From Spirochaetota bacterium (GTDB lineage Bacteria > Spirochaetota > Spirochaetia > Treponematales > UBA12059), in contig JAKPPT010000020.1 in the NCBI GenBank assembly GCA_029547205.1, forward strand, positions 124,001-188,000: a stretch of 64,000 nucleotides of DNA, in the 5' to 3' direction. The position numbers and the translations under genes were made by a program. Of this stretch, positions 1-64,000 are shown piece by piece. The notes under the pieces are model-generated. The model saw nothing but the letters and a program-made list of their open reading frames with translations, made no database searches and was not told the origin of the DNA. How positions within the stretch are numbered: position 1 is the first letter of the stretch; the number at the start of each line of letters is the position of its first letter.

Positions 1-852
1 ATCGAACCACCCCGCAGAACCATAGTTTACAATAAGATGTGTGGCATTTTGCTTGTATAGCGAGCTATCAGCTGTCATTATGATTTTTCTCGTGTGATTT
101 TTCAATAGCTTCATTGACAGTAAGACTGCCAGACTCAGTGAATAATAGGAATCCTGTTCAACTGATTTCTGGTAGTGCCAAAATGTTTTACTATCATTTT
201 TCTGGATTATTTGAGTAAATGTTTTTTGATGAACAGCTGCTTCCTGAGTAGTGCTTCCTACGCCCATATTGCTTACAGCAATAAAGACGGTATTTGTTGA
301 TGGTTCCGGAAAGAGGTAATCAAGGGAACGCGCAAGTGTCTGTACTGGTATATCATTTGAACCAAATATGAGGATGGGGACAATGGGTACTCCAGGTACG
401 AGGTATACAGAAAACAAGGTCTGGAGTTCAATGCCGGATTCTGCTTCATGAGCAGCATCACTAAATGTAACAAGGGTACTGCATGCTTCAATTTCGCTAC
501 ATAACTCCTGGTCAACAGGAACTGCACCGAGCGGAGTAGCAAAATAGTCGGCCTGTGTGAGCAGAATGCCAAATTGATGGCCAGGAAACAGTGTTTTTGC
601 AGTTTTAGGATGCAGATCTGATATAATGACAATTTTTTCAGTTTTTGTACGGCATATCTGACTCCAGACTGACGCCATTATTGGTCCAGCATACGTCAAT
701 GCTGCATGAGGGCTCACCATTGCGCGCAAACATCGTTCAGGTTCCGGGTATCCATGCAGGTATGTTGCAAGAAGTTTTCTAAGTTCCTGCTCATCATCAG
801 GGTACATGAGTCCTGCATAGATATTGTCCCGAACAACCGGTATGTTTGCCAT
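1..852 (-). CDS. MEMO1/AmmeMemoRadiSam-B family protein (3' end cut off)
   Basis: I translated the complement strand from the ATG at 852-850; the frame is open to the window edge (284 codons, no stop), and a TAA lies just upstream of the ATG, so the start is fixed. The N-terminus (VRDNIYAGLMYPDD) and the motif SPHAALTYAGP at about residue 47, with His49 and His81 (SDLHPK), match the MEMO1 family, in which histidines at these places line a metal-binding pocket related to class III extradiol dioxygenases. Bacterial members are often neighbours of an AMMECR1 protein and a radical SAM enzyme; neither is next to it here, though the other side is outside the window. The biochemical role of bacterial MEMO proteins is not settled. 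Confidence 0.72.
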   Translation of the reverse strand, partial: MANIPVVRDNIYAGLMYPDDEQELRKLLATYLHGYPEPERCLRAMVSPHAALTYAGPIMASVWSQICRTKTEKIVIISDLHPKTAKTLFPGHQFGILLTQADYFATPLGAVPVDQELCSEIEACSTLVTFSDAAHEAESGIELQTLFSVYLVPGVPIVPILIFGSNDIPVQTLARSLDYLFPEPSTNTVFIAVSNMGVGSTTQEAAVHQKTFTQIIQKNDSKTFWHYQKSVEQDSYYSLSLAVLLSMKLLKNHTRKIIMTADSSLYKQNATHLIVNYGSAGWFD

Positions 853-918
853 ACTGCTTTAAGCTTAATGCAACAGATGGTAATTTGCAAAATGCCATAC
901 ACTTTAATAATGCAATTA

Positions 919-2136
919 TTATATTACTGGAGCAATACCAATGAGCCAGAGCAACAGAATAATGATGCTCACAATCGTAAGCGGTAATCCAAGTTTGAGG
1001 TAGTTTCCAAATGTAACCGTTACTCCTCGTTTTTTTGCAAGTTCTGCCATAATAAGGTTTGCAACGCTTCCCAGCAGGGTAAAATTGCCTGCAAGCGTAG
1101 TGCATCCTGCAAGAATAAGCCAGAGCTGTGTTGGATTTGGCATCGAGGGTACAATGGTGCGGAGGAGCATCACTGTTGGAACATTTGAGATTATCTGACT
1201 CATTACTGCAGCAATGATACCAAAGCCAGCAGGATTTTTTTGCATTACTGAGCTCATGTGTTCATAAAAGAATGTAAAAACACTGCTTCCTGCTGCTGCG
1301 CGAGTGATGACAAAGAGTGATGGAAATAGCACGAGAAGTGACCAATCTACATCGGCAAAAACTCGTTCAGGGCTGATACGCCTCGTGATGAGCAGAAACG
1401 CTGAACCTGCAAGCCCTGCAATGCTTACAGGAAGCCCTAGTATAACGCAGAGAGTCATAATCACAAATGCTATACCTGATTTTATAAGAAGCGGTTTGTA
1501 AATAAATATTCGTTCACTTCTATATGATGGTTGGTTGTGCGCAGTAAAATCCTTACGGAATAGCACCAAAATGAGCACATATGCAATACCCAGAATAAGG
1601 ATCGCAGGCGGTATAAGATATAATGAAAATGTCCCGAATGACATGCCGGAACTTGCCCCGATGAGTATGTTTTGAGGGTTGCCGATTATCGTCGTCATCG
1701 ACCCAATGTTCGCACTCACTGCAATACCTAAGAGATACGGCAGGGGATTTAAGCCCATAGAGAGAGTTACATCACAGACAATGGGCGTGAGCATCATGAC
1801 CAAAGGATCATTTATGAACAGCGCTGAAAGGAAGCTTGAAAAGAGAATAATGAGGAGCAGGAGGAGTGCTGGATTGTGTGCTCGTTTTTTGAGGAGATGA
1901 CCTGCAAGTGTAAAAAAACCTGCATAGCGCAAATTCGCATTGAACACCATCATGGAAAACAACAGGACAATTGTGTTAAGATCCACTGCCTGGTACGCCT
2001 CATCAATGGTGATTGATTTTGTGAGAATGAGCAGCGTAGCGCCACATACTGCAATTGTTGCTCGGTTCATACGCAATGCAGGTATTTTTCCTATTGCAAT
2101 ACCTGCCAGGCTTGCTAGTACAATTAGTTCTGTCAT
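919..2136 (-). CDS. SLC13/ArsB-type (ion transporter superfamily) permease
   Basis: A 405-residue integral membrane protein with about ten hydrophobic segments. It carries the family hallmarks SANIGSMTTIIGNPQNI in the first half and SNVPTVMLL in the second, the two re-entrant signature loops of the ArsB/NhaD/CitMHS/SLC13 superfamily. Length fits this group. The substrate (arsenite, dicarboxylate, sulfate or Na+/H+) cannot be read from sequence, and no arsR or arsC is nearby. It is transcribed divergently from the helicase at 2178. A TATAAT box lies only six bases upstream of the ATG and there is no ribosome binding site, which suggests a leaderless mRNA. Confidence 0.85.
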   Translation of the reverse strand: MTELIVLASLAGIAIGKIPALRMNRATIAVCGATLLILTKSITIDEAYQAVDLNTIVLLFSMMVFNANLRYAGFFTLAGHLLKKRAHNPALLLLLIILFSSFLSALFINDPLVMMLTPIVCDVTLSMGLNPLPYLLGIAVSANIGSMTTIIGNPQNILIGASSGMSFGTFSLYLIPPAILILGIAYVLILVLFRKDFTAHNQPSYRSERIFIYKPLLIKSGIAFVIMTLCVILGLPVSIAGLAGSAFLLITRRISPERVFADVDWSLLVLFPSLFVITRAAAGSSVFTFFYEHMSSVMQKNPAGFGIIAAVMSQIISNVPTVMLLRTIVPSMPNPTQLWLILAGCTTLAGNFTLLGSVANLIMAELAKKRGVTVTFGNYLKLGLPLTIVSIIILLLWLIGIAPVI

Positions 2137-2140
2137 AATA

Positions 2141-2172
2141 CTATTATAGTAGCCTGAAATAAGCTATAATAG
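2141..2172. promoter_or_regulatory. Divergent palindromic promoter pair
   Basis: CTATTATAG (2141-2149) and CTATAATAG (2164-2172) are perfect inverted repeats 14 bases apart. Each contains a TATAAT -10 hexamer, at 2165-2170 for the + strand and at 2143-2148 for the - strand, placed seven and six bases before the ATG of the helicase and the permease. Neither has a good TTGACA -35; each -10 falls in the -35 region of the other. The promoter reading is inference from position. Confidence 0.55.
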
Positions 2173-2177
2173 CCAGT

Positions 2178-4739
2178 ATGGATTATAGAAAACTTCCAGT
2201 TTATGAACAACGAGAACGGATTCTTGAAGCCCTCAAGGATAATCAGGTCATTGTAGTAGAGAGCCCAACTGGGTCAGGTAAAACAACACAGCTTCCGGTA
2301 ATTCTCTATGAAGCAGGGTATGCTGCAAAAGGGATTATTGGTGTAACACAGCCACGCCGTATTGCTGCTCTCTCAGTAAGCGAGTTTATTGCAAAACAGC
2401 TCTCTGTGGATCTCGGCACTCTTGTGGGCTACAAAATGCGTTTTGAAGACAAGACTGATTTTTCCACAAAAATAAAAATAATGACCGATGGAATTTTGCT
2501 TCAGGAAATGAAGCTCGATCCCATGATGCTGCGGTACAATGTTATGATTGTTGATGAGGCTCATGAGCGGAGTCTCAATATCGATTTTATACTTGGACTC
2601 CTCAAACGAGTCTTAGAAGCACGCCCTGAGTTTAAGGTTATTATATCGAGTGCTACCATCAATGCAGATATTTTTAGTTCCTACTTTGGGGACTGCCCTG
2701 TAGTAAAAATTGATACTATTACATATCCAGTTACGCTTGTGTATGATCCCCCTTCAGTAGAAAACAATATGGATGTGCTCTTAGAAAAAATTGTAGAAAT
2801 CACTGCAAGGACTGTTGCGAGCAAGCGTATTGGGGATATACTCATTTTTCTTCCCGGTGAAAAGGCTATTAAAGACTGCATTTCTCTGCTTTCGCTCTGC
2901 AAAGTAAAGGATAAACTCCACATAATTCCTCTGTATGCCCGTCTTGGAAAAGATGAGCAGGAACGAGTTTTTGAAGAACCACCTTTGGGAAAAGTGAAAG
3001 TGGTTGTTTCCACTAATATAGCTGAGACATCTGTTACCATTGATGGTGTTACAACTGTTATTGATTCAGGTCTGGCAAAGTTAAACTTTTATAACCCAAA
3101 GACATTTACATCGAGTCTTATAGAAGTTCCAATTAGTAAAGCGTCGGCAAATCAACGCAAGGGAAGAGCAGGACGCACTGCACCAGGATACTGTTACCGA
3201 TTGTACACCCGGGAAGATTTTGAAGGCCGTGCGCTCTTTACTATGGAAGAAATCTACCGCACCGATCTTTCCGAAGTTGTGCTTCGCATGGCAGAACTGG
3301 GAATAACTGATTTTGAGCGTTTTGATTTTATCTCAAAACCGGGTCGGTCAGGAATTATTGGAGCTATCGAAATACTCAATCTCCTCGATGCACTCAATCC
3401 CGATAGAACACTTTCCTCCATTGGTACCATGATGTGTGCATTCCCGCTCTTACCGCGGCTTTCAAGAATGATTGTCGAGGCAATGCTCAAATATCCTGAT
3501 GTGCTCGAAGAAATACTAATCGCAGCAGCTTTTCTCTCAACACAGAGTCCGTATGTGCTCCCTCCTGGAGAGGAAATAGAAGCGCGAAGCGCTCACCATG
3601 CATTTCGTGACAGAAACGGCGATTTTGTATCATATCTAAAACTCTTTAAGGCATTTGTTCATAGCGGCAATAAAACAAAATTCTGTGAAACTAACTATCT
3701 CGATGAACGCACGATGCTTGAAATTGTGCGCATTAAGGAACAAATTGAACTCATTGTCCATGAACAGGGTATGGTAATTGGTTCTGGTGGTCCTGTTGAA
3801 CATTATTTAACAGCTGTTGGTCGCGGACTTATTCAATTTGTGTGCATTAAGGAAGAACGTGGTCTTTTTAGAACACTTATGGGAGAACGCGTACTGATAC
3901 ATCCTGGTTCTGTCATGTTTAGAGAATCTCCTTCGTTTATTGTTGCGGGTGAGATAGTTAAGACTACACGGATGTACGCAATGAGCGTTTCACCATTGAC
4001 TAAAGAAATTCTTGAACGCATTAGTCCAACGCTCTACTCACGGTTAAAACGATTTGCACCAGAACCATCGGTTCAAGCTGCTATTCCGAGAAAGCAAAAA
4101 GTGCCAGTTGAATTGCGTTCGGAACCATCGGTTAAAACAAAATTCCAGGAAGGTGATCGGAAAAAACATGCACATCTTCCAGAGCTTGATAGAGGTTTTG
4201 CAGTTTCAGGAATTGTGTTTCCTATAGAAGAAATCAAGAAAAAAAAGAAGGTTCGATTAGACTGGGAACGTTTCAAACCATTGCGAGAAGCATTTGCTGC
4301 CTGTCCTCCGGAACGGCTTAAAGGCTATTTAGGTGTCGTGCTGTATAACCATAAGTTCTTTCTTGATAATGAAAAATTGAGTGTAATTGTAAAAATTGCT
4401 TCATGGCTTAATCCCGAGCAGGATCTCACAAAAAAGTGGCCACGAAATAGACTATTCAATATACATGAAGATTTATCTGAACTTGTGCTTGCATTTCCTG
4501 CAATCTTACAGCTCTCTCAATGGAAAGATAAAAGCAATGAACTAGGCTTTGTTGCATTATTTACAGATGGAGATGGTAATTATTACTTTAGAGTATCACG
4601 AGGATTCCATACAGCAATAACAGAAAGTCTTGCTAGTTTAGAAACCTTCATTGATGAAGCAGCTTCTCTACTCACCGGAGAAAACCGGGAATACGTTAAT
4701 GAAATTTACAGAAAACTGGCATCGTTTTTTGAAGACTGA
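2178..4739 (+). CDS. hrpA: DEAH-box ATP-dependent RNA helicase (HrpA-like)
   Basis: 853 residues. Walker A (SPTGSGKTTQ, about residues 29-38), DEAH at 126-129, SAT motif III (SSATIN) and the motif VI element QRKGRAGRTAPG are all present, followed by the winged-helix/ratchet (HA2) region and a long basic C-terminal part. The core sequence is closer to HrpA/DHX helicases than to HrpB, but the protein is much shorter than the roughly 1300-residue E. coli HrpA, so the symbol is approximate. The expected role is NTP-driven remodelling of RNA or RNA-protein complexes. There is no ribosome binding site; TATAAT lies seven bases before the ATG. The last 72 bases overlap the 3' end of the cytochrome gene on the other strand. 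Confidence 0.88.
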   Translation: MDYRKLPVYEQRERILEALKDNQVIVVESPTGSGKTTQLPVILYEAGYAAKGIIGVTQPRRIAALSVSEFIAKQLSVDLGTLVGYKMRFEDKTDFSTKIKIMTDGILLQEMKLDPMMLRYNVMIVDEAHERSLNIDFILGLLKRVLEARPEFKVIISSATINADIFSSYFGDCPVVKIDTITYPVTLVYDPPSVENNMDVLLEKIVEITARTVASKRIGDILIFLPGEKAIKDCISLLSLCKVKDKLHIIPLYARLGKDEQERVFEEPPLGKVKVVVSTNIAETSVTIDGVTTVIDSGLAKLNFYNPKTFTSSLIEVPISKASANQRKGRAGRTAPGYCYRLYTREDFEGRALFTMEEIYRTDLSEVVLRMAELGITDFERFDFISKPGRSGIIGAIEILNLLDALNPDRTLSSIGTMMCAFPLLPRLSRMIVEAMLKYPDVLEEILIAAAFLSTQSPYVLPPGEEIEARSAHHAFRDRNGDFVSYLKLFKAFVHSGNKTKFCETNYLDERTMLEIVRIKEQIELIVHEQGMVIGSGGPVEHYLTAVGRGLIQFVCIKEERGLFRTLMGERVLIHPGSVMFRESPSFIVAGEIVKTTRMYAMSVSPLTKEILERISPTLYSRLKRFAPEPSVQAAIPRKQKVPVELRSEPSVKTKFQEGDRKKHAHLPELDRGFAVSGIVFPIEEIKKKKKVRLDWERFKPLREAFAACPPERLKGYLGVVLYNHKFFLDNEKLSVIVKIASWLNPEQDLTKKWPRNRLFNIHEDLSELVLAFPAILQLSQWKDKSNELGFVALFTDGDGNYYFRVSRGFHTAITESLASLETFIDEAASLLTGENREYVNEIYRKLASFFED

Positions 4740-5234
4740 TGTAAGGCGTTTCCCATAAGTATGCTTCCAAGCTGTGGCCGGGATCAGCTTTGCACACTGG
4801 TAAACGGTGTCAGAGAGCAGCCTGGCATGCCAGCACGAAAGAATTTTAGATAGTCCCAGCACAATATTGATGAGCATGAGAAGACTGAGCAGTCTGCCTG
4901 ACCAGCGGTGGACAGGTCGCATGAGTTTTGCAAAACGGGCAAGTTTTGGAGAAAACATAAGGAAACCTACTGAGCCCTGCAATATGAGCCAGATTCCTGC
5001 CATAAGCCCGATACTACCATGCACCGACGCAAACTGGCTTCCCTCGTAGTTACTTACCATAAGAATAGCTGCAGTTATGCCAGCTAAGGCGATAATCACA
5101 GCAGTAAGGTTTAGAGTTTTATGTGCGGTAAGCCACCAGCGCTTTTGTTTCCCAAAACGTGCAATGAGACCACCTGTCAAAGCAAGCACAAAAGCCATGC
5201 TCATGAATACAATATGAAACGGCAGCCAATTCAT
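4668..5234 (-). CDS. Cytochrome b561-like membrane haem protein
   Basis: 188 residues with about five hydrophobic segments in the first 130. Histidines at 7, 38, 72 and 109 (the last in PVHRWSGR) are spaced as the axial haem ligands of eukaryote-like cytochrome b561/DOMON-linked cytochromes. It follows the DOMON protein gene with one base between them, so the pair probably forms a periplasm-to-membrane electron transfer unit. The C-terminal 50 residues are not hydrophobic, resemble nothing I recognise, and are partly encoded antisense to the end of the helicase gene, so the real protein may have acquired this tail by stop-codon loss. Confidence 0.72.
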   Translation of the reverse strand: MNWLPFHIVFMSMAFVLALTGGLIARFGKQKRWWLTAHKTLNLTAVIIALAGITAAILMVSNYEGSQFASVHGSIGLMAGIWLILQGSVGFLMFSPKLARFAKLMRPVHRWSGRLLSLLMLINIVLGLSKILSCWHARLLSDTVYQCAKLIPATAWKHTYGKRLTSVFKKRCQFSVNFINVFPVFSGE

Positions 5235-5235
5235 A

Positions 5236-5784
5236 TTATTTATCCTTTACTGTAATAACGACCGTTCCAGCTCTCGCATGTTTTGCAGTAAATGTGAGTG
5301 AATTTGACCACGCCCAGATAAGCTTTAAATCTTTTCCGAGTACAATGGGTTTATCCTTGCTGTCGGCACTTGCAAGCTTTCGGGAGAATTCAAATACAAC
5401 ACCTTGCGTGGTACGCTTTCCTGCAAATGCGAGAATGTCATTAGTTCCTCCCTGATCAGTATCTGCAGGGTGTGGTCCAAATTGCCCTGTTGAATACGCA
5501 TCGATTGCCTGTACAGTGGTACCGACTATGCCAAATACCATATCGGCATTGGCCATTACTTTCGTGGGTTCAAAGCCAATTGAAACCCATCCCTTTGCTG
5601 TCGATTCAATGGCAAAGTAAATTGTGTCGCCTTCAATCTGCCAGTAGAGCACAAAATTAGTTCCATCAAGCTGCTGTTTGTTGGAATATTCATTTTGTGC
5701 AATAGCACCATCGATATCCACAGCACCCAGGATGCTTAACGCACCCGTTAAAGCCCATAAAAGGGTAATTACTTTGGTTTTCAT
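5236..5784 (-). CDS. Exported DOMON-domain (haem/sugar-binding) protein
   Basis: 182 residues with an N-terminal signal peptide (MKTKVITLLWALTGALSILG). The rest is one DOMON domain: GWVSIGFEP near residue 65, MANADMVFG near 77-85 and a late His169 in TAKHARAG, matching the positions of the Met and His haem ligands in cytochrome-type DOMON domains. It is the first gene of a two-gene unit with the cytochrome b561 gene. Expected location is the periplasm, handing electrons to or taking them from the membrane cytochrome; the physiological donor or acceptor is unknown. Confidence 0.75.
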   Translation of the reverse strand: MKTKVITLLWALTGALSILGAVDIDGAIAQNEYSNKQQLDGTNFVLYWQIEGDTIYFAIESTAKGWVSIGFEPTKVMANADMVFGIVGTTVQAIDAYSTGQFGPHPADTDQGGTNDILAFAGKRTTQGVVFEFSRKLASADSKDKPIVLGKDLKLIWAWSNSLTFTAKHARAGTVVITVKDK

Positions 5785-6163
5785 GTGTAGAATATACTAA
5801 CATTGGGTGCGTTTTAGCAAAATCATACGTTACTTTTTAATTATTGCATGCATCTAACTATATGATTACCGTTAGCACTAGCAAGTAAGTATCATAACCC
5901 TTTACAAAAAATATGGTTAAGTATCGTAGTGGGCATTAACTTGTAATTGTATAATATAATCAAGTTTTCCAATTTTGAAACGATAATTCAAAAATTAAAA
6001 CGCTTACTTACTTGAATAGCTTTCTACTTGGGTATACAATCTCTACGAAAAGGCGCGATTGCAGTATCGTGTCTACTTTTTAAGGAGAGCAGCTCGTCTA
6101 CCCTGTACACAGTACGAGATTGTTTTTGCGGAATGGTTATACCACGAAGGAGGATGCTAACAT
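5785..6163 (+). promoter_or_regulatory. Long structured leader of the gcv operon
   Basis: 379 bases without a gene. Overlapping TATAAT hexamers lie at 5950-5960. CAAGTAAGTA (5880-5889) recurs inverted as TACTTACTTG (6004-6013). Downstream, GGCGCGAT/ATCGTGTC (6052-6059/6066-6073) can form an 8-pair stem followed by TTTTT at 6077-6081, which resembles an attenuator. A second hairpin pairs CTCGT (6093-6097) with ACGAG (6114-6118), with CTGT/ACAG inside. A good GAAGGAGG ribosome site precedes gcvT. The glycine riboswitch core (CCGAAGGGGCAA type) was looked for and not found, so the control mechanism is open. Confidence 0.5.
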
Positions 6164-7267
6164 ATGAAAGAAACTCGACTCCATGATTGGCATGTTAGAG
6201 CAGGTGCCCGCATGGCTCCATTTGCCAATTATGATATGCCAATATCATACCCATTAGGTGCTGTAGAGGAGCACCTCGTAACACGACGTTCTGTTGGATT
6301 ATTTGATATAGATCACATGGGACAATTTGAAGTACGCGGTCCCGGCGCAACAACATTTGTTTCAAAGCTCGTTAGCATGAAGATGTCTGATTTAAAAGAT
6401 TGGGATGCTCGCTATTCGCTCTTGCTTAATGAGCGCGGCACGGTCATAGACGACCTCTTTATTTACAAACTGCCCGATGCCTGGTGGATCGTGGTCAATG
6501 CGGGCAACCGCATGGAAGACTGGGAATGGTTCAACAAGCACAAGACTGCGGGCGTGGAGCTTGTTGACAGTTCCGACGAAACGTACATGATTGCTGTGCA
6601 GGGACCGAGAGCTATTGAACTTATGGATAAGGTGTCTGAGGCAAAAATATCGGAATATCCTCGCTTTACTTCTGGCAAAACTAAAGTCCTTGGCATTCCC
6701 TGTCTTGTTGGAAGGACCGGCTATACCGGCGAAGATGGTGTCGAACTCTTTTTCCCTGCAGATAAAGCTCTCGAGATATGGACAGGACTTCTCGATGCAG
6801 GTGAAAAGGCAGGGATCGAAACGAAAGCAATAGGTCTGGCAGCTCGCGATAGCTTGAGGTTTGAAGCAGGCATGCCACTCCATGGTCATGAAATCAGTCA
6901 GGAAATCAACGCACTCGAAGCTGGTTTCAAATGGGCATGTGATTTTGATAAAGAATTTATTGGAAAAGAAGCATTGCTTGCAATTCAAGAAAAAGGATTG
7001 CAGCGCAAGCTGGTAACAGTTACAGTTACAGGTGGTGTTCCACGTGAAGGGTATGAAATACAATCACTCCAGGGTGAAACAATCGGCAAGGTAGTTGCAG
7101 GCATGTATTGTCCTACTGTAAAAGCCTATGCTGCCAATGCATTTGTTGCTGTGGATTATGCCAAAACGGGTACAGAACTGGCAGTAGTTATACGAGGAAA
7201 ACCAGTGCCTGGTGTCGTTGTAAAACGACCACTCTATATTCCTGCATATCGGCGGGCAAAGGAATAA
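6164..7267 (+). CDS. gcvT: Glycine cleavage system T protein (aminomethyltransferase)
   Basis: 367 residues, normal family length. It opens with KETRLHDWHVRAGARMAPFANYDMPISY and has FDIDHMGQFEVRGP, GYTGEDGVELF and the C-terminal barrel, all typical of GcvT. It transfers the methylene group from the aminomethyl-lipoyl arm of GcvH to tetrahydrofolate, releasing ammonia. Strong GAAGGAGG ribosome site before the ATG. First gene of gcvT-gcvH-gcvPA-gcvPB; no dihydrolipoamide dehydrogenase lies in the operon, so L protein must be encoded elsewhere. Confidence 0.96.
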   Translation: MKETRLHDWHVRAGARMAPFANYDMPISYPLGAVEEHLVTRRSVGLFDIDHMGQFEVRGPGATTFVSKLVSMKMSDLKDWDARYSLLLNERGTVIDDLFIYKLPDAWWIVVNAGNRMEDWEWFNKHKTAGVELVDSSDETYMIAVQGPRAIELMDKVSEAKISEYPRFTSGKTKVLGIPCLVGRTGYTGEDGVELFFPADKALEIWTGLLDAGEKAGIETKAIGLAARDSLRFEAGMPLHGHEISQEINALEAGFKWACDFDKEFIGKEALLAIQEKGLQRKLVTVTVTGGVPREGYEIQSLQGETIGKVVAGMYCPTVKAYAANAFVAVDYAKTGTELAVVIRGKPVPGVVVKRPLYIPAYRRAKE

Positions 7268-7343
7268 CAGAATTTTCGTACGGTAATTAGATGATATACA
7301 GCGAGTATATCAGCAGCATACACATTATTATTTGGAGGAAACT

Positions 7344-7724
7344 ATGAATATTGACAAGAATGCACGGTACTTACAATCACATGAATGGGCACGCAAAGAG
7401 GGCGACCTCATTGTAATTGGCATATCTGACCATGCTCAGCATGCGCTTGGAGATATTGTTTTTGTTGAACTTCCTAAAAAAGGTGCAACAATTGCAAAAG
7501 GAAAGGCTTTTGGTGTTGTTGAATCGGTGAAAGCAGCGAGCGATGTGTACATGCCTGTTTCCGGCACAGTAGAAGCCACAAATGATGCGCTAGCAGGTGA
7601 TCCTGCAACCATAAACCGCGACCCCTACAACGCAGGATGGCTCATCAAAATAAAGCCGTCAAATCCAGCTGAATTTGATAGCTTATTGAGTCCAACAGAT
7701 TACGAAGCGCAAATAAAGGAGTAA
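7344..7724 (+). CDS. gcvH: Glycine cleavage system H protein (lipoyl carrier)
   Basis: 126 residues from the ATG at 7344, which has GGAGG five bases upstream; a TTG four codons earlier would lie on the ribosome site and was not used. The lipoylation site is Lys63 in FGVVESVKAASDVYMPVSG, the canonical context. It shuttles the aminomethyl group among P, T and L proteins. It lies 76 bases after gcvT and three bases before gcvPA. Confidence 0.96.
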   Translation: MNIDKNARYLQSHEWARKEGDLIVIGISDHAQHALGDIVFVELPKKGATIAKGKAFGVVESVKAASDVYMPVSGTVEATNDALAGDPATINRDPYNAGWLIKIKPSNPAEFDSLLSPTDYEAQIKE

Positions 7725-7727
7725 ACT

Positions 7728-9053
7728 GTGCCTTTTATTCCAACAACAGATGCAGATAGGGAGGAAATGCTCAAAACAATCGGTGTCAAAACCATTGATG
7801 AGCTCTTCACTGATATTCCCAAGGATGTCAGGTATCCCCGGCTCGGCATTGGCAAAGGTCTTTCTGAACTCGAAGTTTTGCGAGAGCTTGAATCCATGGC
7901 AGCTAAAAACACAACAGCAAATAGCTGTGCATGGTTTTTAGGTGCGGGTGCGTATAATCATTTTATACCATCGCTTGTTCCTCAGCTTGCAAGCAGAGGA
8001 GAGTTTTTAACTGCGTATACACCGTATCAGCCAGAGGTTTCGCAGGGAACACTCCAGGCTATTTTTGAGTATCAATCAATGGCAGCAAATTTGTTTGGTG
8101 TCGATGCTGTTAATGCTTCTCATTACGATGGTGCAACAGCACTTGCAGAAGCAGTGCTCATGGCATATAGAATGGACGAAAACCGCCATGAGATTCTATT
8201 GCCTGCAAAACTGCATCCAGAATACAAAGAAGTAATCCGCACCTATTTTTCAGCTTTCCCGGTAACTATTAAAGAGTATACAGAAGCTCCGCTCGCAGCG
8301 TGCAGTCATCTTACTGAGCATACCGCATGTATGGTCATCGCATATCCTGATTTTGAAGGCTATGTGGCAGACTTAACGGGTGTTGCGGATAAAGTACACG
8401 AAGCTGGTGCTCTCTGTATTGTATCGACGGATCCAATCATGCTTGGTCTTTTCAAAGCTCCCGGAGAACTGGGTGCCGATATTGTTACAGCAGAAGGGCA
8501 GGCTCTCGGTAACGCAATGAATTATGGCGGTCCATTTTTAGGTATGTTTGGTGTTAAACAGCCGCTTATCAGAAAAATGCCGGGAAGACTGGTTGGCGAA
8601 ACAAAAGATAAAGCCGGAAGACGGGGATTCGTGCTCACCCTTTCTGCACGCGAGCAGCATATTAGGAGAGAGAAAGCTGTTTCCAATATCTGTTCCAACC
8701 AAGGGCTTGTCATGCTGCAAGCTGCAATATACCTGGAGACCATGGGGAAAAATGGTTTACAAGCAGTAGCAAAACTCTGTTGGGATAAGGCACACTATGC
8801 GGCTGATGTACTGTCACGTGTTCCAGGTTATGCAGTACAGACAGGTGTGTTCTTTAAAGAGTTTGTTCTGAAAACACCGGTGCCAGCAGAGGCAATCGCA
8901 GATAAACTTACACGCCGCTGTATTGTTCCGGGGCTACCGCTTTCACGATACTACAAAGACAGAACCCATGAACTTCTGGTATGTGTTACAGAGATGAATA
9001 CAAAACAGCAGATTGATATGCTTGCAGAAGCACTCGGGGAGGCAGCACGATGA
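7728..9053 (+). CDS. gcvPA: Glycine dehydrogenase (decarboxylating) subunit 1
   Basis: 441 residues, the usual size of the alpha subunit of two-part P proteins. It starts with GTG at 7728; AAGGAG of its ribosome site overlaps the gcvH stop. Motifs such as AGAYNHFIPSLV, YTPYQPEVSQGTLQ and ANLFGVDAVNASHYDGATA are typical. With GcvPB it forms the PLP enzyme that decarboxylates glycine and loads the remaining aminomethyl group on GcvH. It overlaps gcvPB by four bases (ATGA), indicating translational coupling. Confidence 0.95.
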   Translation: MPFIPTTDADREEMLKTIGVKTIDELFTDIPKDVRYPRLGIGKGLSELEVLRELESMAAKNTTANSCAWFLGAGAYNHFIPSLVPQLASRGEFLTAYTPYQPEVSQGTLQAIFEYQSMAANLFGVDAVNASHYDGATALAEAVLMAYRMDENRHEILLPAKLHPEYKEVIRTYFSAFPVTIKEYTEAPLAACSHLTEHTACMVIAYPDFEGYVADLTGVADKVHEAGALCIVSTDPIMLGLFKAPGELGADIVTAEGQALGNAMNYGGPFLGMFGVKQPLIRKMPGRLVGETKDKAGRRGFVLTLSAREQHIRREKAVSNICSNQGLVMLQAAIYLETMGKNGLQAVAKLCWDKAHYAADVLSRVPGYAVQTGVFFKEFVLKTPVPAEAIADKLTRRCIVPGLPLSRYYKDRTHELLVCVTEMNTKQQIDMLAEALGEAAR

Positions 9054-10483
9054 ATAAAGAACCAGAGCTCTTAGCATATGAACTTTCACGTCCTGGCAGA
9101 ATCGGTACGGTGCTTCCGCAGTCAGATGTACCTGAAACACCGTTGCCTGCATCATTGCTCAGAAATGAACTTCCACTTCCAGAAATGGATGAACTTACTG
9201 TTGTACGGCATTTTACGAGGCTTTCCCAAAAGAATTTTTCTATAGATACGCAGTACTATCCGCTGGGTTCCTGTACCATGAAGTATAATCCCAAAGCAAA
9301 TGAAGCAGCTGCTGCAATGCATGGTTGGAAGCATGCACATCCGCTCATTGGAGATGTGTACAGTCAGGGTTCACTCGAACTCATGTACAATTTGCAGGAA
9401 ATGCTCGCAAAAATAGGCGGCTTTACCGGTGTATCACTCCAGCCTGCAGCAGGTGCTCATGGAGAACTTGCTGGTGTACTCATGATCAGAGCGTATCACA
9501 CAGCACGTGGAGATACCAAGCGCACAAAAATGCTTATACCCGATTCCGCACATGGTACGAATCCCGCGACGAGCACCATGGCTGGTATGACGGTAGAAAC
9601 AATTCCAAGCGATGCAGATGGTGATGTAGACATAGAAGCGCTCAAAAAAGCCTGTGATGAGACTGTTGCAGGTATCATGATTACTAATCCCAACACGCTG
9701 GGGTTGTTCGAAAAGCGCATCAGGGAAATAGTAGAGATTGTGCATCGCGCTGGTGGCCTCGTCTATGGCGATGGAGCAAACCTTAATGCTATAACGGGTA
9801 TTCTGCGTCCAGCCGACGTCGGTATCGATGTCATGCACTTTAATCTTCATAAAACATTTTCCACCCCACACGGCGGCGGAGGACCAGGCGTTGGCATGGT
9901 TGGTGCTGGAGTTACACTTGCGCCGTATCTCCCGGGTCCAATTGTGGTAAAAAAAGATAACCACTATGCGCTCGAAATGCCATCCAAATCGATTGGAAGG
10001 CTAAAAGCATTTTATGGCAACTTTGCTGTACTCGTCAGGGCATATACGTACGTGCGTATGGTTGGAGAGGAAGGCCTCCGGCGAATAGCAGAAAACGCAG
10101 TGCTCAATGCAAACTATGTAAAGGCAAAACTCGAGCAGGTATATCCGGTACCCTATAAGCGATCCTGTATGCATGAATTTGTGGCTCGCGGGGACTTTGT
10201 TGAAGGAATCCATACTCTCGATATTGCAAAACGACTCATCGATTATGATATCCATCCACCTACTATCTATTTCCCGCTCATTGTTCCAGAAGCCATCATG
10301 ATAGAGCCAACCGAAACAGAAAGCAAGGAGACACTCGATAGGTTTATCGAGGTTATGCTCACGATAGCACAGGAAGCAAAAACTAGTCCTGATCTATTGC
10401 ACGATGCTCCGCATGATACACCGGTGAGCAGGCTCGATGAGGTTGCTGCAGCACGAAATCCAGTGCTGTGCTATCGGGGATAA
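9050..10483 (+). CDS. gcvPB: Glycine dehydrogenase (decarboxylating) subunit 2
   Basis: 477 residues. The PLP-binding lysine is Lys268 in HFNLHKTFSTPHGGGGPG, and the segments QYYPLGSCTMKYNPK and SAHGTNPA are family signatures. It is the catalytic half of the two-subunit P protein found in many anaerobes and Gram-positives. Last gene of the operon, followed by a clear terminator. Confidence 0.96.
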   Translation: MNKEPELLAYELSRPGRIGTVLPQSDVPETPLPASLLRNELPLPEMDELTVVRHFTRLSQKNFSIDTQYYPLGSCTMKYNPKANEAAAAMHGWKHAHPLIGDVYSQGSLELMYNLQEMLAKIGGFTGVSLQPAAGAHGELAGVLMIRAYHTARGDTKRTKMLIPDSAHGTNPATSTMAGMTVETIPSDADGDVDIEALKKACDETVAGIMITNPNTLGLFEKRIREIVEIVHRAGGLVYGDGANLNAITGILRPADVGIDVMHFNLHKTFSTPHGGGGPGVGMVGAGVTLAPYLPGPIVVKKDNHYALEMPSKSIGRLKAFYGNFAVLVRAYTYVRMVGEEGLRRIAENAVLNANYVKAKLEQVYPVPYKRSCMHEFVARGDFVEGIHTLDIAKRLIDYDIHPPTIYFPLIVPEAIMIEPTETESKETLDRFIEVMLTIAQEAKTSPDLLHDAPHDTPVSRLDEVAAARNPVLCYRG

Positions 10484-10508
10484 AATTGTAACACCATGTG
10501 TTGATACG

Positions 10509-10543
10509 AAAATGGCTGTTCCTTAAACGAGCAGCCATTTTTT
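10509..10543 (+). terminator. Rho-independent terminator of the gcv operon
   Basis: AAAATGGCTG (10509-10518) pairs with CAGCCATTTT (10532-10541), loop of 13 bases, ending in six T residues. It lies 25 bases after the gcvPB stop. Confidence 0.9.
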
Positions 10544-10545
10544 AT

Positions 10546-10625
10546 ATGCGCCTACTAGCAGAGCGCACCTCAAGTGCTATTAGGCGCACAGTTTGTGGGT
10601 GAAAGTCCCGGATATGCTCGGTAAA
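10546..10625 (+). mobile_element. Possible group II intron 5'-end remnant
   Basis: Directly after the gcv terminator. GCGCCTA-C-TAGCA pairs with TGCTA-T-TAGGCGC (13 positions, one mismatch) around a 14-base loop that includes GAGCGCACC, and is followed by GTGGGTGAAAGTCCC. The combination of a GCGCCTA-type start, a long first hairpin and GGGTGAAAGTCC recalls domain I of bacterial group II introns. No reverse transcriptase or domain V was seen, so at most a short relic is present. This is pattern memory without a database comparison. Confidence 0.3.
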
Positions 10626-10662
10626 AAGTATCAACAGCTTACGTAGTTTAAAAATTACTACT

Positions 10663-13176
10663 CTAAAACCCAGTGTCCCATTCAACAAAACATTCTGCCG
10701 GAATAGAGTGTTTTTTTAGTAATGCGATCATAGTGCGGCAATCAAGTTTACTGCCGCCTGTGAGCGTAATGAGGCAGTGATCAGTGTTCATAGTCAAAAC
10801 AGCATCAAGTATATTTTTTTTCTTTTTGCCTTTTTCAGATATTGCGAACTGAGTTATATTATTTTTTCGTTGGAGTGTAAATGGTATGGCTTCTGTTTGT
10901 AAAAAATTCGAAACAATGTGTTCAATTAATTTGTATTGATCGGTCGCTAACTGCATGGTGACCGTAAAGAATTGAATTGATGGTGTTTCTAAACATTGAT
11001 TTTGAAACTCTATAGCACCATGTAATGTAGTCAATTGATCTGCAATATCAATCGATGGTTTTTCTATAAAAGTAAGCATAACAATGCTTGTGCCATATGG
11101 ATGCACAATTTGTTTTTGGTCTTCAAATACTTTCAGTAGTGTATCGTTTGCTGAAAGTATTGTTGTTGTCAGTTCAGGATATGCTGTCAGTAACTGTTTT
11201 ATAACGATTGCTTCTATGTATTCTTTTGGAGCGTATGCAAAGCCTTTTGGAATGGAATATACTATTGCAATGCTATAGGGTTTTTGTTTCTTTTTTATGT
11301 ATGTAATTAGGAAATCCTTATTTTTACTGGTAGGTTTTTTTAGCATATGATTAGTGAGTGATTGCTTTTCATTATTGTCAATGCAGGCATTACAGCCTTT
11401 GCAGAAAGAATTCTCGCTGCTGACCGTAAAGCAAGTTTTTTCTTCTTTATGCTGTTTAGAATTGAGAAAACGTCTGTATAAGAATTCTGTCGAAACAGGC
11501 CGTTCGACAAAGTAGAAAGGAAATTTGTAGTTTGCATCTTTTTCTTTAAGAAAATTTTCTGTTAAAAAATTGGTTGTGTTTAACCAATTTTTTATAACGG
11601 AATATGCTTTTTTAGATAGACTGCCATCATAGTAGACTGCCTGTTTATACAATGTTATGAGCAAATCAAGAATAGTATGCGAAGCCAAAGCCAGTATCTG
11701 CGTTACAGTATATTCATCGAAGTAATGTGGTGCACGGAAATCAAATCCCATTGTTTTAGTAATGTTCTGTAATTGTTCTGCAAGATTTTCCAGGCGGCTT
11801 TCATCAAGCATGAGTTCTTCATACGCGAGGGGTGTACCAGGCATTCTTACCAGGTAGCCCGTGCTTATGAGTATTGATGGTTTATAGGAATTCGATATGG
11901 ATAGTGCTTTAATTGCAGCTATTTCTTGCTTAAAATTATTGAAGTCCTCATCAGTTTCAAAACCAGAGAGAATATAAAACAGTTTGATTTCCCTCGCTTT
12001 GTATTCCAGTAATTTTTTAATAACTTTAGTTATAGAACTAAAGCAAAGTTCTTTATTGTAATATGCCCGCATGCGTTCAGAAATCCCTTCTATGCCTAAT
12101 GTGTAGGAGCGCTTATCTGCAATAAATTCAAAATCAATCAGCTCTTGATGCTCTGCAAGGATGTCAACGCGCTGGCTCATGACATTTACACGGTAAAAAA
12201 AAGAGTTGAGTTGTTCAATCAAATTAGCAATATCAGTGTGTGTATTAAAATTATAACTGGAAATTTCTATAGTATCCGCTCCAGATAGCGTTTTTAAATT
12301 TTTTGCTTGTTCGAGCAACGTACTAAATGGAATTTCGCGGTATGGTTTTCTTTCAAAACCTTCAAAGCAAAAATTGCAAAAATAAGGGCAGCCCGCACTA
12401 ATTTCCAGTCTGACCGTATTGCTTGTAGGTGAAGCCAGTACTGGATAGTGGTGTTGTACAGAAAAGTGCTCGTGATGTATATTTTGTTTAACAGTTCCAT
12501 TATAGCCAGCATGGTAGTATCCAGTATGCTTTTTAACTAATTCAAAGTACTGTAACTTTTTCTCAACACTGGATAGTCCATGTTTATGGTTTTTCAAAAT
12601 ATCATACACGAGGCTGCCTGCTATGTGTTCGCCTTCACCAAAGAAAAATCCGTCAGGAACAGCATCAATAAATGTATTATCGTGAATTTCGAGTAAGGCA
12701 CCTGAAGCAAGAGCATTGGAGCCTCCCAGCAGAATGTAGGGATAGGTTTCAACGTTTCGTGCAGATTGTCGCGCTGGAATGCCGGATTTTTCGAGAGCGG
12801 GTATGATGTTTATGAGTTCGATAGTGCATGCGTTTGAAATGAGTATACAATCAAACTCGTTCGCACCTCTGCCACTTGCTATGCCATACCAGAACGGTAG
12901 ATTCTGCTTTTCCAGCACAGGAATATCATAGTGCTTAGGGAAAAAAGCAAAGTCAATGTAGCTCGATGGCATTGCGGAGCGTACTTCGTCATATAAAAAG
13001 AGATGTGGTCTCGATTCTGACACATCAGTAAAAGGAGAAAGCCTTGCAATGAGTATATGAAACGGAGCTGCTTCCCATACAGGATTTTCAAAATCCGTTT
13101 CGGGATGAGTAAAGAGGAGGCTATCGAGTGATAACGAAAATTTTCTTGCTCTATCTTTGAGGTGTGTATGAATCAT
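10663..13176 (-). CDS. B12-binding-type radical SAM protein of unknown substrate
   Basis: 837 residues. The N-terminal 240 residues look like a cobalamin-binding-type domain (YPYILLGGSNALASG, VPDGFFFGEGE) but lack a clear DxHxxG cobalamin motif. The radical SAM core has CPYFCNFC (CxxxCxxC) near residue 263 for the 4Fe-4S cluster. A second cysteine group, CFTV...CKGCNAC, near residue 615 could bind another cluster or zinc. The final 200 residues are of no family I recognise. It lies six bases after murJ and is probably co-transcribed with it. Confidence 0.75.
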   Translation of the reverse strand: MIHTHLKDRARKFSLSLDSLLFTHPETDFENPVWEAAPFHILIARLSPFTDVSESRPHLFLYDEVRSAMPSSYIDFAFFPKHYDIPVLEKQNLPFWYGIASGRGANEFDCILISNACTIELINIIPALEKSGIPARQSARNVETYPYILLGGSNALASGALLEIHDNTFIDAVPDGFFFGEGEHIAGSLVYDILKNHKHGLSSVEKKLQYFELVKKHTGYYHAGYNGTVKQNIHHEHFSVQHHYPVLASPTSNTVRLEISAGCPYFCNFCFEGFERKPYREIPFSTLLEQAKNLKTLSGADTIEISSYNFNTHTDIANLIEQLNSFFYRVNVMSQRVDILAEHQELIDFEFIADKRSYTLGIEGISERMRAYYNKELCFSSITKVIKKLLEYKAREIKLFYILSGFETDEDFNNFKQEIAAIKALSISNSYKPSILISTGYLVRMPGTPLAYEELMLDESRLENLAEQLQNITKTMGFDFRAPHYFDEYTVTQILALASHTILDLLITLYKQAVYYDGSLSKKAYSVIKNWLNTTNFLTENFLKEKDANYKFPFYFVERPVSTEFLYRRFLNSKQHKEEKTCFTVSSENSFCKGCNACIDNNEKQSLTNHMLKKPTSKNKDFLITYIKKKQKPYSIAIVYSIPKGFAYAPKEYIEAIVIKQLLTAYPELTTTILSANDTLLKVFEDQKQIVHPYGTSIVMLTFIEKPSIDIADQLTTLHGAIEFQNQCLETPSIQFFTVTMQLATDQYKLIEHIVSNFLQTEAIPFTLQRKNNITQFAISEKGKKKKNILDAVLTMNTDHCLITLTGGSKLDCRTMIALLKKHSIPAECFVEWDTGF

Positions 13177-13182
13177 ATTGGC

Positions 13183-14814
13183 TTATAAGGAATCTCCGTC
13201 ATCAGATAGTGCAGGAGCAGACCTCTGTCGTGAGCGTAAAGCCTGCAGTATATAGCCAGCAACAGGGTCGCGGAAAACGAGCAGTGTTCCTATGCCGATG
13301 GCTACAAACACAATGGCTGAACCTAAAAATGGAATCCCTGCAAAAACAAATCGATTGGAACTTGTATCTGTTACAGAATGAAGGAGTTTTGCAGTGCCCC
13401 ATGCTGCAGTGCCAGCTGGTATAGAGTACAAAAGCATTTTTAACGAATAGATACCGCTTGCCATGAGTGCTTTATTCATTCCCGGTATATGTTTTTTTGT
13501 GAGCATTACAAGCAAAATGAACGTATTCACTGCGCTTGCAATAGAAAGCGCAGCAGCAATACCATTGCCACCAATTACACGCGATAAAATCCAGGCAATC
13601 GCGGTGTTTGTTAAAAATGACAGAATACCTGCAATCATTGGTTGTTTTGCATCTTTTTGTGCATAAAACACCGGTGTAATAACACGGTTTACAGCAATAA
13701 AAACAAGTCCTAAACTGTGCATGAAAAAAATTGATGCCGTTGCAAGAACAGATGCTCGGTTAAATTTGCCGTCCTGAAATAAAACCGCAACAATATCAAC
13801 CCGCTCGATTATCGAAAAAACAGAAACTGGAATAGCAATAAGAATGATTGCAGACAAGCCGAGTGAAAATTGTTTAACAAATGCTTCCCAGTTCTGTGAT
13901 GAAGCGTATCCGGTGAGTTCCGGGAGCAGTACGGTTGCAACTGAAACCACAAAAATGCCCAAAATGAGTTCTTGTAGCCGTAATGAAATCTGGATGCTTG
14001 TGGCTGCACCAACACCATAGGCAAGCCCTGTGCAGATAAATGCATTAAACTCATAGGCGGCGATACCAACGAGTGTAGGCGCCATGAGGAGGAGGACATG
14101 CTTCATTCCCTCATTTTTAAGTGCTTTCAGTGGATTCATAAACTTAAAATGAAGCCCAAGCCTAACCACTGCTGGTAATTGGCAGATAGCTTGTAAAAAA
14201 CCACCGACTAAAACACCTATTGCCATTGCGCGAGCGGCATTGCCGCTAAAACGAATTACAAGGGGTGGAACTAGCAGAAAGCTCAGATTGAAAAGAATTG
14301 GTCCAATACCACTCGGTACAAATATATTGCTGGCATTGAGAATACCCTGAAGAAACGCTGCATAGCCAACGAGAAGTAAATAAGGAAACATTATCTGTAT
14401 GAGCACAGCTGTTTCATGTGTGTCTTGAGTAACAGCTGTGTTGCCAGGAGAGAGTGCAGCATATACATGAGAAATCTGAAATGCTGTTACCACACCCAAC
14501 GAAACAACGAGCAGGAGCACTATCGTGAAAACAGTAAAAACAGCAGAAAGAAATTCATGAGTCTTTTTTGCATCACCTTCGACAAAATGCGTTTTCATAG
14601 TAGGAATAAACGCAACTGACATCGCGCCTTCGGCTAAAAGTTTTCTAAAGAGATTAGGGGTATTGTATGCAGCAGAAAAAGCTTCTCCGAGTGTTCCGGT
14701 ACCGAGGAGCGACGTACGAGTTATTTCTCGAAGAAGTCCCAGCACACGGCTTATAGTCGTGAGCACACCGAGTTTACCGCTTTCTTTTACAACATTTGTT
14801 CTGGAATTTCCCAT
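13183..14814 (-). CDS. murJ: Lipid II flippase MurJ (MviN)
   Basis: 543 residues from the ATG at 14814 (start MGNSRTNVVKESGKLG); an upstream ATG at 14853 adds 13 residues not expected in the family. About 14 hydrophobic segments and the signatures SRVLGLLREI, GTLGEAFSAAYNTPNLFRKLLAEGAMSVAFIPT and YAAFLQGILNASNIF identify MurJ, which moves the lipid-linked peptidoglycan precursor across the inner membrane. It reads away from the cyclase gene at 14873 and into the radical SAM gene. Confidence 0.93.
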   Translation of the reverse strand: MGNSRTNVVKESGKLGVLTTISRVLGLLREITRTSLLGTGTLGEAFSAAYNTPNLFRKLLAEGAMSVAFIPTMKTHFVEGDAKKTHEFLSAVFTVFTIVLLLVVSLGVVTAFQISHVYAALSPGNTAVTQDTHETAVLIQIMFPYLLLVGYAAFLQGILNASNIFVPSGIGPILFNLSFLLVPPLVIRFSGNAARAMAIGVLVGGFLQAICQLPAVVRLGLHFKFMNPLKALKNEGMKHVLLLMAPTLVGIAAYEFNAFICTGLAYGVGAATSIQISLRLQELILGIFVVSVATVLLPELTGYASSQNWEAFVKQFSLGLSAIILIAIPVSVFSIIERVDIVAVLFQDGKFNRASVLATASIFFMHSLGLVFIAVNRVITPVFYAQKDAKQPMIAGILSFLTNTAIAWILSRVIGGNGIAAALSIASAVNTFILLVMLTKKHIPGMNKALMASGIYSLKMLLYSIPAGTAAWGTAKLLHSVTDTSSNRFVFAGIPFLGSAIVFVAIGIGTLLVFRDPVAGYILQALRSRQRSAPALSDDGDSL

Positions 14815-14836
14815 AATGGTGCAAAGCTTATCATGC

Positions 14837-14865
14837 TTGAAAAAATAATTCAAAGCCTTTACACT
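14837..14865 (+). promoter_or_regulatory. Sigma-70 promoter giving a leaderless mRNA
   Basis: TTGAAA (14837-14842), a 17-base spacer and TACACT (14860-14865). The ATG of the next gene starts seven bases later, at the expected transcription start. No ribosome site precedes it. Confidence 0.7.
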
Positions 14866-14872
14866 TTAATAA

Positions 14873-15985
14873 ATGAAAACAACAAAACTTGCTGCTGTTT
14901 TGTTTTCCAGAATTGCAGATTTTGATTCACTACTCAATTCTAATGAGCAGCAGGCTCTTCAGATTCTCGCACTCTACAGAGGTTTGTTGGATTCTATTAT
15001 TGCTGAACACGAAGGAACATGTTTTGATAAAACAGGCGATGAGTATTTATTGATTTTTTCCAGCTCAGTACATGCAGTGCAATTTGCACTCCATGCAACG
15101 CTTGCTGTTGATACCTATAACAAGAATTGCTCAGATACCAGTAAGAATTTCAAGCTCTGTATCGGGATACATTTAGGAGAAATTTGGCAGGAAGAACTGC
15201 ATGTATATGGAAATGGTATCAACATTGCTGCACGTGTAATGCAGGCAGCACAGCCAGGTATGATTGTAATTTCTGAAGATGTTGAACGCCAGATTGCAAA
15301 CAAATTGGATATACGCTGTTCTCGCTATCAGCATGAAACGCTTAAAAACATAGAGCGCCCTTTAGTTTTATATGCAATCAATATTAAGGATGAGCATACA
15401 ACACTAACAAACATCATACAAAAACCATCTGTTCAGGTAGATGAATCAACACAGTTGAAAGCATCACTAAGACAAGATGAAAAACTTGTACCACCTCAGA
15501 GGATAAGTCGGCCACCGCACGATGCTGATAGTGATGAACTGCGTGATGCCATACAGAATATGGTAAGAAACGCAATAAACAATAGTATGCTAGCAATGAA
15601 ATATGCAGAAAAATATCCTGAAAATTCTGTTACCGTTACTGATAAAGCAATAGAATTAAAAAACGGAAATGCAGTAAAAAAAATAAAGAGAAAGAGCAAG
15701 AGACCAAGAAACAAACCCCTTATGAATACAGACGAAGCATTACAGGATGAGCTTGCAGTAACTCGTGGAACACTCATTGGAGCAATTCTCAAATCCCTTG
15801 CCGCGTTAGGTGCAGGGGCAGGTTTAGGATACCTGTATCTTTCATCAAAAAATTGGTTCTGGCTTGCTGCTGCTATTATTGCAGGATTTTTTCCAACACT
15901 AAGTTCTCTCAAGGCAATAAGGAAGAGCATAGAGAAAATTGTGCATATAAAGCAAGAGCTAAAAGCCGATCGCAGAAAAAAGTAG
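14873..15985 (+). CDS. Class III nucleotide cyclase-like protein, probably degenerate
   Basis: 370 residues. Residues 5-190 form a class III adenylate/guanylate cyclase homology domain: GDEYLLIFSS near 55, GIHLGEIW and YGNGINIAARVMQAAQPG. The first metal-binding Asp is missing: the expected F-x-D-I is FSRI (Arg13), while Asp56 is kept. Catalysis is therefore doubtful and the domain may only bind nucleotide. Residues 190-290 are charged linker; two hydrophobic segments (about 300-340) anchor the C-terminus, an order (cyclase first, membrane last) unlike most receptor cyclases. Confidence 0.68.
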   Translation: MKTTKLAAVLFSRIADFDSLLNSNEQQALQILALYRGLLDSIIAEHEGTCFDKTGDEYLLIFSSSVHAVQFALHATLAVDTYNKNCSDTSKNFKLCIGIHLGEIWQEELHVYGNGINIAARVMQAAQPGMIVISEDVERQIANKLDIRCSRYQHETLKNIERPLVLYAINIKDEHTTLTNIIQKPSVQVDESTQLKASLRQDEKLVPPQRISRPPHDADSDELRDAIQNMVRNAINNSMLAMKYAEKYPENSVTVTDKAIELKNGNAVKKIKRKSKRPRNKPLMNTDEALQDELAVTRGTLIGAILKSLAALGAGAGLGYLYLSSKNWFWLAAAIIAGFFPTLSSLKAIRKSIEKIVHIKQELKADRRKK

Positions 15986-16008
15986 ACAAACATAGAAACT
16001 TTCACACG

Positions 16009-16036
16009 TAGTTCAAAGAAAGTTTTGAACTATTTT
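16009..16036 (+). terminator. Weak AT-rich terminator after the cyclase gene
   Basis: TAGTTCAAA (16009-16017) pairs with TTTGAACTA (16024-16032) around a six-base loop, followed by TTTT. It precedes a new promoter by three bases. Confidence 0.6.
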
Positions 16037-16038
16037 CC

Positions 16039-16067
16039 TTGACCAAAGCACCTTTTAATACTATAAT
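16039..16067 (+). promoter_or_regulatory. Strong sigma-70 promoter
   Basis: TTGACC (16039-16044), a 17-base spacer and a perfect TATAAT (16062-16067). It predicts a transcript starting near 16074, about 437 bases before the rny start codon. Confidence 0.8.
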
Positions 16068-16073
16068 GCTATT

Positions 16074-16400
16074 TATGGGGTAATGTTGTCGTATGTTTTT
16101 GCATACGCTAACAACATAGTACTCTTATAAAAGTATACATGTTCATAATTTTGAACATGAGATTCTACAGAAGTTCGGAATTGTCTGGTTATTGATACAT
16201 ACTTTATTGCAGTATTTTTACTGCAATAAAGATATAAAACCTGCAAGCAGGTTTACTTTCCATGGGTGGTACTATGGAAGCATATAGGTTTGAAGGGTAT
16301 ACATTACCATGATGTATAGCATAGAGTTTAAAGCATATATACGCATGGGTGACATCCAGTCAATAAACTGTTGGAAGCCCCCATGTTGTTACTACAAAGC
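16074..16400 (+). ncRNA. Candidate multi-hairpin structured RNA upstream of rny
   Basis: No credible gene lies between 15986 and 16510. From the predicted start, ATGGGG (16075-16080) can pair with CCCCAT (16379-16384), closing a region of consecutive hairpins: TGTTGT/ACAACA with inner CGTATG/CATACG (16084-16115); CATGTTCA/TGAACATG (16138-16159); CTTTATTGCAGTA/TACTGCAATAAAG (16202-16231); AAACCTGC/GCAGGTTT (16237-16254); TTCCAT/ATGGAA (16258-16279); TATACAT/ATGTATA (16298-16318). It shows no signature of tmRNA, RNase P, SRP or 6S RNA that I can recognise. It may be a free RNA or a long 5' leader of rny. Boundaries are approximate. Confidence 0.5.
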
Positions 16401-16510
16401 TTCTTTTCTCCATACCTATAACAAACGATAACCATTTCTGAATCTTCCTGTAGAGTATACGTTCTCATGATGATTAGTAGGGGGTAATCCCCGTGATGCA
16501 GGAGGAGCTA

Positions 16511-18037
16511 ATGGTATTACTGTATATTCTATTGCCTCTTGCTGGAGGGTTTCTTGGATGGATAGCGCGATGGCTCTATGCAAAAATGCAGTTGACATCT
16601 GCAGAACAGCGAGCACAGCGCATTCTCACTGAAGCACAGAAGCAGGCAGAAGCACAAAAGAAGGAAATGCTGGTCGAGGCAAAGGACCAGATAATTCGAG
16701 AAAGAAATCAGCAGGAACGTGAAAACCGCGAGTGGAGAGCCGAAATACAGCGGTATGAACGCAGACTGATACAAAAAGAAGAAAATCTAGATAAAAAAAT
16801 TGAAATGATTGAACGGCAGGAACAGAGCCTTCAGGATCGCATTAAAGCTCTCGCTCAAAAAGAAGCTGTTCTTGCAAATCAAGAAGCTGAGTACATGAAA
16901 AAATTGGAGCATGTTGCTCAGATGAACCAGCAGGATGCTAAAGCGCTCCTGATACAGACAATGGAAAGCGAAGCAAAACGCGATGCTCAGGCACTGATTA
17001 ACAAAATCGAGCAGGAGTCCCAGCTCAATTCAGAAAAACGAGCACGTGAAATACTCGTGACAACAATTCAGCGTTTAGCTACAGAAGTAACCAATGAAGT
17101 GACTATTACGAGCGTTAACCTTCCAAACGATGAGATGAAAGGTCGTATCATCGGACGTGAGGGAAGAAATATTCGTACCCTGGAAACGCTCATTGGTGTT
17201 GACATTATCGTTGATGACACACCAGAAGCAGTGGTAATTTCCTCGTTCGATCCGGTGCGTAGGGAAATTGCACGCATTGTGCTTGAGCGGCTCATAATTG
17301 ATGGACGAATCCATCCTGCACGAATCGAAGAAGTCGTTCAAAAGGTCAACAAAGAAATATCGCAGAAAATTTTTGAAGAAGGTGAAAAAGTTGTCTTTGA
17401 TCTTGGTATTCATAATATGAATCCAGAGTTGATCAGAGCGCTCGGACGGCTGTACTTTAGAACGAGCTATGGCCAGAATGTACTCATGCATTCAAAGGAA
17501 GTTGCCGTTATCGCTGGTATGCTTGCTGCTGAACTTGGCTGCAATAGAGAAATAGCTAAGCGCGGAGCATTGCTTCACGACATTGGTAAGGGTATTGAGA
17601 CAGATTCTGATCAAAACCATGCAGAAATTGGTATGGAAATGGCTCGAAAGCTGGGCGAAGACCCGCGAGTAGTCAATGCTATTGGATCGCATCACAACGA
17701 TGTCGAGCCGATATGCCTTGAGAGTGTGCTCTGTCAGATAGCAGATGCAATTTCGGCAGCTCGCCCTGGTGCCCGGCGTGAAACATTGGATAATTATATC
17801 AAACGTCTGGAAAATCTCGAAGGAATTGCAGAAGGATTTACCGGTGTTGATAAGGCATATGCAATACAAGCGGGTAGGGAGCTCAGAATTCTTGTCAATA
17901 ATGAGCAAATTTCCGATGACCAGGCTAAAGAGCTTGCTCGCGATATTGCTAAGAAAATTGAATCGGATCTCAAATATCCGGGAAGAATAAAAGTTACCTT
18001 GATTCGCGAAACACGAATTATTGAGTATGCGCGCTAG
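16511..18037 (+). CDS. rny: Ribonuclease Y
   Basis: 508 residues from the ATG at 16511, chosen because AGGAGG (16500-16505) lies five bases upstream; the ATG at 16496 precedes that site. It has one N-terminal membrane helix (LLYILLPLAGGFLGWIARWLY), a coiled coil to about residue 190, a KH domain (GRIIGREGRNIRTLE) and an HD domain with HDIGKGIE. RNase Y is the membrane-bound endonuclease that starts mRNA decay in bacteria lacking RNase E. A GGGG/CCCC hairpin lies just upstream of the ribosome site. Confidence 0.96.
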   Translation: MVLLYILLPLAGGFLGWIARWLYAKMQLTSAEQRAQRILTEAQKQAEAQKKEMLVEAKDQIIRERNQQERENREWRAEIQRYERRLIQKEENLDKKIEMIERQEQSLQDRIKALAQKEAVLANQEAEYMKKLEHVAQMNQQDAKALLIQTMESEAKRDAQALINKIEQESQLNSEKRAREILVTTIQRLATEVTNEVTITSVNLPNDEMKGRIIGREGRNIRTLETLIGVDIIVDDTPEAVVISSFDPVRREIARIVLERLIIDGRIHPARIEEVVQKVNKEISQKIFEEGEKVVFDLGIHNMNPELIRALGRLYFRTSYGQNVLMHSKEVAVIAGMLAAELGCNREIAKRGALLHDIGKGIETDSDQNHAEIGMEMARKLGEDPRVVNAIGSHHNDVEPICLESVLCQIADAISAARPGARRETLDNYIKRLENLEGIAEGFTGVDKAYAIQAGRELRILVNNEQISDDQAKELARDIAKKIESDLKYPGRIKVTLIRETRIIEYAR

Positions 18038-18123
18038 TAACACTAAAGGGCAATACGTATCGACAAATAGCGATACATATCGATGTTAATCGTTTACCGA
18101 TACTGTTGCATTCCACAGAATAC

Positions 18124-18159
18124 AAAAACCGCTGTTTAAGACTGAAAACAGCGGTTTTT
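18124..18159 (+). terminator. Terminator after rny
   Basis: A 14-base stem (18124-18137 with 18146-18159) containing ACCGCTGT/ACAGCGGT, ending in five T residues. Confidence 0.93.
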
Positions 18160-18204
18160 ATTTTTATACTGTATCAAGTTGCGCAAGTATGATACGCTCT
18201 CCGT

Positions 18205-19002
18205 ATGGATACAGATACTGCAATTCGCATAGTCATGTTAGGTGATGTTGTAGGTCAAAAAGCATGTGATACCGTCGCAGCAGCTTTGCAGTCGATTCGT
18301 AAAAAATTTAAGGCCGATTTTATCGTTATCAATGCTGAAAATGTTGATAACGGTGGGGGACTGAGCCCTAATGATGCGCGGCTCTTATTTGAATCGGGTG
18401 CTGATTGCATAACATCGGGTAATCATATTTGGGATAGAAAAGATTATGAGGATCTATTCGAACTCTCTGGAGTTTTGCGGCCAATTAATTATGCAGCGGA
18501 ACTACCAGGAAGCGGAGTTTTTATCTGTGAGCGAAATGATAAGATATTAGGTGTAATCAATGCACAGGGTATCCGTGATATGATACCAATTCTCAATCCA
18601 TTTGATTGTGTAAAAACTGCAGCTCAACAGCTCAAAGAAAAATATGCCACGAAAAATACTGCACTCCTGGTAGATTTTCACGCTGAATCATTCGGCGAAA
18701 AAGAAGCCCTGGCTTGGTACCTTGATGGAGATATTTCAGCATTTATTGGAACTCACACGCATGTTCAGACTGCAGATGAGAAAATCTTACCAAAAGGGAC
18801 TGGATATCTTGGTGATGTTGGCATGTGCGGAGTGCTTGACACGGTTATTGGGTTTAATGCTGATATATCAGTCGAGCGAGCACGGAATAATACTAATATT
18901 CCAATGACAGTAGCAGAAGGAAAGATATCACTGTGTGGGGTCTATCTGGAAATACAGGGGTTCGCCTGTAAAACAATCCAGCCTTTTGTACTGCCTGTAT
19001 AA
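18205..19002 (+). CDS. ymdB: YmdB-family metallophosphoesterase
   Basis: 265 residues, the normal size. Metal-binding motifs: MLGDVVGQ near the start, NAENVDNGGGLSP, TSGNHIWD, DFHAE and GTHTHVQTAD. The family (TIGR00282) hydrolyses 2',3'-cyclic nucleotides in Bacillus and is commonly located beside rny, as here. TATGAT (18188-18193) lies 11 bases before the ATG with no good ribosome site, so the mRNA leader is very short. Confidence 0.92.
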   Translation: MDTDTAIRIVMLGDVVGQKACDTVAAALQSIRKKFKADFIVINAENVDNGGGLSPNDARLLFESGADCITSGNHIWDRKDYEDLFELSGVLRPINYAAELPGSGVFICERNDKILGVINAQGIRDMIPILNPFDCVKTAAQQLKEKYATKNTALLVDFHAESFGEKEALAWYLDGDISAFIGTHTHVQTADEKILPKGTGYLGDVGMCGVLDTVIGFNADISVERARNNTNIPMTVAEGKISLCGVYLEIQGFACKTIQPFVLPV

Positions 19003-19021
19003 GATTGCCTGCTATAAATAA

Positions 19022-19049
19022 AAAAGACTACCTCGTGCGGTAGTCTTTT
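19022..19049. terminator. Bidirectional terminator between ymdB and rpmE
   Basis: AAAAGACTACC (19022-19032) pairs with GGTAGTCTTTT (19039-19049), with A and T tracts on both sides, so it can end both convergent transcripts. Confidence 0.88.
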
Positions 19050-19075
19050 CCGTATCAAGAACAAGAAAATAGGTC

Positions 19076-19279
19076 TTATTCCTTGATATTAAAGCGTTTG
19101 CGGAAGCGATCGATACGACCTGCAGTATCAACAAGTTTCTGTTTACCGGTAAAGAAAGGATGGCAGGCAGAACAGATTTCAACAGTGATATTTTTTGCAG
19201 TCGACCGGGTTTCGATAACATTTCCGCAGGCACAGGTAATAGTTGTAAGCTCGTACTTGGGATGTATGCCTTCTTTCAT
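19076..19279 (-). CDS. rpmE: Ribosomal protein bL31, zinc-binding form
   Basis: 67 residues starting [20 protein letters not shown]. Cys16, Cys18, Cys36 and Cys39 make it the C+ (zinc-holding) type, which acts as a zinc reserve in cells with Zur control. AAAGGAG precedes the ATG. It lies 20 bases after rho and is probably co-transcribed with it. Confidence 0.96.
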
Positions 19280-19299
19280 GCTGGTCTCCTTTGCTCGTA

Positions 19300-20976
19300 T
19301 TATTCATTGCCAAAACCGCCAAGTGGCGTGTTCATTGACTTAAGGAATGCCTCATTATTCTTTGTTTTCATCATCTTGTCAATAAGTAGCTCCATTATTT
19401 CTATATCATCCATTGGGGCGATGACTTTTCGGAGCACCCAGATTTTCTGGAGTTCCTCCTCGGTTAAGAGTAATTCTTCTTTTCGGGTGCCAGACTTTTT
19501 AATATTAATTGCAGGGAAGAGCCGCCTATCGGCAAGCCTTCTGTCAAGGTTGATTTCCATATTGCCGGTACCCTTGAACTCCTCGAAAATGACTTCATCC
19601 ATGCGTGATCCGGTATCAATGAGCGCTGTGGCAATAATCGTGAGTGATCCGCCATGTTCAATGTTGCGGGCAGCACCAAAGAACCGTTTCGGTTTATGGA
19701 GAGCGTTTGAATCGACACCACCCGAAAGAATCTTGCCAGATGTAGGCACTGTCTGATTGTATGCGCGGGCAAGTCGGGTAATAGAATCCAGTAATATAAC
19801 GACATGTCTTCCATGTTCGACGAGTCGCTTTGCCTTTTCAAGTACCATTTCTGCTACCTGCACATGCCGCGTTGCCTGTTCATCGAAGGTTGATGAAATC
19901 ACTTCGGCCTTAACAGTGCGTTCCATATCGGTAACTTCCTCTGGACGCTCATCAATCAGGAGAACTATGAGGTATGCTTCTGGATGATTGCGTGTTATTG
20001 CATTAGCAATCTTTTGCAGCAGGATGGTTTTACCAGTTTTAGGCGGTGACACAATCAATGCACGCTGACCCTTTCCAATAGGACAGAACAGGTTAATGAT
20101 ACGTGTCGATGTTTCCTCGGTTACTGTTTCCAGGTTATACCGCTCATTGGGATAGAGTGGCGTCAGGTTTTCAAAGGGAATTCGATTTTGTGCAACACTG
20201 GGGTCATCAAAATTGACCTGTTCCACACGGAGCATTGCAAAAAAACGTTCGCCCTCTTTAGGGCTGCGAATCTGACCGTAGACTGTATCGCCTGTTTTTA
20301 AATTAAAAAGCCTGATCTGGCTGGGGCTAATATAAATATCATCAGAGCCGGGGAGATAACTATTTTGCGGTGAACGAAGAAATCCATACCCATCGGGTAA
20401 TATTTCCAGCGATCCATATGCATAAATAATACCACCCTGCTCGGTATGCATTTTGAGTATCTGAAAAATAAGCTCCTGCTTTTTTAAGGTAATAGTATCT
20501 TCGTGAGAAATATTTAATTTTAAGGCAAGCTCACGCAATTCGATAAATGCCATGCTGGTAAGGTCATTGATAGAAAGTTTAGGTCTCGTCTCTTCATTGC
20601 GTGAATTATTGTCAGTGCTCTTAGTATGACTTGACTTTTGTGTTTTTGGTTGTATTGGAGAAAGAGGAAAATCTGCAAGAGGATCAACTGAAAGCGGGAC
20701 TCCTGTAGCTGTAAAAACTTCATCCTTATCTGAGGGAATGGGAGGAATTTCGGTTGTAGCTAGAATATCCAGTACCGGTTTTTCGCCGGAAACTTCTTCT
20801 TTTGATTTTCCTGATTTTCCTCCGTTAACACGGACAATACGCTTTTTTGCAGTTTTCTTACTTTGTACAATTTCTGCAGATTCTGATTGTTCAATACTGT
20901 TGGAATCTTCAGATTGACGGTTATCATGTGCAAATAACTCGTCGCTGGGGGAATGCAATTCCTCATCTTGTTCCAT
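19300..20976 (-). CDS. rho: Transcription termination factor Rho with N-terminal extension
   Basis: 558 residues. The first 140 residues are a charged, low-complexity extension absent from E. coli Rho (419 residues). Then come the Rho N-domain ([18 protein letters not shown]), the cold-shock-like RNA-binding domain ([16 protein letters not shown]) and the ATPase with SPPKTGKT, plus [20 protein letters not shown]. It unwinds RNA to end transcription. The promoter is visible upstream at 21120-21148. Confidence 0.96.
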
Positions 20977-21119
20977 TCTTTTTTCTCCATGGGTAAATTG
21001 AGCTTGTTTGTAAATCGTAATATATAAACCTGTTCAAGTAGGTCTGCCTGATTATTGTTTTATATGTGATCGTTTGGAATTGAATGCATCTCGACTGGAT
21101 TGATGTTCAATCTTACAAT

Positions 21120-21148
21120 ACGATACTCCTATAATAAAAAACTGTCAA
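21120..21148 (-). promoter_or_regulatory. rho promoter
   Basis: On the minus strand, TTGACA (complement of 21143-21148), a 17-base spacer and TATCGT (complement of 21120-21125). It predicts a leader of about 137 bases on rho mRNA, long enough for the autogenous attenuation known for rho in other bacteria; no specific element was recognised in it. Confidence 0.7.
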
Positions 21149-21157
21149 GTATAGATT

Positions 21158-21664
21158 TTATTCATCACTGATGATTATCAATAGTGCCTGTAATAGTTCC
21201 AGTGCTGATTGTTTTTGTATTGCAAGACGCGAACCTGTAAACTGGCACTTCCAGGTTTTTTTTCTGGGAATTCCTTGTGTAAGTATGTGATGCTGCACAT
21301 ACAGTGAAAACCACACTGTACCAACCGGTTTTGCGCTTGATCCTCCTTCGGGACCAGCTATGCCTGTAACTGCAAAAGCAATATCGGCATTGAATTTTTC
21401 TGCAGCACCAAGAGCCATTGCTTCAGCACAGTGCTCTGAAACTGCACCATAATGTTCAAGAATAGTTTCTGGAACACCTAAAAGGGCTATTTTTGCAGCA
21501 TTAGCGTAACTGACAATACTGCCCTTAAAAACTTGTGAACAACCAGGTATTTTTGTAAGTATTGAAGAAACCAATCCACCGGTACATGATTCTGCGCCAC
21601 AGAGCGTAATTTTTTTTTGAATGCAACGTGTTATAATTTTTTTTGCAAGAAGAGTTCCCGTCAC
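21158..21664 (-). CDS. pncC: CinA C-terminal-domain protein (NMN amidohydrolase, PncC type)
   Basis: 168 residues, one domain only. GAESCTGGLVSSILTKIPGCSQVFKGSIVSYAN and FAVTGIAGPEGGSSAKPVGTVWFSL are family signatures. PncC deamidates nicotinamide mononucleotide for NAD recycling. It lies 11 bases after the bactofilin gene. Confidence 0.9.
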   Translation of the reverse strand: MTGTLLAKKIITRCIQKKITLCGAESCTGGLVSSILTKIPGCSQVFKGSIVSYANAAKIALLGVPETILEHYGAVSEHCAEAMALGAAEKFNADIAFAVTGIAGPEGGSSAKPVGTVWFSLYVQHHILTQGIPRKKTWKCQFTGSRLAIQKQSALELLQALLIIISDE

Positions 21665-21675
21665 AGTGTGCTTTA

Positions 21676-22074
21676 TCAGGTAACAATGCCAGAATAATTG
21701 GCAAACGGGTCAAATGAATCGGCATCAGAAATCATCTCACAGTGTCCCTGAAACACAACATTATCAGAGATACGTAATCGGGTAGCTTTAATGTTTCCGT
21801 ATACTTTGGCATTTTCATGGAGTTCAACTCGATCGAGGGCTTCAAGATTGCCATGTATAACACCTGCTACAATTATATTGACAGCGGTAATTTTATTTGC
21901 AGTTACCTGTGCTTCTGTATCAATATAGAGACTGCCGCGAGATTGAATATCGCCTTCAAAAATACCGCGAATCATAAGGTCAGAGTCGAATTTTAACGTA
22001 CCTTTGAGGTGAGTTTCAGGACCGAGCACAGTATTGATATGAACTTTGCTTCTCGTTACAAGATTTTTTGCCAT
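21676..22074 (-). CDS. Bactofilin
   Basis: 132 residues. A central right-handed beta-helix of short repeats (IRGIFEGDIQSRGSLYI, ITAVNIIVAGVIHGNLEA, ELHENAKVYGNIKATRL) with short polar ends is the bactofilin pattern. These polymerising cytoskeletal proteins shape the cell or localise wall enzymes, including helical or curved cells. It is first of a pair with pncC. Confidence 0.9.
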   Translation of the reverse strand: MAKNLVTRSKVHINTVLGPETHLKGTLKFDSDLMIRGIFEGDIQSRGSLYIDTEAQVTANKITAVNIIVAGVIHGNLEALDRVELHENAKVYGNIKATRLRISDNVVFQGHCEMISDADSFDPFANYSGIVT

Positions 22075-22168
22075 TTTAGTCCTCGTTGTCTACTTGGTTG
22101 CAAACGTAATGTCAGCAGTATTGAGCATTGCTATCATCAAAAATTTTAAAAATTTAGTCAAGACAGGA

Positions 22169-22390
22169 TTATTTGTGTGTCATGACAAAAACACCATCCC
22201 ACTCTTCGTCTGGAGGGTTTTCAATATAATGTTGACAACGTTCCAGATACACTTTTGATGGACCATCAGCAGGGTCAATTGCCAGTGCCTCGGCAAAATA
22301 TTGTTTAGCTTTTTCAAACTCCATAAGCTTATAAAAACGTCGGCCTTCCGCAAATAACGCAAGCACCTTCTTTTTTTCTTCGGTTATCAT
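22169..22390 (-). CDS. Small TPR protein with WDGV tail
   Basis: 73 residues, essentially one and a half TPR units (GRRFYKLMEFEKAKQYFAEALAIDPADGPSKVYLERC) followed by HYIENPPDEEWDGVFVMTHK. From memory the same C-x-x-Y-x-x-x-P-P...WDGV ending closes many spirochaete adenylate cyclase and TPR proteins, so this looks like that C-terminal module encoded alone. A GGAGG site precedes the ATG. Function unknown; a protein-interaction role is inferred. Confidence 0.7.
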   Translation of the reverse strand: MITEEKKKVLALFAEGRRFYKLMEFEKAKQYFAEALAIDPADGPSKVYLERCQHYIENPPDEEWDGVFVMTHK

Positions 22391-22519
22391 ATAAACCTCC
22401 GCTGATAATAGCGAGCATTATGCACCACAGTGTGCTGACTATTACTATAGTAAGTATGCTATATAAAAAATGGTTTGACAATATTATTGTACGCGCTAAT
22501 TATCAATTAATTTTGTAAA

Positions 22520-22571
22520 TGCTCGAAAGTGAGCACTGTGCTCGAATTCGGGCATTTGCGATGCTCGAATT
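22520..22571 (+). promoter_or_regulatory. Tandem palindromic activator sites
   Basis: TGCTCGAA occurs three times (22520-22527, 22539-22546, 22562-22569). GAGCACTGTGCTC (22531-22543) is a perfect palindrome, and AATTCGGGCAT (22545-22555) faces ATGCTCGAATT (22561-22571) with one mismatch. They lie 145-195 bases before the predicted sigma-54 start, the usual place for enhancer-binding proteins. Confidence 0.55.
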
Positions 22572-22689
22572 TACTATTACTCAAGCATTCTACTGGCAAT
22601 ACCATGATGTATCATAAATTATCGATAATTATTTCTTTATTTGTTAACAAATTAAATAATAGTAATAACCGTGATTGAATTTAAATATT

Positions 22690-22704
22690 TGGCATGATCT
22701 TTGC
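22690..22704 (+). promoter_or_regulatory. Sigma-54 promoter of the sulfur uptake operon
   Basis: TGGCATGATCTTTGC keeps the invariant GG (-24) and GC (-12) separated by exactly ten bases and matches the TGGCAC-N5-TTGC consensus at all but one position. The start is expected near 22716, leaving a leader of about 100 bases. In that leader TGCCCT (22732-22737) pairs with AGGGCA (22757-22762) around a GACAG/CTGTC inner stem. Confidence 0.75.
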
Positions 22705-22817
22705 ATTGTATTGTTTTTGGTTTGCATAAAATGCCCTAAAAGACAGTCTGTCTCAAAGGGCAAGCTTTTGCAATGTGTAGCAGAAGCTAATCTACTTACT
22801 AGGTAAGGAGTCTAATT

Positions 22818-23045
22818 ATGGCAGAGAAAACTCTGGATTGTCTTGGCGAGGCGTGTCCCGTACCTCTCGTTAAAACACAGAAGGCAATGGAAAGCATGGC
22901 GGTAGGCGATGTGCTTATTGTTAATATCGATCATAGCTGTGCTATGAAGAATATACCAGACTGGGCACGTTCAGTCGGCCATGTAGTGGAAATAGAAGAA
23001 GTTGCAGAAGGCGAGTGGAACATTATCATTCAGAAAATGAAATAG
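22818..23045 (+). CDS. TusA/SirA-family sulfur carrier protein
   Basis: 75 residues with the CPxP motif (LDCLGEACPVPLVKTQ, Cys13) of TusA/YeeD proteins, which carry a persulfide sulfur. First gene of a four-gene unit with two YeeE/YedE membrane proteins and a thioredoxin-reductase-like flavoprotein. In the TsuA/TsuB thiosulfate uptake system a TusA-like partner is required next to the YeeE channel, so this is probably TsuB-like. AAGGAG precedes the ATG. Confidence 0.88.
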   Translation: MAEKTLDCLGEACPVPLVKTQKAMESMAVGDVLIVNIDHSCAMKNIPDWARSVGHVVEIEEVAEGEWNIIIQKMK

Positions 23046-23057
23046 GAAGGAGCTCTT

Positions 23058-23585
23058 ATGTCAGAGAAAAAGAAATATCAGTTTCATGAACTCTATTTGA
23101 AAAAAGAGTGGAGTTACCAGACTGGTGCAGTATTGCTTGCATTGTTCTCACTAGCACTTGTAATAGTCACTGGAAAATCATGGGGTGTTACCGGGCCTCT
23201 TGGTATGTGGGGCGGTTGGATACTTTCAAAACTTGGCATTGCTGTCGACACATGGGCTGGGTTTAAGGCAACACCAGTTGCAAGCTATGATATTTGGAAG
23301 GATCTTCCCGCTTTAACTAATATAGGTATTGTTGTCGGTGCATTACTAGCTGTGTTATTGGCAGCTCAATTTAAAATTAAAAAGCTCAAAAGCATTAAGA
23401 ATCTTTGGGCTGCAATTCTTGGCGGTTTGCTTATGGGAATTGGTGCACGAATTTCTCTTGGCTGTAATATAGGGGCATTTTTTACTGCATTGCCAGCATT
23501 CTCATTGCATGGCTGGATTTTCTGGATATCAATTTTTTCTGGTGCTGCAGTAGGCAGTAAACTGCTTGTCAAGTATTTTATGTAG
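23058..23585 (+). CDS. YeeE/YedE-family membrane protein, first half
   Basis: 175 residues with about four hydrophobic segments. The conserved cysteine motif GARISLGCNIGAFF (Cys136) is one of the cysteines that pass thiosulfate through YeeE. Full-length YeeE/TsuA has two such halves in one chain; here they are encoded by this and the next gene, nine bases apart. It might alternatively carry another sulfur or selenium species. Confidence 0.86.
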   Translation: MSEKKKYQFHELYLKKEWSYQTGAVLLALFSLALVIVTGKSWGVTGPLGMWGGWILSKLGIAVDTWAGFKATPVASYDIWKDLPALTNIGIVVGALLAVLLAAQFKIKKLKSIKNLWAAILGGLLMGIGARISLGCNIGAFFTALPAFSLHGWIFWISIFSGAAVGSKLLVKYFM

Positions 23586-23594
23586 GAGAAACAT

Positions 23595-24326
23595 ATGAGT
23601 GATACGACTATTACAATTAAACGTTCTACCCCTAAAGAAACACCTGAACAGCGCGCTCGAAAACGACTTATTCAATTTATTGCTTCTGGTGTTGTTCTTG
23701 TTTTATACATTCTTCTTGCTGCATTTGTCCAAACTAAAAACCCTCAGGGCGCTTTTATACTGCTTATTGGATTAGGGTTTGGTTATATTCTTCAGCGTTC
23801 ACGATTCTGTTTTACAGCATCAATGCGAGATCCAGTGCTTACTGGTTCAACATCGCTAACAAAAGCTGTAATCATTGCACTTGCGATCTCTTCTGTTGGA
23901 TATATGGCATTGCAAATGAAAGCAACAGGATTAAGCTTAGAAAAACTTGGAACTGATGCACTCAAAAGTGTTACACAACTTCCCGGTCATGTTCGCGATG
24001 CTGGTGTCCATACGGTACTGGGTGGATTTTTATTTGGTATTGGTGCGGTAATTGCTGGTGGTTGTGCTTCTGGTACTTTTATGCGCATGGGAGAAGGTTT
24101 TGTTCAGCAGTGGATAGTATTTATTTTCTTTATTATCGGTTCCGTTATCGGAATGGCTGTTCTTCCAGCTATTAAATCAGTTCCTTTCCTCTATCAGGCA
24201 ACTCCTGTTTATCTTCCAAAATTACTTGGAGGCTGGATACCAGCAATAATATTCCAATTTGGAATGCTATTTATTCTTTATATTATTGCTGACATTTATG
24301 GTAAGAAAAAATCTGGAGAACTGTAA
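23595..24326 (+). CDS. YeeE/YedE-family membrane protein, second half
   Basis: 243 residues with about six hydrophobic segments. Two family cysteines: LQRSRFCFTASMRD (Cys72) and VIAGGCASGTFMRMGEG (Cys157). Together with Cys136 of the preceding protein, three transport cysteines are present, as in the TsuA structure from Spirochaeta thermophila. The two gene products probably form one transporter. Confidence 0.86.
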   Translation: MSDTTITIKRSTPKETPEQRARKRLIQFIASGVVLVLYILLAAFVQTKNPQGAFILLIGLGFGYILQRSRFCFTASMRDPVLTGSTSLTKAVIIALAISSVGYMALQMKATGLSLEKLGTDALKSVTQLPGHVRDAGVHTVLGGFLFGIGAVIAGGCASGTFMRMGEGFVQQWIVFIFFIIGSVIGMAVLPAIKSVPFLYQATPVYLPKLLGGWIPAIIFQFGMLFILYIIADIYGKKKSGEL

Positions 24327-24331
24327 TAGTT

Positions 24332-25567
24332 ATGGAAAAGAAAATTGAGCACTATGATGTAGTTGTCATTGGTGGCGGTCCGGGTGGTATGACCGCTGCT
24401 CTATATGCAGGACGAGCTCGGTTGAAAACGCTATTGATAGAAAAATCGCTCATTGGTGGCATGGCAACATACACAAGTGAGATAGAAAACTATCCGGGTT
24501 TCCCAGAGCCAATAGATGGCATTGAACTCATGAAACTTTTTGACAAACAGTTCCGTCGTTTTGGTGTTGATGGTAAACTCACGGACGTCCAATCAGTTTC
24601 AGTTGAATGCAATACAAAAATTGTTTCAACATTCAGAACCGATTACCATGCAAAAGCTGTTATCATAGCAACAGGAAACAAACCGCGTCTTACTGGCGCA
24701 AAAAATGAGGAACGATTTCTTAATGACAAAGGAATATCATTTTGTGCTACCTGTGATGCTGCTCGAAATACTGGAAAACGCATAATGGTTATTGGTTCAG
24801 GAGACACGGCAATTGAAGAAGGAATGTTCCTAACAAAATTTGCGCGAGAAGTGCTCGTCTCTGTAATTCACAACGAAGGTATTATGGATGCTAATAAAGT
24901 AGCCCAGGAAAAAGCTCTTGCTAATCCTAAAATGAAGTTCATCTGGAATACCGTAGTTGAATCATTTGAAGGCGACGACATGCTCAAGCAGGTAGTGCTA
25001 AAGAACATTAAAACAGGTGAACTCATGCCCTATGATGTTGATACCTGTTTCCTTTTTATCGGGTATGTTCCTAACACTAAAATCTTTGAGGGTCTTGTTG
25101 AAATGACAAACCGCGGGTATATAAAAACCAATGAGAATATGGAAACATCACGAGAGGGTTTTTATGCGGTTGGAGATTGTAGAGATAAGACACTCAGGCA
25201 GGTAGCTACTGCAGTAGGTGATGGCGCTATAGCTGGTTTTATGGTGGAAAAATATGTAGAAGAACTTGAGTACCTTCAAAAAGAAATTTTTGAGGCAAAC
25301 GGTCTTATCATGGCGTTTATATACAATGCTGTGGAAGCTGTTGACAGAGAATATCTTGCTCGGATCGAGCAAATACAAAAATTATATTCTGAAAAAGTAC
25401 AGCTGCGCCGCATTGATATTTATAAATCTGACCGCATAGCCTGTAAACTTTCATATACAAAAACACCATCACTTATTTTTATGAAAAATGGGAACATTCT
25501 TGAAAATATAACCGATTTATCTAATCTTGATGCAAAAGTTGCTGAAGCGGTTAAACAATACAGCTAA
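24332..25567 (+). CDS. Thioredoxin-reductase-like flavoprotein fused to a redox-dead thioredoxin fold
   Basis: 411 residues. Residues 1-310 are a complete thioredoxin reductase: GGGPGGMTAALYAGRA for FAD, CATC at 138-141, GSGDTA for NAD(P) and GYVPNT. Residues 318-411 look like a thioredoxin domain: strand-helix pattern and a TPSLIF loop (Pro379, the cis-proline place) are kept, but where WCGPC should be the sequence is FIYNAVEAV (about 329-337), with no CxxC. Last gene of the sulfur operon, probably reducing the imported thiosulfate or the persulfide carrier. Confidence 0.82.
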   Translation: MEKKIEHYDVVVIGGGPGGMTAALYAGRARLKTLLIEKSLIGGMATYTSEIENYPGFPEPIDGIELMKLFDKQFRRFGVDGKLTDVQSVSVECNTKIVSTFRTDYHAKAVIIATGNKPRLTGAKNEERFLNDKGISFCATCDAARNTGKRIMVIGSGDTAIEEGMFLTKFAREVLVSVIHNEGIMDANKVAQEKALANPKMKFIWNTVVESFEGDDMLKQVVLKNIKTGELMPYDVDTCFLFIGYVPNTKIFEGLVEMTNRGYIKTNENMETSREGFYAVGDCRDKTLRQVATAVGDGAIAGFMVEKYVEELEYLQKEIFEANGLIMAFIYNAVEAVDREYLARIEQIQKLYSEKVQLRRIDIYKSDRIACKLSYTKTPSLIFMKNGNILENITDLSNLDAKVAEAVKQYS

Positions 25568-25582
25568 TAGAAGTAAAACCGT

Positions 25583-25613
25583 AAAAGGACTGCCACAATG
25601 TGGTAGTCCTTTT
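25583..25613 (+). terminator. Terminator of the sulfur operon
   Basis: AAAAGGACTGCCA (25583-25595) pairs with TGGTAGTCCTTTT (25601-25613) around a five-base loop, with one G-T pair. Confidence 0.9.
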
Positions 25614-25618
25614 AGCTG

Positions 25619-25702
25619 GTGCGCCTAGCATGGCACAGCACAGGCAAAAAGGCGGTGTGAGTGATCGGCGGTTGCAAGCTCGCTTGCAGCTCGATAGCAT
25701 AG
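25619..25702 (+). mobile_element. Possible second group II intron 5'-end remnant
   Basis: Five bases after a terminator the sequence GTGCGCCTAGCATGGCACAGC begins, like the GUGCG start of bacterial group II introns and sharing GCGCCTA and GCA with the element at 10546. A GCAAGC/GCTTGC hairpin follows at about 25672. There is no reverse transcriptase and no recognisable domain V. Tentative. Confidence 0.22.
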
Positions 25703-27406
25703 CTACGAGAATTCTATTCTGCATTCTGTACCATGTTCATAATTCCAAAAAATTTCTGCATTAAGCTGTTTTGTAAGACTTTCCACAAGTATGAGTCCTG
25801 CACCTTTTTGCATTGCATCTGCAGAAAGCCTAAACCCAATTCCAGGATCCTGAATAGAAAGCGCATATTTACCATTTTTTTCTTTGAGGCTAATTGATAT
25901 TTTGTCTTCTAGATTGCGAACACCGTATTTAATTGCATTAATGATAAGTTCCTGTACAACGAGTCCTAATAATAGTGCTCGATCAACCGTAATCAATACT
26001 TCATCTAAATCGAGCATCACTTGACGCTCCGGAAAGCCATACAAGTCTCCACAAATAAATGTTACGAGGCTTTCGATGTATGTTTTGAAATCAATTTTTT
26101 TTATGTCGCCGCTAACATATACCATTTCGTACACGTTAACGAGGCTGATTATTCGCGCACGTATAGCATCAACAAAATCTGCAATATTAGATTTTTTATC
26201 AAGCTCGATGTCCATGAGACTTAAAATTATTTGAAGGTTGTTTTTTATTCTATGGTGCACTTCCCTGAGCAGAATATCTTTTTCTGCGATTAGCTTTTCC
26301 AGTTTTTTTTGGTTTTCCTCAAGCGCTTTATTGTGTTCAGCAATGGCAGAAGTCATTGCATCAAGTGCATGAGCAATTCTTCCAATATCAGTATTAGTAT
26401 TGTTAAATGTAAACCGTACAGTGTAATCACCCTGCTCGACGCTATTTATAGCCTTGACAATATTATAAATCGGATGTGCAATGTACCGTCGTGTTAACGA
26501 GACAGCAATAATAACTGTTACGATAAGAAATACAATAAAAATTGTCAGCTCAAGAATAATTTGAGTAATCACTGGTTTTAAGAATTCGTTGTAAGATCTC
26601 CCATAGAAAACATATAAGTACGGTGTTTCGCTACTAGGCAGGAAGAGAGGCTTATAGGCTATGAGTCGTTTTACGCCATCAGGATATGTATAGATAAGCG
26701 TACCAGTAGTCAATGCATTTTTAATAATTTTCCAGACTTGAGGTGGTACAGGTTTCCCTGTAGGAAATATTTCCATTTCTGGAAACGTAAAAAGCCGAAT
26801 ACCATCCCTATCGGTAATACCAAAAAAATCACCAGTATGGAGCTGTTCTACCTGCATTATTTTCGAATAATTATTTACAATAAAAATAATTGCCTGTACT
26901 ACACGTTTCTCATCGTTAGTATCAAAACTTTCCGCAAAAGCTATAGAATCTTCTCCTGTTGCATAATTTTTCATATAATTACCAACTACAAACCCAGGTT
27001 TGGTGAGCGCATCCTGTATGTATTTTCGGTCTGCTACAGAAAACCCTCTAGGAAGTTTTGATGAAACGATAACACTTCCTTTACTATCAGCGAGTGTAAT
27101 GTTTGCAAGCTCAGGGTATTCTGCAATAATATTCATATAGAGCTGTTGCAGCTGTTCTGGGTTATTATATAAAAGCAGCACGTTGGCACGCAGTGTGGTT
27201 AACAGGCTGAACAATTGTTTATTGTACTGGTTTTGTCTGTCTGCAAACTGTTCCACTTGAGACCGTACATGTGTATTTGATTCTTGTATTGTCAATTGAA
27301 TGAGATGGATGCCACTTCCCACGATAATGACAAAAGCAGGTACTAAAGCCGTAATCAGTATTTTCAAAATAAAGCTTTCAATGGTTCTATACCGCTTGGG
27401 TTTCAT
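25703..27406 (-). CDS. Cache-sensor histidine kinase, HisKA_2 type
   Basis: 567 residues: membrane helix near 15-35, an extracytoplasmic double-Cache-like sensor (35-280), a second helix (285-310), HAMP, a short coiled coil, then REVHHRIKNNLQIILSLMDIE, the phospho-acceptor motif of the HisKA_2 family, and an ATPase domain with ELIINAIKYG and DPGIGF. No response regulator is adjacent, so its partner is elsewhere. Ligand unknown; Cache sensors usually bind small organic molecules. A TATAAT-type box and AAGGGAAG precede the ATG. Confidence 0.88.
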   Translation of the reverse strand: MKPKRYRTIESFILKILITALVPAFVIIVGSGIHLIQLTIQESNTHVRSQVEQFADRQNQYNKQLFSLLTTLRANVLLLYNNPEQLQQLYMNIIAEYPELANITLADSKGSVIVSSKLPRGFSVADRKYIQDALTKPGFVVGNYMKNYATGEDSIAFAESFDTNDEKRVVQAIIFIVNNYSKIMQVEQLHTGDFFGITDRDGIRLFTFPEMEIFPTGKPVPPQVWKIIKNALTTGTLIYTYPDGVKRLIAYKPLFLPSSETPYLYVFYGRSYNEFLKPVITQIILELTIFIVFLIVTVIIAVSLTRRYIAHPIYNIVKAINSVEQGDYTVRFTFNNTNTDIGRIAHALDAMTSAIAEHNKALEENQKKLEKLIAEKDILLREVHHRIKNNLQIILSLMDIELDKKSNIADFVDAIRARIISLVNVYEMVYVSGDIKKIDFKTYIESLVTFICGDLYGFPERQVMLDLDEVLITVDRALLLGLVVQELIINAIKYGVRNLEDKISISLKEKNGKYALSIQDPGIGFRLSADAMQKGAGLILVESLTKQLNAEIFWNYEHGTECRIEFS

Positions 27407-27515
27407 AGTTTACTTCCCTTTATTTACAGTATAATATATTTTTATAAAAATACAATTTTTGTTCCGGAATTTTGCACTAATTTTGAGAATTTTCCGGAAG
27501 CAGGGAGTATACAGA

Positions 27516-28106
27516 ATGCAATACAATATGTGTCAAAAAGAGCCGGATGCAGTATTGATCCGAGAAGAAGAAAGACATTATGCAGAAGAATTACTTAAAG
27601 AAGCCTTTGCTCAAAATCGGCTCGATCTTGATGAATATGAAAAGCGGACAGACTTACTTGTTAATGCAAGAACCCGAGCGGAACTTGAATTAATAATTAA
27701 TGACATTGCAAAGTCAGGAAGCTATTCAGAGTCACGATATCCAAAACATGAAAACTTACGACAGGGAAATTTAAATTTCCCCCATATAACAGTTATGGGA
27801 GAGCGTACTAGTTCGCTCGAATTGTCTTCTGGACAACATGTATTTACAACAGTAATGGGTAGTAATAAAGTACATATCAAAGCTTCACCACTTTGTTATG
27901 ATGTGTTAAAGATATTTAATACAACTATAATGGGCGAATTGGTTATTTATGTGCCAGCTGGAGTCCCGGTACAGGTAAATGTAGTTCCCATTATGGCAGA
28001 AGTTTCAATCGATCCGCGAATATCTCAGAACATACCAGGCGCAAACCCGGAAGTGATAATTTCTGGTACGGTCATTATGGGTGAAATAAGAATTGTTCAA
28101 TATTAA
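27516..28106 (+). CDS. DUF1707 plus LiaF-like C-terminal domain protein
   Basis: 196 residues from the ATG at 27516 (GGAG nine bases upstream); an upstream TTG at 27459 is less likely. Residues 8-65 match DUF1707 (VLIREEERHYAEELLKEAFAQNRLDLDEYEKRTD), a SHOCT-like helical domain. Residues 85-196 resemble the LiaF/DUF2154 beta-helix (repeated VMGE/IMGE turns). Such proteins often sense envelope stress. It diverges from the Cache kinase gene; a functional link is possible but only inferred. Confidence 0.75.
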   Translation: MQYNMCQKEPDAVLIREEERHYAEELLKEAFAQNRLDLDEYEKRTDLLVNARTRAELELIINDIAKSGSYSESRYPKHENLRQGNLNFPHITVMGERTSSLELSSGQHVFTTVMGSNKVHIKASPLCYDVLKIFNTTIMGELVIYVPAGVPVQVNVVPIMAEVSIDPRISQNIPGANPEVIISGTVIMGEIRIVQY

Positions 28107-28120
28107 GATTGAACAATTTT
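28093..28120. terminator. Terminator overlapping the DUF1707 gene stop
   Basis: TTGTTCAAT (28093-28101) pairs with ATTGAACAA (28108-28116) around a six-base loop that contains the stop codon, followed by TTTT. It may serve both convergent genes. Confidence 0.7.
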
Positions 28121-28165
28121 GAATTATTACAGCCGTTTGTTATAGTATATTAATTTTGTTTAAGT

Positions 28166-28750
28166 CTAATCGAGCAGTTTCATAAGCTGTCTTAGAGCCT
28201 TTCCGCGGTGTGAAACTCTGTTTTTTTCTTCTGGTGTTAGTTCAGCCATAGTTTTCCCCAGTTCTGGAATGTAAAAAAGTGGATCATAACCAAAACCGTT
28301 TGTTCCCTGCATCGTTTCGAGCAATATGCCTTCGCAGGTTTCTTGAATGATGTATTTTCGATATGAATCGAGTATGCACATCAGTGCACAAATAAAACGG
28401 CAGCTTCTTTGTTGCATACCCTGCATTTCTTTAAGAACAATGAGGTTTCTCTCATAATCTGAAAGTTTGCCAGTTTGTGTTGTTGAGCCATAGCGGGCAG
28501 AATGAATGCCAGGTCTCCCATCGAGAGCATCGATGCATAATCCAGAATCATCAGCTAGAACTGGCAGGCTAAGTTTTGAAAACAGGTATTCGGCTTTAAT
28601 AAGTGCATTTTCAATAAATGTGGTGCCATGTTCTTCTGGATAATCCCATATAAACCCTGCTTCCTGGGGAGAGATCAGCTCATGAGGTGCAAGAAAGGGA
28701 GACAGTTCGAGAGCTTTTTTAGGATTTCCTGATGCAAGTACTATACGCAT
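28166..28750 (-). CDS. rdgB: RdgB/HAM1 dITP/XTP pyrophosphatase
   Basis: 194 residues from the ATG at 28750, giving the classical start MRIVLASGNPKKALEL; an ATG nine codons earlier is not needed. LADDSGLCIDALDGRPGIHSARYG and GTNGFGYDPLFYIPELGKTMAEL complete the family set. It removes non-canonical purine nucleotides. Minus-strand promoter TTGCTT-N17-TACAAT ends eight bases before the ATG, so the mRNA is nearly leaderless. Confidence 0.95.
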   Translation of the reverse strand: MRIVLASGNPKKALELSPFLAPHELISPQEAGFIWDYPEEHGTTFIENALIKAEYLFSKLSLPVLADDSGLCIDALDGRPGIHSARYGSTTQTGKLSDYERNLIVLKEMQGMQQRSCRFICALMCILDSYRKYIIQETCEGILLETMQGTNGFGYDPLFYIPELGKTMAELTPEEKNRVSHRGKALRQLMKLLD

Positions 28751-28841
28751 GGAAGCAAATTGTATAATAGTTTTCATGCCAAAGCAAGTTGGTTTTAAAT
28801 GCTGGTGAAACTAGCAGGGATTGACATAAGCATGGGGTTTA

Positions 28842-28870
28842 TGTTAACCATTTTATATAAATGGTTAACA
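28842..28870 (+). promoter_or_regulatory. BirA operator over the birA start codon
   Basis: TGTTAACC (28842-28849) and GGTTAACA (28863-28870) are perfect inverted half-sites; the symmetry continues through ATTT/AAAT to a five-base centre. The half-sites match the BirA consensus (TTGTTAACC/GGTTAACAA type), with a 13-base gap against the usual 14-15. The ATG at 28861 lies inside the operator, so bound BirA would block its own expression. Confidence 0.85.
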
Positions 28871-29817
28871 ATGAGGCTATATCGACAAAAGCAAAATTAC
28901 TCAGAATATTTCGTGATCTCTCAGGGAAAAAAATCTCCGGTTCAAGTCTGGCAAGCGAACTGGGTGTTTCAAGAGTGTCGATTTGGAAAGCAGTCCATGA
29001 ATTATCCACAATGGGATATTGTATACAGGCAGATAAAAATGGGTATACCTATACTGCACAACGAGAAGATTTTTTATTGCCAGTTGAATTTGGCGAACTG
29101 GAACAGTTAATAACGTATACAGATATAACCTCAAGTACAATGGATGTGGCACAGCACTATGCTCTAAAAGGAGCATCGAGTGGAAGCATTTTTATTGCAG
29201 AAGAACAGACAGCAGGCAGAGGAAGAAAAAATCGTGCGTGGATATCTCGCCGGGGAAACCTGCTCTTTACTCTACTTATAAGACCGCAAAAGCCGCTTGC
29301 CGTTTACTACGAATGTACGCTTGCTGCCCAGCTTGCACTTGCCGATGTAATACAAAATGCTTGTTCTGCTTTAGCTGTACGGATCAAGTGGCCAAATGAT
29401 GTCCTAATTGGAAACAAAAAAATTGCAGGTATCCTTGCTGAGGGCATGATACAGGGTGATGAATTTTCTTGGATAACAATTGGTGTTGGAGTCAATATTA
29501 AAAGCAAAATCAATACAATAGATGCAGTATGTCTTTCCGATGTATGTCATACTGTGCCTCAGCGCGCATTTTTTTTAAAACAATTTGTTGTGAAGTTTAA
29601 TGAAATTATGCATAGTAGTACCTTGCGTACACACTATGAAAAGCAATATGCGTTGTGGAAAACTAATCCTTTATGTTCGGTTCGACTATCAGATGGTACC
29701 GTAAAAAAGGGAGAGATATTAAAAATTGATAACTATGGGCAGTTATACTTTTGCCCTCTTGAACAGCAAGGAACCACAATGGTGGTTTCACCTGCTGATG
29801 CAAGTCTTGAGGTATAG
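28861..29817 (+). CDS. birA: Bifunctional biotin-protein ligase / biotin repressor
   Basis: 318 residues. The N-terminal winged helix (SGSSLASELGVSRVSIWKAVHEL, residues 25-55) marks the regulatory class. The ligase domain has EEQTAGRGRKNRAW and IKWPNDVLIGNKKIAGILAEG, followed by a C-terminal SH3-like domain. It biotinylates carboxylases and represses biotin genes. A biotin transporter operon follows directly, and no biotin synthesis genes are in the window. Confidence 0.96.
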   Translation: MVNNEAISTKAKLLRIFRDLSGKKISGSSLASELGVSRVSIWKAVHELSTMGYCIQADKNGYTYTAQREDFLLPVEFGELEQLITYTDITSSTMDVAQHYALKGASSGSIFIAEEQTAGRGRKNRAWISRRGNLLFTLLIRPQKPLAVYYECTLAAQLALADVIQNACSALAVRIKWPNDVLIGNKKIAGILAEGMIQGDEFSWITIGVGVNIKSKINTIDAVCLSDVCHTVPQRAFFLKQFVVKFNEIMHSSTLRTHYEKQYALWKTNPLCSVRLSDGTVKKGEILKIDNYGQLYFCPLEQQGTTMVVSPADASLEV

Positions 29818-29838
29818 TGATATGATCCAAAAAAATAC

Positions 29839-29856
29839 TATTTTGTTAACAAAATA
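29839..29856 (+). promoter_or_regulatory. Palindrome before bioY
   Basis: TATTTTGTTAACAAAATA is a perfect 18-base palindrome between birA and bioY with the GTTAAC core of the BirA half-site, but it lacks the spaced two-half arrangement. It may be a non-canonical BirA site, or chance. Confidence 0.35.
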
Positions 29857-29870
29857 TGAAAGGAGTTTGT

Positions 29871-30425
29871 ATGAAGCAATCATTTATTAACACAGCAACT
29901 ATTGCGCTGTGGGCAGCCTTAATTGCAACAGGTACTTTTATTGTGATACCTGTTCCTGGTTCACCCGTGCCAATTGTACTCCAAAATATGCTTGCTGTCA
30001 TGGCAGGTATGATTTTAGGACCAATTGCTGGTGGTGCAAGTGTGCTTTTATTTTTGGTAGCTGGTGCGCTTGGTTTACCGGTTTTTTCTGGAGCGCGTGG
30101 AGGACTTGCGATATTGGCAGGACCAACGGGTGGTTACCTGTTTGGCTATTTAGGTGGTGCGATCCTTGCTGGTCTAATTGTTAAAAAACCTCAGTCAGAG
30201 AATTCCTGTCCATATTGGAAATGTGCGCTTGCTGTACTTGCAGGTATGGTATTTATTTATATACCTGGTTTAATTCGATTATCATTAATTTTCAATGGAG
30301 ATTGGGTAAAAACATTAACAGTTGGGTGTTTCCCATATCTTATTGGTGATGGAATAAAAGCTGTTCTCGTAACTTTAATTACACCTAGTATTAGAAAATT
30401 TTATGTGAGTCTTTTACAGTCATAA
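29871..30425 (+). CDS. bioY: BioY biotin transporter (ECF S component)
   Basis: 184 residues from the ATG at 29871, with AAGGAG (29859-29864) six bases upstream; an ATG at 29856 precedes that site and is not used. Six hydrophobic segments with VPIVLQNMLAVMAGMILGP and GARGGLAILAGPTGGYLFGY, the BioY signatures. It binds and imports biotin with the two genes downstream. Confidence 0.95.
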   Translation: MKQSFINTATIALWAALIATGTFIVIPVPGSPVPIVLQNMLAVMAGMILGPIAGGASVLLFLVAGALGLPVFSGARGGLAILAGPTGGYLFGYLGGAILAGLIVKKPQSENSCPYWKCALAVLAGMVFIYIPGLIRLSLIFNGDWVKTLTVGCFPYLIGDGIKAVLVTLITPSIRKFYVSLLQS

Positions 30426-30431
30426 TCACAA

Positions 30432-31220
30432 ATGAAATTGTTTAAAGAAAATATACCTGATGCTAAATGTAAAAAAGTACTCTTTAGTTTACGAGATGTT
30501 TCGAAATCATTTTCTGATGGAACAGTGGCATTAAGTAAAATCTCATTCGATATATATGAACGGGAAATACTTGTTATTACTGGACCTAACGGTTCTGGTA
30601 AATCGGTGCTGTTAAAATTGCTCGTAAATTTACTTGAACCTACAACAGGTACGCTGCTGTATAAAGAAAAAACAGTTAAGTCATGGAGTTCTGCAATAAA
30701 TCGTGAAGTTGGTTTTGTATTCCAGGATGCCGATGTTCAGATTCTGGGCGATACGGTTGAGGATGATGTAAGCTTTGGTCCTGAAAATGTTGGTATTAAA
30801 GGCAACGAGCTTTCCAATACCGTCACACATGCGCTTACAACTGTTGGTCTCTTGCATAAACGTACCTGTAGACCAGCTGTGCTTTCAGGCGGTGAAAAAC
30901 GCCGCCTTGCCATAGCAAGCGTGCTTGCTATGGGCGTAAAAACCATTATTATGGATGAACCGTATGCTAATCTTGATTGGGAAGGTGTACGTCTTGTAAA
31001 TGATACTATCAGGTCACTTGAAAAAATCGGATACACATTTATTATTGTTTCACATGAACTAGAAAAAATAGCTGGATTAGCTCACAGAATAGGTATTTTG
31101 TATAAGGGTATGCTCAAAACTATTGAAAAGCCGGAAGTTGTATTTTCAGAACCGTTTGAACAGTGGGGTGTGAGAGACCCAAGGATGCAGTATCACTCAT
31201 TTGAAGATTGCGTGTGGTAA
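30432..31220 (+). CDS. bioM: ECF transporter ATPase (BioM/EcfA)
   Basis: 262 residues. Walker A GPNGSGKS, Q-loop VFQDAD, signature LSGGEKRRLAI and Walker B TIIMDEPYANLD, in the cobalt/ECF ATPase style. Six bases after bioY. Energises biotin uptake through BioY and the next gene. Confidence 0.92.
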   Translation: MKLFKENIPDAKCKKVLFSLRDVSKSFSDGTVALSKISFDIYEREILVITGPNGSGKSVLLKLLVNLLEPTTGTLLYKEKTVKSWSSAINREVGFVFQDADVQILGDTVEDDVSFGPENVGIKGNELSNTVTHALTTVGLLHKRTCRPAVLSGGEKRRLAIASVLAMGVKTIIMDEPYANLDWEGVRLVNDTIRSLEKIGYTFIIVSHELEKIAGLAHRIGILYKGMLKTIEKPEVVFSEPFEQWGVRDPRMQYHSFEDCVW

Positions 31221-31230
31221 TGGATTTTTT

Positions 31231-31878
31231 ATGATTCATGAAGATTTTTTTGTATACCATCATGGTGAGACAATACTATATAAAATTAATCCACTCGTAA
31301 AGTTTTTATTCATGATACTGTTTTCATGTTTGGTCATGACAGGTAATAATCTGCTTGTATGGATTTGCCTTGGGGCAAGTGGAGCAATGCTGCTATTTTC
31401 AGGAATAAAGATTCGATATATCATGAAAGGAATTGTTTTTGTCCTTTTGTTTGTATCAGGATTTAAATTTATTGCACTAGTATCAATCAGGTTAAGTCCA
31501 TTTGCCATTAGTATCGATGCGAAGGAACTATTAGAAAGCATTGTGTATGTCATTCGCATTATGATAGTTTTCATTGTAAACGCGTTTTTTTATACTACAA
31601 CGACGCTAGCTGATCTTCGCAGGACGTTGCGAAAATATGAAAAATATATATTTGTAAAAGTACAAGCTGTATATCTACCTTCCACAGTGCTTATGCTGTT
31701 TTTAAATTTTATACCAATGAGTATTGCTACCTGGCATGAATTGGAAGCGGCTTGGGTCGTTAGAGGTGGGAGAAATGGATTAAAAAAAATATTTACATTA
31801 CTTCCAAAATTAATTGAACGCATGCTTAAAAAGGCTATAGAAACTGCATATGCTCTGACAGTGAGAGCTATTGAATAG
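31231..31878 (+). CDS. bioN: ECF transporter transmembrane component (BioN/EcfT)
   Basis: 215 residues from the ATG at 31231 (MIHEDFFVYHHGETILYKINPLVKF); a TTG at 31201 inside the ATPase gene is less likely. Hydrophobic N-terminal half, then the coupling-helix region ELEAAWVVRGGRNG with the family A-R-G-like motif. Completes a dedicated BioYMN system; the operon ends here. Confidence 0.9.
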   Translation: MIHEDFFVYHHGETILYKINPLVKFLFMILFSCLVMTGNNLLVWICLGASGAMLLFSGIKIRYIMKGIVFVLLFVSGFKFIALVSIRLSPFAISIDAKELLESIVYVIRIMIVFIVNAFFYTTTTLADLRRTLRKYEKYIFVKVQAVYLPSTVLMLFLNFIPMSIATWHELEAAWVVRGGRNGLKKIFTLLPKLIERMLKKAIETAYALTVRAIE

Positions 31879-31940
31879 TGCATTCAGTAGATTAATAATA
31901 TGGTGCAAGCATGCTGCTGCATATTTTTAGAAAGACGCTA

Positions 31941-33344
31941 TCAAGAGTGTTTGTATCTGCTTAAACGCCTTTCTAATGCTTGTCGTGAGATTCCCAATAA
32001 TTCGGCTGCATTGGTATGAATACCCTTAGTTCTTTTGAGAGCAGCCTGAATTGCCTTGTATTCAAGCTCTTCAAGATTAAGTGTTGGAAGTTTCTCGCCA
32101 GAATATGATGAGAGATCATCACAATTTTGCTGTTTTACAGTAATGTTGTCTTGATTGCGGGCATTTGAGTGTAAATCGCCAGAAAAAGAAGGTAGCGATA
32201 AATTACCCAAAATACAGTAACGTTCGATAATATTTTTTAATTCTCGAACATTTCCTGGAAAATCATATTGTTTTAACTGATCGATAATCAACTGAGGGAG
32301 AGGTTCCCAGTGTTTACCCATTTCTTCACAATATTTTTTATAGTAAAATTCAGCGAGTGCTTCTATATCTTCTGGATGAGTACGAAGTGCTTCGGCTTTA
32401 ATTATAATTATGGCGATACGATAATAGAGATCCTTTCTAAAACGACCTTCCTGAACTGCCTTGTTCAAATCGATATTGGTTGCTGCAATTATCCGAACCG
32501 AAATCGGTATTTCTATATCTGAACCTACTGGTCGTATTTTTTGAGTTTCAATTGCGCGTAGTAACTTGCTTTGTAGCTCGTATGGGATTTCTCCAATTTC
32601 ATCTAAAAAAAGCGTTCCCTGATCTGCACTTCTGAATAATCCTTTTCTGTTATTCTTTGCATCAGTAAATGCACCTTTAGTATGTCCAAATAATTAACTT
32701 TCAAACATATCCTTTGGTATTGCTGCGCAATTAATAGTTATAAAAGGATAATCACGGCGTGAACTGTCTTCATGGATTTTGCGAGCAATAAGTTCTTTGC
32801 CTGTACCACTTTCTCCATAAATTAATACTGATGTTGATGATGCTTGTGCTGCTTGTTCAATGTTTTTATAAAGTTCCTGGATAGTCTTCGATGTTCCAAT
32901 AAGCATTGTATGTGATAACTGCCGATTCTTTAGTGTTTCACAAATTATTTCAAGCTTTCTTGTTTTATTTTGTACCTCAAGATATCGTTTTGTTTTAAGC
33001 AGTGAGGCATGGAGCTCCTCAATACTAAATGGTTTTCTCAGGTAATCAAATGCACCTGCGCGCAATGCTTCGATCACTGTATCCATATCACCATGACCAC
33101 TCATAACAATACTTTCAATTTCAGGCTGCCATTCCTTTATTTTTTTTAGAAATATAATTCCATTATATTCTGGAAGTTTTATATCAATTAACGCCATATC
33201 AAGTTTATGTTTTCCAGCAATAACTAACGCTTCACTGGGTTTTGATGCTGAATGGACAGTAAAAGAAAGACTTTCAAGAAATTCTCCCAGTTCATTTTTC
33301 AGGCGTTCATCATCTTCAAGGATAAGAATAGAAATTTTTTCCAT
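31941..33344 (-). pseudogene. NtrC-type sigma-54 response regulator interrupted by a TAA codon
   Basis: Read through, the frame encodes 467 residues: receiver domain (Asp54 in ALIDIKLPEYNG), AAA+ domain with Walker [31 protein letters not shown], and a Fis-type helix-turn-helix ([19 protein letters not shown]). The codon at 32696-32694, where related proteins have Glu (FES-E-LFGH), is TAA. One base change (GAA to TAA) explains it and the frame is intact on both sides. The truncated 216-residue product keeps the receiver but loses the sigma-54 contact loop and DNA-binding domain. It could be a recent mutation or a sequencing error. Confidence 0.85.
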
Positions 33345-33371
33345 AATGCTCCTTTATGCAGTATTAGTTTA

Positions 33372-35627
33372 TTATTGTGTTTCAATTGGTAATTCTTCTC
33401 TTCTTGAAACAGGGACTTCTATAATTGCTTTAGTGCCTTGTGGTGTGGTTGAAAGCTTTATTGTTCCTTGCATTTTTGTTATTATACCATAAGCAATTGA
33501 AAGTCCAAGACCTGTTCCTTTTCCTTGTGATTTTGTTGTAAAAAATGGATCAAAGATACGATCGGCATATTCTTCTTTTATGCCAATACCATTATCCACT
33601 ATTGTCATTATACAATAATTTTGTTGTTGGTATGTCGAAATTTCAATAACACCAGGAATTGGATCAGTGTTATGCATTGCTGATTCATTAAGAAGCCTTT
33701 CTTCAATAGCATCACGTGCATTAGAAAGTAAATTAATAATAACTTGTTCATATTGATATGGGTTTCCATGAATTTCTGGAATGTTTTTATCAAGATGTAA
33801 CTGTACTTCAATATAATGAGTTGAAAGCTGTACACCAAGAAGCTGCAAGGCATTCTCAATACAATCGTTAATGGAAAATGCAACTTTGTAATTATCTGGC
33901 GCTCCACGGGCGAATGTGCGAACATGGTCAATAACACGACGAACTCTATCAATATCAGCATTGATTGCCTTGATTTTGTTTTTAAGATAATCAGAGGTAA
34001 TAGTATTATTTGAGAAACGGGCTTCTAAATTTCCAATTGCCATAGTAATTGAGTTGAGTGGTTGTGTTATTTCATGAGCCATTCCAGTTGCCAGCTCGCC
34101 AATAGCAGCAAGTCTGGATTGTAATTGTGCAATGCGTTCATTTTCTTTTCGATTTTCTATTTCCTGCTCAACCCGATTCTCTAAATTTTCATTTAATAAT
34201 CGCAATTCTGTTTCAGCCATTTTTTTATCAGTAATATTTCGTGAAATTCTGATAATGTGATGTACTGTACTTGATTCATTTAATACAGGAACTGCAACAT
34301 GTTCCCAACATTCTTGGACACCGTTTTTCAAGTAACAAGCTTCATATGTGAGAGAATTAGTTTTTAAGAATACCTCTTTGAGAAAATTTATTTCGTTTTC
34401 AAAAAAACCACCCTTTGCTGCTAACTCATAAATCGATGTTGAGTTTCCAATATACTCTTTAGCAGCATTGTTTGCCCAAAGGATTGTGAATTGTTCATTA
34501 ACATAAAAAACAATACCGGGGATTCCCTCTACAATTGCTTGAAGAATAATACTGCGATCATGTAGCGTTAGTATAATTTCATTAACAGCATTAACAATTT
34601 CTTGAAGTTCATACGTTGGTTCATAAACTGTTGATGGCAGGGAGAGATCGCCTTGTATTATTTTTTGCGAGAGAATTTTAGTTTGCTTTACAACTGAGTT
34701 CAGCGGTTTGATAATAAGCTGCAGCCCTAGAAAACTACATATAGTTATAAATATTGTAAGCAAACTACTTAGTGTATAATACCGCTCTTTTATTTTTGAA
34801 ATTGCATCAATAAGCGGTATGGATTGAATTTCTACTTTTATAAATCCAATATATGTTCCCGCATAATCAGTGAAAGGATAGAGAGCAACTGCTTTTACTT
34901 CCTTACAATCTAAAGCCCATATGTTTTCACCCTTCTGTAATTGCAAGAGATTTTTTTCAGCGAGGGGACATTTATCTTTTTCTTGTGTTCCTGCTAAAAA
35001 TAGCAGCGAATTTGTTTTGTCAAAGAGAAAAATATAAAAATCATAACCGTACTTGCTCTTAAGTCTTTCTAAAAAGCTTGTACCAAACTCCATGCCGCAT
35101 TCTAATAGTCCTAAAAACTCTCCATGATAGTAAAGCGGTTCTATAACGCGAAGTCCTATGCCGTCTCTGCCAATTTCTATGCCTTTAATTGACGATCTAA
35201 GATTATTGGCGGTTTTAATCATTGGGCGAATTGCAAGAAGATTGTCCCCATACGACGACGGGTTATGAAGTCTCAAAAATGAATTACCATTCGGAAGGTG
35301 AAAATGAATTCGAGTAACTCGATGTTGTACCTGCTCATAGGTTGGGAGCATGTACTTATAGAGATCGTTTCTATTTTGATTTTTAAATAAGCGCAGAACA
35401 TTGCTGTCAGAACGTAATGTATCTATAAGCAGTGAAGCTTGTAATAATTCATCTTCGATTGACCATAGTATTGAATCATGCAATAGATTAAACGTTTCTT
35501 TTTGGCTTACTGTTGCTGTCGATTTTTCAATAGAAACTAATATTGTCGAAAAAAGAATGTACATGATGATTTGTACAGCAATAATGAGTACGGTTATTTC
35601 AAATGCTACCGATAGTTTACGCTTCAT
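33372..35627 (-). CDS. Sensor histidine kinase partner of the sigma-54 regulator
   Basis: 751 residues from the ATG at 35627 ([16 protein letters not shown]). Two membrane helices flank an extracytoplasmic double-Cache-like sensor (about 40-290). Then come a HAMP-like region, a PAS domain ([26 protein letters not shown]), a coiled coil, HisKA with [12 protein letters not shown] and an ATPase domain ([24 protein letters not shown]), a DctB/NtrB-like layout. It lies 27 bases before the regulator gene. TATAAT ends nine bases before the ATG, so the transcript is almost leaderless. Confidence 0.9.
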
Positions 35628-35752
35628 CAGGTTCTTATTATAAATTAATAGTGCACTATTGTACAATAAAGAACTTTTTGATTGCAGTTTATTATGAATA
35701 TGCTATACTAAACTTGTTTTTTTATTTCGTAGTTTTGGTGAGGAGAAAAGCA

Positions 35753-36769
35753 ATGGAACATTCGCAATCCTTGGCCAGGAAAATACTGGTACTACTTGTT
35801 AAAGTCATAATAGTAGTTTTTGCTGTGATGGGAGCATACAAAACGTTTATAGATATACAGTTTTCCAGTACAAAGCGTCGAGTAGAAGCGATAGAATCTA
35901 AAAGAAACTACGACCCAGATCTTTTATATTACAAAGATGGTGGCGAACCGCTTGTGCTTGTTAACCCTGAATACAAAACAACATTATTTTTTATGGAAGG
36001 CTTTAGAACTCAAAGTCCTGCTGGCATGTATGAATCATATTTTCGTGAGCTTTTTACAAAATATAAAGTGAATGTTATCGTACCGATTTATGGTATTCAG
36101 AGTTCGCCATTTTCATATCGTAACAGAGACTGGCGGTTTCAGGAAGACATGAGACTCGTGCTTCAGGTATATACTGCATATACTGCTGCACTTCCGTCTG
36201 ATCATTGGGTGGTTACCTGTTCACAATCATTTGGAACACTGCCACATGCAGCGATTGGTGCTTTTGCAAAACGCAAACCCGATGCAATGATTTTTTTATC
36301 ACCTCATAATACAGGTCTTGATTTTAAAGCATCAGGACCTTTTGTACATTGGCTTTCCAAACAAACATCTTGGCTGCAGTATGTGGTATTATTCTCCATG
36401 GCTACACCGGCTCCGGGTAGAGCATCAGTTTGGGACATTGTTAATACCGAAAAAAATCTTGCAATGGCAGCCCGTAACGATACTAATCCCGAAGATGCAT
36501 CACGGTATGGGTATATAAATGAAAAAGTTGCTGCATATATAGAAACCAGGCTGCTCCCAAAACTCAATGGAATGAATTGTACGGTAATTTGCGGTGATAG
36601 TGATTTATATTTTTCACAATCTGGTTTTGATCATTTTGCTGAAATACTTCGTAATGCTGGAGCTACAGTGAGCTTTACCCGAATCCCCAATTCAGGGCAT
36701 ATGGTTCTCCTTGATAACGGGGAGGAGACTGTAAAAGCAATTATTGCGAGTGTGTTACGGCTTAAATAG
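35753..36769 (+). CDS. Membrane-anchored alpha/beta-hydrolase-fold protein
   Basis: 338 residues from the ATG at 35753, which has GGAG upstream. One N-terminal helix (ILVLLVKVIIVVFAVMGAY), then an alpha/beta-hydrolase pattern. The nucleophile elbow reads TCSQSFGTL, with Ser in CSQSFG instead of the textbook GxSxG; GDSDLYF offers the acid and NSGHMVLL the histidine. Substrate unknown. First of three genes that look like one unit with two membrane-associated proteins; TTGCAG-N16-TATACT upstream could be the promoter. Confidence 0.68.
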   Translation: MEHSQSLARKILVLLVKVIIVVFAVMGAYKTFIDIQFSSTKRRVEAIESKRNYDPDLLYYKDGGEPLVLVNPEYKTTLFFMEGFRTQSPAGMYESYFRELFTKYKVNVIVPIYGIQSSPFSYRNRDWRFQEDMRLVLQVYTAYTAALPSDHWVVTCSQSFGTLPHAAIGAFAKRKPDAMIFLSPHNTGLDFKASGPFVHWLSKQTSWLQYVVLFSMATPAPGRASVWDIVNTEKNLAMAARNDTNPEDASRYGYINEKVAAYIETRLLPKLNGMNCTVICGDSDLYFSQSGFDHFAEILRNAGATVSFTRIPNSGHMVLLDNGEETVKAIIASVLRLK

Positions 36770-36795
36770 CCAAGATAAGTAGCTACGGATAATAA

Positions 36796-37746
36796 ATGAA
36801 ATGTAATAAATTAAATGGAGGTATAGCCTTACTCGTTTTACTCAACCTTGCTGTTTTTATTGGCGGCGTGCTTCTAGTAAAACCTGATCTTGAACGCAAG
36901 AGTGCTACAGCGCATGGCTATTATAAAAGCATTATAACAACTACCGATACCCAAACATCTAACAAGTTCATGCAGTTTATTCAAGCGTTTTACTCAAAAG
37001 AGCCAGCTGATTCGTATGTTGATTTCAGATCGCTTGCTATAAACTACTCAAGTATTCAAAATTATTTTAGTGACTTTTATAATTATTATTTTTCAGTCAT
37101 GCAGCCTGTGTATGATAGTACAAAGATACTTCAGCTTCCACTTCCACAGGAAAAGCTTTTTGTTGGTTATTTACAAATGCAAACTGAAAGTGACTATAAA
37201 AAGCTTTCTGACTATCAAAAACTCCTTGTTGATGCTGCAATTCCTTATAAACTATTTGCTGTATGGTATACAAAGCGTACAGCGCTAGGATACTCCAAGC
37301 ATTATCCGCTTTTTTATCCACAGGACGAAACAATGCTAGCATATGCAAGAAATTTCATTGAAAATTTTGCAGAGCGAGGGTTCCCATTTGAATATCTATC
37401 GAGAATCATGGCGCTCGAGCTTGAGCTCCTATACCGCTCTGCTCGTACGGTGAGTTTTTGGGATGCAAACCAGCGGTGGGATAATGAGGTCTTAAAAATA
37501 GTTTATAAGCGAATCCAGGAATACAAAGAACGTTTTGCTAATAATTTTACTGTTCATCAAACGGGGGCTGTACATTGGATACTGAGCATGGAACGGCTTG
37601 TTGATCATGAAATTAGTGATAGGGGGTTTTTTATAAACCGTGAACAGAAAGAAGCGCTGGAACGAGAATCAAAACTTCTTGGAACAATTCCTGGATTGCA
37701 GGTTGCATTATTACAAAATGACGGCAGCACTGGAGATCTACCATGA
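36796..37746 (+). CDS. Unrecognised single-pass membrane protein
   Basis: 316 residues. An N-terminal hydrophobic segment (GIALLVLLNLAVFIGGVLLV) followed by a mostly soluble, aromatic-rich domain, probably outside the cytoplasm. No family recognised and no cysteine pair or catalytic motif seen. It lies 26 bases after the hydrolase gene without a good ribosome site, and overlaps the next gene by four bases (ATGA), so it belongs to the same unit. Confidence 0.7.
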   Translation: MKCNKLNGGIALLVLLNLAVFIGGVLLVKPDLERKSATAHGYYKSIITTTDTQTSNKFMQFIQAFYSKEPADSYVDFRSLAINYSSIQNYFSDFYNYYFSVMQPVYDSTKILQLPLPQEKLFVGYLQMQTESDYKKLSDYQKLLVDAAIPYKLFAVWYTKRTALGYSKHYPLFYPQDETMLAYARNFIENFAERGFPFEYLSRIMALELELLYRSARTVSFWDANQRWDNEVLKIVYKRIQEYKERFANNFTVHQTGAVHWILSMERLVDHEISDRGFFINREQKEALERESKLLGTIPGLQVALLQNDGSTGDLP

Positions 37747-38762
37747 TGCAGATCTTATTTAAACTACTTCTTGCACAATTAATTTTTTGGGGATCGAGTG
37801 TAGTTTTTATACAGGATAAACCGTTAATTGTCATGTTTTTGTATCCCGAATTCTTTGTGTTTACAATACTTTCAGGACTTGCAGCCCTTTCTTTTGGTTT
37901 ATATTCAAGCAAAAAATTGCATGTGATATTTCTTGAATTTTTTACACTGTTTTTATATTTCTATGGAATTTTTTCATTATGCCTGTTTTCAGTGTCAGGA
38001 TTAGGATTTGTTGAGTGGGTATATGCTGCCTTTTACTTACTATTACGATTGGGAATCATTCGAAGTAAAGCACAGCATGTCCAGCGTGTACAGTATGTTT
38101 CGCTTTTAGATAGCTCAATACTGCTCCTGTTTCTTGGTGTACTGAGAAGAATCATTGAGCTTGTGTTCCCTGTTAATGCCTACGTAGAAACTTTGCAGTA
38201 CAATAGTATAATGCAGGGATTATTATTCTGGATTTTTATTGGTGTGCTTGTATTTTTTACAGTACGATTTTTAGAGCGGGCTTTCACATCGATTGCTCGC
38301 AATAAAAAAACATTAGCATCTGACACTAGTACTGAGCATGAAGAAATTGATTCCGGTAAAGTATTGCATGGTATTTTTAAAACGGCTCGTAACGTGTTTG
38401 GAAAATTTATAAAATCAATTGTCAATTTTATCCGTATTCTTATCAATGAGTTTGGTTTCTTACCCGTACTAATTGGTATAGCAATTATCGTATTGCTACC
38501 GCTCATTTTTATTTCAATAGAAATTAAAAATACAATCATAGCAATGCAAAAATTGTTTTGGGACATTGGAACATTACTGCTTAAGCACGCGTCAGCACGG
38601 AGATGGTATCAGCCGTACGGCATTTTGGAAAAATTGCGTGATTTCATTGTGCTAGTAATGATTTTTATCTTTTTACTTGTACATAAATTTGCTCAAAGGA
38701 AACCACAGTGTCCTTCTGCAACTGATTATAATGATTTAGAAAAAGTTAAATATGAGCAATAA
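37743..38762 (+). CDS. Unrecognised multi-pass membrane protein
   Basis: 339 residues with about nine hydrophobic stretches, including LLFWIFIGVLVFFTV and VLIGIAIIVLLPLIFISI, and charged residues between the two halves. No known transporter motif. Translationally coupled to the preceding gene. Its last 17 bases overlap the end of the NicO-type gene on the other strand. Confidence 0.7.
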   Translation: MMQILFKLLLAQLIFWGSSVVFIQDKPLIVMFLYPEFFVFTILSGLAALSFGLYSSKKLHVIFLEFFTLFLYFYGIFSLCLFSVSGLGFVEWVYAAFYLLLRLGIIRSKAQHVQRVQYVSLLDSSILLLFLGVLRRIIELVFPVNAYVETLQYNSIMQGLLFWIFIGVLVFFTVRFLERAFTSIARNKKTLASDTSTEHEEIDSGKVLHGIFKTARNVFGKFIKSIVNFIRILINEFGFLPVLIGIAIIVLLPLIFISIEIKNTIIAMQKLFWDIGTLLLKHASARRWYQPYGILEKLRDFIVLVMIFIFLLVHKFAQRKPQCPSATDYNDLEKVKYEQ

Positions 38763-39663
38763 GCCAGTTTAAGAAGGGTTGAGCAAGTATAAAAGAAACA
38801 AACCCAAGAAAGAGATACGACAGTAGCTCTAATATTCCAGAAAAAAAGGTAAATGTTGTTTCTTTGCTTTTTAGTACCTTAAAAATGCCTTCTCTTCCAA
38901 ACCATGCCAGATATGCTGCAGCAGAAACAATTACCCCCTGACCAAGCGCTATTCCAATAAGGGATACTATTCCAAGTGTTAGCGCATTAATATACAGTGA
39001 GAATAACAGTATCATGATTGTTCCAGTACAGGGAACAAGACTAGCAAGAATAATAATACTGTATTTTGATTTTGCTTGCGTTTGTTCATCGTTTTTCGAT
39101 TGCTGTATATGAAACAGTTTATAAATAGTGCGTGCTACAAGTATGAGAGAAATAAGTATTAGTAAACAAAGTGTTATACCATCCATCCATGCGAGAATTA
39201 CATCAGAAGCTGCGGTGTTAGTGAGCGCATTTCGCATGAGGCTAACGGCGAGAATAATTACAGCTCCTGCGCCTGTATGAATGAGTGCAGAAAGAAAACC
39301 AGCGAAGAGTGGTTCCCACCATCGGGTTTTGTTGGCAAGAAACAGGGAAAAAACAATTGTTTTCCTGTGCCCAGGTCCGCTCGCATGAGCAATACCATAC
39401 ATGAATGAGATGCCTATAGCAATGAGAATAGTATGAATTTTTATTTGTGAATCACTGTCAGTAAACACCGCGGCAAGATTTTCTCTAAATTGAATCTGTA
39501 GTTTCCATAAAGGTCCAGTTCCGGAACTCATTGGAGTCGGGGGTGCATCGTTACGATCTGCATTACTAAAAAAAGGATTTGCATGTACAAGAGGATAAAG
39601 TAAGAAAAATTTCAAAACTAGTAGTAGGAAATATTTTTGGATACTGGTGGATGGTTTAATCAA
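38746..39663 (-). CDS. NicO/RcnA-family nickel-cobalt transporter-like protein
   Basis: 305 residues with a signal-like N-terminus and six or so membrane segments. MYGIAHASGPGHRKTIVFSLFLA and SALIHTGAGAVIIL hold the conserved histidines of the NicO family, and SLVPCTGTIMILLFSL is the second signature. The direction of transport and metal (Ni, Co or other) are not determinable. It follows a DUF1007 gene by 57 bases, the standard companion of this family. Confidence 0.85.
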   Translation of the reverse strand: MIKPSTSIQKYFLLLVLKFFLLYPLVHANPFFSNADRNDAPPTPMSSGTGPLWKLQIQFRENLAAVFTDSDSQIKIHTILIAIGISFMYGIAHASGPGHRKTIVFSLFLANKTRWWEPLFAGFLSALIHTGAGAVIILAVSLMRNALTNTAASDVILAWMDGITLCLLILISLILVARTIYKLFHIQQSKNDEQTQAKSKYSIIILASLVPCTGTIMILLFSLYINALTLGIVSLIGIALGQGVIVSAAAYLAWFGREGIFKVLKSKETTFTFFSGILELLSYLFLGFVSFILAQPFLNWLIAHI

Positions 39664-39720
39664 TTACGTATCTCCTCTTACAAAACACTAACTGTCATGT
39701 ATGCTTGCTAAATGGCAGTA

Positions 39721-40380
39721 TTATTCCTGCTTAGGCGCTGAAACAACAATTTCCTCTGGATACGCAGTGAGGAGTCCTGGAGCTGGTTTTGAATACGTTG
39801 TCATATCCTGTTTTGATCCTTGCGGATTATAGTACACAGGAAAATTTTTATTAACTGCATGAGATAGTTGTGGGATAGGCATTCCTTCCTGTTTTTGAAT
39901 TATCTCTGCAAAATTTTCTTTATAACGAATTGCACAAAAATAGGTAGTATCAAAAATTGCTATGTTAAAATCATAACTGTATTCTTGTGTTGTTAGTGGA
40001 ACAAAAAACTTATACGTAACCTGATTTTTTTCTATCCATGCGCTAAATTGCTCTACCTTGGAAGGTGTAATGCGATGTTTGCCTTTTCTAATTAAGGTAT
40101 AAAACCCATAGTTTTTAAGATTGATAAACGCTTGATTATAGAGCATCTGCTGTTCTGTTTTATTAAATGTTCGATTCCTGTCCTTATCCCAACCTTCTAT
40201 GAGTTCGGCACTGAAAATTGGATCAAATGTCCATTCCTGCCAGAAACCAGTACAATACGCTCCATCGTATTCAAATAGTAGCCGTACATCGATAAGTACA
40301 TGCGGATGGGCAAAAAGCATTCCTACAGTACTGAACATTATAATCAATACAATACAGTATCGTCTGTAATGATGTTTCAT
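39721..40380 (-). CDS. DUF1007 periplasmic protein
   Basis: 219 residues from the ATG at 40380 (MKHHYRRYCIVLIIMFSTVG), which gives a clean signal peptide with cleavage expected near FAHPHVL; an earlier ATG adds 23 residues. AHPHVLIDVRL, WTFDPIFSAELI and DKDRNRTFNKTEQ (EF-hand-like) are family features. DUF1007 proteins accompany NicO transporters and probably bind the metal in the periplasm. Confidence 0.87.
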   Translation of the reverse strand: MKHHYRRYCIVLIIMFSTVGMLFAHPHVLIDVRLLFEYDGAYCTGFWQEWTFDPIFSAELIEGWDKDRNRTFNKTEQQMLYNQAFINLKNYGFYTLIRKGKHRITPSKVEQFSAWIEKNQVTYKFFVPLTTQEYSYDFNIAIFDTTYFCAIRYKENFAEIIQKQEGMPIPQLSHAVNKNFPVYYNPQGSKQDMTTYSKPAPGLLTAYPEEIVVSAPKQE

Positions 40381-40450
40381 ACTAAAACAGTATAAAAACA
40401 TTATAAAAAATGCAATATGGTTCCTGCTTCTGCCGTTATAGTAATTCAAT

Positions 40451-40535
40451 GCATGGTACAGCAGAACTGCTGTTCTGCATGCAAAATTACATGGGTGTGT
40501 GAATAATAGTGTATCAGCTGGACTTGTAAGCCAGC
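40451..40535 (+). repeat. Two hairpins upstream of the RAYT-like gene
   Basis: GCAGAAC (40461-40467) and GTTCTGC (40472-40478) form a 7-pair stem with loop TGCT, extendable by GCAT/ATGC. GCTGG (40517-40521) pairs with CCAGC (40531-40535). Paired short palindromes beside a RAYT gene recall REP/BIME elements, but no other copy was noticed in the window. Confidence 0.4.
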
Positions 40536-40582
40536 ACCAGCAATTGTGTTTGTCTAAAAATTATACTTAATGGAGGATTACG

Positions 40583-40996
40583 ATGGGAAAATCACGTGAA
40601 TTGATACCAGGAGGAACGTATTACATTATGGTACAGAGTCACTGTAAAGTGTTTTTACAGGAACAGGATTATTGTAGAAAAGTATTTCTTGAATTTCTTT
40701 TTGCACTACAAGCGGAATATGGGTTTAGCATTGATCGATTTGTGCTGTTTCAAGAAAAAATACATATGATTCTTACGACAGTTAATAATGAACTTCCTCA
40801 GGTTATGAAACGTTTACTTATGAACTTTTCCATTCATATAAACAGACAGTTTGGCATGAGCGGTCATGTGTGGGACAGGCGGTATTACTCGAGAGTACTC
40901 TGGACAAAAGAAGAAAAAGCAATATGGTCTAATCAGCTTACTAAATGTATGCAGTCGCTTACTGCTAAGAGCATGGTACACACATGTATGCAATAA
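40583..40996 (+). CDS. RAYT/IS200-like Y1 transposase-family protein, catalytically dead
   Basis: 137 residues. Start GKSRELIPGGTYYIMVQ and SGHVWDRRYYSRVL match the Y1 transposase/REP-associated family. The metal-binding HUH motif is EKIHMIL, with Lys for the first His, and the C-terminal segment that should hold the nucleophilic Tyr (Y-I-x-x-N-P-V-x-A-G) reads LTKCMQSLTAKSMV, with no Tyr. Both catalytic elements are lost while the frame is intact. It has a good ribosome site (GGAGG), so it may be expressed as a DNA-binding protein. Confidence 0.72.
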   Translation: MGKSRELIPGGTYYIMVQSHCKVFLQEQDYCRKVFLEFLFALQAEYGFSIDRFVLFQEKIHMILTTVNNELPQVMKRLLMNFSIHINRQFGMSGHVWDRRYYSRVLWTKEEKAIWSNQLTKCMQSLTAKSMVHTCMQ

Positions 40997-41086
40997 AATT
41001 GATAGGTGATAGCTCTCTATAACTGGTGGCAGATTTTGATGGGAGAAACCAGAAGTCCTTAACGAGCGTTTGTCTGAGAGTATTAC

Positions 41087-41150
41087 TTGACGATTTCTTA
41101 CTCAGGCAGTATATTGCAAATGATTTGCAAAAAATGCAAGTCATTTGCAT
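41087..41150 (+). promoter_or_regulatory. znu promoter with two Zur boxes
   Basis: TTGACG (41087-41092), a 17-base spacer and TATATT (41110-41115). TTGCAAATGATTTGCAA (41114-41130) is a perfect 17-base palindrome and ATGCAAGTCATTTGCAT (41134-41150) has one mismatched pair; centres are 20 bases apart, two helical turns. They overlap the -10 and the transcription start, as expected for repression by the Fur-family protein encoded at the operon end. Confidence 0.88.
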
Positions 41151-41171
41151 AACCAAGGGGGGGTAAAACTC

Positions 41172-42164
41172 ATGAAGCGTTCGTTGGTACGATTATTGTC
41201 GCTGATTGGAGTTATCGCTCTTGTGATTGCATGCTCAAGAACTGGAGTAGAACATCAAAGTGTAAGTAGCAGTGCGGCACTGGGAACAAAAAGTGCTGGC
41301 AGCAAAAAACCTATAATTTTAGTGAGCATTGCACCACAAAAGTATTTTGTCGAACAGGTTGCCGGTAAAGATACGTTTGAAATTGTTATAATTGTGCCAG
41401 AAGGACAGAGCCCTCATAGCTATGAACCGACACCGTCGCAGCTTTTACAAATGAGTAAAGCGGTAGTGTGGTTTACTACAGGTGTAGAGTTTGAAGCGGT
41501 GCTCATTCCAAAACTAAAAGCAATTGCACCATCACTCAAGTGCATTGATACGACGGAGGGAATCCAATTCCGTGAATTGGAAGCACATAGTGATGCCGAT
41601 CATACCGAGCAAACTCACAGTGCAGAGGAACAAAATGAGCTCCATGACGATCATCATGATGAAACAGGAAAGGATCCTCATGTGTGGCTCGGATTGTCAA
41701 ATGCAATAGTGCAGTCTCGCATTATGAGTGAGGCACTGTCACAATTGATGCCTGAAATGCAAAATTATTTTAGCACAAATCAAGCACAATTTACCAACCG
41801 AATACAAGAGCTCAAAGGAGAGCTCTATGCAACAGCACAAGCGTTTCCTAAAAAATCAATTTTTGTATATCACCCAGCCTTTGGCTATTTGCTCGATGAG
41901 ATTGGTTTTAAACAAATACCGATAGAAGTAGATGGTAAGGAACCAGGCACGCGAGAGCTCACTGCAGTTATCAATACAATGAAGCAGGAAGATGCACAAG
42001 TAATATTTGTTCAAAAACAATTTTCTTCAGTTGCTGCAAAAAAAATAGCGGACGCTGTAGGGGGACAGGTGGTAGAACTTGATCCGCTTGCATATGACTG
42101 GGAAAATAACATACGAGCAATTTATAGTGCTTTAACTGCAGCTCTGTCACGTTCAGGGAAATGA
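41172..42164 (+). CDS. znuA: Zinc-binding lipoprotein ZnuA
   Basis: 330 residues from the ATG at 41172; an earlier ATG at 41145 lies within the second Zur box. Lipoprotein signal with lipobox VIAC (Cys21). QSPHSYEPTPSQL, DPHVWLG and YHPAFGYLLDEIG hold the zinc ligands, and a His/Asp/Glu-rich loop (about 145-178) is the ZnuA metal-scavenging loop. It delivers zinc to ZnuBC. Confidence 0.94.
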   Translation: MKRSLVRLLSLIGVIALVIACSRTGVEHQSVSSSAALGTKSAGSKKPIILVSIAPQKYFVEQVAGKDTFEIVIIVPEGQSPHSYEPTPSQLLQMSKAVVWFTTGVEFEAVLIPKLKAIAPSLKCIDTTEGIQFRELEAHSDADHTEQTHSAEEQNELHDDHHDETGKDPHVWLGLSNAIVQSRIMSEALSQLMPEMQNYFSTNQAQFTNRIQELKGELYATAQAFPKKSIFVYHPAFGYLLDEIGFKQIPIEVDGKEPGTRELTAVINTMKQEDAQVIFVQKQFSSVAAKKIADAVGGQVVELDPLAYDWENNIRAIYSALTAALSRSGK

Positions 42165-42979
42165 TTATGGTGAAACCCATTGCAGTTCAGGTAGCAAATT
42201 TAAGTTTTTCCTATGACAGTAAACCAATTTTTTCCAATTTGACGTTTCATCTGCATGAAAAAGAATTAACTACGCTTATTGGACCGAATGGTGCTGGTAA
42301 AACAACTTTGCTAAAACTGCTTCTTGGTCTATTAAAACCAACAGCAGGCACCATACATATTTTTGGTAAATCCCCAGAAACATGTTCAGAGCTAATAGGG
42401 TACGTTCCACAAAATTTGTTTTATGACACGCTTTTCCCAATAACAGTCAAAGCTGTCATCGCACAGGGTTTGCTTGGTACAGGTTTAGTAAAAAAAGATT
42501 TAGATGCAAAACTTGCAGAATCTCTCGAATATCTTGGTATAGAATCGCTTAAAAACAAACGTTTTTCAGAACTTTCCGGAGGGCAGAGAAGAAAAGTGCT
42601 CATCGCACGAGCGCTTGCTGCACAGCCACGATTGCTCATTCTTGATGAACCAAATGCAAATCTTGATGTTGACAGCGTTCGCGCTCTCTATGAGCTTTTA
42701 GCTGATTTAAAAAAGTCTACAACAGTTCTTCTGGTGACCCATGATATTTCCTTAGCTTCTATCACTGTAGATAGAGTGCTCTGTCTCGGTGATGTAGTGC
42801 AGGAAACACAAAGTATACATGAACATACACTCGATAAATCGATAACGATGATTGACAGGCATTACGGAGGTCAGGCTGTGCTTGTCCGGCATGACATTGA
42901 TTCTCATGAACATGAATGTTGTAAGGAAACAGCAATTGATACAGAGATTTTTCCATCGCATAAAGGGACTAAAAAATGA
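42161..42979 (+). CDS. znuC: Zinc ABC transporter ATPase ZnuC
   Basis: 272 residues. Walker A GPNGAGKTT, Q-loop VPQNLF, signature LSGGQRRKVLIARAL and Walker B LLILDEPNANLD. The C-terminus is His/Glu-rich (HDIDSHEHECCKE), which may bind zinc. It overlaps znuA and znuB by four bases each. Confidence 0.93.
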   Translation: MIMVKPIAVQVANLSFSYDSKPIFSNLTFHLHEKELTTLIGPNGAGKTTLLKLLLGLLKPTAGTIHIFGKSPETCSELIGYVPQNLFYDTLFPITVKAVIAQGLLGTGLVKKDLDAKLAESLEYLGIESLKNKRFSELSGGQRRKVLIARALAAQPRLLILDEPNANLDVDSVRALYELLADLKKSTTVLLVTHDISLASITVDRVLCLGDVVQETQSIHEHTLDKSITMIDRHYGGQAVLVRHDIDSHEHECCKETAIDTEIFPSHKGTKK

Positions 42980-43848
42980 AAAGTTTTATCGATGCACTCG
43001 TTAATCCCGTATTCCCTTTTTTAAGAAACGCAGTTTTCGCTGGAATTTTGTCATCAGTATTGTTTGGGATTCTTGGCTCTATCATAACAGTAAGGCGGAT
43101 TGGTGGTTTGGCTGGCGCAATATCACATGCGGTTCTTGGCGGAATAGGTTTAGCTCTTTTTCTCTCACGTAAGAATATAGTTCCCTGGTTTTCTCCATTG
43201 ATTGGAGCACTACTATTTGCTGTTCTTTCTGCACTAATCATAGGAGTTGTCTCACTCAAGGCAAAACAGAGGGAGGATACAATAATTAATGCAGTTTGGG
43301 CTCTGGGGATGAGTATAGGTATACTTTTTCTAAACATGACGCCAGGATACGCAGATCCCATGACTTATCTCTTTGGCAATATTCTGTTAGTGAGTACTAA
43401 GGAACTAGTACTGCTTGCTGTGCTGGATGTTGTTTTGATTATCGCTGTAACACTATTTTATCCTTTTATAGAAGCAAGTTCGTTTGATGAAGAGTTTGCC
43501 AGAGTTCGCGGTATTCCTGTAGTGCTTATATATTTTAGTATTTTACTATTTTCTGCAGTTGCGATTGTGCTTGTTCAAACATATATTGGAATAATTATGG
43601 TCATTGCAATGCTCGTGCTTCCTGCTGGAACGCTCACTTTATGGGTAAAGAGTCTTTTAGGAATGATGGTTGGTGCAGCACTTATTGCATGTATTGCTTC
43701 AACATCTGGTGTGTACATTGCATGGATAACTGATAAACCCGCAGGATCTATAATTGTATTAATAACAGGTATTCTGTTTAGTTTTAGTATGGTAGGTGGG
43801 TTGCTCTATAAAAAATTGTTATTAAAACAGAGGAAAAATTTACCATGA
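42976..43848 (+). CDS. znuB: Zinc ABC transporter permease ZnuB
   Basis: 290 residues, eight hydrophobic segments, with RRIGGLAGAISHAVLGGIGLALFLS and VVGVVSLKAKQREDTIINAVWALGMSIGILF of the ABC-3 permease family. Overlaps its neighbours by four bases. Confidence 0.93.
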   Translation: MKSFIDALVNPVFPFLRNAVFAGILSSVLFGILGSIITVRRIGGLAGAISHAVLGGIGLALFLSRKNIVPWFSPLIGALLFAVLSALIIGVVSLKAKQREDTIINAVWALGMSIGILFLNMTPGYADPMTYLFGNILLVSTKELVLLAVLDVVLIIAVTLFYPFIEASSFDEEFARVRGIPVVLIYFSILLFSAVAIVLVQTYIGIIMVIAMLVLPAGTLTLWVKSLLGMMVGAALIACIASTSGVYIAWITDKPAGSIIVLITGILFSFSMVGGLLYKKLLLKQRKNLP

Positions 43849-44282
43849 CAAAAATCAGAAAAACAGTTTTGGATCTGGTAACTACATCATCGGTACCGTT
43901 GTCAGCAGGAACAATTTATGAACAACTTGTATCGCAAAAAAGACTCAAATGTAATCTTGCTTCGGTATATCGAACGCTCAAGTACCTTGAACTTGAGCAT
44001 CTTGCTGGATCATTTATCTTACATTGCGAAGCGCATGGTACTGAGCGCTACTTTTATGCAAACAAGCAATTGCACACGCACTGGTTCCATTGTAGTGTAT
44101 GTCATCGATTTTTTGATATAGGCAATGCGGTCACTAAAAACAATCACTGCATTATTGATAAAACAGCAGAGACAATTCAAACATTGTATGGTTTTTCTGT
44201 AGAACAGCATAGCCTACTTTTTACAGGTACCTGTAAGGATTGTATACAGAGTCAGAAGCATAATTTCATATTGATGCAATAA
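43845..44282 (+). CDS. zur: Fur-family zinc regulator (Zur)
   Basis: 145 residues. Winged helix (TIYEQLVSQKRLKCNLASVYRTLKYLE), metal-sensing segment HCEAHGTERYFY...HTHWFHC and two structural CxxC pairs (CSVC, CKDC). The name Zur over Fur rests on its place as last gene of the zinc operon and the two operator palindromes at the operon start. Confidence 0.88.
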   Translation: MTKIRKTVLDLVTTSSVPLSAGTIYEQLVSQKRLKCNLASVYRTLKYLELEHLAGSFILHCEAHGTERYFYANKQLHTHWFHCSVCHRFFDIGNAVTKNNHCIIDKTAETIQTLYGFSVEQHSLLFTGTCKDCIQSQKHNFILMQ

Positions 44283-44283
44283 G

Positions 44284-45492
44284 TTATGCAGAAGATTGTT
44301 TAGTAATTGCTTCTTCGTTGAGCATGGCAAGAAATTCTTGTACAATTTCAGGATCAAAATGAGATCCTGAAAGTGATTTGATATATTCATAGGCTTCTTT
44401 ATAGTTCCATGCTCTGTGGTATGGTCGGTTATGAATCAGTGCATCCCAGACATCTATAATAGAGAATATACGAGCTGCAATAGGTATTTTATCTTCTTTT
44501 AGTCCACGGGGATAACCGGTACCATCCCATTTTTCGTGATGACAGTAGGGAATATCGAGAGCTGGTAATAAAAATGTAATATCACTCAACATTCTTTTGG
44601 CATATTCTGGATGCTTATTCATGATTATCCGCTCTTCTGGAGTGAGCGGTTCTGGTTTAAGGAGAATAGAATCCGGTATAGCCACTTTGCCGATATCATG
44701 CAGGAGTGCACCACGCCGTATATGTACAATGTCTTCCTCAGGGAGGCCTACACGCCGTGCGAGTGTAATCGTCATGTCAGTTACCCTGAGTGTGTGACCT
44801 TCTGTTTCATGGTCTCGCATTTCAAGTGCTTTAGACCAGCCTTCTATTGTTGCATCGTAAGAGTTAAGCAATTCTCTGTCAGCTTCTTTAAGCCTAAAGA
44901 ATATTTGAGCATTATGAATAGCAACAGCAGATTGGCTAACGAGCGCTTCGCTAAAATGAATTTGTTCTTCGGTAAATGGTTCACCCTGACGTTCTGCCAC
45001 AATTACTCCAAGTGGCTCTTCTTCCCATCGCATAGGTATAGTAAGTGTTACATATTTACCAGACGGTGAGTTTGTAATTGATTGAATTGTTTTTGATATG
45101 TCTACTGATTCCGAAATATCTTTATAGAGTATTGCATCAGTGCATGAGTTCTTTTGTTCATCGGAACGGTAGTCGCGCGATATAACAGGATGAATTCTAT
45201 CGCTGATGTCCAGTATAACATGTGCACAATCATATGGAATGAGCCATGCAAGATAATCTAGCATCGACTCAAGAATTACAGCAGTCTCCAGTTTTTTAGT
45301 TACCTCATTGCTTGCAATACGGAGAATTTCTGCAGTTTGGCAGAAATTACGTTCTCTATTAACGATTAATTGGATTTTTTCAGTAATGTGCATGAACCGT
45401 TCTGGTAAAGGCTTACTGGTATCTTGTATTCCGAGAATGTCTGAAAGTGAATCGATAAATTGGATGAAAAGCTTTTCTATTGAACCATCCAT
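44284..45492 (-). CDS. GAF plus HD-GYP protein (cyclic-di-GMP phosphodiesterase)
   Basis: 402 residues. A GAF-like domain at about 45-205, then HD-GYP with HTLRVTDMTI, LLHDIGKVAIPD and CHHEKWDGTGYPRGLK. HD-GYP enzymes degrade cyclic-di-GMP. It overlaps the receiver gene upstream by 16 bases and is the last of three signalling genes, so it is probably an output of the same pathway. Confidence 0.9.
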   Translation of the reverse strand: MDGSIEKLFIQFIDSLSDILGIQDTSKPLPERFMHITEKIQLIVNRERNFCQTAEILRIASNEVTKKLETAVILESMLDYLAWLIPYDCAHVILDISDRIHPVISRDYRSDEQKNSCTDAILYKDISESVDISKTIQSITNSPSGKYVTLTIPMRWEEEPLGVIVAERQGEPFTEEQIHFSEALVSQSAVAIHNAQIFFRLKEADRELLNSYDATIEGWSKALEMRDHETEGHTLRVTDMTITLARRVGLPEEDIVHIRRGALLHDIGKVAIPDSILLKPEPLTPEERIIMNKHPEYAKRMLSDITFLLPALDIPYCHHEKWDGTGYPRGLKEDKIPIAARIFSIIDVWDALIHNRPYHRAWNYKEAYEYIKSLSGSHFDPEIVQEFLAMLNEEAITKQSSA

Positions 45493-45896
45493 ACAGATTC
45501 GCCAGCCATGAGCTTATTAAGATTTTCTGAAAAACGTCTTCCATCTATTGGCTTACCAATAAAGCCGTCAAAGCCGGCATTTTTTGCTTTTTCTATATCC
45601 TGTTTCATGACATTAGCAGTTAAAGCAATAATGCATGTACTTTTTGTTTTTGGATTATTTCGTAGTTCTTCAAGAATTGCATAGCCATCTTTTTTAGGTA
45701 GCTGGATATCAAGAAAAATGAGATCTGGAACTATTGGGCTTTCTTTTAGAAAATCAGCAGGATCAGTTGTACAGGTATAAACATGGTCTGGATTGATACC
45801 AGCAAGCTTTAAAAGTCTTGTAATAACAAGGAGATTATTGGGGTCATCTTCTACAACAAGTATAATAGCTTTTGCAGCATCAAGTTTGTGATTCAT
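45477..45896 (-). CDS. Single-domain response regulator
   Basis: 139 residues, one receiver domain: VVEDDPNN acidic pair, Asp in LIFLDIQLPKKDG, ALTAN and KPID with the conserved Lys. No output domain. Overlaps both neighbours, implying tight coupling with the hybrid kinase and the HD-GYP protein. Confidence 0.93.
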   Translation of the reverse strand: MNHKLDAAKAIILVVEDDPNNLLVITRLLKLAGINPDHVYTCTTDPADFLKESPIVPDLIFLDIQLPKKDGYAILEELRNNPKTKSTCIIALTANVMKQDIEKAKNAGFDGFIGKPIDGRRFSENLNKLMAGESVWMVQ

Positions 45897-48800
45897 TCTT
45901 ACCCCCGTATCTGGCTTTAGCCTTTTTTATGACCCTTACTATATCATTGCGCGAAAACTGTGATTTTGGCAAGTAGAAAATGTTATTTTTTGTAATAAAT
46001 GTATATTCTTCTTTTGTCAAATCTCTACAGCTAGTTAGAATAATGAGTGGATGTTCTTTTTTATTTTCTAATATTCTATTAACAATAGTGAAACCATCGA
46101 TATCAGGAAGCATGATATCTAAAAGAACTACACAGTTTGGTTTCATTGAGGTAATTTTTTGAAGACCTTCGTTTCCGGTACTTGCTGTATCTATAGTAAA
46201 TTTGCCATCAATAATGAAATGCCGTAAAATATCTATCGCAGATGGGTCATCGTCTACAATGAGTGCAGTACCTCCTGTTGGTGATATGTCATGTAGTATT
46301 GATTGAATTGTTTCAGCATCAATGGGTTTTTCCAGGTATTTAAAAATTTGCATAGCTTTTATTTGAGGCTCATCTTGCCGAACTGAACAAATCACAATAG
46401 GTATTGTAGATGTTTCGCTGTCTTTACTTAACATTTCGATGACCTGCCATCCAGAAAGTTCAGGCATAAAAATGTCCAGAAAAATAACTCGGGGTTTATG
46501 TTTTTTTGTAAGTTCCAGTGTTTCTTCTGAATGCGTTGTCGCAATTACTTCCCATGAGGATTGCAGTTCCCACGATGCAAAGGTAGTAAAATTGGGGTCA
46601 TCATCAACTACGAGTATATTTCTCATGTTTTCATATATATCTTCTGATTCTTTAACACTTGGTTGAATTGTTGAAAGCCTGGTTGTAAAAAAGATTTCTG
46701 TTCCAACATCTGGTTCTGATTCAATCCATATAGAGCCGCCCTGAAGTTCAACAAACTTTTTGCTGATTGGTAAACCAAGCCCTGTGCCTCCAGCTTCTCG
46801 TGATAGTTCTCCATTGAGCTGTAAAAATTCATCAAATGCTTTTGGAATATCTTCATGCTTCATGCCTATACCCGTATCTTTTACACTTATTTGCAAGAAT
46901 TCTTCGACTGTTTTAATATTGATAAATATTGAACCTTTCCGTGTAAATTTTGCAGCATTTGATAAAAGATTAAATAGTATTTGTTTGAATCGTACTGGAT
47001 CTGCATGAATATAGGGAAGCGGAAGGGAATAGTTTTTTCTGAGTTGAATAGGTTTATCTTTTATGTATCCATGGATTGTTTCTATGACAGCTTCAATTTC
47101 ATCTTGTGGGTTAAAATCTTCAAAATTAAGCTGAAATTTGCCAGCTTCAATTTTAGCTAGGTCAAGAATATCATTGATAAGAGAAAGCAGGTGCCTGCCG
47201 GAGTTTTCGATTCGTTTTATCATATCGTATTCCTCAGGAAAAGATTCTTGAGGAATGGTAAGCTGAGCAAGATAGGCAAAATTGATAATGGAATTGAGAG
47301 GTGTTCTGAGCTCATGACTAGTGTTTGCAAGAAACTGGCTTTTATATTTATTTGCCTGTTCTGCTTCTTTAAGAGCTCTATTAGCTTCGTCGTATAGTTT
47401 TGCGTTATAAATTGCTACACTTACCTGTCGTGCTATACTCTCTGCAAATTGAATATCTCTTGCAGTAAACTTTCTTTCAGAGGGACTGCGCCAGATAGCA
47501 AGGATACCGAGTAGTTCATCATAGAAAGTGAGCGGTACTGCCATGAGTTTATCTTCTCGATCAGCAGGATTGGTTCCTTCGATATGTACTGCAAGGCTAT
47601 TTTGCGAGAGATCATTGTCAATAAATGTCTCTTTGTCTTCTGCAACAATACCTAAGATACCTTCTCCTATTGTAAATTCATCCTGTAAAATAATTGCTTC
47701 ATCTTCACCCGTTGCTGCCATAGCCTTAAAATGGTTGGGAGAATCTTTTAAATATACTGCAGTGGTTGTTCTGGTAAGCAACGGAAATGCTAATTGAACA
47801 ATTTTTTGCATAACGGTTTGCAAATCGAGCGATGCAGATACCTGTCGGCCTATCTCAGCAATAATTGATGCTTCTTCTTTTCGCCGTATGCTGTCCTGGA
47901 ATAACCGTGCATTTTGCACAGCAGTAGATATAGTCGATGCAATGATAGTAAGCAGTTTAATATCATCTTCAGAGAAATAATTTTTTTGATTAAACTGTTG
48001 AACAGATATAACCCCAATGGGTTTATGACCAGAAATAATGGGAATACCTACCCATGAACGTGGCTGACGTGGATCACGTAAAATTCCCCCCAATGTGTGA
48101 ACAGCATCTGTTTCAACAGTATCAATTACCAGTGGCTTTTGTGTTTTAAGAATGTAGGATGTTAAACCTTCACCGACTTTAAGAGGTGGCTTTTTTTCAT
48201 AAACGCCATCAATAGAAAAATAAGGTGTTGTAATGGTTTCTTCATCAGGATCAAGAATAGCAATATATACAACATCGCATTTATACAATGAATGAATAGA
48301 TTCTCCTGCAAGCACACAGAGTTTTTCAATGTCGAGATACCGGTTAATTGCTGATGAGATTGCATTGATAGTTTCCAGTTCGTTAATACGTTTTTTTGTT
48401 TCTGCATAGAGCTGTGCATTACGGAAAGCCATAGAAACATGGGCTGCAAATGCTGCAGCAATAAAAACATGTGCAGAGTTATATGCATTTACCTTATGGG
48501 AATCCAATGTAAGAATACCAAGAACTTTATCCTGAGCTATAAGTGGAACTCCCATCCATGATCGGATAACTTGTTTATGAGAAGTGTATGCAGAAACCCA
48601 GCGCGGGTCTTTTTCGACATCTTCTATGACGATAGGGAGTTTCATTTGAATAACTTCTCTGTCAATTGTGTGTTTATTGATATCAAGTGTCAGTCCAATT
48701 AGTGATTCTGGGTTTTCAAAGCCTACACAGGTTTTTGCAATAATAAAATTGTCTTTTAGCTCAAAAATGGTTGCAGTGTCAAATGGCAGAATTTTGCTTA

Positions 48801-48939
48801 CTGATTCCAGAATTAACTTTAATACTTCGTCAGGATCGAGTGTAGAATTGACAAGTTTTGAAACTTCGAGGAGGATTTGAGCAGTCTGATCGAGTGAATG
48901 AGAGTCTGTTAACTGTATCTGTGTAAAAGACGGGCTCAT
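45880..48939 (-). CDS. Hybrid histidine kinase with three GAF and two receiver domains
   Basis: 1019 residues, no membrane helix: GAF1 (15-180), GAF2 (190-350), GAF3 (360-520), HisKA with FLANTSHELRTPLNSI, ATPase with NLLSNAAKF and GTGLGLPIS, receiver 1 (VVDDDPNF, LDIFMPELSG) and receiver 2 (VDDDPSA, LDIMLPDIDG). A cytosolic integrator kinase. Promoter TTGAGT-N17-TACAAT on the minus strand ends six bases before the ATG, without a ribosome site. Confidence 0.92.
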   Translation of the reverse strand: MSPSFTQIQLTDSHSLDQTAQILLEVSKLVNSTLDPDEVLKLILESVSKILPFDTATIFELKDNFIIAKTCVGFENPESLIGLTLDINKHTIDREVIQMKLPIVIEDVEKDPRWVSAYTSHKQVIRSWMGVPLIAQDKVLGILTLDSHKVNAYNSAHVFIAAAFAAHVSMAFRNAQLYAETKKRINELETINAISSAINRYLDIEKLCVLAGESIHSLYKCDVVYIAILDPDEETITTPYFSIDGVYEKKPPLKVGEGLTSYILKTQKPLVIDTVETDAVHTLGGILRDPRQPRSWVGIPIISGHKPIGVISVQQFNQKNYFSEDDIKLLTIIASTISTAVQNARLFQDSIRRKEEASIIAEIGRQVSASLDLQTVMQKIVQLAFPLLTRTTTAVYLKDSPNHFKAMAATGEDEAIILQDEFTIGEGILGIVAEDKETFIDNDLSQNSLAVHIEGTNPADREDKLMAVPLTFYDELLGILAIWRSPSERKFTARDIQFAESIARQVSVAIYNAKLYDEANRALKEAEQANKYKSQFLANTSHELRTPLNSIINFAYLAQLTIPQESFPEEYDMIKRIENSGRHLLSLINDILDLAKIEAGKFQLNFEDFNPQDEIEAVIETIHGYIKDKPIQLRKNYSLPLPYIHADPVRFKQILFNLLSNAAKFTRKGSIFINIKTVEEFLQISVKDTGIGMKHEDIPKAFDEFLQLNGELSREAGGTGLGLPISKKFVELQGGSIWIESEPDVGTEIFFTTRLSTIQPSVKESEDIYENMRNILVVDDDPNFTTFASWELQSSWEVIATTHSEETLELTKKHKPRVIFLDIFMPELSGWQVIEMLSKDSETSTIPIVICSVRQDEPQIKAMQIFKYLEKPIDAETIQSILHDISPTGGTALIVDDDPSAIDILRHFIIDGKFTIDTASTGNEGLQKITSMKPNCVVLLDIMLPDIDGFTIVNRILENKKEHPLIILTSCRDLTKEEYTFITKNNIFYLPKSQFSRNDIVRVIKKAKARYGGKNESQT

Positions 48940-48970
48940 ATCTCAATTGTAATATAACTTTTTGATATAC

Positions 48971-50503
48971 TCAATAGTTTCGAGCAGTAAAATACGTATA
49001 TAACCGGGATTTTTTTTGTATTTCCTGATCAAAAGCAGCAAATCCCAGTGTTTCAATCAAGGTTGGAGTATCCTTAAAGAGCGAACGCCCTAATCCTATA
49101 CCGGGGGCATTGTATTCAACTCCTATTGCATCGAGAATAGTTGGCATGGTGTCAACAGCTGAAAAGAGGCGATTTTTGCTTTTTATTGGCTTTTTGACAG
49201 TATTAAGGTAACAGTTATAAATCCTCCGTTCTTTAAGTAAATTCTGATCTGGAAAGAAATTGGATGCCATGTACAGGTGATCACCCAGCACAATTACCGT
49301 TGTGTTGCTATAAAATTCCTGTGTTTTGACCCAGGTAAGAAAATCCATTGCACGCCTATCTGCGGATAGCAGTACATCATAGTACTTATCGCTATGGAGC
49401 TGAGGCGTTTCTTCATCGAGATAACCCCCATCATGATGTGTGTCAGCAGTAAATATGATAAAACAAAAAGGCTCATCGTGTGAACTGATTTCGAGTAGTT
49501 CCTGTTTGGCAAATGCATATAACTTTCTATCTTCAAATCCCCACCATACATAATAATCTGGCGGTAGTGCGCCTTTGCTTTTATAGTAATTGTAATCGAG
49601 AATGGTCGTGTTACCATGCCGTGTAAAAAAATCTTTTCGCCCGCCAAATTCTGTATCTGTGCCACTTAAAAAATAATTATGGTATCCGTGTTCGGCTAAA
49701 ATCTCTAATAATCCCTTTGCATTTGGGAAAAAACCTTTATCAACATCGTATGGAAATTTTCCTGGAGGTATTATGAGCGGGAAAGCCATAAAATGAGCGA
49801 TAATTGCACCTACTGTCCAGCTTGCTCCATTTATCTGTAAACCTCCACCAATATCGTCTGAACCACTAAAGTTTATTTCTTTTTTAGCCAGTTCATACAG
49901 ATTTGGAATACAGTTCTCTTGAAGGATACCTCCCTCGCGGGTAGATGTAAATGATGTTTCCATAGATTCTATAAAAAGAATGATAAGATTTCTTTTTTTT
50001 TCAGGAAATTTGTATGTAATGCTATCGGGATGTATATAATTATCTTCATAAAATGTTGATGTTTTAAATGAATAGGCAAGAAAATCAATAATTCCAAAAT
50101 TTTTTTGTGCAAACACAGCAGCTGATGATAAACAAAAAAGGCTAATGATGAGTGATATCGCGTTAATTGCTTTTAACGGATACAGCTGGACATCTTTCTT
50201 TTTAAATCGTGTAAAAAGTTCTAGCTTTATGGTAACCTTAAAAACGTTAAACCCAATTACTACAAAAATACATGTGTACAATAAGGGAAGAACTATGCAG
50301 TGAACGATATAATTGAATAAAATTGCTTTTCCAACACCTTTCATAGGGCTGAAAATTTGAAAAAATATCTCACGCGAAGTGGCTGAAGGGAAATTCCGCT
50401 TAATCCAGACCATGGAATTAAGTACAACAAACGAAATAAAAAGAATTGTACAAAAAGCAATCTGAATTAGTATAGTTTTCTTTTTGATGCGTTTTTCTTT
50501 CAT
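48971..50503 (-). CDS. LTA-synthase-like sulfatase-family membrane protein
   Basis: 510 residues from the ATG at 50503 (MKEKRIKKKTILIQIAF); an open frame 64 codons longer runs antisense through the riboswitch and is not credible. Four hydrophobic segments, then a periplasmic sulfatase-type domain: NLIILFIESMETSF, INGASWTVGA (candidate catalytic Thr), FTADTHHDGG and VLGDHLYM. Such enzymes transfer phosphoglycerol or phosphoethanolamine to envelope glycans or lipids; the acceptor is unknown. Promoter TTGACA-N17-TACCAT lies just upstream. Confidence 0.82.
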   Translation of the reverse strand: MKEKRIKKKTILIQIAFCTILFISFVVLNSMVWIKRNFPSATSREIFFQIFSPMKGVGKAILFNYIVHCIVLPLLYTCIFVVIGFNVFKVTIKLELFTRFKKKDVQLYPLKAINAISLIISLFCLSSAAVFAQKNFGIIDFLAYSFKTSTFYEDNYIHPDSITYKFPEKKRNLIILFIESMETSFTSTREGGILQENCIPNLYELAKKEINFSGSDDIGGGLQINGASWTVGAIIAHFMAFPLIIPPGKFPYDVDKGFFPNAKGLLEILAEHGYHNYFLSGTDTEFGGRKDFFTRHGNTTILDYNYYKSKGALPPDYYVWWGFEDRKLYAFAKQELLEISSHDEPFCFIIFTADTHHDGGYLDEETPQLHSDKYYDVLLSADRRAMDFLTWVKTQEFYSNTTVIVLGDHLYMASNFFPDQNLLKERRIYNCYLNTVKKPIKSKNRLFSAVDTMPTILDAIGVEYNAPGIGLGRSLFKDTPTLIETLGFAAFDQEIQKKSRLYTYFTARNY

Positions 50504-50559
50504 ATTGCAATTAATTATGGTAAATAAATACTTTGCTGCTGTCAAGGCAATTCGTGTAC

Positions 50560-50588
50560 TTGTCAAATATTTTTTTTTGTAATACCAT
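50560..50588 (+). promoter_or_regulatory. Promoter of the thiamin transporter operon
   Basis: TTGTCA (50560-50565), a 17-base spacer and TACCAT (50583-50588) put the start near 50595, just before the first paired base of the TPP riboswitch. Confidence 0.55.
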
Positions 50589-50597
50589 GCAGGTGTC

Positions 50598-50689
50598 GTG
50601 GGGTGGTTCGTGAATGAGCCTGAGATTATACCCGTTGAACCTGATCCGGATAATGCCGGCGAAGGGATTCTGACGTACTCATTCCCCAC
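50598..50689 (+). ncRNA. TPP riboswitch (THI element)
   Basis: P1 pairs GTGGGG (50598-50603) with CCCCAC (50684-50689). The core contains CTGAGATTATACCC (50620-50633) and TGAACCTGATCCGGATAATG from 50636, then GCCGGCGAAGGGA, an almost perfect THI-box consensus. Downstream, a GCCT/AGGC hairpin lies just before the AAGGAG of ykoE, so translation control is likely. Confidence 0.97.
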
Positions 50690-50777
50690 AGCCATTTTCT
50701 CTGCATGGAAGCGTCATGCGGATGGTTCTGTATATGCAGAACTAATCTGGCCTTGTAAGGCTTTATAAGGAGTTGCT

Positions 50778-51350
50778 ATGGCTGGGAAACAATCCTGGAA
50801 ACTCAATGAAGTTGTAGTATTAGTAGTACTATCTGTTGCTGTTGGTGTTTTATTTTGGGGCTGGACTTTTGTTGATGCTCTCGTTTCAGCGCCACTTAAA
50901 CCATTTGGCATCAATTACATTCTAGCTGGTGTATGGTTTATAGGCGGTACTCTGATTCCCTTTTTAATTCGAAAGCCAGGGTCTGCGCTTGCAGGAGAAG
51001 TGCTTGCGGCTATCGTGGAAGGGTTTATTACCCACTGGGGTATTACCGCAGCTATCTGGGGAGCAGTGCAGGGAATAGGTGCTGAATCAGTTTTTTTTGC
51101 GACTGGTTATAAGAAATGGGACATTAAGACTATGATTGCAGCCGGTGCTGTATCTGGATTTTTTTCATATATGCTAGATTTCTTTTATAGCCAGTACTGG
51201 ACGCTCAAAGCATGGGTGATTGTAGTCCAACTTGTTTGTGCAGTGCTCGGTGGTATTCTGTGGGCTGGAATTATTGGATATGCTCTTGCCAAGGGAATTA
51301 TAAAGACAGGAGCAGCTGCAAATCTCCTTTCGGGAGAAGATCTTGCATGA
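50778..51350 (+). CDS. ykoE: YkoE thiamin/HMP ECF transporter S component
   Basis: 190 residues with six hydrophobic segments. GWTFVDALVSAPLKPFGINYILAGVWFIGG and VLAAIVEGFITHWG are YkoE features. Control by the TPP riboswitch and the order ykoE-ykoD-ykoC-ykoF support import of thiamin or its pyrimidine precursor. AAGGAG (50766-50771) precedes the ATG. Confidence 0.94.
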   Translation: MAGKQSWKLNEVVVLVVLSVAVGVLFWGWTFVDALVSAPLKPFGINYILAGVWFIGGTLIPFLIRKPGSALAGEVLAAIVEGFITHWGITAAIWGAVQGIGAESVFFATGYKKWDIKTMIAAGAVSGFFSYMLDFFYSQYWTLKAWVIVVQLVCAVLGGILWAGIIGYALAKGIIKTGAAANLLSGEDLA

Positions 51351-52719
51351 ATTTGTACGGCTTCAAAATTGTACCATCACGTATCGTACAAGCAAGCGAC
51401 CAATTGTAAGTAATATAGATTTTTCACTCAAAAAAGGGGATCGTGTTCTTATTGGAGGAGCTTCCGGTACAGGCAAGTCAACGCTTCTGGCTTTGCTTGC
51501 CGGGCTCATTCCTGAATACATTCCTGCGAGAATAACGGGCACAGTATCGATTGCATATGCATCGCGTGCGCTGGTCATGCAGAATCCAGAGGCACAGATC
51601 GTTACACCATCAGTTTTTGAAGAGCTGGCGTTTGCTCTTGAAAATAAAAATATTCCAGAATTACAAATAGTGCAAAAAGTTGAAGCAATACTAAAATTGG
51701 CTGGATTGTATGATAAAAGAGACAGCCATCCACTCTCATTATCTGGTGGTGAATGTCAACGTGTATCATTGGCTTCTGCTCTAGCACAGGAAGCGGATGT
51801 GCTCTTTATGGATGAGCCGCTCTCTTATCTCGATGAAACATCATCGTCGTCGCTGGTTGCGCTTCTTGAACAAGATGAGCGGTATGACACAGCCGTAATT
51901 GTTGAGCATCGACTTGAACTTTTTAAAGACTACTGCAACAGATTTTTTAAGGTAACTGATGGCACCATAGAAGAATGTAAATTTGATGAGTTAATTAAAA
52001 ATCATTGTGTTTTTTCTGCGCAGTGGTTTTCACAAAAAGACAGTCATGTTGCTAAAGATGATAAAAAAACTATCATAGGCGAGCCAGTACTTTCAGTTGT
52101 TAATATGAGTCATTCGTATAGTAAAAATAATAAAAATTTACTTTTTAGCGATGTTTCTTTTACTGTGGATGCTGGAACTACTGTTGTGATTATGGGTGCA
52201 AGCGGATCTGGTAAAACTACCATATTAAAAAAAATTGCTCATATTTTAACTGTTGGTATAAATGAAGTAGTCTTACATGGTAAAACAAAGTATTCCATGC
52301 AGTATGTGCGAGAAACATGTTTTATTGTTCCGCAAAATCCGGAGCACATGTTTATAGCAGATACAGTGCTCAATGAGCTAGCTGTAAGCAGCGATAAAGC
52401 ACTCGAATACCTCAATCAATTTGGGTTAGGTGGTATGGAACGGAGACACCCATTTTCGCTCAGTGAAGGCGAAAAAAGGCGTTTGAATCTATGTGTAGCA
52501 CTTGCGCTGGAACGAAAGCTCATTATGCTCGATGAACCAACGTATGGACTTGATTATGAAAGCACACGATTGCTTATTGAGTATTTTGAGCTACTAAAAC
52601 AAAATGGTGCAGCAATACTCGTTGTAACACACGATAGAGGATTCGCAGAAGCAATAGGTGATACGATACTCGTACTGGAACAGGGGAAATTGCAGACAAT
52701 GAGGCACATGGCCATATGA
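51343..52719 (+). CDS. ykoD: YkoD duplicated ECF ATPase
   Basis: 458 residues with two ABC ATPase domains in tandem: GGASGTGKST, LSLSGGECQRVSLASAL, LFMDEPLSYLD; then MGASGSGKTT, FSLSEGEKRRLNLCVAL, IMLDEPTYGLD. The start is TTG at 51343, eight bases before the ykoE stop ends and seven after a GGAG; no in-frame ATG fits. Both ATPase halves look active. Confidence 0.93.
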   Translation: MHEFVRLQNCTITYRTSKRPIVSNIDFSLKKGDRVLIGGASGTGKSTLLALLAGLIPEYIPARITGTVSIAYASRALVMQNPEAQIVTPSVFEELAFALENKNIPELQIVQKVEAILKLAGLYDKRDSHPLSLSGGECQRVSLASALAQEADVLFMDEPLSYLDETSSSSLVALLEQDERYDTAVIVEHRLELFKDYCNRFFKVTDGTIEECKFDELIKNHCVFSAQWFSQKDSHVAKDDKKTIIGEPVLSVVNMSHSYSKNNKNLLFSDVSFTVDAGTTVVIMGASGSGKTTILKKIAHILTVGINEVVLHGKTKYSMQYVRETCFIVPQNPEHMFIADTVLNELAVSSDKALEYLNQFGLGGMERRHPFSLSEGEKRRLNLCVALALERKLIMLDEPTYGLDYESTRLLIEYFELLKQNGAAILVVTHDRGFAEAIGDTILVLEQGKLQTMRHMAI

Positions 52720-53456
52720 ATAAGTTTAATCCTATCGCTGTACTTATTTGCAGCGTTATTTTACTCATTCCCCTGTTAATTACATTTGATCCCATTACGC
52801 CACTTCTCTATATTGTTTTTGCTATACTTATGTATAGTATCGCTGGTCTTAAAAATCCTCTACAGTATGGTAAAACAGTATTGGTTTTTTCACTATTAGC
52901 TCTTTCGCTCGTTGTAATAAATATTATAGCGCCTAATGTTCAGCAAAAGATACTAGAGAGAAGCCTTGCTATATACTTGAGAAGTTTGGGACTTATTATG
53001 GTTTCTATTGGTTATTTTTATGTAATAAGCCCTTACGATGTAGTGTATGCCTTGATGCAAACTGCCGGTTTGTCTCCACGTATAGGTTTTTCGCTATTTG
53101 CCGGCTGGAATACGGTGCCGCTCTTTATTCGTGATATGAATACGTTAAAAGCTGCCTTGGCTTTCAGGTATGGAAGAAAAAAAATACCATTTCGTACCCG
53201 ATTGTTTGGAGCAATTATACTACTCAGCCATGCTGTGCGTCATGGAGAGCGGGCATCGCTATCCATGGCAGTACGCGGTATTGACTCTATTCCAGTTAAA
53301 AAAGTAGGGAGCAGAAAACAGTACCTTAGAAGCAGTGTAAAAAAAGTTTACTGGACTTTCAAGGATACAATACTCTGTATTGCGGTAGCGATTGGTTCGA
53401 TACTATTGCTGTTGATAAGCATACAGTTAGGATGGTTTAAGTTTGAACTTGGCTAA
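52716..53456 (+). CDS. ykoC: YkoC ECF transmembrane component
   Basis: 246 residues, hydrophobic, with the coupling region ALAFRYGRKKIPFRTR and SLSMAVRGID typical of EcfT/CbiQ proteins. Overlaps ykoD by four bases. Confidence 0.92.
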   Translation: MNKFNPIAVLICSVILLIPLLITFDPITPLLYIVFAILMYSIAGLKNPLQYGKTVLVFSLLALSLVVINIIAPNVQQKILERSLAIYLRSLGLIMVSIGYFYVISPYDVVYALMQTAGLSPRIGFSLFAGWNTVPLFIRDMNTLKAALAFRYGRKKIPFRTRLFGAIILLSHAVRHGERASLSMAVRGIDSIPVKKVGSRKQYLRSSVKKVYWTFKDTILCIAVAIGSILLLLISIQLGWFKFELG

Positions 53457-53485
53457 AAATAAAAATACAAAAGAGGAGAACAATC

Positions 53486-53803
53486 ATGGATAATATTGAC
53501 GAAATACGTTCTGCATTAGCAATTCAATGTCTGCCTTTTGGAGTAATTGAAAAAGAAAAAATCTATGATATTGTGCATGAAGCCATTATGGCAATTGATG
53601 CATCAGGACTATCATACACAGTAGGTCCTTTTGAAACAGTTATCGAAGGACCACTCACTAAACTACTTGAAGTTGCAGGAAATGCGCATAAAGCTATGCT
53701 CAAGGCTGGTGTTTCTACATGTGCAACATATATGAAACTATGGAGTGGTAATATCGGTACAAGTGAAGAAAAAACAAAAAACTATCGAGCACGAGGGCAT
53801 TAA
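53486..53803 (+). CDS. YkoF/MTH1187-family thiamin-binding protein
   Basis: 105 residues, one ferredoxin-like domain: AIQCLPFGVIEKE, YDIVHEAIMAIDASGLSYTVGPFETVIEGP. B. subtilis YkoF has two such domains in one chain; here there is one, closer to the MTH1187/YkoF-like short form that binds thiamin or HMP. GAGGAG precedes the ATG. Soluble partner of the transporter. Confidence 0.9.
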   Translation: MDNIDEIRSALAIQCLPFGVIEKEKIYDIVHEAIMAIDASGLSYTVGPFETVIEGPLTKLLEVAGNAHKAMLKAGVSTCATYMKLWSGNIGTSEEKTKNYRARGH

Positions 53804-53825
53804 GAGCAATAAAGCCTTCTGTTAC

Positions 53826-54344
53826 TCATAACGGGAGCAGTGCATAGAGTAAGCCTGCTCCTATGATAATCCATGCAGGGTTAATTGCAGTAAACAAAGA
53901 AAGCAGCGATGCAACAATAATAAAAATGAGAGGAATAACAGAAAACGTTGCAGGCAGCAGGTTCCAAATCGTAAATATAAGTAGCGCAATACTGGTAGTA
54001 CGTAATGCTTCATCGAGTGCTTGTTTTTTTATAGCAATTTTTTTGCTAATTTTTGAAATAATAAGTATGAGCAGCACGGGTGGCAGCAAAACGGCAATGC
54101 TGATAATGAGCGCTCCGAGAATTCCCCCATATTTAAGCCCAATAAGTGTTGCGGCATTTAATGCAATAGGACCTGGTGTTGCCTGCGCAACAGGAATGAG
54201 TCTTTGAAAATCGGTCAGGGAAAGCCAGTTTGGTACAAGTTCAGTCTGCATAATACCTACAATTGTCCATCCACCACCAAAACCAACTAATCCAATCTTA
54301 AAAAAAATGAACGCAAGCTTTAGTATAGTAAAATAAATATTCAT
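53826..54344 (-). CDS. Chromate transporter (CHR) family, second half protein
   Basis: 172 residues, hydrophobic, with FFKIGLVGFGGGWTIVGIMQ and PVAQATPGPIALNAATLIGLKYGG, the CHR domain motifs. Single-domain CHR proteins occur as adjacent pairs that act together. It overlaps the first half by four bases. The natural substrate may not be chromate. Confidence 0.9.
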   Translation of the reverse strand: MNIYFTILKLAFIFFKIGLVGFGGGWTIVGIMQTELVPNWLSLTDFQRLIPVAQATPGPIALNAATLIGLKYGGILGALIISIAVLLPPVLLILIISKISKKIAIKKQALDEALRTTSIALLIFTIWNLLPATFSVIPLIFIIVASLLSLFTAINPAWIIIGAGLLYALLPL

Positions 54345-54895
54345 AAGCCACTTCTAAATTCAACTAAATAAAAAATTGCAATGCTAAGAAAAATAATGGG
54401 TATTGACCATGCCGGAAACAGAATAAAAAGTACAGAGGTAATAAGCGTACCTACTATTCTTGTACATTTCCATTTCCTTGTTCTCATATTTTTTATTAAA
54501 AAGCTCAATACAATACCAGGTATAACAAATCGTGCTCCTTCGAGAAATCTCATAATAAAATTGATGTTTGTAGTTAATAAAAAAGAACCAATAACTACTA
54601 TTGAAAGAAACGGTGTTAGTACAACACCTAAAAATGCTGGCAGAACACCAGCAAGTCCAAAAAAATGAATGCCAGATAAAAGCGCAGTATTAAGTGCTAT
54701 TGGTCCTGGAATGGTTTGTGCCCTTGCAACAATGTTATAAAAATCTTTTTCCGAAATCCAGTTGTTTTTAATAAAAATAGCACCCAGAGCAGGGCAAATT
54801 GCATACCCACCACCGAGTGTAATTGTAACAGTTTTAAGGACTGCTAAAAAAAAATTGAGCATTGACAAGTATTTATTGCGAGTGGTGAGCATCAT
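54341..54895 (-). CDS. Chromate transporter (CHR) family, first half protein
   Basis: 184 residues, hydrophobic, with ITLGGGYAICPALGAIF and RAQTIPGPIALNTALLSGIHFFG. Partner of the following gene. The start may be any of the ATGs within the first 12 codons. It lies 73 bases after lnt on the same strand. Confidence 0.88.
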   Translation of the reverse strand: MMLTTRNKYLSMLNFFLAVLKTVTITLGGGYAICPALGAIFIKNNWISEKDFYNIVARAQTIPGPIALNTALLSGIHFFGLAGVLPAFLGVVLTPFLSIVVIGSFLLTTNINFIMRFLEGARFVIPGIVLSFLIKNMRTRKWKCTRIVGTLITSVLFILFPAWSIPIIFLSIAIFYLVEFRSGL

Positions 54896-54968
54896 TATGG
54901 TAAACCGTGATTAAATTCTATCAAAAAACCATATGTTGAACAAGTACATCTGTAGCAGTAACATAACC

Positions 54969-56543
54969 TTACCGGTATATGTTTTTTGCATTGCGCGATG
55001 TATTGCCTGGATATAACAGGATGAGTACTATAATTATTATTATTCCTGCCAGTGCAAACCATGGAATGTATAAAAACCAAAAATATGATTTTCTTGATGG
55101 CTGTATTGGTATAGATGTAATGAGTATGCCATGGGTATCCGGTTCGAGCATGGTGACAATCCGGCCTTTATTATCAATTGCAGCAGTAATGCCAGAATTA
55201 GAAGCTCGAATAACCCATGTACCAGTTTCTGCAGCTCGCATTTGTGACATGGCAAGATGCTGCCGTTTCAGTGCAATGCTCTGTGACCATGAATCTTCGG
55301 TAAGCACTATGTAACATGCGACATTGTTAAATCGAGCAAATACGGAAAGATATGAGTCTTCAAAGCAAATGGGAGCAGCAAATCTAAATCCGGATAGCGA
55401 GAACACTGTCGGAACTGTTCCGGGAGCACGCAGCGGGCCAAAGAGCCGTATGAGCCATCGAGTAATTCCGGGGAAAGTTTTGCTGTATGGGAAATATTCT
55501 GCAAACGGTACAAGCTGCATTTTTTTGTACACATCTATCGGTGCGCCACGGTTAATGAGCAAAGCTCCATTGTACTCTTGAGCACGATGTGTATCATTTT
55601 GATCAATCCACGTTATTCCCGTCAGAATAGGAGTATCGATTGAACGCATAAATGCAAGTACTTTATTGGAAAAAGACTGCATAGCCGGATCAGCAGGGTT
55701 ATGAGCATACCAAAAAATTGGCGGAACCAGTGCCGTCTCATGCCAGACTATGAGATCCGGTCTTTGAAGTGCTGCTTGTTGTGTGAGCTGAGAAAGCAGT
55801 GTGAATGTAATTTCAAAATCTTTTTGTTTAGGAGTAAAAGAATAATAATTGGGTTGTATGAGTGCAACGTTCAAGCTTTGTGCAGTCTCGTTTTTTAGCG
55901 TATTGTTAGATATGGCTTGATGTGGCGGAATGAGAAAAAAAAACGGCAAGAGTGCGCTGCACCCTAGTGCCAGGAAGCTTGTGAAATGGTGATTTGTTTT
56001 ATATGCTTCGTATAATTCTAAGATACCTGCTCCAGAGAGAGCAGTACAAAAACTCAGTGCATACATGGAGCCAATGCTGGCAATTTCAAGGCCAAGCCAG
56101 CTAGTAGTAAAGCTGTAAGGGAAACACAGATACGGAAAGCTCATAGAGCCTGCGTGGTTGAGTGAATCGTACATAATCCAGAGCAATGCCCAATAAACAG
56201 TACGCACTATACTATGTTTCAGTTTTCGGAAAAATTGTGCCCCTAGTGGTATTACTAGTATGATCAGCATTTTGTAACCAACAGCAAGCAACAATGCTGC
56301 GCGATGCACATTGATAAGCCACTGTGCACCGAGTACTGTTACAGCGAAACTGATGATTGCAAAGTACACGAATACCGAGCGCGATGAGCGGTTTTTTACT
56401 AAGAAGTACGCTATAGCCTGGAAGAGAAAAGGACCGAGAACAAAGCCTTTCCAGTGCGCAACAGGAAATGAGAGAACCCAGCTTCCCGATGCTAAAATGA
56501 CAAGGATACAATCAAAGAAAAGCTGTTTAGTTTTCCTGGTCAT
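54969..56543 (-). CDS. lnt: Apolipoprotein N-acyltransferase
   Basis: 524 residues: about six membrane helices, then a nitrilase-like domain with the catalytic Glu in VWHETALVPP, Lys in YKKMQLVPFAEYFP and Cys in PICFEDSYLS, and a final helix. It adds the third acyl chain to lipoproteins in the inner membrane, a diderm feature. Its start overlaps the end of the HU/IHF gene by 17 bases. Confidence 0.94.
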   Translation of the reverse strand: MTRKTKQLFFDCILVILASGSWVLSFPVAHWKGFVLGPFLFQAIAYFLVKNRSSRSVFVYFAIISFAVTVLGAQWLINVHRAALLLAVGYKMLIILVIPLGAQFFRKLKHSIVRTVYWALLWIMYDSLNHAGSMSFPYLCFPYSFTTSWLGLEIASIGSMYALSFCTALSGAGILELYEAYKTNHHFTSFLALGCSALLPFFFLIPPHQAISNNTLKNETAQSLNVALIQPNYYSFTPKQKDFEITFTLLSQLTQQAALQRPDLIVWHETALVPPIFWYAHNPADPAMQSFSNKVLAFMRSIDTPILTGITWIDQNDTHRAQEYNGALLINRGAPIDVYKKMQLVPFAEYFPYSKTFPGITRWLIRLFGPLRAPGTVPTVFSLSGFRFAAPICFEDSYLSVFARFNNVACYIVLTEDSWSQSIALKRQHLAMSQMRAAETGTWVIRASNSGITAAIDNKGRIVTMLEPDTHGILITSIPIQPSRKSYFWFLYIPWFALAGIIIIIVLILLYPGNTSRNAKNIYR

Positions 56544-56850
56544 TATCCAGTTTGTCTGGTAAGATGTTCCAGGTTTTTTGTTTTAATTCTTTACCTGGAC
56601 GAAAAATTGCAACACCATGATCTCTAACGGATATCATTTCACCAGTTTTTGGATTTCGAGCTTTGGAGCGTCCTTTGCGTTTCCTTATTTCAAAAGTACC
56701 AAAACCTCGTAATTCAATTGAATGTCCTTCACAAAGCGCGTTTTTTAATGTTTCTATAAATAGATCAATAAACTCATGAATATCTTTTCGGTTAAGATTG
56801 GTCTTTTCCAGAAGACTGTCAATGAGCTCTGCTTTAGTTACTTTTGACAT
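56527..56850 (-). CDS. HU/IHF-family DNA-binding protein
   Basis: 107 residues from the ATG at 56850 (MSKVTKAELIDSLLEKTNLN), with GGAG six bases upstream; an earlier ATG adds 15 unlikely residues. ELRGFGTFEIRKRKGRSKARNPKTGEMI is the beta-arm of the family, IHF-like in style. The C-terminus has about 15 extra residues (KTWNILPDKLDNDQEN) beyond normal length. Confidence 0.93.
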   Translation of the reverse strand: MSKVTKAELIDSLLEKTNLNRKDIHEFIDLFIETLKNALCEGHSIELRGFGTFEIRKRKGRSKARNPKTGEMISVRDHGVAIFRPGKELKQKTWNILPDKLDNDQEN

Positions 56851-56917
56851 AGGTACTCCAGAAGCCATAAATAAGAATTCCGGCACATGACACATGCCGG
56901 AATTTCTAAAGAAGAAA

Positions 56918-57187
56918 TTAAGCCATTAATGTGTTAACCAGTTTCTGCATGCGTGATTTTTTGCGTGCTGCAGCATTGAGCTTGATAATGCCCTTACGAG
57001 CAGCAGTATCATATTGCTTAGCAAGCTCGCGCATATAAGTTTCTGCAGCAGTTTTATCCTTGTCATGAACTGCAGTAACTAATTTTTTTGCACAGGTTCG
57101 CAGAGCAGATTTAACACTTTTATTCTGAATTCTGCGCCGCTCACTCTGGCGATGCCGTTTTTCCGCTGAAAGATTTTTTGAAGCCAA
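56918..57187 (-). CDS. rpsT: Ribosomal protein bS20 with TTG start
   Basis: 89 residues beginning (M)ASKNLSAEKRHRQSERRRIQNKS. The start codon is TTG at 57187-57185: GGAGG lies five bases upstream, and the nearest ATG overlaps that ribosome site and would add four untypical residues. E. coli rpsT also starts with UUG, which takes part in its autoregulation. The gene lies between the zinc-ribbon and HU/IHF genes. Confidence 0.95.
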   Translation of the reverse strand: MASKNLSAEKRHRQSERRRIQNKSVKSALRTCAKKLVTAVHDKDKTAAETYMRELAKQYDTAARKGIIKLNAAARKKSRMQKLVNTLMA

Positions 57188-57286
57188 GTCACCCTCCATA
57201 CAATATCAGCCATACAGAGTGTAATCCGTATGGTAAGTAGAAGACAGGATATCCTGCCGATTATCCGTATATACAATCAGATGGAT

Positions 57287-57457
57287 TTAATTAAAATCAC
57301 TGGGGCGACGCTCAACGCGTTTGCATTTTTCGCACTCAGCAATATTCTTTACTTTACCATTTTCAATAATGGTTTTCATCTTAACCTCTCCGCCACACGG
57401 ACAGAAAAATTTATGCGTAGCTACTGTAGTACGAGCGTTTTTGCTTATCTGACCCAT
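57287..57457 (-). CDS. 56-residue zinc-ribbon protein
   Basis: I translated it from the ATG at 57457-57455, which has AAAGGAG six bases upstream, to TAA at 57289-57287. It has CPCGG (Cys19, Cys21) and CEKC (Cys42, Cys45), a four-cysteine zinc ribbon, with a basic ending (KRVERRPSDFN). It sits 100 bases before rpsT on the same strand. No named family comes to mind; a ribosome- or RNA-associated role is inferred from position only. Confidence 0.75.
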   Translation of the reverse strand: MGQISKNARTTVATHKFFCPCGGEVKMKTIIENGKVKNIAECEKCKRVERRPSDFN

Positions 57458-57706
57458 ACCGCACTCCTTTATTATTAGTTTGAATACAAGAAACTCTTGT
57501 CTGTGCTTTTTACAAAACCCACTGTGAGTATTTCATAAGAGCACAGCAGTACGGATACCCATTAAAATTGTTTTGAAAAAGCCTCACAAGAAAATACTAT
57601 ACTCATATAAATCTGTCAATAGCAAGTAATTACGTTGATACTTGCATAAACTATCCAGTCTTCATATAGTATACTTTTACATTATTATATACAAGGTGTT
57701 GCTATC
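57458..57706. other. Intergenic region between zinc-ribbon and TPR genes
   Basis: 249 bases, AT-rich. TATACT- and TATATA-like boxes at about 57668-57690 probably belong to the TPR gene. No RNA gene, repeat or operator was recognised. Confidence 0.5.
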
Positions 57707-58819
57707 ATGACACAAAAATCAGATCGAGATGCGATTCCGGAAACAATCGTTTTCATTCAGCTTCCAAAGCAATTTTCTATAGGGGAAGCTATTTTGCTCC
57801 CTGATGTGCCAATTCCTGTTGAATTAGGTACGGCTAAAGAGTTTGATGTGACAATGCTCAAACCTGAATCGCTAACATCGGGAATTCTCCGTGTTCTCGC
57901 AGTGCAGCCAGATCATCCTCATGGCGCATATTACAGAAAAATTGTACATGCACTCTATCCTGATATAACGATAGAGCTTGCCAATGAAGGTATTCTACAG
58001 GCTCGAGACGGAAACTACGGTGTAGCAGAAAATATCTTTAAAGCACTTGCTGGCTATGAACCAGAAGAGGCTAAACATGTTCTCAATCTTGCTGTGCTCT
58101 ATGAACAGTGGGCGGAGTACTATGCAAAGAATGATAATGAAGAATTGCGTACACTCTATACCGATAATGCCCATGATGCGTATGAACAACTCCTCCTGTG
58201 GGAACCTGCTTTCCCCGATGCTTTTTTTAATGCTGCATACTTTTATGCGAACCAGAATAATTTTGAACGGGCGAAAAGCCTTTTTACAACATTTGTGCAA
58301 CTCACAAATAATGAAGAAAAAAGAGAAAAAGCCAAAAATGCTCTTGCAAAGTTAGCCGAACGTAGTGCTCATGATGATCTTTTTAAAGAAGCCTATGATG
58401 CAATAAAAATGGGGCGGGAAGAAAAAGGTATAGAGCTTATCAATAAATTTTTAGAACATGAACCGGGTGTCTGGAATGCATGGTTTCTGTTAGGCTGGGC
58501 TCAACGTAGATTGGGCAACTATGATGCAGGCAAGCAAGCACTTGCAAAAGCAATTGAATTGGGTGGTGCTATGGTTGATGTGTATAATGAGTACAGTATT
58601 TGTGCAATGGAACTAGGTGATTTTTCAGAAAGCCGAAAAAAACTGGAACTCGCACTTAAACTTGAACCCGAAAATACAAAAATTATATCAAATCTTGGTG
58701 TGCTTGCTCAAAAAATGAAAAATTATGATGAAGCACGTGGATTTTTTATGACGGTTCTCGAACTTGATCCTCATGACACACTAGCAGAAGCAATGCTGAA
58801 AAAATTACAATCTTCATGA
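57707..58819 (+). CDS. Cytosolic TPR protein
   Basis: 370 residues without signal or membrane helix. The N-terminal 90 residues are of unknown fold; from about 95 on there are six or more TPR-like units (GNYGVAENIFKALAGYEPEEAKHVLNLAVLY, WFLLGWAQRRLGNYDAGKQALAKAIELGG, LGVLAQKMKNYDEARGFFMTVLELDP). A protein-protein scaffold is likely; partner unknown. Transcribed alone. Confidence 0.82.
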   Translation: MTQKSDRDAIPETIVFIQLPKQFSIGEAILLPDVPIPVELGTAKEFDVTMLKPESLTSGILRVLAVQPDHPHGAYYRKIVHALYPDITIELANEGILQARDGNYGVAENIFKALAGYEPEEAKHVLNLAVLYEQWAEYYAKNDNEELRTLYTDNAHDAYEQLLLWEPAFPDAFFNAAYFYANQNNFERAKSLFTTFVQLTNNEEKREKAKNALAKLAERSAHDDLFKEAYDAIKMGREEKGIELINKFLEHEPGVWNAWFLLGWAQRRLGNYDAGKQALAKAIELGGAMVDVYNEYSICAMELGDFSESRKKLELALKLEPENTKIISNLGVLAQKMKNYDEARGFFMTVLELDPHDTLAEAMLKKLQSS

Positions 58820-58854
58820 GAACTCAAAATAGATAGGTTTAGCAAATAAAACAC

Positions 58855-58882
58855 TTAACAACTCACCTGACTTGTTTATACT
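58855..58882 (+). promoter_or_regulatory. Promoter of the liv operon
   Basis: TTAACA (58855-58860), a 16-base spacer and TATACT (58877-58882), followed by a short leader and AGGAGG before livK. Confidence 0.65.
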
Positions 58883-58921
58883 GCTAATAGGATTCATAGA
58901 TAAGACAGGAGGAGTTTAACT

Positions 58922-60052
58922 ATGAAGAAAAAATTTATTGCAGTACTACTGACAGTATTGTCAGTAAGTCTCATCCTGGCTGGATGTTCACAAAAAACAA
59001 CAGAAATTAAAATTGGTGGTGTTGGTCCAGTTTCTGGCGAAGCTGCAACATTTGGCCAATCAACGAAAGAAGGTTATGAACTTGCTGTAGAAGAATGGAA
59101 CAAAGCAGGTGGGCTTCTCGGAAACCAGATTAAACTCATCTTTCAGGATGACAAAGGAGACCCAACAGAGGCTGCAACCGTTTGGACTAAGCTTATCAGT
59201 CAGGACAAGGTAGTTGCTATTGTCGGTACAGTCATGAGCAAATGTTCACTCGCTGGAGCACCAATTAGCCAAGCTAACAAAGTTCCCATGATTTCTCCAA
59301 CATCAACTAACCCTAAAGTAACTGAAGTTGGTGAATTCATTTTCAGAGCATGCTTTATTGATCCTTTCCAGGGAACAGTAGGTGCAAAGTTTGCTTATGA
59401 AAACCTCAATGCACGTACTGCTGCTTGTATTTTTGATGTTGGCAATGATTATACAAAGGGACTTTCTGAATTCTTCCGTGATAAGTTTATTGAGCTAGGT
59501 GGAGAAATCGTTGCGTTTGAAGCACATGCTACTGGCGCGACAGATTTTAAAGCACAGCTTACAAAAATTATTGCTGCAAAACCAGATGTAATCTACATTT
59601 CTGACTACTACAATGATGTTGCGCTCATTGCAAAACAAGCGCGTGAGCTCGGCTATACAGGACCACTGGTAGGTGGTGATGGCTGGGATTCGCCTGACCT
59701 AGTTAAAATTGGTGGGAAAGCTGTTGAAAATGGTTACTTTACCAACCACTTCTCGAAAGATGATCCTAGTCCACAGGTTCAGGAGTTTGTCAGGAAGTAT
59801 GAGGCAAAATTTGGCAAAACTCCAGATGCCCTTGCAGCATTGGCGTATGATGCAATGGTCATCATGCTTGATGCAATTAAACGTGCAGGAAGCACTGATC
59901 CGGAAAAAATTAGAGCTGCGCTTGCCGCAACAAATATTCAAGTTGTATCTGGCATGATTTCGTTTGATAAGAACAGAAATCCAATTAAATCGGCTGTCAT
60001 TATTGCAATAAAAGACGGACAGCAAGTTTACCAGACTACGGTTAATCCGTAA
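58922..60052 (+). CDS. livK: Branched-chain amino acid binding lipoprotein
   Basis: 376 residues. Lipoprotein signal with lipobox LAGC (Cys22). The remainder is a type I periplasmic binding protein: IGGVGPVSGEAATFGQSTKEGYELAVEEWNKAGG and VVAIVGTVMSKCSLAGAPISQ. First gene of livKHMGF. A terminator-like hairpin follows, which would let livK be made in excess over the membrane genes. Confidence 0.94.
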   Translation: MKKKFIAVLLTVLSVSLILAGCSQKTTEIKIGGVGPVSGEAATFGQSTKEGYELAVEEWNKAGGLLGNQIKLIFQDDKGDPTEAATVWTKLISQDKVVAIVGTVMSKCSLAGAPISQANKVPMISPTSTNPKVTEVGEFIFRACFIDPFQGTVGAKFAYENLNARTAACIFDVGNDYTKGLSEFFRDKFIELGGEIVAFEAHATGATDFKAQLTKIIAAKPDVIYISDYYNDVALIAKQARELGYTGPLVGGDGWDSPDLVKIGGKAVENGYFTNHFSKDDPSPQVQEFVRKYEAKFGKTPDALAALAYDAMVIMLDAIKRAGSTDPEKIRAALAATNIQVVSGMISFDKNRNPIKSAVIIAIKDGQQVYQTTVNP

Positions 60053-60088
60053 ATTGATTTCGGGCTGACAAGCGAAATCGAACATGGT

Positions 60089-60122
60089 AAAGAGGCTGTC
60101 AGAGAAACCTGGCAGCCTCTTA
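60089..60122 (+). terminator. Partial terminator between livK and livH
   Basis: TAAGAGGCTG (60089-60098) pairs with CAGCCTCTTA (60113-60122), followed by a T-rich stretch. Probably leaky, since no separate promoter was seen for livH. Confidence 0.8.
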
Positions 60123-60153
60123 TTGTTTCTACATCATATTACTTTTTACTGAG

Positions 60154-60179
60154 GAGTACTAAATGAGTACTAAATGAGT
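60154..60179 (+). repeat. 11-base tandem duplication creating a mini-ORF before livH
   Basis: GAGTACTAAAT occurs at 60154-60164 and again at 60165-60175, with a partial third copy. The first copy holds an ATG (60163) at ideal distance from GAGGAG (60151-60156); it opens a four-codon frame (Met-Ser-Thr-Lys) whose TGA (60175-60177) overlaps the livH ATG (60174-60176). Confidence 0.85.
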
Positions 60180-61094
60180 ACATTCTTTCAGCAATTGTTG
60201 AATGGAATACAGTTGGGCAGTATCTACGCACTCATAGCGCTTGGATATACGATGGTATATGGAATTGTTCGCTTAATAAATTTTGCCCATGGTGATTTTT
60301 TTATGATAGGAGCATATGCTGCCTATGGTTTATATTATGCACTGGGAAGACTCTTTGGTGCTGGGAATCCTGGTGCTAATTATCTCGTTTTGTTTTTGCT
60401 CGTGCTGGGCGGAGCAATGCTCGCGGGAGGTTTTGCTGCGGTAACAGCTAATAGAGTTGCTTATAAGCCTTTGAGAGATAAACCTCGCCTTTCATCCTTA
60501 ATTACTGCGATTGGTGTATCAATGTTTATTGAATATTTCTTTTCCGCTCTTCCGGCAATCGGTCCATCATTCCGGGGATTTCCGGAAGTATTCCCAAAAA
60601 CTATTATAAAAATCGGTACAGCAAGTGTTTCAAACTATGTGATTATCGATGTTGCAGTAGCTGCTACACTCATGGTTGTACTAACCTTGCTTGTTAAATT
60701 TTCTAAAGTTGGAAAAGCAATGCGAGCAGTTTCACAGGATAAAGAAGCTGCAAAACTTATGGGCATTAATATAGAAACAATTATTGGGGTAACATTTTTA
60801 ATCGGTGGAGCGTTTGCAGGTGTAGCTGGACTCCTTTCAGGTTTAACCTATCCGCGAATTTTCCCATACATGGGTATTTTACCGGGTCTTAAGGCATTTA
60901 TTGCAGCTGTGCTAGGCGGTATTGGCAATATTCCTGGTGCAATGCTGGGGAGTTACATTATGGGTATTGCCGAAACCTATGCTAACGCAGCCAATTCGTT
61001 AATTGGCGAAGGTATCGCTTTTGCTATTCTCATTGTGGTTCTGCTTATTCGTCCTCAGGGAATACTTGGCGAAAAAACAGCAGATAAGATTTAA
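60174..61094 (+). CDS. livH: Branched-chain amino acid permease LivH
   Basis: 306 residues, eight hydrophobic segments, starting MSTFFQQLLNGIQLGSIYALIALGYTMVYGIVRLINFAHGDFFMIGAY, the LivH signature. The ATG at 60174 is 17 bases after the only ribosome site, so initiation probably depends on the overlapping mini-ORF. Confidence 0.94.
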   Translation: MSTFFQQLLNGIQLGSIYALIALGYTMVYGIVRLINFAHGDFFMIGAYAAYGLYYALGRLFGAGNPGANYLVLFLLVLGGAMLAGGFAAVTANRVAYKPLRDKPRLSSLITAIGVSMFIEYFFSALPAIGPSFRGFPEVFPKTIIKIGTASVSNYVIIDVAVAATLMVVLTLLVKFSKVGKAMRAVSQDKEAAKLMGINIETIIGVTFLIGGAFAGVAGLLSGLTYPRIFPYMGILPGLKAFIAAVLGGIGNIPGAMLGSYIMGIAETYANAANSLIGEGIAFAILIVVLLIRPQGILGEKTADKI

Positions 61095-61104
61095 GGAGTA
61101 CAGC

Positions 61105-62154
61105 ATGGGAAAAAAGATTTTTTTTATAAGCAGGCGAATGTTGCTATTCGTCGCCGGTGCATTAGGCATGTTGCTACTTGTACTGTTCTTTAATGCAACA
61201 GGTATTTTTACTGATTATATTGTGCAAATAATCAATATATCACTCATCAATGTGATACTGGCAGTCTCACTTAACCTGATAAATGGTTTTACCGGGCAAT
61301 TTTCTATCGGACACATGGGATTTGCTGCAGTCGGTGCATATACTTCTGCAACAGTAACAACACTCATAGCTAAAGTAACACCGAGGCTTCCCTATACCGA
61401 ATTTATCAATATTAACGGATATATTGTTTTTATACTTGCCCTGTTACTCGGTGGAATAGTTGCTGCGGGAATAGGGTTTTTAATTGGGTTTCCATCGCTC
61501 AGGCTCAAAGGTGATTACCTTGCTATTATAACTCTGGGGTTTGGCGAGATCATACGAACAATTTTTAACAATATTGATTATGTAGGTGGACCGCGAGGTC
61601 TCCTTGGAATCCCAAAATTCTCCAATCTGATTATGATTTTTGTGATAACGCTTCTATCGGTCATTGCAATACGCAACCTTGTATTCTCCACACATGGGAG
61701 AGCTTTACTTTCCATTCGGGAAAATGAACTTGCATCGGAACTTGTTGGAGTAAACACGGTTCGGTACAAAATAACAGCATTTACCATTGGAGCCTTTTTT
61801 GCAGGAATTGCAGGTGGTCTTCAAGCACATCTCTTACAGATTGCACACCCAACACAGTACGGGTTTTTGTACTCAATTTTAGTGCTCATCATGGTGTATG
61901 CAGGGGGTATGGGCAGTATTACTGGATCGATTATTGCAGCATTTGCGCTCACCTTTTTGTCTGAGGGCTTGCGAACCGCGTTACCGGGTCTTGGCGATCT
62001 TATGCATGTAAAAATTGGTGATGAGTGGCGCATGGTTGTGTATTCACTGCTGCTCATTATCATTATGCTCTTTAGAACCGAAGTGCTTATGGGTATGCGT
62101 GAAATGAAACTTTTAGTGCCAGAAGAGGAGGAACATCATGGACAGCATGCTTAG
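61105..62154 (+). CDS. livM: Branched-chain amino acid permease LivM
   Basis: 349 residues from the ATG at 61105, which has AAGGAG upstream; a longer open frame reaching into livH is not used. SLNLINGFTGQFSIGHMGFAAVGAYTSA and GDYLAIITLGFGEIIRTI are LivM signatures. Second membrane subunit. Confidence 0.94.
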   Translation: MGKKIFFISRRMLLFVAGALGMLLLVLFFNATGIFTDYIVQIINISLINVILAVSLNLINGFTGQFSIGHMGFAAVGAYTSATVTTLIAKVTPRLPYTEFININGYIVFILALLLGGIVAAGIGFLIGFPSLRLKGDYLAIITLGFGEIIRTIFNNIDYVGGPRGLLGIPKFSNLIMIFVITLLSVIAIRNLVFSTHGRALLSIRENELASELVGVNTVRYKITAFTIGAFFAGIAGGLQAHLLQIAHPTQYGFLYSILVLIMVYAGGMGSITGSIIAAFALTFLSEGLRTALPGLGDLMHVKIGDEWRMVVYSLLLIIIMLFRTEVLMGMREMKLLVPEEEEHHGQHA

Positions 62155-62971
62155 TCTCGAAAAAGTAACTCATTATTTTGGCGGGTTAAAAGCTGTCAGC
62201 AATTTTAACCTCGAGCTCCCTGATGGCGCACTGTATGGTCTCATTGGTCCAAATGGTGCAGGAAAAACAACAATTTTTAATTTGATTACCGGTATCTATA
62301 CACCGACAGAAGGCTCTATAAAACTCATGAATGAGAGCATCATCAGGAAAAAGCCATATCAAATTGTGCATATGGGAATTGCACGAACATTCCAGAACCT
62401 GCGCATATTCGGTTCGCTCTCCGTGCTCGATAATATTCGAATCTCACGCCACTATACAGTTGGAAAATCAAAGCATACTGGCAATAGAAAGCATAAAGAA
62501 TCATCAGATTTGGTACAAACAAATTTATTCGACTCTTTTTTCAGGACGCGAAACTATCTAAAAGCTGAAAGGCAGATTACCGATGAAGCTATTGACCTGT
62601 TAAAGTTAATTAAGCTTGATGATGTTATGCACGAACAGGCTAAAAGCCTACCCTATGGAAAACTTCGCAAGCTTGAAATTGCGCGTGCACTTGCAACACA
62701 CCCATCGGTACTGCTTCTTGATGAACCTGCAGCAGGTATGAACCCGGCAGAAATTGGTGAACTTATGGACCTCATACACTTTATCCGTGATAATTTTAAA
62801 ATAACTATATTGCTCATCGAGCATCACATGAAAGTTGTCATGGGAATCTGTGAGTATATTAAGGTTATCGATTTTGGAGAAACCATCGCGGAAGGTAAGC
62901 CTGTGGAAGTAGCAAATAATCCACGAGTCATTGAGGCATATCTTGGTAAGGAGGAAGGAAAATGCTCGTAG
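62138..62971 (+). CDS. livG: Branched-chain amino acid ABC ATPase LivG
   Basis: 277 residues. Walker A GPNGAGKTT, ARTFQNLRIFGSLSVLDN, signature LPYGKLRKLEIARAL (the LivG variant) and LLLDEPAAGMNPAE. Overlaps livM by 17 bases and livF by 10. Confidence 0.95.
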   Translation: MDSMLSLEKVTHYFGGLKAVSNFNLELPDGALYGLIGPNGAGKTTIFNLITGIYTPTEGSIKLMNESIIRKKPYQIVHMGIARTFQNLRIFGSLSVLDNIRISRHYTVGKSKHTGNRKHKESSDLVQTNLFDSFFRTRNYLKAERQITDEAIDLLKLIKLDDVMHEQAKSLPYGKLRKLEIARALATHPSVLLLDEPAAGMNPAEIGELMDLIHFIRDNFKITILLIEHHMKVVMGICEYIKVIDFGETIAEGKPVEVANNPRVIEAYLGKEEGKCS

Positions 62972-63666
62972 TAGAAAATTTGCAGGTATCCTATGGACAA
63001 ATCAAAGCATTAAAAGGAATAAGCTTTGAAGTCCCCCAAAACAAGATTGTTACCCTCATAGGCTCGAACGGTGCTGGAAAATCCACCACCTTGAGGAGTA
63101 TTTCCGGACTCATTAAATCTCAAGCTGGAAGCATTAAATTTAATGGCAAAGAAATACGCAATCTTCCTGCTCACGAGCTTGTGAAGCTCGGTATGAATCA
63201 CGTTCCAGAAGGCAGGAAGATTTTTGCAACACTTACCGTGTATGAGAACCTGGAAATGGCTGCATGGACTGTAAAAAACAAAAAGCTTTTTAAAGAACGG
63301 GTAGACGAAGTGTTCGAGTTGTTTCCCCGCTTGAAGGAGCGCAGGAACCAGCTTGGCGGAACGCTGTCTGGCGGAGAACAGCAAATGCTCGCTGTAGGGC
63401 GCGCGATTGTCACCGGTGGAAACTTTATCCTGTTTGACGAGCCGTCAATGGGACTTTCGCCTCTCTTAGTAGATGAAATTTTTGCAACAATTATCAAAAT
63501 ACGAGAGCGGGGAGCAACCATCTTGCTCGTAGAGCAAAATGCCAAACAGGCTCTCGAAATATCGGACTATGCTTATGTGCTCGAAGTAGGTACTATACCA
63601 TTCCATGGCCCTGCGTGCGATATTGCAGCAAACCCAAAAGTCAAAGAAGCATATCTGGGTATTTAA
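62962..63666 (+). CDS. livF: Branched-chain amino acid ABC ATPase LivF
   Basis: 234 residues. Walker A GSNGAGKST, signature LSGGEQQMLAVGRAI and ILFDEPSMGLSP. Final gene of the operon; AAGGAGG precedes its ATG. Confidence 0.96.
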   Translation: MLVVENLQVSYGQIKALKGISFEVPQNKIVTLIGSNGAGKSTTLRSISGLIKSQAGSIKFNGKEIRNLPAHELVKLGMNHVPEGRKIFATLTVYENLEMAAWTVKNKKLFKERVDEVFELFPRLKERRNQLGGTLSGGEQQMLAVGRAIVTGGNFILFDEPSMGLSPLLVDEIFATIIKIRERGATILLVEQNAKQALEISDYAYVLEVGTIPFHGPACDIAANPKVKEAYLGI

Positions 63667-63691
63667 TTAGTTGCGCTATACAAGTTCGGAT

Positions 63692-63723
63692 AGCACAGAG
63701 ATGTATGTGTCTCTGTGCTTTTT
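63692..63723 (+). terminator. Terminator of the liv operon
   Basis: AGCACAGAGA (63692-63701) pairs with TCTCTGTGCT (63710-63719), followed by a T run. Confidence 0.92.
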
Positions 63724-63815
63724 ATTTATAATCTTGTTTCGATATTGTACTGGTAAAAATCTCTTGTTTTTTATATACTAACTCAACAACACTCTTTTAA
63801 AACAGAGGAGCCTTC

Positions 63816-64000
63816 ATGAAACTATTTATTATTGGTCTTACTGTTGTGATGTATGGTTTCATCATTGCGTTTCCTTCAAAGAAATCGTTTATTGCGCTCG
63901 GTGCTGCATTGATTGCTATAGTATCGGGTGCTGCAGGATTTGTTGAAGCGTTTACCGTATATATAAATTGGAACATTATGCTCATCTATATCGGGAGCCT
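63816..64000 (+). CDS. SLC13/ArsB-type permease (N-terminal part only)
   Basis: I translated it from the ATG at 63816, with GAGGAG upstream; 61 complete codons are open to the window edge. The start is two hydrophobic helices followed by AFTVYINWNIMLIYIGS, which matches the early I-N-W-x-I-L segment of ion transporter superfamily permeases, like the gene at 919-2136. Substrate unknown; too short to be certain. Confidence 0.6.
   Translation, partial: MKLFIIGLTVVMYGFIIAFPSKKSFIALGAALIAIVSGAAGFVEAFTVYINWNIMLIYIGS

Follow-up and report, generated by a model that had tools for sequence, protein, structure and literature searches.

The question raised by this locus is what can be ascribed to a gene-free block of hairpins that lies between a near-consensus promoter and rny, the gene for RNase Y, in a spirochaete genome. 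The window, that is, the whole stretch of 64 kb that was analysed, is contained in a 205-kb contig of an assembly of 2.65 Mb (151 contigs, 99.6% complete), and the relatives used for comparison are Treponematales MAGs and isolates. On the + strand the order of elements is a cyclase-domain gene, a T-tailed hairpin, the promoter, the hairpin block, rny and ymdB. The rny gene (16511-18037; Pfam RNase_Y_N, KH_1 and HD) starts at ATG 16511, as set by the normally spaced Shine-Dalgarno sequence CAGGAGG and by the alignment to relatives (MAILYIALPLAG...), which is 15-18 nt downstream of the ATG or GTG that an ORF finder would choose. It is followed by a gene for a YmdB-like phosphoesterase (18205-19002; Pfam YmdB), and the strong inverted repeat AAAAGACTACC/GGTAGTCTTTT at 19024-19050, between ymdB and the convergent genes downstream, is probably a bidirectional terminator. 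The nucleotide-cyclase-domain gene (14873-15985; Pfam Guanylate_cyc) lies directly 5' of the rny promoter; several relatives carry another gene at this position, which, judged by eye, is either RNA-binding-protein-like on the opposite strand or RluD-like.

The promoter consists of TTGACC (16039-16044), a 17-nt spacer and TATAAT (16062-16067), and with 11 of 12 consensus matches it is the best site within 14.8-16.8 kb, so that its description as a textbook promoter in the original prediction is borne out. It also follows a terminator-like element, as had been stated: a 9-bp hairpin (16009-16032) with a T-rich tail reaching 16036 is seen in the sequence and the hairpin list 3' of the cyclase gene, although its stem is too G+C-poor for detection by the terminator scan. 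The promoter used for rny across the order is TTGACA-N16-TATAAT, and the family relatives have TTTTCTTGACAAAG-N-CTATAATG 5' of rny where this genome has TTTTCCTTGACCAAAG-N-CTATAATG. This comparison identifies the promoter at 16039, which is homologous to that of the family relatives, as the order's conserved rny promoter in an upstream-displaced position. The displacement is large: in about 100 of ~107 rny genes, counted in distinct genomes across the order, the distance from the -10 box to the start codon is 22-64 nt, whereas it is 443 nt here. As measured by these distances, the rny leader is enlarged specifically in this lineage.

The consensus scan gave neither a + strand terminator nor a second promoter between 16067 and the rny start. 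The assignment of the hairpin block as the 5' untranslated leader of the rny mRNA is well supported by sequence, because the conserved rny promoter lies 5' of it and neither element intervenes. With the transcription start placed at about 16074 from the position of the -10 box, the putative leader comprises ~437 nt (16074-16510), and we infer that leader and rny form one transcription unit. Of the two readings first offered for the block, a large rny leader is thus the one that is well supported, and a new noncoding RNA driven by a dedicated promoter loses likelihood, since this promoter is that of rny. Two further candidates were rejected for the leader: a hidden protein or leader peptide, as the longest AUG frame encodes only 40 aa, is preceded by a weak ribosome site and matches nothing in Pfam, and a transcription attenuator, as the consensus scan gave no + strand terminator within it.

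The predicted structure of the leader is strong by every comparison made. The segment 16068-16420 has a minimum free energy (MFE) of −108.8 kcal/mol (z −6.1; none of 100 shuffles equal), and the whole leader reaches −142.2 kcal/mol with z of about −7 to −8 relative to shuffled copies. In a G+C-corrected ranking of 300-nt tiles on both strands of the one 205-kb contig, which represents ~8% of the genome, the tile at 16001 takes the first rank at −5.6 sd, and the runner-up, at a different place, reaches −3.4 sd. Perfect hairpins, defined by a stem of 7 or more and a loop of 3-8, number up to 5 per 353-nt stretch in the block and at most 3 elsewhere in the window, where more than 95% of such stretches contain 0-1; the inverted-repeat density is therefore above that of the rest of the window, as had been noticed. 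The antisense strand is strongly folded too (z −5.7 to −6.7), which means that a part of the structure signal is simply that of inverted repeats in the DNA. The computed leader energy, −142 kcal/mol for the sense and −122 kcal/mol for the antisense strand, favours the sense strand, with both strands far from random. The strand test by pair counts gave 14 vs 9 G-U pairs and 1 vs 2 A-C mismatches.

In the predicted architecture, two stacked helices of 7 bp each form a hairpin near the 5' end (16083-16117; mean pair probability 0.95 and 0.99), and a hairpin of 8 bp comes next (16138-16159; hairpin list and pair probabilities). They are followed by a core domain of 295 nt (16162-16456), whose ends are joined by a long-range helix of 19 pairs, 16162-16180/16436-16456 (mean pair probability 0.94); a 9-pair helix, 16186-16194/16426-16434 (0.97), lies inside it. 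Within the core, the hairpin list and pair probabilities give a perfect 13-bp hairpin, CTTTATTGCAGTA/TACTGCAATAAAG, at 16202-16231 and a perfect 7-bp hairpin at 16237-16254; an 8-bp hairpin at 16258-16279 is given by the pair probabilities. A sub-domain (16283-16420) closed by 16283-16292/16411-16420 then encloses the hairpins 16296-16320 (~10 bp) and 16343-16386. Seven hairpins, from 16083-16117 through 16343-16386, have a mean pair probability of at least 0.93 each in the full-leader ensemble, in agreement with the original prediction of at least six in a row, one of them of 13 pairs. The enclosure of the block by ATGGGG (16075) and CCCCAT (16379), which was part of the same prediction, has a pair probability of ~0, and the closure is instead that of the 19-pair helix. 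The hairpin block is confirmed as a predicted structure, but its end had been set too short at 16400: the domain ends at ~16456, ~55 nt further. Predicted single-stranded gaps rich in A/U are located at 16146-16151, 16181-16185, 16335-16340, 16403-16407 and 16421-16425.

The first helix of the leader MFE fold starts at the inferred start nucleotide. Since paired 5' ends slow 5'-end-dependent decay, this position is what would be expected if the 5' hairpins were a stabiliser shielding the rny mRNA from decay at its 5' end, and not a feedback device. Such a role would require a single hairpin and leaves the 295-nt core unexplained, and we consider it improbable.

The leader was compared with known RNA classes and with other genomes. 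Rfam 15 gave no match to the leader, either at the gathering score or at E up to 10, other than chance matches, mostly to eukaryotic RNAs; the first reading had likewise not recognised the class. A TPP riboswitch is present in the window at 50589-50684 (+ strand, 61.3 bits). tmRNA was rejected as an identity of the block, as ARAGORN gave no match in the window and both tmRNA and RNase P RNA are located elsewhere in the genome. The block gave no DNA homologue elsewhere in the genome that carries it, among 59 near relatives or among 394 genomes of the order; in the order-wide search, only the block itself appeared at E < 1e-4, and the best other matches were chance matches of 25-46 bases. The plasmid and phage collections contained no copy of the block, and no relative of rny was found in viral contigs. 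The leader is, by these searches, an orphan in sequence, and it does not represent a conserved structured RNA class, with no homologue in the genus (one genome), the family or the 394 genomes of the order.

The absence of the block from all relatives would also be explained if it were a functionless insertion tolerated between promoter and rny, such as the remnant of a mobile element or repeats grown by slippage. The folding of the antisense strand is in line with this explanation, as are imperfect ends that resemble a target duplication (GGGGTAAT at 16077 and 16481). Against it, chance alone should produce about one repeat of 8 bases, the block has no terminal inverted repeat and no open frame, and no second copy exists in the genome, the relatives, the plasmids or the phages. 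In addition, old long-range helices that are neutral would decay, and here they are intact. A mobile element or MITE was rejected on the same features (single copy, no terminal inverted repeat, a direct repeat of only 8 bases), and a functionless insertion as a whole is regarded as unlikely.

The core domain can be viewed in another manner, because it folds strongly alone (z −7.3) behind its 19-pair closing helix and is separated by ~40 nt from the ribosome-binding site, whose accessibility differs little between the full leader and most of its truncations. These properties are consistent with a discrete, stable noncoding RNA that RNase Y, perhaps, cuts out of the leader and that works in trans or together with a protein; rny would then be no more than the gene next to it. 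Such an RNA would share the promoter of rny and would lack a terminator of its own. Furthermore, no copy or relative of it occurs anywhere searched, whereas the known large noncoding RNAs are, to our knowledge, conserved across species. OLE, GOLLD, ROOL and HEARO resemble the leader in having hundreds of bases, many nested helices and no protein; unlike the leader, for which neither Rfam nor the 394 genomes gave a match, they are conserved in many species and included in Rfam. On balance, the noncoding RNA is judged rather unlikely. A related proposal, that the 295-nt core is released from the rny leader as a sensor or sponge of RNase Y or as a trans-acting RNA, and is one of several structured rny leaders that evolved independently in spirochaete lineages, is distinctly unlikely in our estimation.

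The 3' end of the leader and the beginning of rny form a separate predicted structure. The hairpin across the ribosome-binding site (16498-16542) is composed of GCAGGAGG/CCTCTTGC and TAATGG/CTATTG, with pair probabilities of 0.53 and 0.72, where the Shine-Dalgarno sequence and the bases upstream of it can pair with rny codons ~8-11 (the LPLAG region). An equivalent helix, with letters that change together, is AGTAGGGGG/CCTCTTACT in family f4 and genus g9 and CGGTAAGGGG/CCTCTTGCCG in family f5. When arms were swapped between genomes, the native arms paired better (mean duplex −16.4 vs −14.8; below all 300 permutations), a difference to which common ancestry contributes. In comparison with shuffled coding arms, f5 gives a strong signal for the helix (mean z −2.6), f1 a moderate one (−1.7) and f4 and f3 weak ones, and that of the window itself is modest, being equalled by 10% of the coding-arm shuffles. 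In f5, the Shine-Dalgarno/codon 8-11 helix is very strong and the coding strand CCTCCCTCTTGCCGGG is nearly invariant.

The location of the ribosome-binding site in a predicted hairpin would be compatible with a riboswitch-like leader, responsive to a ligand or to temperature, in which alternative pairing would control the translation of rny. Alternative partners can be found, as TAACAACAT (16109) can pair with either ATGTTGT (16083) or ATGTTGTTA (16383), but the probability predicted for these alternatives is low. No interaction between the core and the hairpin at the ribosome site is seen in the ensemble, and no Rfam riboswitch and nothing conserved is found in the leader; a riboswitch-like function is thus very doubtful. 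Across several truncations of the leader, the accessibility of the Shine-Dalgarno sequence varies from 0.23 to 0.68 with no simple trend.

The reading to which we give about an even chance is that the leader is a cis element by which RNase Y limits its own mRNA, and this is proposed by analogy with better-known decay nucleases. Neither RNase J (TIGR00649) nor RNase E/G (TIGR00757) had a family match in the whole 99.6%-complete genome, and, because of this, RNase Y is probably the main decay endonuclease and the enzyme with which RNA decay begins in this organism, and its dosage is probably important. In B. subtilis, RNase Y keeps its own mRNA in check through cuts in the 164-nt leader and in the first 100 nt of the frame, RNase J acts after the leader has been cleaved, and the context that RNase Y is reported to prefer is A/U-rich single strands flanked by structure (PMC10303841). 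A structure over the ribosome-binding site that is comparable to the one predicted here, reaching codon 13, is also described for B. subtilis rny (PMC10303841). For E. coli, autoregulation of RNase E via a stem-loop in its own leader is among the work cited in PMC10303841.

In the proposed mechanism, transcription would begin near 16074 from the conserved rny promoter and would produce, in order, the two 5' hairpins, the nested domain 16162-16456 and the ribosome-binding site in the modest hairpin 16498-16542. The leader would serve as a folded platform on which short A/U-rich single-stranded gaps lie beside stable helices. When RNase Y is in excess, it would bind or cleave its own leader and the level of rny mRNA would fall; when RNase Y is occupied by other RNA, the rny mRNA would survive. 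Both the recognition of the leader by RNase Y and the feedback on rny are drawn from the analogy.

The likeness to the B. subtilis leader consists of the same gene, a long leader behind a promoter of the sigma-70 type, a predicted ribosome-site structure that extends into the first codons, and A/U-rich single strands next to hairpins. The two leaders differ in length (164 nt vs ~437 nt here) and have no known sequence relation. Moreover, RNase J finishes the job in B. subtilis, and as RNase J was not found in this genome, that step cannot operate here and the mechanism would not be identical. The E. coli rne leader (rne5) is likewise long, hairpin-rich and attached to the gene for a main decay endonuclease; it belongs to a different enzyme, and the leader analysed here gave no match to the rne5 model or to any other in Rfam (gathering score or E up to 10), with no conserved stem-loop identified.

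Most relatives have an rny leader of 30-60 nt, which means that a long leader is not needed for the control of rny in general. Longer leaders occur elsewhere in the order. In genus g3, the rny leader is ~150 nt (z −3.9 and −2.6), with a predicted fold common to both species. This compact fold, seen in L010 and L011, lies ~82 nt after the rny -10 box; its outer helix, ATTGC/GCAAT, encloses the hairpins TACAAGTT/AACTTGTA and TCCC/GGGA, and Rfam contains no match to the fold. When the g3 leader was turned into a covariance model, only the two g3 genomes among 294 matched, and a shared origin with the present leader was rejected, as the model gives nothing significant on 16074-16510. In the RNase Y tree, g1 is on a long branch, and the tree does not settle whether g1 and g3 are sisters. 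A third structured leader belongs to L039, a Treponema sp. MAG, with 158 nt, three strong hairpins and z −5.0. Further rny leaders of 77-112 nt are weakly structured.

The three structured rny leaders, those of this genome, g3 and L039, look unrelated. The recurrence of structured leaders at rny is circumstantial evidence for function, not proof. The leader described here is a genuine, strongly structured and lineage-specific feature, for which a function is suggested by analogy. If it controls RNase Y, a spirochaete that gave no match to RNase E/G or RNase J would join E. coli (RNase E) and B. subtilis (RNase Y) as a case of autoregulation of the central decay nuclease, and such control would have been rebuilt from RNA structures that are not related. 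The rny leader appears to have been lengthened in at least three lineages of the order, with different folds and with the promoter fixed, which leads to the testable idea that RNase genes repeatedly gain sacrificial structured leaders. A neighbour without a structured leader is known at least for L039, whose sister L046 has an rny leader of 38 nt, and L039 and L046 constitute a natural before/after pair for leader expansion.
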